From: Deltaproteobacteria bacterium
GTDB lineage: Bacteria > Desulfobacterota > Binatia > UBA9968
Direction: 5' to 3'
NCBI GenBank assembly: GCA_009692615.1
Contig: SHYW01000048.1
Location: 1 to 34,658, forward strand
Length of the DNA: 34,658 nucleotides
The notes under the pieces are model-generated. The model searched no databases and was not told the origin of the DNA. It saw only the letters and a program-made list of their open reading frames with translations. This document shows positions 1 through 34,658 of the stretch, piece by piece; position 1 is the stretch's first letter; the number at the start of each line of letters is the position of its first letter. Both the position numbers and the translations under genes were made by a program.

Positions 1-87
1 TGCGGCCTCAACCACGGTGATCTCGCTGCGATATACTCGTTGAATTATGTCTAGTCGTTTCTCGTCTTTCATTGTCAGGGTTGTCAT
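1..87 (-). CDS. Transposase, N-terminal fragment (runs off the left edge)
   Basis: Reading the minus strand from an ATG at 87 gives 29 open codons to the window edge, beginning MTTLTMKDEKRLDIIQRVYR and continuing with a Glu/Val/Ala-rich stretch. The 'MK.E+RL.+IQRV' opening leading toward '..VEAA' is what I remember from helix-turn-helix transposases of the ISNCY type, where a resolvase-like HTH follows. A GGAAGG stretch lies directly before the ATG. The repeats at 95-136 sit where an IS terminus would be expected, which supports the call. Only 29 residues are visible, so the family is tentative; a short regulatory HTH protein is the alternative. Confidence 0.55.
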   Translation of the reverse strand, partial: MTTLTMKDEKRLDIIQRVYRSEITVVEAA

Positions 88-94
88 CCTTCCA

Positions 95-136
95 CCCTGA
101 CATAATTACGTTGCCGTTAACCCCTGACATAATCAC
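95..136. repeat. Probable insertion-sequence terminal repeats
   Basis: CCCTGACATAATTAC (95-109) recurs as CCCTGACATAATCAC (122-136), 27 bp apart, and an inverted partial copy (TTGTCAGGG) lies at 72-80 inside the transposase start. Repeated transposase-binding motifs near one end, just upstream of a transposase ATG, are typical of IS termini. The outer boundary of the element is therefore probably close to 136. The other end is outside the window, so target-site duplication cannot be checked. Confidence 0.5.
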
Positions 137-218
137 TTTGCTACAACACCGAGTAGTTAAGTACCTTGACTCGCAGTAGGTAATCAGTTAGTTTCGGGCA
201 GTTCAAAATACATTTCCC

Positions 219-270
219 AAAAATAGCCTAAGGAGTCGCGCACATCGAAAGACACCCTTAGGCTATTTTT
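219..270 (+). terminator. Terminator-shaped hairpin in the icd leader
   Basis: AAAAATAGCCTAAGG (219-233) is the exact reverse complement of CCTTAGGCTATTTTT (256-270), giving a 15-bp stem around a 22-nt loop. The A-run and T-run ends make it look like a bidirectional intrinsic terminator. It ends only 6 nt before the icd ribosome-binding site (GAGGAG, 277-282; ATG 286). It could insulate icd from transcription entering from the left, or act as a leader or attenuator. The stem is certain; the function is inference. Confidence 0.45.
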
Positions 271-285
271 GCGCGTGAGGAGATC

Positions 286-1692
286 ATGGCTGAATATAAA
301 TTTGTAAAGGTGCCGAAGGACGGCGCCAGGATCACTATGGGGCCGAACAGGAAGCTGAACGTTCCCGACAACCCGATCATTCCCTTCATCGAAGGCGACG
401 GCACGGGCCGCGATATCTGGCGCGCCGCGGTGCGAGTCTTCGACGCCGCGGTGCAAAAAGCCTACGGCGGCAAGAAGAAAATCCATTGGATGGAAGTCTA
501 TGCCGGCGAGAAGTCCTTCAAGCAGTATGGCAGCTGGTTGCACGAAGAAACCGTGCCGGCCTTCGTCGAGTTTTTCGTCGGCATCAAAGGGCCGCTGACC
601 ACCCCCATTGGTGGAGGTATGACCTCGCTTAACGTCGCTTTACGAAAGCTTTTGGACTTGTACGTCTGTCAACGGCCGATTCAATATTTCACTGGCGTGC
701 CTTCGCCGGTGAAGCATCCCGAGCATGTCGACATGGTGGTCTTCCGCGAGAACACCGAAGATATTTATACCGGTATCGAATTTCCCAATCGCAGCGAAGC
801 CAACGCCAAGTTCAAATCCCTGCTCAAAGAAAATTTTCCCCAAGACTACGCCAAGATTCGTTTCCCCGACTCGGCCGGCATCGGCATCAAACCGGTTTCA
901 GTCGAAGGCACCGAGCGCTTGGTGCGGGCGGCGATTCAGTGGTCGCTCAAGAACAAGCGTAAGAACGTCAACTTCGTGCACAAGGGCAACATCATGAAAT
1001 ACACCGAGGGCGCCTTTGCCGAATGGGGCTACGCCCTCGGTAAGCGAGAATTTCGTAACGACATCGTCACCGAACGGGAATCTTGGATCTTAGGGAACAA
1101 GGAAGCCAAACCGAACATCAGTAATGAGGACAACGCCAAGGCGATTGACCCTGGTTTCGACATGATGTCGCCGTCGCAGCAGGGCGATATTAAGAAAGAA
1201 GTCGAAGAGGCCTTGAAACTTTGGCCGACCCACGGCGACGGCAAATGGAAGAGCAAGCTCATGCTCAAGGACTCCATCGCCGACGTCACCTTGCAGTTCG
1301 TCTTGATCCGCCCGAAAGACTATGACGTCATCGCCACCATGAACTTGAACGGCGATTATATCTCCGACGCCTTGGCCGCGCAGGTCGGCGGTATCGGCAT
1401 CGCGCCTGGCGCGAATATCAATTACGACACCGGTCATGCGGTATTCGAAGCGACCCACGGCACGGCGCCGAAGTACGCCGATCTCGACAAGGTAAATCCG
1501 GGCTCGGTAATTCTTTCCGGCGAGATGATGTTCCGCTACATGGGCTGGAACGAAGCGGCGGACTTGATCATCAAGGGGATCGAAGGAGCGGTCAAAGCCC
1601 AGACAGTAACCTACGATTTCGAGCGCTTGATGCCGGGTTCTAAGTTGGTCAGCTGTTCAGGTTTTGGCGATGCGATCATCGCCAATTTTTAA
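286..1692 (+). CDS. icd: Isocitrate dehydrogenase (NADP+)
   Basis: Oxidatively decarboxylates isocitrate to 2-oxoglutarate in the cytoplasmic TCA cycle. The 468-aa product has the isocitrate-binding segment [19 protein letters not shown] (about 103-121), whose TSLN serine matches the residue phosphorylated in E. coli Icd. It also has the REN.EDIY motif near 154-161. GTAPKY at 392-397 carries the Lys-Tyr pair that marks NADP+ rather than NAD+ use. The protein is about 50 residues longer than E. coli Icd (416 aa), mostly through extra sequence in the middle. The start is fixed by GAGGAG 3 nt before the ATG. It is first in a long plus-strand run and is followed after 32 bp by mdh. Confidence 0.97.
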
Positions 1693-1724
1693 CTTTTGCT
1701 TTAATCTTTATTATAGGAAAAGAA

Positions 1725-2669
<945 letters not shown>

Positions 2670-2678
2670 TAACAGACA

Positions 2679-2739
2679 GAGATAGAGACAGAGACAGAAG
2701 CTCCGCCAAGTCTCTGTCTCAAATCTCTGTCTCTATCTC
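2679..2739 (+). promoter_or_regulatory. Long purine/pyrimidine hairpin before sucC, with an alternative fold
   Basis: GAGATAGAGACAGAGA (2679-2694) pairs perfectly with TCTCTGTCTCTATCTC (2724-2739), a 16-bp stem with a 29-nt loop. An overlapping alternative stem pairs GAGACAGAGAC (2685-2695) with GTCTCTGTCTC (2710-2720). The two folds cannot coexist. The pyrimidine arm ends 4 nt before the sucC ATG, occupying the place of a Shine-Dalgarno. It may be a regulatory leader, an RNA-processing site, or simply an expanded GACAGA-type repeat. Confidence 0.5.
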
Positions 2740-2743
2740 CCCA

Positions 2744-3916
2744 ATGAACATCCACGAATTTCAGGCCAAGGAAATCCTTAAACGCTTCGGTGTTTTGGTT
2801 CCGCGCGGTATCGTCGCGTCGACGCCGGAGGCTGCCAAAGCGGCGGCGAAGGAGCTTGGCGGCGGCGTTTGCGTCGTCAAGGCGCAGCTTCACGCCGGTG
2901 GCCGCGGCAAAGGCGGTGGCGTCAAAGTCGTGAAGAACGCGGAGGAAGCGGCCGAGAGCGCCCGCGACATGCTCGGCAAAAACTTGATAACCCATCAAAC
3001 TGGACCCGAAGGGCGCCAGGTGCGCCGGGTGTTGGTCGAGCAAGGTTTGAAGATCGAGCGCGAACTCTATCTCGCGATGGCCCTCGACCGCGCTCAGTCG
3101 CGGGTGACAGTAATTTGTTCCAGCGAAGGCGGCGTCGAGATCGAACAGGTCGCCGACAAACAGCCGGAAAAGATTTTACGCGAAATCATCGACCCGGTGA
3201 TCGGCTTGGCCGGCTTTCAGTGCCGGCGCGTCGCCCTAGCGCTTGGCATTCCCGCCGCTTTGACCGGTAAATTCGTCGGCGTTATGCAGGGACTCTATCG
3301 TGCCTTCGAGGAGTGCGACGCGTCGTTGGCGGAAATCAATCCGCTGATTATTACCGCAGACGGTCAAGTGATGGCCCTCGACGCCAAGATGAACTTCGAC
3401 AGCAACGCGTTCTTTCGCCAGAAAGAGATTGTCGCATTGCGCGATCTCGATGAAGAAGACCCGCGCGAAGTCGAAGCGAGCAAGTACGATCTGTCTTACA
3501 TTTCACTCGACGGTAACATCGCCTGCATGGTCAACGGCGCCGGCTTGGCGATGGCGACCATGGATATCATCAAAGTTTACGGTGGCGAGCCGGCCAATTT
3601 TCTCGACGTCGGCGGCGGCGCCGACAAGAAAAAAGTCGCCCAGGCGTTTAAAATATTGCTCGCCGATCCTCGCGTGCGCGGCGTGCTAATCAATATTTTC
3701 GGCGGCATCATGCGCTGCGACGTGCTTGCCCAAGGCGTCGTTGATGCGGCGCGTGAGTTGAAAATCACCGTGCCCTTGGTGGTGCGCATGCAGGGCACCA
3801 ATGTCGAGCAGGGTAGAAAGATTCTCACCGAATCCGGCCTGACGATCATTTCCGCGGAGACCATGGCGGAAGCGGCGGAGAAGATCGTCAAGGTGGTCAA
3901 GGGCGGCAAGGGATAA
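2744..3916 (+). CDS. sucC: Succinyl-CoA ligase [ADP-forming], beta subunit
   Basis: Beta subunit of succinyl-CoA synthetase, which converts succinyl-CoA to succinate with substrate-level ATP (or GTP) synthesis. The 390-aa product starts with the canonical [12 protein letters not shown], which fixes the start. It has the ATP-grasp lysine/glycine loop ([14 protein letters not shown], about 50-63) and the C-terminal CoA-ligase region with FLDVGGGA and [10 protein letters not shown]. Length matches the family. Oddly, no Shine-Dalgarno is visible: the 20 nt before the ATG are almost all C and T and form one arm of a long hairpin. sucD follows after 39 bp. Confidence 0.97.
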
Positions 3917-3955
3917 AGGGTCAGGGGCAAGCGAGCGAAGAGCTGAAATCACTTC

Positions 3956-4828
3956 ATGTCAATTCTAGTTAACAAATCGACTCGTGTGCTGACCCAGGGC
4001 ATAACCGGAGACACGGGCCGGTTTCACACCAAGGCGTGCAAAGAGTACGGTACCCAGATGGTTGCCGGGGTAACGCCGGGCAAGGGCGGCTCGGCTTACG
4101 AAGGGATTCCGGTCTTCGATACCGTCGAGCGCGCGGTCAAAGAGACCGGCGCCAATGCGACGGTGATCTACGTGCCGCCGCCGTTTGCCGCCGATGCGAT
4201 TCTCGAAGCGGCGGATGCGAATATTCCATTGATCATTTGCATCACCGAAGGCGTCCCGGTGCGAGATATGGTCAAGGTGAAACGCTACCTCGCCGGGCGC
4301 AACTCGCAGTTGCTTGGCCCCAATTGTCCTGGCACCATCACGCCGGGACAGTGCAAGATCGGCATTATGCCCGGCCGCATTCACAAGCCGGGAACCATCG
4401 GCGTGGTCTCGCGTAGCGGTACGCTCACCTATGAAGCGGTCGATCAATTGACTCGCTTGGGTTTGGGTCAATCGACCTGCGTCGGCATCGGCGGCGATCC
4501 GGTGCATGGATTCGAGTTCCTCGACGTGCTTAAATTATTTAACGACGATCCCGAAACCGAGGCAGTGGTGATGATCGGCGAGATCGGCGGCAGCGCCGAA
4601 GAGGAAGCCGCCGATTGGATCAAGGCGAACATGAAGAAGCCGGTGGCCGGATTCATCGCCGGGCAGACCGCGCCGCCGGGAAAAAGAATGGGCCACGCCG
4701 GCGCGATCATCTCCGGCGGCAAGGGCACGGCAAAAGAAAAAATCGCAGCGATGACACAGGCCGGGATTCGCATGGCAAGTTCGCCGGCGACCATCGGCCG
4801 CACTATGCAGGAGGCGTTAGGAAAATAA
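3956..4828 (+). CDS. sucD: Succinyl-CoA ligase [ADP-forming], alpha subunit
   Basis: Alpha subunit of succinyl-CoA synthetase; it binds CoA and carries the phosphohistidine. The 290-aa product opens with the usual [17 protein letters not shown]. It has the CoA-binding glycine-rich segment near 17-45, the SRSGTLTYE motif in the middle, and the phosphorylated histidine at about 247 in GHAGAII. Length is normal for SucD. It follows sucC by 39 bp and is separated from ndk by one base, so the three genes are surely co-transcribed. Confidence 0.97.
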
Positions 4829-4829
4829 T

Positions 4830-5249
4830 ATGGCTATTGAGAAAACCTTATCGATCGTTAAACCGGATGCCGTGGCGCGAAATCTCATTGGCCCGATTCT
4901 CAGTAAATTCGAAGCGGCCGGGCTAAGAATCGCCGCCGGCAAATTGATTCGCCTGACGCCGGAGCGGGCCCAAGCTTTTTATGCCGTGCACAAGGCGCGG
5001 CCGTTTTTTCAGGGCTTGTGCGATTACATGTCGTCAGGGCCGATCTTCGTTTCGGTGCTCGAGGGCGAAAACGCCATCGCCAAGAATCGCGAAGCGATGG
5101 GCGCCACCGATCCCGCCAAGGCGGCAGCGGGTACGGTGCGCAAGGATTTCGGTCAAGACATCGAAAAAAATGCCGTGCATGGTTCCGATGCGCCGGAAAC
5201 CGCCGCCGCGGAGATCGCTTTTTATTTCAAGCCTGATGAATTGTTCTGA
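4830..5249 (+). CDS. ndk: Nucleoside diphosphate kinase
   Basis: Transfers the terminal phosphate between nucleoside triphosphates and diphosphates through a phosphohistidine. The 139-aa product has KPDAV near the start, the nucleotide-binding region around 85-105, and the active-site motif NAVHGSD with His117, the same number as in E. coli Ndk. AGGA sits 7-8 nt before the ATG, inside the end of sucD. The link to SucCD is natural, since Ndk can equilibrate the ATP or GTP that succinyl-CoA synthetase makes, and the two enzymes are known to associate in some bacteria. Confidence 0.97.
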
Positions 5250-5276
5250 GCGAAAGTTCTCGCCGACGCTGGCGCC

Positions 5277-6338
5277 GTGAAACCGAATATCAAAGATTTG
5301 CCGGCCCATGAACTCGCCCAGTTTCTCCTCGTGGGCAAGCATCCCGCCTATCGGGCCAAGCAGATTCGCCAGTGGCTGTTTCAAAAACATGCCTTGACCT
5401 TTAGCGAGATGACCAATCTCTCGCAGGGGTTGCGGGAAGAGTTAGATCGCGAGTATTGCATCAGCCGGCCGACGATTTTGCATCGTGCCGACGCCCGCGA
5501 CGGCACGATCAAATTCCTGTTTGGCCTCGCCGACGGGACGAGCATCGAAAGCGTGCTGATCCCGGAAAGTCATCGTTTGACGCTGTGCATTTCGAGCCAA
5601 GCCGGCTGCGGCTTTGGCTGCGCCTTTTGCGCCACCGCGGTGCTCGGCTTGCAGCGCAACCTGAGCGCCAGTGAAATCGGCGATCAAGTTCTCGAAGCCG
5701 GTCGTTCGCTCAGCGGCGATCGGCGCATTACCCACATCGTCTTGATGGGCATGGGCGAGCCGCTCGCCAATTACGCCAATACTCTGCGAGCGATAGAAAT
5801 GATCACCGACGTCGATTGGGGTATGGGGATTTCGCCGCGCCGGGTGACACTGTCCACCGTCGGCTTGGTGCCGCAAATTGAAAAGTTGATGGCGGAGACC
5901 CGCGTCAATCTGGCGATCTCCCTTCATGCCGCTACCGATGAACTGCGCGGTGAGTTGATGCCGGTCAACCGCAAATATCCGCTCAAGCAATTGGTCGATT
6001 GCTGCCGCAATTTGCCGTTGCCGCGGCGCAAGCGGATTACCTTCGAATATGTTTTGCTGCGCGGCGTCAACGATTCAGTTCAAGATGCACGCAATCTAGT
6101 CAAACTTTTGAAAGGCATTTCCTGTAAAGTAAACGTGATCCCGTTCAATCCCCATCCCGAGAGTCATTATCAGCGGCCGAGCGCCGAAGAGATCGCGCGC
6201 TTTCAAGCGGTCTTGAACGATGCCGGCATGCAGATCAACATCCGCCGGCCGCGCGGCGACGATATCCAAGCCGCCTGCGGCCAACTACAAGGCGAACAGG
6301 CGAAGTTCGGCGCGCCTGCGGCGGCCACGGTGAATTAG
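5277..6338 (+). CDS. rlmN: Dual-specificity rRNA/tRNA adenine-C2 methyltransferase RlmN
   Basis: Radical-SAM enzyme that methylates C2 of A2503 in 23S rRNA and A37 in some tRNAs. The 353-aa product has the radical-SAM cysteines in CGFGCAFC (Cys111, Cys115, Cys118) and the C-terminal methyl-carrier cysteine (Cys334 in AACGQL). Length and layout fit RlmN rather than a truncated relative. The start is GTG at 5277 with no clear Shine-Dalgarno; no better in-frame start lies nearby, and the KPNIKDLP opening is typical. It follows ndk by 27 bp and precedes the MTA phosphorylase gene by 3 bp. Confidence 0.95.
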   Translation: MKPNIKDLPAHELAQFLLVGKHPAYRAKQIRQWLFQKHALTFSEMTNLSQGLREELDREYCISRPTILHRADARDGTIKFLFGLADGTSIESVLIPESHRLTLCISSQAGCGFGCAFCATAVLGLQRNLSASEIGDQVLEAGRSLSGDRRITHIVLMGMGEPLANYANTLRAIEMITDVDWGMGISPRRVTLSTVGLVPQIEKLMAETRVNLAISLHAATDELRGELMPVNRKYPLKQLVDCCRNLPLPRRKRITFEYVLLRGVNDSVQDARNLVKLLKGISCKVNVIPFNPHPESHYQRPSAEEIARFQAVLNDAGMQINIRRPRGDDIQAACGQLQGEQAKFGAPAAATVN

Positions 6339-6341
6339 GCG

Positions 6342-7208
6342 ATGGCGAAAGTAAGCTCTATCATCGGCGTGATCGGCGGCACCGGTCTCTATCAGATGGC
6401 GGGACTCGCCGGGCTGCGTCAAGTCAGCGTGACCACCCCCTTCGGTAAACCTTCGGACAAAATCACGCGCGGCCGCTTGGGCGGCGTCGAGTTGGCATTT
6501 TTACCGCGCCACGGCCGCGGCCATCGCTTAATGCCGACGGAAGTAAACTATCGGGCGAATATTTTCGCCATGAAAAAATTGGGCGTGACGCGCTTGATCT
6601 CGGTGAGCGCGGTGGGCAGTTTGCGTGAAGAGATCGCGCCGGGCCATCTGGTCGTGCCGGATCAATTCATCGATCGCACCAACCAACGGCCGAGCACGTT
6701 TTTTGGCAACGGCGTCGTCGCTCACGTCAGTTTCGCCGATCCCTTTTGCCCCGATCTGACGCGAACTCTAGCCGATGCGGCGAGCGCCGAAGGCGCCAAG
6801 GTGCATCGCGGCGGCACCTATCTGTGCATCGAAGGGCCGCAGTTCTCCACCCGCGCCGAGTCTCATTTGTACCGCAGCTGGGGCGCCCATGTGATTGGCA
6901 TGACCAATCTCCAAGAAGCCAAGCTGGCGCGCGAAGCGGAGATCTGTTTCGCGACCTTGGCGCTGGCCACCGATTACGATTGCTGGAATCAACAGGCCGG
7001 CGATGTCGAAATCGAGCAGGTGTTGGCGGTTCTCCAGCAAAACGTCGCCCTGGCGCAAATGACCATCGGCCGGGCCGCGGCGTCTTTGACAGATTCTCGC
7101 AACTGCGCCTGTGCCTCGGCGTTAAAGGATGCTATTATTACCGATAAAGCATCAATCCCAAAGAAAGTCCGGACCGCCCTGCGGCCGATCAGCGGAAAAT
7201 ATTTATGA
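6342..7208 (+). CDS. mtnP: S-methyl-5'-thioadenosine phosphorylase
   Basis: Phosphorolyses 5'-methylthioadenosine (from polyamine or ethylene synthesis or radical-SAM chemistry) to adenine and methylthioribose-1-phosphate. The 288-aa product has the GGTG phosphate loop (12-15), RHGRGH near 56-61, the MTN..EAKLAREAE helix typical of the MTAP branch, and ATDYDCW, whose aspartates recognise the 6-amino group of adenine. That combination favours MTA over inosine/guanosine phosphorylase. The stop overlaps the next start (ATGA, 7205-7208), tying it to the PfkB kinase. S-adenosylhomocysteine or general purine nucleoside use is a less likely alternative. Confidence 0.88.
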   Translation: MAKVSSIIGVIGGTGLYQMAGLAGLRQVSVTTPFGKPSDKITRGRLGGVELAFLPRHGRGHRLMPTEVNYRANIFAMKKLGVTRLISVSAVGSLREEIAPGHLVVPDQFIDRTNQRPSTFFGNGVVAHVSFADPFCPDLTRTLADAASAEGAKVHRGGTYLCIEGPQFSTRAESHLYRSWGAHVIGMTNLQEAKLAREAEICFATLALATDYDCWNQQAGDVEIEQVLAVLQQNVALAQMTIGRAAASLTDSRNCACASALKDAIITDKASIPKKVRTALRPISGKYL

Positions 7209-8110
7209 GCGTATTGGTAGTGGGTACGGTGGCCTTCGATTCGATTGAAACACCCTCCGGTTCGGCGGAGCGGATTCTCGGCGGTTCGGCTTCTTATTTC
7301 GCCTTGGGCGCGAGTTATTTCGCGCCGGTGCGGGTGGTCGGCGTCATCGGCAAGGATTTTCCGCAAGATTATCTCGATCTGTTTACCGAACGCAATATCG
7401 ACATCGCCGGCATCAAGCGCGAGGCAGGGGATACGTTTCATTGGCGCGGCCGCTATCATGAAGACATCAATCAGCGCGATACCATTGAACTTCATTTGAA
7501 CGTCTTGGCCGGGTTCAAACCGGAGCTGCCGGAAAGCTATCGCGACGCCGAATACGTCTTTCTCGGCAACATTGATCCGCTGATGCAGATGGAAGTGCTC
7601 AATCAGATCCGCCGTTTGAAGCTGGTGGTGTGCGACACCATGGATCATTGGATTCGCGAAAGCCAGGAAGAGCTCAAGAAAGTGCTCAAGCGCATCGAGA
7701 TGCTGGTGATCAACGATTCCGAAGCGCGCTTGTTGAGCGGCTACAATAACATCGTTAAAGCGGCGCGGGCGATTCTGCGCATGGGGCCGAAGATGGTGCT
7801 GATCAAACGCGGCGAGTATGGCGTGCTGCAATTTTCCGACTCCTCGGTGTTCGCCACGCCGGCTTATCCCCTTGAAGAAGTATTCGATCCCACCGGCGCC
7901 GGCGATTCCTTCGCCGGCGGACTGATGGGCCATCTCGCCCGCAACGGCGACATGAGCGAAGGCGGATTGCGCCGCGCCATCGTTTACGGTTCGGTGGTGG
8001 CCTCGTTTACGGTGGAGGACTTCGGCGTCAAGCGCTTGAGTGGAGTGTCTTTGCCGGAAATCGAAGAACGCTATCAACGGTTCGTCCAGCTCACCGATTT
8101 TCATTCCTGA
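7205..8110 (+). CDS. PfkB-family (ribokinase-like) sugar or nucleoside kinase
   Basis: A 301-aa ribokinase-fold kinase. The C-terminal signature DPTGAGDSFAGG (228-239) contains the catalytic base Asp234 and the anion hole. The N-terminal GGSASYFALGASYFA segment is the second PfkB signature, in a variant form. It overlaps mtnP by 4 bp, so it probably works on a product or relative of MTA metabolism (adenosine, a methylthioribose derivative, or another ribose compound). MtnP already yields a phosphorylated sugar, so the substrate is not obvious. The family is secure; the substrate is unknown. Confidence 0.85.
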   Translation: MSVLVVGTVAFDSIETPSGSAERILGGSASYFALGASYFAPVRVVGVIGKDFPQDYLDLFTERNIDIAGIKREAGDTFHWRGRYHEDINQRDTIELHLNVLAGFKPELPESYRDAEYVFLGNIDPLMQMEVLNQIRRLKLVVCDTMDHWIRESQEELKKVLKRIEMLVINDSEARLLSGYNNIVKAARAILRMGPKMVLIKRGEYGVLQFSDSSVFATPAYPLEEVFDPTGAGDSFAGGLMGHLARNGDMSEGGLRRAIVYGSVVASFTVEDFGVKRLSGVSLPEIEERYQRFVQLTDFHS

Positions 8111-8113
8111 TTC

Positions 8114-9067
8114 ATGGATCTCTCGATCGTCATTCCGGTTTTCAATGAGGAAGAAAACATCGAACCGTTAGTTCGTGAAATCGACACCGCACTGGCTCCC
8201 ATGGGAAAAAGCTACGAGATCGTCGCCGTTGACGATGGCAGCCGGGACGCCACCTTCGCCGTGTTGTGCCGGCTTTGCGCTGCATCGGGCCACTTGAAAG
8301 TCGTTCGGCTCAAACGCAACTTCGGCCAGACCGCGGCAATCGCCGCCGGCTTAGCCCATGCCGAAGGTGAAGTCGTAGTTTTGATGGACGGCGACGCGCA
8401 GAACGATCCGGCGGACATTGGCCCGCTCTTGAATAAACTCGAAGAAGGCAACGACATGGTTGCCGGCTGGCGCTACAATCGTCAAGATTCTTTTCTCAAC
8501 CGCCGGCTGCCGTCGATGATCGCCAATTATTTAATTTCTTGGACTACCCACGTAAAACTGCACGATTACGGCTGTACGCTCAAGGCGATGCGCAAAGATC
8601 TTGCCAAGGGTCTGCGCCTGTACGGTGAGATGCACCGTTTCATTCCGGCCATCGCCTATGACCGTGGCGCGCAGATCGCCGAGCTCAAGGTCAACCATCG
8701 GCCGCGGCTGCGCGGCAAGTCCAAGTACGGGATCACCCGCACGTTGAGAGTGATTCTCGATCTCCTGACGGTGAAATTTCTCTCCAGCTATTCGACCCGG
8801 CCGGCGCATATCTTTGGACCCATCGGTTTGCTCAGCGCCTTGGTTGGTTTTGGCTTCGGCCTCTATCTTACTGTGCAGAAATTTATTTACGACCTCGACA
8901 TCGGCGGCCGTCCGCTGTTGTTACTGGCGATCTTGCTGATCTTCATCGGCATACAATTTATCACCATGGGGCTGCTCGGCGAGATGTTGGCGCGCACCTA
9001 TCATGAGTCCCAGGACCGGCCGGTTTACGTCATCAACGAAATATTGGGAGGCGGCAAAACGCTATGA
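8114..9067 (+). CDS. GT2 glycosyltransferase, polyprenyl-phosphate (DPM1/GtrB/ArnC-like)
   Basis: A membrane-anchored family-2 glycosyltransferase that probably moves a sugar from a nucleotide donor to undecaprenyl phosphate on the cytoplasmic face. The 317-aa product has the GT-A start LSIVIPVFNEEENI, VDDGSRD (39-45) and the metal/nucleotide motif MDGDAQNDP (91-99). It ends with two hydrophobic segments (about 234-255 and 267-290), the usual layout of GtrB and ArnC. It lies directly before UDP-glucose dehydrogenase and UDP-glucuronate decarboxylase, so the donor may be a UDP-uronate or UDP-pentose. It overlaps ugd by 4 bp. Confidence 0.88.
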   Translation: MDLSIVIPVFNEEENIEPLVREIDTALAPMGKSYEIVAVDDGSRDATFAVLCRLCAASGHLKVVRLKRNFGQTAAIAAGLAHAEGEVVVLMDGDAQNDPADIGPLLNKLEEGNDMVAGWRYNRQDSFLNRRLPSMIANYLISWTTHVKLHDYGCTLKAMRKDLAKGLRLYGEMHRFIPAIAYDRGAQIAELKVNHRPRLRGKSKYGITRTLRVILDLLTVKFLSSYSTRPAHIFGPIGLLSALVGFGFGLYLTVQKFIYDLDIGGRPLLLLAILLIFIGIQFITMGLLGEMLARTYHESQDRPVYVINEILGGGKTL

Positions 9068-10360
9068 AGTTAGCGGTGGTGGGTACCGGATATGTCGGGT
9101 TAGTTGCGGGCAGTTGTTTCGCCGAGAGCGGTAACGACGTGGTCTGCGTCGATATCGATGAGAGCAAGATCGCCATGCTCAAACAGGGCAAGGTACCGAT
9201 TCACGAACCGGGCTTGGAAGATATGGTCCGTCGAAACTCCGCCGAACAACGTCTGACCTTTACTACAGAATTAGCCGCTGCGGTAAACGGTTCCGAGATA
9301 ATTTTTATCGCCGTAGGCACGCCGCAAGGGCCGGACGGCAACGCCAATTTACAATATGTCCGGGCCACAGCTAAGAGTATCGCTAAGGCGATGGACCAGT
9401 TCAAAATCATCGTCACCAAGAGCACCGTGCCGGTGGGTACCGCCGATCAAATCAAGCTTTGGATGGCGGAAGAAACCAAGCACAGCTTCGCGGTGATTTC
9501 CAATCCGGAGTTCCTAAAAGAGGGCGCCGCAGTGGAAGATTTCATGAAACCCGACCGCGTCGTACTCGGCGGCGATAACCCCGAAGCGATCGAAGCCGTG
9601 AAGGAACTCTACGAACCGTTCGTGCGCACCGGCAACCCGATCTTGACCATGGACTGCCGCAGCGCCGAGATGAGCAAGTATGCCGCCAACGCCATGCTGG
9701 CGACGAAGATTTCTTTTATCAACGAGGTTGCCAGGCTTTGCGAGCGCCAAGATGCCGACATCGGCGCGGTACGCCGGGCGATGAGTTTGGACCGCCGTAT
9801 CGGACCGCATTTTATTTTTCCCGGTGCCGGCTACGGCGGCTCGTGTTTTCCTAAAGATGTGCGCGCGATGATCGGCATGGGCGGCGACGATACCGAGATG
9901 TTGCTACTCAAAGCGGTTGAAGAGGTGAACCAACGGCAAAAGAGTTTGTTGGTGCAAAAGGTGACGCGCCGTTTCAGCGCCGATCTTTCCGGTCATGTCT
10001 TTGCCGTTTGGGGATTGGCTTTCAAACCCCGTACCGATGATATGCGCGAGGCGCCGGCGATTACCGTCATTGAGGCGCTGCTCGCTGCCGGCGCCCAAGT
10101 GCAAGCTTTCGACCCGGAAGCGATGGGCGAGGCGAGAAAATATTTTGGCGAGCGCATACGTTACGCGCAACGAAATTACGATGCGCTCGATGGCGCGTCT
10201 GCTCTACTGATTCTTACTGAATGGAACGAATTTCGCCGGCCCGATTTTCCCCGGATAAAGTCGCTGCTCAAGCAGCCGGTGATTTTCGACGGCCGTAATA
10301 TTTACGAACCGATGGATTTGCGCAAATACGGTTTTGAGTACATCTCGATTGGACGGAAGC

Positions 10361-10368
<8 letters not shown>
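9064..10368 (+). CDS. ugd: UDP-glucose 6-dehydrogenase
   Basis: Oxidises UDP-glucose to UDP-glucuronate with two NAD+. The 434-aa product begins with the Rossmann motif [10 protein letters not shown] (7-16), has KSTVPVGT near 119-126, and carries the catalytic cysteine (Cys261) in [22 protein letters not shown]-type sequence in the C-terminal third (here [12 protein letters not shown]) marks the UDP-binding domain. Length is normal. The start overlaps the end of the glycosyltransferase gene (ATGA), and the end overlaps the next gene by 8 bp. Its product is the substrate of the downstream decarboxylase. Confidence 0.96.
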
Positions 10369-11299
<931 letters not shown>

Positions 11300-11304
11300 C
11301 CAAC

Positions 11305-12231
11305 ATGAAAATTGTCGTTACCGGCGGCGCCGGCTTTATCGCTTCGCATATCACCGATGCCTTCATCGAATGCGGCCATGAAGTGCATATCTTCGACGAT
11401 CTCTCGACTGGGCAGAAGGTCAATCTCAATCCCAAAGCGACGCTGCACACCGTCGACATCGCCGATGGCAAAGTTACGAAATTGATTGAGCAGATCAAAC
11501 CGGATGCGCTGAGCCATCATGCGGCGCAGATGGACGTGCGCCATTCGGTGGCCGATCCGACTTTTGACGCGCGGGTCAACATCCTCGGCTTTATCAATCT
11601 GCTCGAAGGCTGCAAAAACGCCGGCGTGAAAAAAGTCATATTCGCGTCGTCCGGCGGCGCGGTGTACGGCGAGCAGGAAGTTTTTCCGGCGCCGGAAAGC
11701 CATGTCACTCAACCGGCGAGTCCCTACGGTGTCAGCAAACGGACCGGCGAGCTTTATCTTTCCTACTATCATCAAGCCTACGGTCTGCCTTACATCGCGC
11801 TGCGCTACGCCAACGTCTACGGGCCGCGCCAGTCGGCCAAGGGCGAAGCCGGCGTCGTGGCGATTTTTCTGTCCTTGCTGTTGTCCGGTAAGACGCCGCT
11901 GATCAATGGCGACGGCAAGCAGACCCGGGATTATGTTTACGTCGGTGATGTGGTGGCGGCCAACGTCGCGGCGTTGGAATCGTCTTACATCGGCCAGATC
12001 AATATCGGCACCGGCGTCGAAACCGATGTCGTGCAGATTTACGAGCATCTGCGCCTCGCGGTGGGGAGCGCGACGCAAGCGCAACACGGTCCGGCGAAGC
12101 CGGGCGAGCAGCGTCGTAGTTGTTTGGACAACCGGCATGCCGGCGCGGTGTTGCGTTGGCGGCCGCAGGTGGCTTTAGCCGACGGCCTAAAACGCACGGC
12201 GGATCACTATCGCGAGACGCTCACCCGATGA
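11305..12231 (+). CDS. NAD-dependent epimerase (UDP-glucose 4-epimerase-like SDR)
   Basis: A 308-aa extended SDR enzyme. It has the NAD+ motif GGAGFIASH (7-15; the third glycine is Ala13), the H-AAQ-DVRHSV segment seen in GalE-like enzymes, SSGGAVYGE (115-122), and the Tyr141/Lys145 pair in SPYGVSK. Annotation by similarity would be GalE. After ugd and uxs, a more specific guess is 4-epimerisation of UDP-glucuronate or UDP-xylose (giving UDP-galacturonate or UDP-arabinose). The substrate cannot be read from the sequence. Its stop overlaps the lepA start (ATGA, 12228-12231). Confidence 0.85.
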
Positions 12232-14021
12232 CTTTGGACCACATTCGCAACTTTTCGATCATCGCCCATATCGATCATGGCAAGTCGACCTTGGCCGACC
12301 GCCTGCTTGAGTTCACCGGCGCGGTGAGCCAGCGCGATAAGACCGACCAGATTCTCGACAGCATGGATCTCGAACGGGAGCGCGGCATCACCATCAAAGC
12401 TAGCCCGGTTTGTTTACGTTACAAAGCCAAGGACGGCAAAGAGTACAAACTAAACTTGATCGACACGCCGGGCCATGTCGATTTCACCTACGAAGTGTCG
12501 CGCAGCTTGGCGGCTTGCGAAGGGGCGCTGCTGGTCGTCGATGCTGCCCAGGGTGTCGAAGCGCAGACTGTCGCCAACGTGCATATGGCGTTGGATCACA
12601 ATTTAGAAATTCTTCCGGTCATCAACAAGATCGATCTGCCGAGCGCCGAACCCGAGCGGGTGCGCGCCGAGATCGAAGAAGTCATCGGCATCGACGCATC
12701 CTATGCGATTCCGTGCAGCGCGAAAGAAGGCATCGGTACCGAAGAGATTCTCGAAGGTATCCTCCATCACTTTCCGCCGCCTACCGGCGATCCGGCGGCG
12801 CCGCTGCGGGCGCTGATTATCGATTGCTGGTTCGACCCCTATCATGGCGCGGTGGTGATGCTCCGGCTATTCGACGGCACCATTGAAAAGGGCACCAAGA
12901 TTCGCATGATGTCGAGCGGCAGCGTGTTCGAAGTGCTGCGCCTTGGCGTCAATGCTCCGGTGCCCACTGAAGTTGCGGCGCTGCGCGCCGGCGAGGTCGG
13001 CTTTATCATGGCGGGCATCAAAGAAGTCGCCGAGACCCGCATCGGCGACACGATTACCACCGATGAGCGGCCGGCGAGCGAGGCGTTGGAAGGCTTCAAG
13101 CCGATGAAGCCAATGGTTTTCAGCGGTCTATATCCGACCGATTCGGCGCAGTACCAGTCGCTGCGAGAAGCCTTGGAAAAACTGCGCCTCAACGATTCGT
13201 CCTTCACCTTCGAGCCCGAGACATCCTTGGCGCTGGGCTTCGGTTTTCGCTGCGGCTTTTTGGGTTTGCTGCATATGGACATCGTGCGCGAGCGCTTGGA
13301 GCGGGAATTCAATTTAACTCTCATCACGACCGCGGCGACGGTTATTTACCGCGTGGTGACGGTTACCGGCGAGACCGTGATGATCGACAATCCGGTGAAG
13401 CTCCCCAACGAAGGCGAGATCGAACGGATCGAAGAACCGGTGATTCAAGCGACCTTGCACGTGCCTCAAGAATATCTCGGCGCGGTATTGACGATTTGTC
13501 AGGAAAAACGCGGCATCCAAAAAGAAATCAAATACCTCGGCCCCAAGCGGGCGATGCTAGTCTATGAGCTGCCGCTAAACGAAGTGGTAGTCAACTTTTA
13601 CGATCGGCTCAAATCCGCCAGCCGCGGCTACGCGTCGATGGATTATGAGTTGGCGGGCTATCGGAAAGCGGATCTGATCAAGCTCGACGTGCGCATCAAC
13701 GGCGATGTCGTCGATGCCATGTCGATGATCGTGCACCGTGAAAACGCCTATTACCGGGGCCGCGAGCTGGTGCATAAGATGCACGAGCTGATCCCGCGCC
13801 AGATGTTCGAAGTGGTGATCCAAGCCGCCATCGGCAGCCGCATCGTTTCCCGGGAGACGGTCAAGCCGCTGCGCAAAGACGTTATTGCCAAATGCTATGG
13901 CGGCGACATCAGCCGCAAGCGCAAGTTGTTGGAGCGCCAGAAGGAAGGCAAGAAGCGCATGAAGCAAGTGGGCAAAGTGGAAATTCCCCAGGAAGCGTTC
14001 TTAGCGGCGCTTAAAGTTTAG
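12228..14021 (+). CDS. lepA: Elongation factor 4 (LepA GTPase)
   Basis: Ribosome-associated translational GTPase (EF4). With the ATG at 12228 the product is 597 aa, matching E. coli LepA (599), and starts [20 protein letters not shown]. The G1 motif AHIDHGKST (13-21), G3 DTPGHVDF (80-87) and G4 NKID (134-137) are intact. The C-terminal half has the LepA-specific region ending in the lysine/arginine-rich [17 protein letters not shown]. An open frame extends upstream to 12120 but only reads through the epimerase gene. lepA before lepB is the classic enterobacterial order. Confidence 0.97.
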
Positions 14022-14059
14022 TTCAAGGCTTGCCATTGGCGGCGGAAAAGGCGAATAAA

Positions 14060-14704
14060 GTGAAAGACACGAGTGCGATGGACAGTGTGACAACGGTTAA
14101 GACGAAGTCGACTTTCCGCGAATACGCGGAAGCGATCATGATGGCGCTAATTTTAGCGCTGTTCATCCGAACGTTCATCGTTCAGGCTTTTAAGATTCCC
14201 TCCGGTTCGATGATCCCGACGTTGCAGATCGGCGATCATATACTGGTCAACAAACTCTCTTACGGTGTGCGCATTCCGTTTCTCGAAAAATATTTGCTCG
14301 ACTACTCCAAGCCGGCCCGGGGCGACGTGGTGGTGTTTATTTTCCCCGAAGACGATTCCAAGGATTTTATCAAACGGGTGGTCGGCGTCGCCGGCGACAG
14401 CGTCGAAGTGCGCGCCAAAAAGGTCTTCATCAATGGCAAACCCGTGGATGATTCCCACGCCCATTTCGCGGGCTACGATCCCGCCGCCGGCGGCGCCGGC
14501 AGCGGCGACGACTACGGTCCCAAGACAGTGCCGGATCACCATATCTTCGTCATGGGCGATAACCGCGACCGCAGCTACGACAGCCGCTTTTGGGGTTACG
14601 TCGATTTGAACGCGGTGCGCGGCAAGGCGTTTTTCATTTATTGGTCTTGGGACGGCACGGACCGCTGGGTGCGTTGGGAGCGGCTTGGCAATCTGATTCG
14701 CTAG
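14060..14704 (+). CDS. lepB: Signal peptidase I
   Basis: Membrane serine protease that removes Sec and Tat signal peptides on the outer face of the inner membrane. A transmembrane segment (about 24-41 from the GTG start) leads into IPSGSMIPTL with the nucleophile Ser50. FIKRVVGVAGD supplies the general-base lysine, and GDNRDRSYDSRFWG is the C-terminal box. I chose GTG 14060 because an AAAAGG stretch sits 8 nt upstream; TTG 14030 and ATG 14078 are in-frame alternatives. A Gly/Ala-rich insert before the last box is unremarkable. It follows lepA by 38 bp. Confidence 0.94.
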   Translation: MKDTSAMDSVTTVKTKSTFREYAEAIMMALILALFIRTFIVQAFKIPSGSMIPTLQIGDHILVNKLSYGVRIPFLEKYLLDYSKPARGDVVVFIFPEDDSKDFIKRVVGVAGDSVEVRAKKVFINGKPVDDSHAHFAGYDPAAGGAGSGDDYGPKTVPDHHIFVMGDNRDRSYDSRFWGYVDLNAVRGKAFFIYWSWDGTDRWVRWERLGNLIR

Positions 14705-14763
14705 ACGGCGGTCGCTGACGACTCTCGAAAATTCTATCATTGCGAAACGATGGACGGTAAACG

Positions 14764-15060
14764 ATGAGCAAAACGCTTAAATGGAGTTTAACGATTCTCT
14801 CGTCATTGATTCTGTTCCTTGTGCTGGTCAACATCTTCATCTCTTTGGGCAACCAGTCGATCCAAAGCGAAGTGGGCGAACGCCAGCAGGTGATCGCTCA
14901 AACCATTCAACTGGAGAACCTCAACCGCCAACTGATCAGCGTGCTCGCCAACCTGGCGCTCAAGACCAACGATGAAGGTTTGAAAAAAGTGCTCGCCGCC
15001 GGCGGCATCAATTTATCGGGCGCCGAGGGCGGGGCCGCGCCGGCGCCGGCCAAGAAATGA
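14764..15060 (+). CDS. Small single-pass membrane protein, module gene A
   Basis: Not recognised. The 98-aa product has a short basic N-terminus (MSKTLK), one hydrophobic helix (about 7-29) with a buried Asn23, and then a long polar helix beginning GNQSIQSEVGERQQVIAQTI and ending near KKVLAAGGI. The Ala/Pro-rich tail ends in KK. Positive residues before the helix predict the C-terminal part to be periplasmic. It lies 59 bp after lepB and 6 bp before gene B. It is about half identical, by eye over about 62 residues, to the gene at 15470, so the locus is duplicated. Confidence 0.8.
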   Translation: MSKTLKWSLTILSSLILFLVLVNIFISLGNQSIQSEVGERQQVIAQTIQLENLNRQLISVLANLALKTNDEGLKKVLAAGGINLSGAEGGAAPAPAKK

Positions 15061-15066
15061 GATGTT

Positions 15067-15441
15067 ATGTCTGACGATAGTGAATTGAGCTTGGATAGCA
15101 AGGTTGCCGCCGGCGTAGTGAGCGCAAAACCGGCGTCGAATCTGCCGTTCTTGCTGACGCTGATCGCGTTGTTTCTCTATTTTGCGTTTCAGTCGCTGTC
15201 GTTGTTTAGCGAGCGCGCTAATATGGGAATGATGAAGGCCAATCAGGACGTGGCGCTGCAAGAAGCCCAGAAAATTCAAAGCCAATTCAAACTGCTGGTG
15301 ACCAAAACCAGCGAGCTCGCCGGCCAAGGCCACGCCGGCGCGAGAATGATCATGGACGGATTGCAAAAGCAGGGCGTCGGCTTCGCCCCGGAAAGCGCCC
15401 CACCCATGCCAGCAACGCCCGTGACTAAGGCGACCAAGTAG
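15067..15441 (+). CDS. Small single-pass membrane protein, module gene B
   Basis: Not recognised. The 124-aa product has an acidic N-terminus of about 25 residues, one hydrophobic helix (about 26-47) with Gln42 near its end (AFQSLSLF), and then a predicted helical stretch with the motif ALQEAQKIQSQ. A Pro/Ala-rich tail ends in TK. It resembles the gene at 15760 (roughly one third identical by eye, with colinear features), but not gene A. It sits between A and A', 6 bp and 28 bp away, so it is almost certainly in the same transcript. Confidence 0.78.
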   Translation: MSDDSELSLDSKVAAGVVSAKPASNLPFLLTLIALFLYFAFQSLSLFSERANMGMMKANQDVALQEAQKIQSQFKLLVTKTSELAGQGHAGARMIMDGLQKQGVGFAPESAPPMPATPVTKATK

Positions 15442-15469
15442 CGCCCGTCTCAATTGCAAGGTAGGGATT

Positions 15470-15763
15470 ATGATCAGCCAGCGCGGTTTAAATTTGTTTG
15501 GCTTTCTGACCTTGATTCTGGTCTTCGTCAACATGTTTTTGTTGGTCGGCAATCAGTCGCTGCAGCAGAGCGTGGCACAACGCCAACAGGTGATCATGCA
15601 AAGCCTGCAAATGCAGGGACCGGCGCGCGAGATCATCGGCGCCATGGCCAACCTGGCGGTGCGCACCGACGACGCCGAGATCAAAAAAGTGCTCGCCAAA
15701 TACGGCATCACGGTGACGGTCACGCAGCAAAATCCCGCGGAGGCGGCGGTGAAGGGCAAATGA
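15470..15763 (+). CDS. Small single-pass membrane protein, module gene A' (paralogue of A)
   Basis: Not recognised. The 97-aa product repeats the design of the gene at 14764: a short N-terminus, one hydrophobic helix (about 7-27) with Asn21 in the same place, then GNQSLQQSVAQRQQVIMQSL, a helical stretch, MANLAVRTDD and KKVLAKYGI. It lacks the Gly/Ala/Pro tail of A and ends AAVKGK. AAGGTAGGGA lies just upstream of the ATG. Its stop overlaps the next start by 4 bp (ATGA, 15760-15763), so A' and B' are translationally linked. Confidence 0.8.
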   Translation: MISQRGLNLFGFLTLILVFVNMFLLVGNQSLQQSVAQRQQVIMQSLQMQGPAREIIGAMANLAVRTDDAEIKKVLAKYGITVTVTQQNPAEAAVKGK

Positions 15764-16125
15764 GCGAAGCGAACTTGGAAGACGACGAAGAAGAAACGTC
15801 GAGCGAAATCGCTGCGCCGGCCAACGGCAACACCGCGCTCACGCTCGTGGTGTTTTCCTGGTGCGCCTGGATGGTGTTTCAAACCGTCCAGCTAGTGCGC
15901 GACCGCGTGCATCTAAACGATCTCAAAGCTAGCCAAGAAGCCGCCCTCCAAGAAGCGACCAAATTCAAAAGCCAAATCGACGGCATCACCGCCGACACCG
16001 CCAAACTCGCCGCCGCCGGCAATCCCGCCGCCCAACGCATCGTGCTCGAACTGCGCAAGCGCGGCTTCAAAGTCGGGGGCGAGACCAAGCCCGCGCCGCC
16101 GCCAGCTACTCAGCCCGCGAAATAA
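15760..16125 (+). CDS. Small single-pass membrane protein, module gene B' (paralogue of B)
   Basis: Not recognised. From the ATG at 15760 (AAGGG a few bases upstream) the product is 121 aa; the frame is open further left but only as a shadow of A'. It has a strongly acidic N-terminus (LEDDEEE), one hydrophobic helix (about 25-46) with Gln41 placed like that of B, and the shared motif ALQEATKFKSQ. A helix follows, then a Pro-rich tail ending in AK. It is the last gene of the long plus-strand run; beyond it lie about 400 bp with no convincing gene. Confidence 0.78.
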   Translation: MSEANLEDDEEETSSEIAAPANGNTALTLVVFSWCAWMVFQTVQLVRDRVHLNDLKASQEAALQEATKFKSQIDGITADTAKLAAAGNPAAQRIVLELRKRGFKVGGETKPAPPPATQPAK

Positions 16126-16536
16126 TTCGCCTTCGCGTTCGCATTGCAAGTTTAGTAGGTTGGGTTAGCGAAGCGTGCACCGACGTTACTCTTGAGCGCG
16201 TCCGCTTGGTGCTGTCAGCTTGCTTTTGATTCCGCTGGCAAGAGAAAAAAACACTCGGCCTAGTCACAGCGATTAGCGAGCCGAGGACGTCTGGTAATCG
16301 GGCCTAACCTTGCTATCTAAAAAATTGTGCCACGAGCTAGGGAGTCGATCATGAGGTTTGTCGATCCGAAAACTTTGAAACAGGTGATCGGTCTTTGGCT
16401 CGCCCAGGGAGCGGCGGTTTACACTTTGATCGAAGTCGCTCACCGACGAAAGGAGTTTTCCTTCGTTGTTGCGAGTCGGCCATTGGAACCTTGGGCGAGA
16501 CCTTTTCGAGTGGCGGTGCTAATTTTTTGAATTCTT
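16126..16536. other. Gene-poor interval between the lep-linked operon and the tRNAs
   Basis: No convincing protein or known RNA gene is visible. It contains a TAGGTTGGGTTAGCGAAGCG stretch (16156-16175) like common intergenic repeats. It also has inverted repeats CTCGGC/GCCGAG around 16250-16290, CTCGCCCA (16399-16406) matching TGGGCGAG (16492-16499), and an imperfect CGAAAGGA/TCCTTCG hairpin near 16447-16465. A 59-codon open frame (16351-16530) has no recognisable motif. The structures could be a terminator region for either strand or an unrecognised RNA. Confidence 0.4.
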
Positions 16537-16614
16537 TGGCGTCCCCGACGGGATTTGAACCCGTGTTATCGGCGTGAAAGGCCGGTGTCCTGGGCCGAGC
16601 TAGACGACGGGGAC
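16537..16614 (-). tRNA. tRNA-Glu (anticodon TTC)
   Basis: On the minus strand the gene starts GTCCCCG at 16614 and its acceptor arm closes with CGGGGAC. The anticodon loop is CTTTCAC (TTC), and the T-arm GGGTTCAAATCCC is intact. A discriminator G and an encoded CCA (16537-16539) follow. The D-loop is slightly long. It lies 3 nt downstream of tRNA-Lys and is presumably processed from the same transcript. Confidence 0.95.
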
Positions 16615-16617
16615 GTA

Positions 16618-16693
16618 TGGTGAGCCGTGCTGGATTCGAACCAGCGACCCTCTGCTTAAAAGGCAGATGCTCTACCACCTGAGCTAACGGCTC
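16618..16693 (-). tRNA. tRNA-Lys (anticodon TTT)
   Basis: A 76-nt minus-strand cloverleaf with acceptor GAGCCGT pairing with ACGGCTC, D-arm TTAGCTCAGGTGGTAGAGCA, anticodon loop CTTTTAA (TTT), T-arm GGTTCGAATCC, discriminator A and an encoded CCA (16618-16620). It is the first gene of a two-tRNA unit, and its promoter is probably the one at 16715-16745. Confidence 0.96.
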
Positions 16694-16714
16694 GCTTGTG
16701 TAACTGGAACCTTG

Positions 16715-16745
16715 ATTAAATAACGGGAATGACCCGCTAAGTCAA
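16715..16745 (-). promoter_or_regulatory. Candidate promoter for the tRNA-Lys/tRNA-Glu unit
   Basis: On the minus strand TTGACT (16745-16740) and TTTAAT (16720-16715) each differ from the sigma-70 consensus at one position. The spacer is 19 bp, longer than ideal. Transcription would start about 15 nt before the tRNA-Lys 5' end. No other good promoter lies between oppC and the tRNAs. Confidence 0.4.
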
Positions 16746-16792
16746 ACATTCGAAGGCGATTGGCGACAAAATCATTGTTTGCCGCTCCATGA

Positions 16793-17629
16793 TTATTTTT
16801 GTTTTGGGTCGAGCAAATCGCGCAAGCCATTTCCCAATGTGTTGAAGGCGAGAATCGTTAAAAAGATTGCCGCGGCGGGAAAGGCGATGACATGCGGGTG
16901 GCTGCGCATAGCGCGATAACCGTCTTGCGCGAGCGTGCCCCAGCTGGTGCCCCAATTGCTGTACGGATCGTTGATGCCGATGCCGATGAAGCTAAGCGTC
17001 GATTCGGCGAGGATTGCGGCGGGAATGCTGAAAGTCAACGTGACGATGATCGGTCCGACGATGTTGGGCAGAATGTGACACAAGAGCAGTCGCGCCCGCG
17101 ATGCACCGAGGGCGGTGGCGCTTTCGACGAAGAGAAACTCTCTCACCTGCAGCACTTGCCCACGGGCGATGCGCGCGAAGCGCACCCAGGAAACCAAGGC
17201 GAGGGCGAATAGCAGTCCACCGATGTTCCGGCCGAAGACGAGGGAGAGCAGGATAAAAATTAACATGTCGGGTAGGCCGTAAAAAATATCGACGATGCGC
17301 ATCATGAATTGATCCCAAACGCCGCCTTTGAAGCCGGCGACCAAACCGTAGGCTGTGCCGATCACCAATGCCAGCAGTGAGGTGCCGAGGCCGACGGTGA
17401 TCGACACTCTTGCGCCGTAGAACACCCGCGTCAATAAATCGCGACCGAGGCCGTCAGTGCCCATCCAATGAGCCGAGCTGGGATTCTCCAAGAGCCGCTG
17501 CTCTTCCAGGCCGCCGGCGGCGTAGGGCGAAATCCACGGCGCCAGCACGGCGATGATAAAAACTAGCGCGAGATAGACAGCGCACAGCGCCAGGATCGGA
17601 TTGAGTCGATTGAAGTGTGCGTCGCCCAT
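16793..17629 (-). CDS. oppC: ABC transporter permease, dipeptide/oligopeptide type (OppC/DppC-like)
   Basis: Inner-membrane permease subunit of a peptide (or nickel/opine) importer. The 278-aa product has the OppC N-terminal region with HWMGTDGLGRDLLTRVFYGAR, about six hydrophobic segments, and the EAA loop ESATALGASRARLLLCHILPN that contacts the ATPase. It ends in the common GNGLRDLLDPK. It is 8 bp downstream of oppB and is the last protein gene of the minus-strand locus. No OppD/OppF ATPase follows; tRNA genes come next, so the ATPase must be encoded elsewhere. Confidence 0.92.
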   Translation of the reverse strand: MGDAHFNRLNPILALCAVYLALVFIIAVLAPWISPYAAGGLEEQRLLENPSSAHWMGTDGLGRDLLTRVFYGARVSITVGLGTSLLALVIGTAYGLVAGFKGGVWDQFMMRIVDIFYGLPDMLIFILLSLVFGRNIGGLLFALALVSWVRFARIARGQVLQVREFLFVESATALGASRARLLLCHILPNIVGPIIVTLTFSIPAAILAESTLSFIGIGINDPYSNWGTSWGTLAQDGYRAMRSHPHVIAFPAAAIFLTILAFNTLGNGLRDLLDPKQK

Positions 17630-17637
17630 GGGATTGT

Positions 17638-18555
17638 TTATTGCACCCGAATGCGCGGATCGACGTAGCCGTAGAGCAAGTCGACCAGCAGATTGGTACA
17701 GACGAGCAGCGCCGTGTAGACCAACGTGACACCCATGATCAGTGGATAGTCGCGATCGGTGACGGCGGTGATGAAAAATCGCCCCATGCCGGGAATGGCG
17801 AAAACATACTCGACAACGAACGAGCCGGTGAGCAGCGCGGCGGCAAGCGGTCCCATGACGGTGAGAACGGGAATCAGCGAGTGGCAGAGCGCATGTTTGC
17901 CTAGCACGACCGATTCTTTCAGCCCTTTAGCGCGGGCGGTGCGAACGAAATCTTCGCCGAGGGTTTCGATCAAAGTCGAGCGCAGCAATGCGGCGAGATA
18001 AGCGGCCGGCGCGGCGCCTAATGTGATCATCGGCAATATCGCACTCAAGCCGTCGTCCCAGCGGCCGACTTGGAGCCAGCCCAATTTGAGCGCGACGAGC
18101 CAGATCAAGAACGCGCCCAAAAGAAAATTGGGCAAGGAGATACCCAGCGTGGCGACAAACATGCACAGCCGATCGATGGCCGAGTTGCGAAAGTAAGCGG
18201 CGAGCAAGCCGGCGGGCAAGGCGATCAGCAGCGCGAAGAGAATCGCCAGACCGCCAAGCACGGCGGAGGTCGGTAACGTGTCGGCGATGATCGCGCTGAC
18301 GCCGCGGTCGAGATATTTATACGACGGGCCGAAATCGCCCTGGGCGATGCCCGATAGATAGCGCAAATACTGCTGCCACACCGGTTCGTCGAGATGATAT
18401 TTGGCCTCGAGATTGGCGATCACTTCGGGTGGCAACTTGCGTTCGCTATCGAAGGGGCCGCCTGGGGCGACTCGCAACAGGGCGAACGTCAGTGTGGCGA
18501 CGACCCAAATAACCAGTATGCCGTGAAACAAACGTTTTAGCAGAAGCGTAATCAT
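17638..18555 (-). CDS. oppB: ABC transporter permease, dipeptide/oligopeptide type (OppB/DppB-like)
   Basis: Partner permease of the OppC-like protein. The 305-aa product has a first membrane helix at the N-terminus, the family's PGGPFDSERKLPPEV periplasmic loop, four to five further helices, and the EAA loop VRTARAKGLKESVVLGKHAL. It ends in LYGYVDPRIRVQ, typical of DppB. It is separated from accC by 131 bp holding an inverted repeat, and from oppC by 8 bp. A specific substrate cannot be read from the permease. Confidence 0.92.
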   Translation of the reverse strand: MITLLLKRLFHGILVIWVVATLTFALLRVAPGGPFDSERKLPPEVIANLEAKYHLDEPVWQQYLRYLSGIAQGDFGPSYKYLDRGVSAIIADTLPTSAVLGGLAILFALLIALPAGLLAAYFRNSAIDRLCMFVATLGISLPNFLLGAFLIWLVALKLGWLQVGRWDDGLSAILPMITLGAAPAAYLAALLRSTLIETLGEDFVRTARAKGLKESVVLGKHALCHSLIPVLTVMGPLAAALLTGSFVVEYVFAIPGMGRFFITAVTDRDYPLIMGVTLVYTALLVCTNLLVDLLYGYVDPRIRVQ

Positions 18556-18606
18556 GTCGCGCCCGTCTAACTATTTCAGCGCACAGAGCGTGAAGGCAAA
18601 TACGAC

Positions 18607-18672
18607 TTCACCACGAAGGTTTCAAATCGTTCGGACAATTTTTGTTGCGAACTTCGTGATCTTCGTGGTGAA
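18607..18672. repeat. Inverted repeat between accC and oppB
   Basis: TTCACCACGAAG (18607-18618) and CTTCGTGGTGAA (18661-18672) are exact reverse complements separated by 42 nt, with further CTTCGTG copies inside. Motifs of this CACGAAG kind are widespread dispersed intergenic repeats. Here it may act as a terminator or RNA stabiliser between accC and oppB. Confidence 0.6.
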
Positions 18673-18686
18673 TACAAATCCCGTCA

Positions 18687-20054
18687 TTATCCAGTTATCG
18701 ACGCATCGTACTCTTCCAGTTTCTTTTCCAGCCAACGGGTGTTGACGGCGCCGCTGCGGTAATCGGCGTCGGCGATGACGACCTTTAGAAACGGAATCAG
18801 CGTATCGATGCCGCTGACGTGGAAGTTTTCCAGCGCTCGGTTGGTTTGGTCCGCCGACTCGATGCGGCTGTTGGCGTGGACGATTAGTTTGGCTAACAGC
18901 GAATCGTAATAGGGCGGCACGAAGTAGCCGGAGTAACAGTGCGTGTCGAGGCGGATGCCCGGACCGACAGGTCCTTGCCAATTTGAAATTAAGCCGGGGC
19001 AGGGGCGAAAGCCATGTTGCGGCGACTCGGCGGTGATGCGGCATTCGATGGCGTGGCCGGTAAATTTGATATCGGACTGTTTGAAGGGAAGCGGCTCGCC
19101 GCGTGCGATTAGCAACTGTTGCGCGACTAGATCGATGCCGGTGATCATTTCGGTGACCGGATGCTCGACCTGGATGCGCGTGTTCATCTCCAAAAAATAG
19201 TAAGCATGGGTGTCGTTGTCGTAGATAAACTCAATCGTGCCGGCGCTTTGATAACCGATGCTGCGCGCCAGCTTCGCCGCCGCGTGGCACATTTGCTGGC
19301 GCACTTCGAGCGGCACGGCGTAGGCTGGCGCTTCTTCGACGATCTTTTGATGGCGCCGCTGCAAGGAACAGTCGCGCTCGCCCAAGTGAATCACGTTGCC
19401 GTGCTGATCGCCGAGGATCTGTACTTCGATGTGGCGCGCGTTGCCGACGTAACGTTCCATGTAGAGCGTATCGTTGCCGAAGGCGGAGCGCGCTTCCGCC
19501 GCCGCCGTGCGAAAACTATCTTCGATCTCGTTTTCATTCCAGACCAGTTTGATGCCGCGCCCGCCGCCGCCCGCCGAAGCTTTGAGTAGCAGTGGGAAGC
19601 CGATTTCTTTGGACAGCTGTCTGGCTTCGTGCGGATTGCGCGCGTGGTCCGAGCCCGGCACCAACGGCACGCCGGCGCCACGGGCGATTTTGCGCGCTTC
19701 GAGTTTATCGCCCATCATAGTGATGTTTTCCGCGCTCGGTCCGACGAAAGTGATTTTGTTGTCGACGCAAGCCTGAGCCAACGATGCCCGCTCGGAAAGA
19801 AATCCATAGCCAGGGTGCAGCGCGTCGCAGCCGGTGCCGTGGGCCGCAGCGATGACGTTCTCGACTTTTAGATAACTGTCGGTGGAGCGCGCCGGGCCGA
19901 TGCAGACGGCGCGATCGGCCATCTTGGCGGCCATGCTTTCGCGGTCGGCGTCGGAAACCGCGGCGACGGTTTCGATGCCCAAACTTTGACAAGCGCGAAT
20001 CACGCGCACGGCAATCTCGCCGCGGTTGGCGACCAATACTCGGCTAACGCTCAT
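18687..20054 (-). CDS. accC: Acetyl-CoA carboxylase, biotin carboxylase subunit
   Basis: ATP-dependent carboxylation of the biotin on AccB, the first half-reaction of acetyl-CoA carboxylase. The 455-aa product begins VSRVLVANRGEIAVRVIRAC. It has the ATP-grasp glycine loop KASAGGGGRGIKLV near 158-171, the HIEVQILGD and RDCSLQRRHQK motifs, and EMNTRIQVEHPVTE. Length matches stand-alone AccC, so no transferase or carrier domain is fused. AGGAG lies 6 nt before the ATG. It is 115 bp downstream of accB, with a GGGCAGGTTT palindrome in the gap. Confidence 0.95.
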   Translation of the reverse strand: MSVSRVLVANRGEIAVRVIRACQSLGIETVAAVSDADRESMAAKMADRAVCIGPARSTDSYLKVENVIAAAHGTGCDALHPGYGFLSERASLAQACVDNKITFVGPSAENITMMGDKLEARKIARGAGVPLVPGSDHARNPHEARQLSKEIGFPLLLKASAGGGGRGIKLVWNENEIEDSFRTAAAEARSAFGNDTLYMERYVGNARHIEVQILGDQHGNVIHLGERDCSLQRRHQKIVEEAPAYAVPLEVRQQMCHAAAKLARSIGYQSAGTIEFIYDNDTHAYYFLEMNTRIQVEHPVTEMITGIDLVAQQLLIARGEPLPFKQSDIKFTGHAIECRITAESPQHGFRPCPGLISNWQGPVGPGIRLDTHCYSGYFVPPYYDSLLAKLIVHANSRIESADQTNRALENFHVSGIDTLIPFLKVVIADADYRSGAVNTRWLEKKLEEYDASITG

Positions 20055-20097
20055 GGATGCTCCTGAAAAGAATTACCGTACTGCCCCAATGCGGCAA

Positions 20098-20118
20098 GGG
20101 CAGGTTTCAAACCTGCCC
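20098..20118. repeat. Near-perfect palindrome between accB and accC
   Basis: GGGCAGGTTT (20098-20107) and AAACCTGCCC (20109-20118) are exact reverse complements with a single central base. GGGCAGGTTTGAAACCTGCCC-type units are, from memory, common dispersed repeats in many bacteria. The unit lies in the accB-accC gap. Confidence 0.6.
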
Positions 20119-20169
20119 CTACATTCGCAATCGAACTTGACCTGCTGCGCTTGGTAAATCCCAAAACGA

Positions 20170-20640
20170 TTACGGTTTGACGATGATCAAAACCTGACCG
20201 AACTCGACGAAACCGCCGTTGGGTGCGACGACTTCGACGACGGTGCCTTTGACGCCGGCGCGCACGCTGTTGAAAACTTTCATGACTTCGATCAGACCGC
20301 AGGTGGTGTCTTGGGTGACTTGCTGGCCGACCGCGACGAATGGCGGCGCGCCGGGCTCGGGCGCGACGTAGAAAGTTCCCAGGATCGGAGCCGTGACCGC
20401 AAGATGGCCAGCTGGAATCACCGCTTTCGCCGCTGCAGGTGCGGCGCTCGCGGCAACCGGCTTCGATGCGACCGCCGGCGCCGTACCCACCACCATCGGC
20501 TGTGCGCTTCCCGCCAACGGGATCGGATCGCCTTTGCTGACGGTGATTTTCAATTCGCCGACTTCGAGCTGAAAGTAGTCGAACTTCGACTCGTCGATCA
20601 ATTTTAAAATATGCAAAACATCATCTTCGCTGAGTTCCAT
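20170..20640 (-). CDS. accB: Acetyl-CoA carboxylase biotin carboxyl carrier protein
   Basis: Carries the biotin that AccC carboxylates and the carboxyltransferase uses. From the ATG at 20640 (AAAGG 9 nt upstream) the product is 156 aa; a longer open frame to 20706 adds unrelated residues. It has the usual N-terminal helical part (LIDESKFDYFQLEVGELKI), an Ala/Pro-rich linker (about 43-78), and a biotinyl domain. The biotinylated lysine is Lys121 in EVMKVFN, where most AccB proteins have E(A/S)MKMMN. Both carboxyltransferase genes (accA, accD) are absent from the window. Confidence 0.93.
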   Translation of the reverse strand: MELSEDDVLHILKLIDESKFDYFQLEVGELKITVSKGDPIPLAGSAQPMVVGTAPAVASKPVAASAAPAAAKAVIPAGHLAVTAPILGTFYVAPEPGAPPFVAVGQQVTQDTTCGLIEVMKVFNSVRAGVKGTVVEVVAPNGGFVEFGQVLIIVKP

Positions 20641-20732
20641 GACTTCTACCTTTCTCTTGGGTGAATCTGTGACAGCTGTTGGCCGCGTTGCCGACCCTCT
20701 CCGCAACTAACATGATTTTGCTGCGGATGGCA

Positions 20733-20751
20733 AATTCTCAACGTGAGAATT
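20733..20751. promoter_or_regulatory. 19-bp palindrome upstream of accB (possible operator)
   Basis: AATTCTCA (20733-20740), a 3-nt centre, and TGAGAATT (20744-20751) make an exact palindrome 93 bp upstream of the accB start. The size, symmetry and AT-rich ends suit a dimeric repressor site. I do not recognise the regulator. Confidence 0.4.
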
Positions 20752-20835
20752 ACTGCCCTTGGGCGCGGACGGCCAATTCAAACCCGCACCCTTTGTGGTG
20801 AACAATCTACTCACTTAGTTCTGCGCAGGGTGTAG

Positions 20836-20879
20836 GGTGCGCTACGCGCACCATCGAACGAATGGTGCGCAAGCGCACC
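20836..20879. repeat. Two tandem GGTGCGC hairpins between oppA and accB
   Basis: GGTGCGC/GCGCACC pair at 20836-20842 with 20846-20852 (3-nt loop), and again at 20864-20870 with 20873-20879 (2-nt loop). The arms can also pair across the two hairpins. This is a REP-like dispersed element just downstream of oppA, where it may terminate or protect the oppA mRNA. Confidence 0.6.
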
Positions 20880-20920
20880 CGACAAATTCTTGGATGCCTT
20901 GAGGCGGCACTTCAAGCGTG

Positions 20921-22516
20921 TCATTTACCAACTGGTCGGACATTGCGCAAATCCATCCGCGCCATGGAGTTGTATTCCAGGCCGGTGAATTTGGGGTTGA
21001 GCATCGTCGCTTCGGCTTTCCAATAGAGCGGCACGATGGCGGCGTCGGTCTCGGTCAAAAGTTTTTGCGCTCCGTCGTAGATCTGCGCGCGCTTGGCGTT
21101 GTCGGATTCGCTGGCGGCCTGTTCGAGCATTTGGTCGTATTTCGGATTCTTCCAGCGGCCATGGTTGTTGCCGCTGTTGGATGTGAAGAGCTTCATGAAG
21201 TTGTCGGGATCGGGATAGTCGGCGCCCCAGCCGGCGCGATGAACCACGAAGGGATCGTTCTGGAGTTTTTTTAGATAAACTTTCCACTCCTGGTTTTCGA
21301 CCTTCACCACCACGTTCAAATGCTTTTGCCACATGCTCTGCACCGCTTCGGCGACCAGCTTGTTGTCGTCAAGCGTGTTATAGCCCAATGTAATCGGCGC
21401 CAGCCCTTTGCCGTCGGGATAACCGGCTTCGCTCAGTAGGCGGCGCGCTTCGCTAGGATTGAATGGCAGGCCGATTTTCGCGTTATGCGCGAGCATAGCC
21501 GGCGGGATCCAAGATGTCGCCGGCGTTTGGCCGCCCTGAAGGATTTTCGGAAAAACCTCGCGGTCGATCGCCATGGCGAAGGCTTTGCGCAGTTTGGGAT
21601 TATCAAAAGGCTTGCGGTCCAAGGCGAAGCCGTAATATTCGCCGCGCAGTTGCGGCACTAGCTTGTAGCCCGCCATTTTTGCCAGGCGCGGCTTGTCCAA
21701 CGGCGGAATGCTGTGATCGTCCATGAAATCTAGATTGCCCTGCTCATACATCGTCATCGCGGTGGTTTTCTCGTTAACCATGTACATGGTCACTTTATCG
21801 ATCGCCGGTTTGCCGCGAAAAAAACTTGGATTGGCGCCCAGCTCGATTTCATTTTCATGTTTCCACGACGCCAAACGAAAGGGACCGTTGGTGACGATGT
21901 TCGCCGGCTCGGTCCAGCGCGTGTCGTGCTTCTCGAAGACATCTTGGCGCTGCGGGTAGGTAACTTCGAAGGTGGTGATGGCAAGAAAATAGGCCGCCGG
22001 GTGGCGCAGCGTGACGACGAGAGTCTGATCGTCCTCGGCCCTGACGCCGACGGTTGCTGGATCTTTGAGTTTGCCCTCGGCGTATTCTTGGGCGTTGACG
22101 ATGTCGAAAAGAATGTAAGCGTATTGCGACGCGGTCTTGGGATTGAGCAAACGCTTCCAGGAATATTCGAAATCCTGGGCGCGGACCTTTTTACCGTCGG
22201 TCCATTGAACATCGTCGCGCAGATGAAAAATAATTTTTTTGCCGCCGTCGAGCTGCTCCCATGACTTGGCGATCACCGGCGCCGGCTGCAACTCTTTGTC
22301 GAACTCGGTGAGGCCGACCATGAGATTCGAAATCACGTTGAACGACACATGATCGGTGGCGATGGACCAGTCGAGGCTCGGCGGCTCGGTGCCGAGATTG
22401 ACGCGGAAATGATTGGCCGCGCCGTCTTTGGGCGCGGACTTGCAGGCGCCAAGAAACAGCGCCAAGCCGATGACCAAAAAAGTTACTGTGCTGCGAAATG
22501 TCTTAGCTCTAATCAT
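20921..22516 (-). CDS. oppA: Peptide ABC transporter substrate-binding lipoprotein (family 5, OppA/DppA-like)
   Basis: Captures peptides (or related ligands) and delivers them to the OppBC permease. The 531-aa product has a signal peptide ending in the lipobox LGAC with Cys25, so it should be membrane-anchored. The mature protein shows the family-5 signatures: NLGTEPPSLDW near the start, then VQWTDGKKVRAQDFEYSWKR, FRLASWKHENEIEL, and the LRKAFAMAIDRE segment. Two interleaved accBC genes separate it from oppB. A dipeptidase gene diverges from it across a gap of about 70 bp. Confidence 0.92.
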   Translation of the reverse strand: MIRAKTFRSTVTFLVIGLALFLGACKSAPKDGAANHFRVNLGTEPPSLDWSIATDHVSFNVISNLMVGLTEFDKELQPAPVIAKSWEQLDGGKKIIFHLRDDVQWTDGKKVRAQDFEYSWKRLLNPKTASQYAYILFDIVNAQEYAEGKLKDPATVGVRAEDDQTLVVTLRHPAAYFLAITTFEVTYPQRQDVFEKHDTRWTEPANIVTNGPFRLASWKHENEIELGANPSFFRGKPAIDKVTMYMVNEKTTAMTMYEQGNLDFMDDHSIPPLDKPRLAKMAGYKLVPQLRGEYYGFALDRKPFDNPKLRKAFAMAIDREVFPKILQGGQTPATSWIPPAMLAHNAKIGLPFNPSEARRLLSEAGYPDGKGLAPITLGYNTLDDNKLVAEAVQSMWQKHLNVVVKVENQEWKVYLKKLQNDPFVVHRAGWGADYPDPDNFMKLFTSNSGNNHGRWKNPKYDQMLEQAASESDNAKRAQIYDGAQKLLTETDAAIVPLYWKAEATMLNPKFTGLEYNSMARMDLRNVRPVGK

Positions 22517-22585
22517 TCTTGCGTGTCTGCGGTTTAGCCGGTATTAGTAGCGCAATAACGATATTCCTTCAAGAAAGAAGTGCCG

Positions 22586-23617
22586 ATGGACGCAAAAGAT
22601 TTATTGATGAACAGCCTGGTGATCGAAGGCCACCGCGACGTTTATGAGCAGATCTATCGTAAATCGATCGGCGAAGAAGCACCGATCCGCGACGGTGTGG
22701 CGCCGCGGCTGATCCGTGACGGCATCAATATGACGGTCTACGCGATCTCGGGCGATTCCTATTCGCACTCGCAGAACACCGGGCGCTATCTGGAAACCGC
22801 GCTGGAACAGATCGATCAATTTCTCGAAGAGGCGCCGCGCTCCGAAGGCATGATCCAGATGGTCAAAACGCGCGGCGATTTGCCGGAGAAAGGGGCGCCG
22901 GGCAGCGTTAAATTTTTATTGCACTTCGAAGGCTGCATGCCGCTGCGCGGTAGTATCGAGAACCTGCGCAGTTTTTATCGGCTTGGGCTGCGCTCGATTC
23001 AACCGGTGTGGAATTTTCGTAATGAGCTGGGCGACGGCGTCTGGGAAAACCGCACCGGCGGCGGGCTGACCAACTTCGGCGTGCAGGTGATCAAAGAAGC
23101 CAACCGTTTGGGCATGATCGTTGATCTGTCGCACATGAACCGCGAAGGTTTTTTTCAAACACTCGACGTCGCCACCGCTCCGCTACTCGTGAGTCACGCC
23201 AACGCCTGCGGCATGCTCAAGAACCCGCGCAACTTAGACGACGAACAAATCAAAGCGATCGCCAAGCAGGGCGGTCTGGTCGGTATCCTAGCATTGCCTG
23301 AACGAGTGAAGGAAGGCGAGGCGGATATCGAAGATATGCTCAAGCACATGGACTACATGATCAAGCTCGTCGGCATCGAGCATCTCGCCCTGGGCATGGA
23401 CTTCGTCAAGTACGACGGGCCGCGCACGCTCAAAGACCGCCATCATCCGCTGCACAAGGATCCGCTGATCAAAGGCTTCGAAGAAATCGAAGATCTGCCC
23501 AACATGATCGACGGCCTGCAACGCCACGGCTACAAGGATGACGAGATCAAGATGATCCTCGGCGGGAATTATTTGCGCGTGTTGAAGACGATCTTGCCGG
23601 AACAGTCGGTGATCTAA
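22586..23617 (+). CDS. Membrane dipeptidase family protein (peptidase M19)
   Basis: Zinc-dependent dipeptidase of the renal dipeptidase family. From ATG 22586 it is 343 aa; GTG 22580 is also possible. The metal ligands are present: His16 and Asp18 in GHRD, bridging Glu115 in HFEGC, and His183 (DLSH) and His204 (SHAN). GLTNFG and the GMDFVKYDG segment are also family features. There is no signal peptide, so it is predicted cytoplasmic. Divergence from oppA suggests it cleaves imported dipeptides, although M19 enzymes can also act on other amides or lactones. Confidence 0.9.
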   Translation: MDAKDLLMNSLVIEGHRDVYEQIYRKSIGEEAPIRDGVAPRLIRDGINMTVYAISGDSYSHSQNTGRYLETALEQIDQFLEEAPRSEGMIQMVKTRGDLPEKGAPGSVKFLLHFEGCMPLRGSIENLRSFYRLGLRSIQPVWNFRNELGDGVWENRTGGGLTNFGVQVIKEANRLGMIVDLSHMNREGFFQTLDVATAPLLVSHANACGMLKNPRNLDDEQIKAIAKQGGLVGILALPERVKEGEADIEDMLKHMDYMIKLVGIEHLALGMDFVKYDGPRTLKDRHHPLHKDPLIKGFEEIEDLPNMIDGLQRHGYKDDEIKMILGGNYLRVLKTILPEQSVI

Positions 23618-23679
23618 ATTCTTACAAGCCTAATTTGGCACTGATGTCGACATTCCCAACTCTTTTGCGAAGGATTCCA

Positions 23680-23778
23680 TCCTCCCCCTCGAGGGAGGAG
23701 GACAGAGGTGGGGGCGTTCTTCGTTGCAATAACCTGCGTAGCACCCCCATCCTAACCTTCCCCCTTCGAGGGGGAAGG
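23680..23778. repeat. Compound hairpin repeat upstream of the molybdenum hydroxylase gene
   Basis: TCCTCCC/GGGAGGA (23680-23686 with 23693-23699) and CCTTCCCCC/GGGGGAAGG (23756-23764 with 23770-23778) flank a GGTGGGGG...CACCCCC core that nearly pairs with itself. The whole 99 bp can fold into one structure. It resembles the common 'CCCTC...GAGGG' dispersed repeats of many genomes. It ends 23 bp before the next ATG. Confidence 0.6.
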
Positions 23779-23801
23779 AATCGGTCAGGGCGAATATCAA
23801 G

Positions 23802-26048
23802 ATGACCGTCGGCGTTTCCGTTCCACGCATCGACGGCGTCGACAAAGTCACCGGTGCGGCGAAGTTTACCGGCGATTTAACTTTTCCCCATCTCCTTGAA
23901 GCGAAAGTTCTGCGCAGTCCGCTGCCGCACGCGGAAATTATTTCCATCGACGCCAGCAAAGCTGAAGCACTGCCTGGCGTGATCGCGGTGCTGACACGCG
24001 ACGATCTCCATGACATCGATCCCTACTATGGCAACTGTCTGCGCGACCGCGCCGTGGTGGCGACGGATCGCGTGCGTTTTGTCGGCGAACCGGTGACGGT
24101 TGTCGCCGCGGAAGATGCGCTGATTGCTGAAGCAGCCTTGGCGCTGATCGAAGTTCAATACAAAGAGCTGCCATGCATCGCCGACATCGACGCCGCCCTC
24201 GCCGAAGGCGCGCCGCTGGTCCATGAACACCAGGCTGGGAGCGGCGAGTTTCACGATGTCGCGGGAGTCGGGGAACAATTCGGCGGTAATATTTGTCACC
24301 GCGAACGTTTCACCAAAGGCGATCCCGACAAAGCGTTTGCCGACGCCGACGAGATTGTCGATGAGACGTTCGAGTTTCCGATGGTCTATCAGTACGCCAT
24401 GGAACCGCACAGCGCGGTGGCGCGGGTCACGCGCGACGGCATTACGCTGTGGAGTTCGTCGGCCCATCCCTTTTTGGTGCGCTCCGAGTTGGCGCATATG
24501 TTCGGCTATCCCCACGCCAAAGTTGCAGTGATTGTGCCCTACGTCGGCGGCGCTTATGGCAGCAAGTCCTATTTCAAGATCGAACCTCTCGCCGTCGCCA
24601 TCGCGCGCAAGTGCGGCGGTCGACCGGTGCGGGTGGTGCAAAGCGTCGCCGAATCGATGTTGACCACCCGGCGCCACTCGGCGCGGGTTCGCATGAAGAC
24701 CGGTATTAAACGCGACGGCACTTTGGTGGCACGCGAAGCGCAGGTGCTGATGGACACCGGCGCCTACACCGACAACGGCCCGCGCGTCGCCAAGCGCGCG
24801 ATTAGCCGAATGATCGGTCCGTATAAGTTAGCCCACTGCAAAGTCGACGTGTTGGCGCTTTACACCAATACCGTTCCCGCCGGTTCCATGCGTTCCATCG
24901 CCGGGCCGCAATGCATCTGGGCGCTGGAATCGCACATGGATTCCATCGCTGCGCGCGTCGGCGTCGATCCGATGGAGTATCGCCTGCGTTATCTGCTTGA
25001 TCGTGGCGCCGTGCTTAAGCCCGGCGCCACCACGATCGATGCCGACTTGCGTGCAGGTACGAAAGCCGCAATGGCGTCGCTCAATTGGCAAAACGGCGCA
25101 GCCGGTGTCGCCGTCGGCGTGTCCGACTCGGAAGCGATGCCGGTGTCGGTGGCGTTGATTCGCCTGCTCGCCGACGGCAGCGTGATCTTGCTCGCCGGCA
25201 CGACGGAGGTAGGGCAGGGCGCGCGCACGATTCTCAGTCAAATCGTCGCCCAAGAATTGTCGATGCCGATGAGCAAAATCACCATGCGCGGCACCGACAC
25301 ATTGAACACTCCTTTCGACCGCTCCACCGGCGCCAGCCGTTCGACCACGGTGATGGGCAGCGCCGTCAAAGCCGCGGCGGAAGATTTGCGCAAGCAATTA
25401 ATCGCCGCCGCCGCGGAAGCGTTTAAAACGCCCGCGAACACGATCACGATCGCGAACGGCCACGCAGGCAGCGGCGATCAATCGCTCACCTACGGTCAAG
25501 TCGTCAGCAAGTTCTTCGGCATGCCCGGCGGCGAACTTATCGGCCGTGGTTACATGCGGCCGGATGGCGCGCTGGGAAAAACTTTCCCATTGTTTTGGGA
25601 AACCGGCATGGGCGCGGCAGAGATTTCGGTCGACGCTGAAACCGGCAAGATTGAAATCGAGCGTTACGTCACCGTCGCTGACGTTGGCAAGGCGATTCAT
25701 CCGCAACAAGCCGAAGGACAGGACGAAGGCGCGGCGATGCAGGGCCTCGGTCACAGTTTGTTCGAGTCGCTCGAATTCGACAACGGCCAGCCGCTCAACG
25801 CTAACTTGGTCGATTATCGTCTGCCACGCTTCACCGACCTACCGCGCCATTTCGAATCGGCGCTGATCGAAAATCACGACGGCCCCGGCCCCTATGGCGC
25901 GAAAGGGATGGGCGAATCTGGTATAGTGTCGATCGCACCGGCCATCGGCAACGCGCTCTATCGCGCCACCGGCGCGCGGGTGCGCGATTTGCCGCTGACT
26001 CCCGAGCGGGTGTGGCGCGCACTCAAGAAGAAAACCTCGGAAATCTAA
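23802..26048 (+). CDS. Xanthine dehydrogenase family molybdopterin-binding (large) subunit
   Basis: Catalytic subunit of a molybdenum hydroxylase that inserts water-derived oxygen into an aldehyde or N-heterocycle. The 748-aa product is full length. It begins with the XdhA-type VPRIDGVDKVTGAAKFTGD, has the molybdopterin contact GGAYGSKSYFK, the GTTEVGQGARTILSQ segment, and catalytic Glu705 in YGAKGMGESG. The active-site loop reads PAGSMRSIAGPQ; it lacks the CO-dehydrogenase AYRCSFR cysteine, so CO oxidation is unlikely. The FAD and iron-sulfur subunits are not adjacent. No good Shine-Dalgarno is visible. A binding-protein gene follows after 30 bp. Confidence 0.9.
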   Translation: MTVGVSVPRIDGVDKVTGAAKFTGDLTFPHLLEAKVLRSPLPHAEIISIDASKAEALPGVIAVLTRDDLHDIDPYYGNCLRDRAVVATDRVRFVGEPVTVVAAEDALIAEAALALIEVQYKELPCIADIDAALAEGAPLVHEHQAGSGEFHDVAGVGEQFGGNICHRERFTKGDPDKAFADADEIVDETFEFPMVYQYAMEPHSAVARVTRDGITLWSSSAHPFLVRSELAHMFGYPHAKVAVIVPYVGGAYGSKSYFKIEPLAVAIARKCGGRPVRVVQSVAESMLTTRRHSARVRMKTGIKRDGTLVAREAQVLMDTGAYTDNGPRVAKRAISRMIGPYKLAHCKVDVLALYTNTVPAGSMRSIAGPQCIWALESHMDSIAARVGVDPMEYRLRYLLDRGAVLKPGATTIDADLRAGTKAAMASLNWQNGAAGVAVGVSDSEAMPVSVALIRLLADGSVILLAGTTEVGQGARTILSQIVAQELSMPMSKITMRGTDTLNTPFDRSTGASRSTTVMGSAVKAAAEDLRKQLIAAAAEAFKTPANTITIANGHAGSGDQSLTYGQVVSKFFGMPGGELIGRGYMRPDGALGKTFPLFWETGMGAAEISVDAETGKIEIERYVTVADVGKAIHPQQAEGQDEGAAMQGLGHSLFESLEFDNGQPLNANLVDYRLPRFTDLPRHFESALIENHDGPGPYGAKGMGESGIVSIAPAIGNALYRATGARVRDLPLTPERVWRALKKKTSEI

Positions 26049-26078
26049 CCGACCGACTTATTTGCAAGGAGCGTTCAG

Positions 26079-27029
26079 ATGAAATCGAAACTGTTGGCGG
26101 TCGCTGTCGCGTTGTTGGGGTTGAGTTCTCTGGCACAGCCTTCGCAGGCGAAGATCGTGGTCGGCTTGTCGTCGGTCAACATCGCATTCCTGCCCATCTA
26201 TGTTTCGCAAGAAAGAAATTTCTTCAAAGACGAAGGTCTCGATGTCGTGTTCGTCATGTTCAACGCCGGCTCGACCAATTTGCAAGCTTTGATGGGCGGC
26301 GATGTCCAGATGATGGGTAGCGCCTTTGTTGAGACTCTTGGCGGGAGGGCGGCCGGCTTTGACATCAAGAATTTCTGGGGCATCTGCAACTCGATGCCTT
26401 TCGAACTTTATTCGCATGGAAATTTCCGCTCGTTGAAAGAATCGAAAGGCAAGCGCTTCGCCATCAGCCGCTTCGGCTCGCTCACGGATTTTCTCACGCG
26501 CGCGACGTTGCAACACCATGGCGTCGATCCGAAAGACGTGACCATCCTGCAGATTGGCAGCACCCCGGCCCGCTTCGCGGCTCTATCGGCCGGCGCCGTC
26601 GATGCCTCGGTGATGTGGTTTCCCGTCACCGAGATCGCCAAGAGCCAGGGCTTTCGAAAACTTTTCGATCTCAAGGATATTTTCCCCGAGTGGCCGTACG
26701 AGACCTTCGCAGCCCGCGAATCTTGGCTCGCCAAAGAGAAAAACGATGTGACGAAATTCTTGCGCGCCTATCAACGCGGCGTCAAGCATACTTGGGATAA
26801 CAAGGACGACTCGGTGAAGATTATGCGCAAGTATGTCAAGATGGACCCTGGCTACGCGCCGGCTGGTTACGATCAGTACCGCAACACGTTTCCGCTAAAC
26901 GGCGTCATCGCCGAGAAACCGATCGCGACGGTGATCGAGCAAGAGTTTGACAACGGCCGGCTAAAAAGAAAAATCACCACCGAGGAAATGATCGACCGCA
27001 CGTTCATCCATTTGTTGGGCGGGAAGTGA
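26079..27029 (+). CDS. ABC-type substrate-binding protein, NMT1/SsuA-like
   Basis: Periplasmic type-2 binding protein of the group that covers sulfonate, taurine and pyrimidine-precursor binders. The 316-aa product has a signal peptide with cleavage predicted after Ala24 (SQA|K). VVGLSSVNIAFLPIYVSQER is the typical N-lobe start ('phenotype: ..P.Y.A.+.GFF'), followed by FFKDEGLDV and a second lobe with STPARFAALSAGAVDAS. No permease or ATPase is nearby. AAGGAG precedes the ATG. It follows the molybdenum hydroxylase by 30 bp, so the two may serve the same compound. Confidence 0.86.
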   Translation: MKSKLLAVAVALLGLSSLAQPSQAKIVVGLSSVNIAFLPIYVSQERNFFKDEGLDVVFVMFNAGSTNLQALMGGDVQMMGSAFVETLGGRAAGFDIKNFWGICNSMPFELYSHGNFRSLKESKGKRFAISRFGSLTDFLTRATLQHHGVDPKDVTILQIGSTPARFAALSAGAVDASVMWFPVTEIAKSQGFRKLFDLKDIFPEWPYETFAARESWLAKEKNDVTKFLRAYQRGVKHTWDNKDDSVKIMRKYVKMDPGYAPAGYDQYRNTFPLNGVIAEKPIATVIEQEFDNGRLKRKITTEEMIDRTFIHLLGGK

Positions 27030-27037
27030 GTTTTCGA

Positions 27038-27415
27038 TTATGGAATCGCGCTAATAGTCACGATTCCACCGGCGGGAACGTCGATTCGTAGTGAATGGCG
27101 GTCGAGCAGGCTCATGCCGACTAGCGGTTCGGTATCCGCGGATTCCACTTCGACGGTCCGCAGCCGACCATCCCACATCAGAGTAGCGACGAAGGCATCG
27201 AACACGTCGATGCTGCCATCCTCTAACACGCCTGGCTGGCGACTTATCCATGAAAGTTCAAGCGCGGCGATACGCGCCGGCGGCAAGGTTAAAAATCCGG
27301 TGAAACCGGTATCGATGATCGCCTCAATATCCTGCTGCTTGCCGCCAGGCCCGCTAACCACCAGATGAATGGTCGCTTCACGCTTGATGTTGACGACGCC
27401 AGAGATCACTTTCAA
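27038..27415 (-). CDS. Clan-AA (retropepsin-like) aspartic protease family protein
   Basis: A 125-aa single-domain retropepsin-like protein. The catalytic motif is IIDTGFTGFLTLP with Asp35, and the C-terminal VGMSLLDRHSLRIDV matches the hydrophobic-hydrophobic-Gly element of the fold. It fits the short prokaryotic AF_0612-type family. Such proteins are thought to act as dimers; targets are unknown. It is cytoplasmic with no signal peptide. Its start overlaps the stop of the upstream small gene by 4 bp (27412-27415). It is convergent with the binding-protein gene, 8 bp away. Confidence 0.82.
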   Translation of the reverse strand: MKVISGVVNIKREATIHLVVSGPGGKQQDIEAIIDTGFTGFLTLPPARIAALELSWISRQPGVLEDGSIDVFDAFVATLMWDGRLRTVEVESADTEPLVGMSLLDRHSLRIDVPAGGIVTISAIP

Positions 27416-27684
27416 TCAGCCGCGGCTGGACGAACGCCGAAGCGATGGACACCGCGATGGCCGATGCGTACACACCAAATTTGCGCTTGCGGATGATGGG
27501 CCCGGAGTTTTTCTGAAGCGGTCAGCGTATCTTCACCGAGTTCGTACGCACCGCTGTCGATATCGATCGCAACGATCTCGCCGTGATTAGACTTTTCGAT
27601 CTTTGGGCGGATTTGCTGCTCGTACATCGCGGTGCCGCGGCGAGCGAACTCGGCTTTGTCATAACGTGGTTGCAGTGCATTCAT
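27412..27684 (-). CDS. Small conserved partner of the aspartic protease, function unknown
   Basis: From ATG 27684 the product is 90 aa. I chose this start because GGGGA precedes it and because relatives I recall begin shortly before the Y-K-EFARRG segment; an in-frame ATG at 27744 would add 20 residues. Visible segments are KAEFARRGTAMYEQQIRPKI, GEIVAIDIDSGAYELGEDTL, and the C-terminal WCVRIGHRGVHRFG. No catalytic motif is recognised. It is translationally coupled to the downstream aspartic protease, so the two probably act together. Confidence 0.75.
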   Translation of the reverse strand: MNALQPRYDKAEFARRGTAMYEQQIRPKIEKSNHGEIVAIDIDSGAYELGEDTLTASEKLRAHHPQAQIWCVRIGHRGVHRFGVRPAAAD

Positions 27685-27766
27685 ATATTCCCCGTTTACG
27701 ACCGTTCCTTTGGCGAAATTCAGTTTAACGGAAACGGGCTGCATGTGAAACTAGGCATTATGCTGG

Positions 27767-28732
27767 CTATTTGATCAGCCCCGCCTTTTTGGCGATCTGC
27801 TCCACGGTTCGATGTTCCTCGCGGATTTCCGCGATCAACTTCTCCGGCGTTACGTAGTCGGCGACCATGCCGAGGTTGGCCAGCCGGCCCGCGGTGGTTG
27901 GATCTTTGATGACTTTCTCTAGTGCCGCGATCAACGCCTTCGACACTTCAGCCGGCACGCCCGCGGGGGCGAAGAATGCCGCCCAAACACCGAGCAAGTT
28001 TTGCTTGTATCCCAACTGTGCCAGCGTCGGTATCTGAGGAAACTCGGGCATATGACTCGATGCCACGATGCCCCTCATGGTTCCCGCTTTGAGATGCTCC
28101 GCGACCACGCCTTGAGCGGCGGCGGCGCCTTCGATGTGTCCGCCCAGCGCGGCGGTGACCGCCGGACCGGCGCCTTTGAATGGAATCATCGTCATATCGG
28201 CTGGGCTCAGCGAGTTGACGATCTCGACGGTGAAATGGCCCACCGAGCCGGGACCGACGGTGCCGATGCGAATGTTGCCTGGGTTTTTCTTGCCGTACTC
28301 CACCATCTCGGCGAAATTTTTGAACGGCACGTCTTTGTGCACTGCCAAGACGATGGGGGTGCGCACAGCCATGCCCAACGGCGTTAAATCTTTGAATGGA
28401 TCGTAGGGCACGGTCTCGGGCGTGAGAATTCGATTGAACACCAACGACGCGTTATTGGTGATTAGAATTGTGTAACCATCTTTCGCCGACTTCACCGCGC
28501 TGTCAGTGCCGATGGTGCCGCCGGCGCCCGGACGATTGATCGCGACGACGGGAACTTTGAGCAGCTTAGACAGCCCTTCACCGATGGTGCGGCCGGCAAC
28601 ATCAGTGGCGTCGCCGGGGGCGAGGGGAATGATTAAATTGATCGGCTGCTTTGGATACGCTTGCGGCGAGGCTAGCGTTGGCAGCAACAAAACCAGCGCT
28701 AAGGTGAATAGAGCATGGATGCGATTTGACAT
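27767..28732 (-). CDS. Tripartite tricarboxylate transporter substrate-binding protein (Bug/TctC family)
   Basis: Periplasmic binding protein of the Bug family, which typically binds carboxylated compounds. AGAGGAG 8 nt upstream fixes the ATG at 28732 (321 aa); the frame is open further but without support. The signal peptide is cleaved after Ala25. The mature part shows YPKQPINLIIPLAPGDATDVAGR, RPGAGGTIG, and the conserved GPGSVGH/FKGAGPAVTAALGG segments. No TctA/TctB membrane partners are present. It diverges from the next binding-protein gene across a 133-bp gap with a strong inverted repeat. Confidence 0.9.
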   Translation of the reverse strand: MSNRIHALFTLALVLLLPTLASPQAYPKQPINLIIPLAPGDATDVAGRTIGEGLSKLLKVPVVAINRPGAGGTIGTDSAVKSAKDGYTILITNNASLVFNRILTPETVPYDPFKDLTPLGMAVRTPIVLAVHKDVPFKNFAEMVEYGKKNPGNIRIGTVGPGSVGHFTVEIVNSLSPADMTMIPFKGAGPAVTAALGGHIEGAAAAQGVVAEHLKAGTMRGIVASSHMPEFPQIPTLAQLGYKQNLLGVWAAFFAPAGVPAEVSKALIAALEKVIKDPTTAGRLANLGMVADYVTPEKLIAEIREEHRTVEQIAKKAGLIK

Positions 28733-28776
28733 AAGATATCTCCTCTTAAGCTTGGCCATAACGCCAATGAGCGGTC

Positions 28777-28807
28777 GCTGTCAATCGAGAATGGTTCGAT
28801 TGACAGC
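28777..28807. promoter_or_regulatory. Inverted repeat operator in a divergent promoter region
   Basis: GCTGTCAATCGA (28777-28788), a 7-nt spacer, and TCGATTGACAGC (28796-28807) are perfect reverse complements. Each half contains a consensus -35 TTGACA pointing outward: plus strand 28800-28805, minus strand 28784-28779. A bound dimer could therefore control both the Bug-type gene and the NMT1-type gene. Confidence 0.6.
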
Positions 28808-28828
28808 AACAGGGGGCTTTGTTATCCG
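28800..28828 (+). promoter_or_regulatory. Candidate promoter for the NMT1-type binding-protein gene
   Basis: TTGACA (28800-28805), a 17-bp spacer, and TATCCG (28823-28828) preceded by TGT, forming an extended -10 (TGnTAT). The hexamer spacing is ideal, but the -10 matches only its first three positions. The -35 lies inside the right half of the inverted repeat, so binding there should repress. Confidence 0.45.
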
Positions 28829-28865
28829 ATCAAGTAGCGTTATCGATTTGGAGATTGAAGATTCA

Positions 28866-29876
28866 ATGCCGATTAAACGTTGGTTCCTAGCGATGCTCTT
28901 TTTCGCATTACTGTTGCCACAGATTGCCGCGGCCCAGACTCGCACCAAAGTAGTGATCGGCTACGCGTCGATGAGTACGGTGGCGACGACTTTATGGGTG
29001 TCGCAGGAAAAAGGCTTCTTCGCGAAAAACGGTCTCGAGGTCCAGTCGATCTTCATTCCCGGCTCGCCGACGTTGATCGCCACATTGAATACCGGCGACG
29101 TGCAATTCGGCTACACCGGCGGCACCGCGACCTTGGGTGCCGCGGTGGGCGGTTTGGATTTAAAGATTATCGCGGCGTTTGCCAACATTGCCCAGAGCGA
29201 TCTGGTGGTACGGCCGGAGATCAAAACCGCCAACGATCTAAAAGGCAAGCGCATCGGCGTGACCAGCATCGGCGGCACCGGTTGGATGACGGCGATGCTG
29301 GGTTTGGAACAGATTGGTTTAAACGCGGAACGGGATCGTATTTCCGTAGCCGCTTTTGGCGACCAAAGAGTGATCACCCAAGCGCTCGAGTCTGGCACGA
29401 TCCAGGGCGCCGCCATCGCCGGCGTATTTGGCCGGCGCTTGAAGCGCAACGGTTACAACTTTCTCGGCGATACGGAAAAGATTTCGCTGGTCGGCACGAG
29501 CATCGTCGCCAAGAGTGATTATCTGGCGAGCCACAATGCGCTCACGCGCAGCGTGTTGCGTGGTCTAGTCGAGGGGCATGGTTACATGCTCAATGCGGGG
29601 AACAAATCCTCGGTGATGGAAATCATCACCCGCCGTCTTGGCATCGCCGATCCAGTCTCGGCCAACGACGGTTATGAAGATTATGTGCGGCGTTCGGACA
29701 AAAAGGGTTTCGTGTTGCTCGAAGGACTGAAGAACATTCAGCGCTTCATGAAGCTGCGCAATCCGAAGATCGCCGAGATAAATCTGGAAAAACTGATCGA
29801 CGAAACAATTTTGCAGGAATTGGAAAAGAGCGGCTTACTCGACCAGGCGCTGGGCGGCAAAAACGTCGCACGCTAA
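28866..29876 (+). CDS. ABC-type substrate-binding protein, NMT1/SsuA-like (module 1)
   Basis: Periplasmic binding protein, 336 aa from ATG 28866. The frame is open upstream to 28506 but that part is antisense to the Bug gene. The signal peptide MPIKRWFLAMLFFALLLPQI is cleaved after Ala23. The mature part has GYASMSTVATTLWVSQEKGFF, FGYTGGTA, DLVVRPEIK and the GVTSIGGTGWM segment. It is clearly paralogous to the gene at 31022. It is followed after 19 bp by an amidohydrolase gene; no permease or ATPase is present, so ligand delivery must use components encoded elsewhere. Confidence 0.87.
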   Translation: MPIKRWFLAMLFFALLLPQIAAAQTRTKVVIGYASMSTVATTLWVSQEKGFFAKNGLEVQSIFIPGSPTLIATLNTGDVQFGYTGGTATLGAAVGGLDLKIIAAFANIAQSDLVVRPEIKTANDLKGKRIGVTSIGGTGWMTAMLGLEQIGLNAERDRISVAAFGDQRVITQALESGTIQGAAIAGVFGRRLKRNGYNFLGDTEKISLVGTSIVAKSDYLASHNALTRSVLRGLVEGHGYMLNAGNKSSVMEIITRRLGIADPVSANDGYEDYVRRSDKKGFVLLEGLKNIQRFMKLRNPKIAEINLEKLIDETILQELEKSGLLDQALGGKNVAR

Positions 29877-29895
29877 CAATTGGGAGGAATGTACC

Positions 29896-30987
29896 ATGGC
29901 AATTGACGGCATGAAGGTGATCGATCTCGATAGTCACTTGGTGGGCGACTTGGAGAGTTGGGATCAGACGGTGGAAGCCAAGTATAAAGAATTTTTACCG
30001 CGCAAACTGCCGACCAAAGATGACGAGCGGCGCAAAACCTTGATCGGCAATCAGATCATGGTCGGCTCGGAACTGGGCCGGCAAAAAGCCGAGAAAAAAG
30101 AGTGGGTGACTCCCGCCGATCTTACGCCTCAAGGGCGTGTGCGTAATATGGACTTGGACGGCATCGACGTCGCGGTGCTGTCGCCCAATTCGCCGGCCCT
30201 CGATATTCTCTGGTTCGTCGACGACGCCGAGCTCGGCGCCGCCTATGCGCGGGCGCAGAACAATTACATGAACTGGTACGCTTCTCAGCAACCGGGCCGG
30301 CTCATGTGGGCCGGCGTGATTCCGCTGCAAGACCCCAAGGAAGCGATCAAAGAATTGCATCGCTCGCGCGAACTCGGCAGCAAGGCGCTCAACGTCAAAG
30401 CGACGCCGATCCCCGGCAAGGAATGGTCCGATCCGTACTTCGATCCGATCTTCGACGAGCTAGAGAAAACCAAGACGCCGATCATCTTTCACGATACCAA
30501 GACCGGCTCCATGGGCCATGAACGTTTCGCCGATAATTTTTTCTTTTCCCACATGGTCGGGCGCACCATCGAGAGCATGGTTTGTCTGATGGTTTATCTG
30601 TGCGGCGGCGTCATGGAAAAGCATCCCGACTTGAAAATCATCTGCCTGGAAACCGGCGCGTCGCAAATGCCTTGGTGGATTTCCCGCATGGACGAGCACT
30701 TCGAGAAGCTGCCCCATCTGGTGCCGTGGCAGAAGCGCAAGCCGACGGATATTTTCAATGAGAGTGTGTTCGTCGGCTGCGAGCCTTTTGAAGACGCATT
30801 GTTCGAATGGGCGGTGGAATATTTAGGCGGCGACCGACTGGTACTGGCTACGGATTCGCCGCACTGGGATTCCGCCGTGCCGGGACAGGTGACCGGCCCG
30901 GTGGCCAACAGCACCAAGATTTCCCAAGAGAACAAACGCAAAGTGCTTGGTGAAAATGCCATCAAGTTGCTGGGACTGGGACTTTGA
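29896..30987 (+). CDS. Amidohydrolase-2 family metal enzyme (module 1)
   Basis: A 363-aa TIM-barrel enzyme of the amidohydrolase-related (ACMSD/LigW) group, which includes metal-dependent decarboxylases and hydrolases. Strand-1 ligand region VIDLDSH (Asp10, Asp12, His14), IIFHD on a middle strand, and LATDSPHWD near the C-terminus follow the family layout. PHWD is usual in a large uncharacterised branch. GGGAGGAATG lies directly upstream of the ATG. Pairing with a binding-protein gene suggests it acts on the imported compound. It is predicted cytoplasmic. The exact reaction (decarboxylation or C-N/C-O hydrolysis) is unknown. Confidence 0.86.
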   Translation: MAIDGMKVIDLDSHLVGDLESWDQTVEAKYKEFLPRKLPTKDDERRKTLIGNQIMVGSELGRQKAEKKEWVTPADLTPQGRVRNMDLDGIDVAVLSPNSPALDILWFVDDAELGAAYARAQNNYMNWYASQQPGRLMWAGVIPLQDPKEAIKELHRSRELGSKALNVKATPIPGKEWSDPYFDPIFDELEKTKTPIIFHDTKTGSMGHERFADNFFFSHMVGRTIESMVCLMVYLCGGVMEKHPDLKIICLETGASQMPWWISRMDEHFEKLPHLVPWQKRKPTDIFNESVFVGCEPFEDALFEWAVEYLGGDRLVLATDSPHWDSAVPGQVTGPVANSTKISQENKRKVLGENAIKLLGLGL

Positions 30988-31021
30988 CGGTTTGTCGTTT
31001 TACGGTGAATGAGGAGGCCGC

Positions 31022-32035
31022 ATGAGTGGTTTGATCTTGGCAGTTGTTTTCGTTTTCGGTGTCATGACTGCTCAACAAAATGCTTTCGCCGCAGCTGCGG
31101 GAAAGAAACTCGTGATCGCCTATGCCGCCATGAACGCGCGGGTCTGTCCGCTCTGGGCGCCGCGTGAGCGCGGCTTCTTCACCAAGTATGGTTTTGACGC
31201 CGAGACCTTGTTTGTGCGCGGCGCGCCGACCTTGGTATCCGCCATGGCCTCCAATGAAATCGAGATAGGTTACACCGGCGGTACGGCGGTGATCGGCGCG
31301 GTGGCATCGGGCGCCGATCTCAAAGTTCTATCCGCCCTGACCAATCGCGTTACCTATGACTTGGTAGTTAGACCGGGAATCAAATCACCTGAAGATTTGC
31401 GCGGAAAAATATTTGGCGTGCAGTCGATCGGTGGCACTGTGTGGATGGGTGCGATCTTGGCCCTCGAACATCTCGGTCTCGATCCCGAGCGCGATAAGAT
31501 CCGCATCATCGCCGCAGGCGACCAAACCGTGCTCGCCCAGGCATTGGCCAGCGGCACAATCGATGCGACGGTTCTCGACGGCGTGCAGAGCCGTCCATTG
31601 CATGCAAAAGGATTTCCGATTCTCGCCGAGCTCGACAAGACGAGGTTGCCAATTTTGAGCTCGTCGATCGTCGCACGCGAACCCTATATTCAAAAGAATC
31701 CACAGGTAGTCGAGAACGTGATGCGGGCAGTGATCGAAGGCGCGGCGTTCTGTCTGTCACCGTCTCAAAAGCCAACCACACTGAAGATCCTGCAAAAATA
31801 TTTGCGCATCACGGAGAAAGACGCGGAAGAGGGTTACCGAGACATGGTCACCGGCCTCGACCGCAAGCCGTACGCCGCGCCTGCGGGAGTCACCAACGTC
31901 GTGCGCCTGATGAAACGGACCAATCCAAAAGTTGAAAACGTCAAACCCGAAACACTAATCGACGACCGCATACTCAAGAAGCTCGATCAGAGCGGATTTA
32001 TCGACGAGATACTGACGAAGTATGGCGTGAAATGA
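31022..32035 (+). CDS. ABC-type substrate-binding protein, NMT1/SsuA-like (module 2)
   Basis: Periplasmic binding protein, 337 aa, paralogous to the gene at 28866: it shares GYTGGTA, DLVVRPGIK, VQSIGGTVWM and ASGTIDA at matching places. A hydrophobic N-terminus with a plausible cleavage site (AFA|A, after residue 23) acts as a signal peptide, but it has no Lys or Arg before the hydrophobic core, which is unusual. An in-frame TGA 12 nt upstream rules out a longer start, and GAGGAGG precedes the ATG. It lies 34 bp after amidohydrolase 1 and about 80 bp before amidohydrolase 2. Confidence 0.86.
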   Translation: MSGLILAVVFVFGVMTAQQNAFAAAAGKKLVIAYAAMNARVCPLWAPRERGFFTKYGFDAETLFVRGAPTLVSAMASNEIEIGYTGGTAVIGAVASGADLKVLSALTNRVTYDLVVRPGIKSPEDLRGKIFGVQSIGGTVWMGAILALEHLGLDPERDKIRIIAAGDQTVLAQALASGTIDATVLDGVQSRPLHAKGFPILAELDKTRLPILSSSIVAREPYIQKNPQVVENVMRAVIEGAAFCLSPSQKPTTLKILQKYLRITEKDAEEGYRDMVTGLDRKPYAAPAGVTNVVRLMKRTNPKVENVKPETLIDDRILKKLDQSGFIDEILTKYGVK

Positions 32036-32115
32036 ATCGTGTTCGTCGCTCGTGATCGTGTTCGTGAAAGAATACTGCCGACAACGGCGTGATGGAGCTG
32101 CTAAGGAATATGACG

Positions 32116-33210
32116 ATGTACATCGATGGCGATACGCACTACTGGCCACTGCGCTTTCTCGACAAGGTGAAACATTCGGGCAAGGGTTACCTCGAAGTCG
32201 TCGAAGACAAGGGCGATATGGTGCGCTACGGCGAAGTCGTGCCGGGAAAGGTCGCGACTTATTTCCGGGACGGGAAGAAGGTTCATTCGTTCAAGGAAGG
32301 ACGTTGGAGCATCGCCCTGCGCGCCGAGTTCATGAAAAAAGATGGTTTCGATAAGCAGGTTTTGATTCCGGACAACCGGCCGTTGATTTACGAGTGCGAT
32401 GCCGAATTGGGCAGACAGCTGGCGCGCGCTTACAACGATACCGTTGCTGAAGATATCCAGGGTGACGATCGCTTCATCGGCTGCGCCTGGATTTACTTGC
32501 CGGATATCAAAGAGTCGGTCAAAGAATTACGCCGCTCGGTGAAAGAGCTGGGTCTCAAGGCGGTTAAGTTCAACGGCGGTTGGGGCGACGGCGATCTCGA
32601 TAGCGAAGTCTTGTACCCGCTCTATGAAGAGATCGCCGATTTAAATATTCCAATCTTGCTCCATCCCGCCGCGCGCGTGTACGAAGCCCAACATAGCCAC
32701 CCGTGGCTGGTCGGCAGCGAACGTTTTCAAGGCTATCAACATTTCCCCACCGCGCTCGGCTTTCCGCTCACCTACATGGTCAGCGCCGCGCGTTTGATCT
32801 TCGGCGGCGTGCTCGATCGTTTCCCGAGTTTGAAGTTCGGTTACTTCGAAGGCGGCATCGGTTGGGTACCCTGGCTCATGCACACGCTGGACGCGCATAT
32901 GCCCAACGAGAATATGGTGTCCGTGTCGGTTCAACAATTTTTCGAGGGTAAACAAGCCATCAAGAAACTTCCCAGCCAATACTTCAAACAATTCTACATC
33001 GCCTGCGTTTCCTGGGAGACTTACATCGCCGACACTGTTAACGGCTGGCCCAACCACAACATCATCATCGGCAGCGACTTCGACCACGGCGACGCCGTCG
33101 CGACTTGGCCGCGGACGGTAGACGTAATCAAGCGGATGTCGAGTTTATCGGCCGTCGATAAAGAGAAAGTGTTGGGCGGTAACGCGATGAAGATGTTTAA
33201 GCTGAATTGA
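32116..33210 (+). CDS. Amidohydrolase-2 family metal enzyme (module 2)
   Basis: A 364-aa TIM-barrel enzyme of the same superfamily as the gene at 29896 but a distant relative. AAGGA 8 nt upstream supports ATG 32116; ATG 32110 and GTG 32089 are in frame. The N-terminal metal region is IDGDTHYW (Asp6, His8). ILLHPAAR lies mid-protein, FGYFEGGIGWVPWL is the strand-5/6 region, and IIGSDFDHGD carries the C-terminal Asp. It pairs with the binding protein at 31022, repeating the arrangement of module 1. The reaction is unknown; aromatic-acid decarboxylation is one option. Confidence 0.85.
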   Translation: MYIDGDTHYWPLRFLDKVKHSGKGYLEVVEDKGDMVRYGEVVPGKVATYFRDGKKVHSFKEGRWSIALRAEFMKKDGFDKQVLIPDNRPLIYECDAELGRQLARAYNDTVAEDIQGDDRFIGCAWIYLPDIKESVKELRRSVKELGLKAVKFNGGWGDGDLDSEVLYPLYEEIADLNIPILLHPAARVYEAQHSHPWLVGSERFQGYQHFPTALGFPLTYMVSAARLIFGGVLDRFPSLKFGYFEGGIGWVPWLMHTLDAHMPNENMVSVSVQQFFEGKQAIKKLPSQYFKQFYIACVSWETYIADTVNGWPNHNIIIGSDFDHGDAVATWPRTVDVIKRMSSLSAVDKEKVLGGNAMKMFKLN

Positions 33211-33331
33211 TGGTCATCGTCACTGCCGGAACACACCGTGTTAGCGCGTTACGATCAACAGGCATTGCTAGTTTATCTCTACCTGGCCGCGTGTCACACT
33301 TGCGCCATTCTCGTCTGATCGGAGCTTTTCC

Positions 33332-34168
33332 GTGCCCTCGAATATTTTAAGAATCGACTGTCCCGACGAGCCGGGACTCGTCCACAAAATCACCGGCGTG
33401 CTCTTCAACGCCGGTTACAACATTCTTAGCAATCAAGAGTTCGTCGATTTGGAAGGCAAGCGTTTCTTCATGCGCACGGCGTTTGAAGGGCCGGCGGTGC
33501 CGAACACCGTGGTCTCCTACCTAGAGCAGATGTTGCCGAAAGACTCCGTGGTGAAATTAGTCTCGGCGGAGCGCCAGCCGATTGTGATTCTGGCGACAAC
33601 CGAGGCCCATTGCTTGGGCGATCTATTGATTCGCCACTATTCCGGCGAGTTGCCGGCTGAGATCAAAGCAGTGGTGGCCAATCATGAAACGCTCGGCTCA
33701 TTGGTGAAATCCTTCGGCATTCCGTTTCACTGCGTCAGCCACAAAGATTTAGAGCGCACCGAACATGAGAAGCGGGTCATGGACGCGATCGATTCCCACG
33801 GGCCGGAATATCTTGTGCTCGCCAAGTACATGCGCATACTGACGCCGGCGTTTGTCTCGCACTATCGCAATCGGGTAATCAACATTCACCATTCCTTCCT
33901 GCCGGCGTTCATCGGCGCTAAGCCCTATCATCAAGCCTACGATCGCGGCGTGAAAATCATCGGCGCCACCGCGCATATCGTCACCGACGATCTCGATACC
34001 GGGCCGATCATCGCCCAGAGCACGATCCCGGTGAATCATACTTATACGGCGGCGGCGATGGTGCAGGCGGGCCGGGACGCGGAAAAGATCACTTTGGCGA
34101 AAGCCGTGAAGCTCATTCTCGAAGAGCGGGTATTTTTGCACGGTAACCGTTCGGTGGTGTTCGAATGA
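33332..34168 (+). CDS. purU: Formyltetrahydrofolate deformylase
   Basis: Hydrolyses 10-formyl-THF to formate and THF. The 278-aa product has an N-terminal ACT domain (about 1-80, starting LRIDCPDEPGLVHKITG) and a C-terminal formyltransferase-fold domain. The catalytic triad is Asn184, His186 (INIHHSFLPAF) and Asp222 (DLDTGPI). The start is GTG 33332 with GGAG 8 nt upstream. Next to decarboxylase-type genes it may drain C1 units produced by demethylation, but it is also a general housekeeping enzyme. The gap of about 150 bp to the UbiD-like gene holds a palindrome and a hairpin. Confidence 0.94.
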   Translation: MPSNILRIDCPDEPGLVHKITGVLFNAGYNILSNQEFVDLEGKRFFMRTAFEGPAVPNTVVSYLEQMLPKDSVVKLVSAERQPIVILATTEAHCLGDLLIRHYSGELPAEIKAVVANHETLGSLVKSFGIPFHCVSHKDLERTEHEKRVMDAIDSHGPEYLVLAKYMRILTPAFVSHYRNRVINIHHSFLPAFIGAKPYHQAYDRGVKIIGATAHIVTDDLDTGPIIAQSTIPVNHTYTAAAMVQAGRDAEKITLAKAVKLILEERVFLHGNRSVVFE

Positions 34169-34184
34169 TTCTTGGTCAGTGCTG

Positions 34185-34231
34185 CCACAATTGGGAAAGA
34201 TTCCTCGGCGCACCCGCGCCTCTGATTGTGG
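34185..34231. other. Nested hairpin after purU
   Basis: CCACAAT (34185-34191) pairs with ATTGTGG (34225-34231) around an inner GGCGC/GCGCC stem (34207-34211 with 34216-34220). There is no T-run. It may end or protect the purU mRNA. Confidence 0.3.
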
Positions 34232-34243
34232 AGTGAATCGAGC

Positions 34244-34257
34244 TTGTCAATTGACAA
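34244..34257. promoter_or_regulatory. Perfect 14-bp palindrome overlapping a -35 (possible operator for ubiD-like gene)
   Basis: TTGTCAATTGACAA is an exact palindrome and contains a consensus -35 (TTGACA, 34251-34256) toward the UbiD-like gene. A weak -10 (TAAATC, 34274-34279) lies 17 bp downstream; TAAAAT at 34287-34292 is a better hexamer with bad spacing. Its half-site TGTCAAT/ATTGACA recurs in the divergent operator at 28777-28807. Confidence 0.45.
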
Positions 34258-34319
34258 CGCCGGGTCCATCCGATAAATCTTTTGCATAAAATATTTCATA
34301 ATTTAGCGAGGAGGCCTAC

Positions 34320-34658
34320 ATGGCGAAGGATTTGAGGACTTTTATTGCCGATTGCCAGCGCGAACTGCCTGGCGAGGTGATTCACATAACCAAAGAGGTG
34401 AATCCGGCGAACTACGATGTCACCGCGATCATCAAGCATCTCGGCGCGCAGAAGCGCTTTCCGATCATCATTTTCGACAACCCGCTCAATTTGAACGGCA
34501 AAGTCGGGCCGATCAAGCTGACCATGAACTGCGAAATCTCCCAGGGCAAAACTCAGATTGCGCTGGGCATGCCGCGCAATTCCACTCGTCCTGAGATGGC
34601 CGATAAGTGTCTTGAGATGGAAGAGCATCGGGTACCGCCGACCATCGTCAGCCGCAAG
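34320..34658 (+). CDS. UbiD-family decarboxylase, N-terminal part (runs off the right edge)
   Basis: Only the first 113 codons are inside the window. They begin MAKDLRTFIADCQRELPGEV and include a conserved-looking KEVNPANYDVTAIIKHL segment and PIIIFDNPLNL, matching the N-terminal domain of UbiD-like enzymes, which use prenylated FMN to (de)carboxylate aromatic or unsaturated acids. The catalytic E-R-E residues lie further downstream and cannot be checked. GAGGAGG upstream fixes the ATG. Its position after purU and amidohydrolases fits aromatic or heteroaromatic acid metabolism. Confidence 0.82.
   Translation, partial: MAKDLRTFIADCQRELPGEVIHITKEVNPANYDVTAIIKHLGAQKRFPIIIFDNPLNLNGKVGPIKLTMNCEISQGKTQIALGMPRNSTRPEMADKCLEMEEHRVPPTIVSRK

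Follow-up and report, generated by a model that had tools for sequence, protein, structure and literature searches.

The window, by which the whole analysed stretch of 34,658 nucleotides is meant, represents contig 48 of a draft genome of 5.0 Mb in 186 contigs. Four real genes, here named A1, B1, A2 and B2, are located downstream of lepB at positions 14764-16125. The coordinates, the A-B-A'-B' order and the plus strand given for these four small consecutive genes in an earlier, sequence-only reading were correct. The features of the locus are the following:

14078..14704, plus strand: lepB (signal peptidase I), the upstream neighbour; open reading frame with uncertain start, the frame being open from the TTG at 14030
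14764..15060, plus strand: A1, 98 amino acids; membrane helix at about residues 11-29, rod to about residue 68, short helix at 71-79, tail ending in KK
15067..15441, plus strand: B1, 124 amino acids; acidic N-terminal tail, membrane helix at about residues 28-46, rod, short helix, tail ending in ATK
15470..15763, plus strand: A2, a second, divergent A of 97 amino acids; tail ending in KGK; 39 of 89 aligned residues identical to A1
15760..16125, plus strand: B2, a second, divergent B of 121 amino acids; tail ending in PAK; 36 of 118 aligned residues identical to B1
16001..16101, plus strand: 3' part of B2 with an orphan twin elsewhere in the genome (87% identical DNA at G000:C23:2398-2498)

A1 starts 59 bp past the lepB stop at 14704. 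A1 and B1 are in the same frame with a spacing of 6 bases, B1 and A2 are separated by 28 bases, and the stop codon of A2 and the start codon of B2 overlap in the sequence ATGA. In codon-position composition A1, B1 and A2 resemble lepA and lepB. The frame at 14078..14704 is presumably a signal peptidase gene; its orthologues, 71-81% identical, adjoin A-B in 11 of the 16 fetched family loci. Shortly past B2, on the minus strand at 16537-16693, the window carries genes for tRNA-Glu and tRNA-Lys where 7 relatives have a helicase gene. The first bases of the window (3-151) recur with 99.3% identity, along 149 bp, at the start of another contig (G000:C23:1-149), perhaps owing to a repeat at assembly breaks.

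Profiles of A and B were used to search other genomes, and relatives of both were identified in 16 further genomes of the window's family and in 3 genomes of a second phylum, Methylomirabilota. Of the 148 genomes of the class, the A profile matched 17, all of them among the 25 genomes of the family and none among the 123 outside it. Within the 35 genomes of the order the B profile detected the identical 17 family genomes and none of the 10 genomes outside the family. Single-sequence searches gave A matches at E 1e-18 or better and B matches at E 2e-4 or better in 17/25 family genomes, A1 and B1 being matched in the same 16 genomes besides their own. The second copies were recovered by the A profile (A2, E 1.3e-33) and the B profile (B2, E 2.5e-40), each of them being itself a row of the respective profile. 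In a draw of 297 genomes of the phylum each profile matched two genomes, the window's own and G009, and in Methylomirabilota the B profile matched 3 of 95 genomes at E 1e-24 or better and the A profile exactly those 3.

Among the genomes searched with both profiles, 20 contained either gene, and A was located directly upstream of B in every one of them (17/17 in the family and 3/3 in Methylomirabilota), as expected for the two-gene unit suspected earlier; A was not found widely without B in the 35 genomes of the order, the 297 of the phylum draw and the 95 Methylomirabilota. In the 16 fetched family loci, for which we picked the start codons, A and B are spaced by -1 to 12 nt. A-B is thus a conserved, uncharacterised two-gene module, and since A and B lie side by side in every genome that has either, they probably form one unit in the cell envelope. 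Same-frame A and B genes separated by the stop and 1-4 codons were observed in 11 of the 16 fetched family loci and in A1-B1 of the window, where read-through would yield one chain. In a Methylomirabilota genome (G465:C216, L205 about 1486-1820) the B homologue carries one in-frame TAG and the upstream A is intact.

Several weak matches were left uncounted, namely for A in G046 and G054 (E 0.05-0.07) and at second places in G000 (0.085) and G015 (0.007), and for B in G039, G053 and at second places in G009 and G010 (E 0.009-0.06), in the G000:C23 fragment and in the Methylomirabilota genome G535 (E 0.006). A scan of a genome-contig collection with A1 turned up no relative. A tblastn search of plasmids with B listed 149 records at E up to 1, the best at E 0.01 over 38% of B and none covering 80% of it; a place on a P. 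juntendi plasmid (E 0.1, in a stretch without annotated gene) was dismissed on its E-value, and further plasmid searches gave no match at E 0.1. A single viral-contig match to one B was dismissed as lying inside a 1153-residue frame. The only Nitrospirota match of the B profile (1 of 395 genomes, E 2e-4) lies beside ATP synthase genes at a locus where the A profile found nothing; it was discarded as a look-alike, which we take to be ATP synthase subunit b.

The surroundings of the pair were compared between the loci. The order lepB-A-B was present in 12 of 17 family genomes (the window and 11 of the 16 fetched loci, following lepA-lepB), and in the remaining five (G009, G012, G016, G022 and G024) the pair was found on a stretch without lepA or lepB, with lepB elsewhere in the genome. 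The earlier view that the link to lepB is merely positional agrees with this. A helicase gene, which in G003 encodes the Pfam domains DEAD and WH_Lhr, follows B in 7 of the 11 lepA-lepB loci (G003, G008, G014, G015, G017, G020 and G023); other genes follow the pair in the window, G001 and G010, and the contig ends in G004 and G005. The neighbours in the five lepB-free family loci include an NAD-binding oxidoreductase with a hydrolase or a solute-binding protein, GDPD, an NMT1-like protein, an AMP-binding enzyme and UbiD. The Methylomirabilota pairs have yet other neighbours, and no LepA or LepB was detected by tblastn in the stretches of 9 to 18 kb read at these 3 loci. Taken over all loci, the neighbours examined comprise lepA, lepB, the Lhr-type helicase, ABC transporter parts, UbiD, GDPD and others, and no neighbour is common to all. 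As the neighbours change where the pair has moved and lepB is absent at some loci, A-B is a portable unit and LepB not a fixed partner. In another genome of the order, two adjoining LepB-like frames were noted (G028:C1:283104-283739 and 283807-284445).

Eight of the 25 family genomes, which are incomplete drafts, gave no A-B match. Three of them (G006, G007 and G019) have lepB followed, by tblastn, by the same helicase gene with no A-B in between, and the module is therefore dispensable. The contig ends at lepB in G002, in G013 the contig retains 305 bases after lepB, within which another frame starts, and G011, G018 and G021 gave no LepB match.

One membrane helix per protein, as read earlier, was borne out, and so were the Asn of the A helix (N23) and the Gln closing the B helix (Q42), which had likewise been pointed out; these features recur in the window's proteins and in nearly every or every aligned row. 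Each of the four window proteins ends in Lys. Alignments A5 (15 sequences) and A6 (13 sequences) were composed of members picked for spread. Three B sequences were left out of A6 and of the terminal-residue and charge counts: that of G003 (L045), whose C-terminus departs from the family and which was also left out of alignment A2 and entered the trees with 98 residues; that of G005 (L048), which runs off the contig and was also excluded from the A/B distance correlation; and that of G465 with its in-frame stop, which was also excluded from the tree. Conserved residues of A (15 rows, L057 numbering) are N26, R43, Q45, Q52, R58, L80 and G84, and those of B (13 rows) are Q45, L49, R53, Q68, Q76, L87, A88, G91, A95 and G106. 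Most A and B proteins share a Q-(S/T)-x-Q motif or a close form of it at the end of the membrane helix, an Arg 8-9 residues past the first Gln, and a Gly-Ile or similar closing the ordered part. From Gln to Gly, A1 counts 50 residues and B1 counts 61, so that the two differ by 11 residues or about three helical turns. Selection between genomes was estimated from 13 comparisons, with dN/dS values of 0.07-0.51.

The tails vary apart from their last residue, which is Lys in 14/21 A and 14/18 B and Lys or Arg in 19/21 A and 15/18 B, the rows being related and the counts thus not independent events. Of the long reading frames used for comparison (207, from 30 sources), 6.3% end in Lys and 10.6% in Arg. 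In 18 of 21 A sequences the net charge is more positive ahead of the helix than behind it; one sequence shows no difference and two show the opposite. No clear positive-inside signal is seen in B, whose N-terminal side is often acidic, so that the orientation of B is a guess from A. In the best heptad register the polar core fraction is 27% for A and 14% for B, and the hydrophobic contrast is 1.47 for A versus 3.12 for B; given its polar core and weak contrast, a classical coiled coil is not assured for A.

The relation between the two pairs of the window was analyzed by local alignment, trees and codon comparison. The A1/A2 alignment scored 189 versus a maximum of 83 in 1000 block-shuffles and the B1/B2 alignment 148 versus a maximum of 87; neither score was reached in 1000 plain or 1000 block shuffles (12-residue blocks), so the similarities A/A' and B/B' stand above every shuffled comparison. 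The module had been described as tandemly duplicated. The similarity part of this description is real, whereas the placement of copy 2 as sister of copy 1 was rejected (AU p 8.2e-5) and codon identity points to a common DNA history for the two A genes alone. The longest branches of the separate A and B trees belong to A2 and B2. In the joint tree rooted on Methylomirabilota copy 2 lies outside the 17 other family sequences (SH-aLRT 97, bootstrap 92 for that split), and trees with copy 2 inside or outside the family clade tie. A1 and A2 use the same codon at 31 of 40 identical residues, where window usage would predict 16.4; this share exceeds that of A1 with any of 13 other genomes (highest 34/64) and likewise that of A2 (highest 18/29); the longest identical DNA runs between them are 15, 12 and 9 bases. 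For B1 and B2 the count is 16 of 36 residues against an expectation of 15.2, and B2 has a larger share in common with G004 (25/41). The tree could be distorted by a long branch, and the codon count by chance and by codon preference.

Copy 2 is not simply a recent tandem copy, and as it does not group with copy 1, two versions by local duplication are not established. An older second pair with partial gene conversion between the A genes would fit both the tree and the codon results, and a duplication within the genus followed by fast change may instead be the origin. Two A-B pairs were seen only in the window's genome; in G004, a genome of the same genus with the pair, the contig stops about 330 bases after B. 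The orphan fragment at G000:C23:2398-2498 spans 101 bp with 87% identity to the 3' end of B2, and tblastn found no A and no remaining B in the surrounding 9 kb.

Kinship between A and B, which the earlier reading did not bring up, was assessed at the level of profiles. Single-sequence comparisons of A1/B1, A1/B2, B1/A2 and A2/B2 remained at shuffle level. The profiles of the family rows were similar with P 2.4e-4, and with the Methylomirabilota rows added (hhalign) P was 1.5e-5 and the probability 79.8%, with a collinear match over 81 columns. Column-shuffled B profiles (blocks of 8, 12 or 20, or all columns) never reached the real score of 32.8 in 100 trials each, the largest null score being 27.6, and the reversed B profile scored 17.4. 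On these profile comparisons A and B are likely ancient paralogues; shared constraint on membrane rods could contribute to the similarity, which makes common descent likely and not proven. The distances within A and within B correlate (Mantel r 0.89, 0 of 2000 permutations, 19 pairs), species history being included in the correlation.

Two AlphaFold2 models of the joined A-B reading predict two helices per protein, the first 61-66 residues long and the other 9-12. Their mean pLDDT values are 60.9 and 67.4 and their pTM values 0.35 and 0.47; in the second model, computed from one sequence without alignment, the membrane-distal ends of A (residues 61-80) and B (residues 171-200) have pLDDT 84-89. 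The predicted models back the helix plan and contain no confident A-B interface. The A-B unit proposed earlier is supported by the co-occurrence, and the hetero-oligomer is likely; the joined models are of low confidence. Foldseek with these models returned no match at E 0.001 or better, which does not prove a new fold, and the best Z of VIA-align was 4.5.

The earlier reading named no system of this design, and no match above cut-off names A or B in Pfam, NCBIfam, PHROGs or PADLOC; among PDB sequences none was better than E 0.27. The comparison with FtsL-FtsB is one of plan. As proposed for A-B, FtsL-FtsB consists of two short single-pass proteins working as a pair. The FtsL helix is continuous from the membrane into the periplasm, and FtsLB is described as a rod with polar core positions, at 30% compared with the usual 17.6%, and as a tetramer that switches (PMC8749076). 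With 27%, A is similarly rich in polar core positions and B with 14% is not. When 15 A and 13 B sequences were scanned against the Pfam families of FtsL and FtsB (DivIC), one A reached DivIC at the sub-threshold E 0.015 and nothing else appeared at E 0.1. A-B differs from FtsL-FtsB in the mutual resemblance of its subunits, the adjacent genes, the short second helix, the basic-ended tail and the lack of a match in eight family genomes, which, with the caveat of incomplete drafts, speaks against an essential role. On this comparison A-B is like FtsL-FtsB in plan, not in sequence, and is not a member.

PilN and PilO are single-pass inner-membrane partners with periplasmic regions, and a globular domain is a feature of the GspL-GspM/PilN-PilO class. 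GspL and GspM are described as partners of the same kind (PMC3815138). A and B, in contrast, end soon after the rod and have no globular domain. In NCBIfam 2 of 13 B sequences matched GspL at E 0.1 or better (best E 0.0018, sub-threshold), and one of 13 B and one of 15 A sequences matched GspM below threshold; no assignment was made from these. Pilus or secretion genes were not present among the A-B neighbours examined.

On balance, A and B are somewhat more probably than otherwise two subunits of one small inner-membrane assembly, a heteromeric stalk or scaffold that would position or regulate another envelope protein. Support is provided by the co-occurrence, adjacency, A-B profile similarity, conserved residues and basic end observed here, together with the predicted helix plan, and the correlated A and B distances, the dN/dS values between genomes and the charge bias of A also count in its favour; from these we infer the membrane orientation, physical A-B pairing, stoichiometry and scaffold or regulator role. 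The N-terminus of A and of B would lie in the cytoplasm, and one membrane helix each would extend at the outer face into a straight rod some 40-45 residues long. After a turn, a short second helix would end near the conserved Gly-Ile and be followed by the flexible tail with its mostly basic last residue. A and B would share an ancestor and pair in parallel, so that the unit would need both. The resulting short A-B stalk would position or regulate the other envelope protein as FtsL-FtsB or GspL-GspM do, and the two pairs in the window's genome would be two versions of it. Against the stalk stand the joined models with no confident interface, the eight matchless genomes, the guessed orientation of B and the polar core of A, as well as the higher dN/dS between the window copies (0.68 for A and 0.46 for B); moreover, genes kept together could serve one pathway without contact.

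This last point leads to the reading that A and B are separate, co-expressed small envelope proteins, for example accessory subunits of a larger complex or transporter, which do not touch each other. It is a minority possibility: the joined models give no interface, and the neighbours vary between genomes and point to no partner. Against it, the pair co-occurs and is adjacent in all 20 genomes at several different loci, and A and B are similar to each other in the manner of pairing subunits, which often resemble each other.

The heteromeric stalk should also be weighed against an inner-membrane-anchored wall tether, in which the basic C-terminal residue would join or bind peptidoglycan as the last Lys of Braun lipoprotein does, from the opposite membrane. 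A and B resemble Braun lipoprotein (Lpp) in being small helical rods with mostly Lys as last residue, and differ from it in that a membrane helix replaces the lipid anchor and in the lack of a family match. Lpp is described as a trimeric coiled coil whose terminal Lys is bound to peptidoglycan (PMC7156740). The excess of terminal Lys or Arg over the comparison frames favours such a tether, and rod plus tail could, as an inference, span from the inner membrane to the wall. It is nevertheless clearly improbable: no lipobox Cys was seen by eye at the N-termini of the A and B sequences examined, 7/21 A and 4/18 B end in a residue other than Lys and 2 A and 3 B in neither Lys nor Arg, Arg is unable to form the Lpp-type bond, the related rows weaken the counts, and a basic end may just shield the tail from proteases or bind lipids. 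The specific combination of both ideas, an A-B heteromeric stalk with basic, mostly Lys C-termini fixed to the wall, would be a mirror-image Braun lipoprotein tying the wall to the inner membrane, in two isoforms here, and is held to be decidedly improbable.

That A-B is an accessory factor of LepB, or of secretion at that site, is very unlikely. The frequent lepB-A-B order speaks for it, but the pair lies elsewhere in 5 of 17 family genomes, no LepA or LepB is found near the Methylomirabilota pairs, and G006, G007 and G019 have lepB loci without A-B; the idea was rejected on these grounds. The spanins Rz/Rz1 are likewise encoded by two small adjoining genes for proteins with a membrane helix and a rod, and one B orthologue gave sub-threshold Rz-like matches (best E 0.014 in NCBIfam and 0.028 in PHROGs), but a phage lysis-type spanin pair is extremely improbable and was rejected, with one A and one B sequence matching none of 50,697 phage records (tblastn, E 0.1), no lysis context or phage genes noticed in the stretches listed, and neither protein carrying a lipobox or having a lipoprotein partner.

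With A and B, two linked protein families without library match above cut-off are described; in both phyla they behave as a single unit. If A and B do pair, they would represent an envelope stalk that is heteromeric and very small, of a kind otherwise familiar from the machines of division and secretion. The likely common ancestry of A and B and the presence of two pairs in one genome make the module a simple case of a homomeric rod turning heteromeric.
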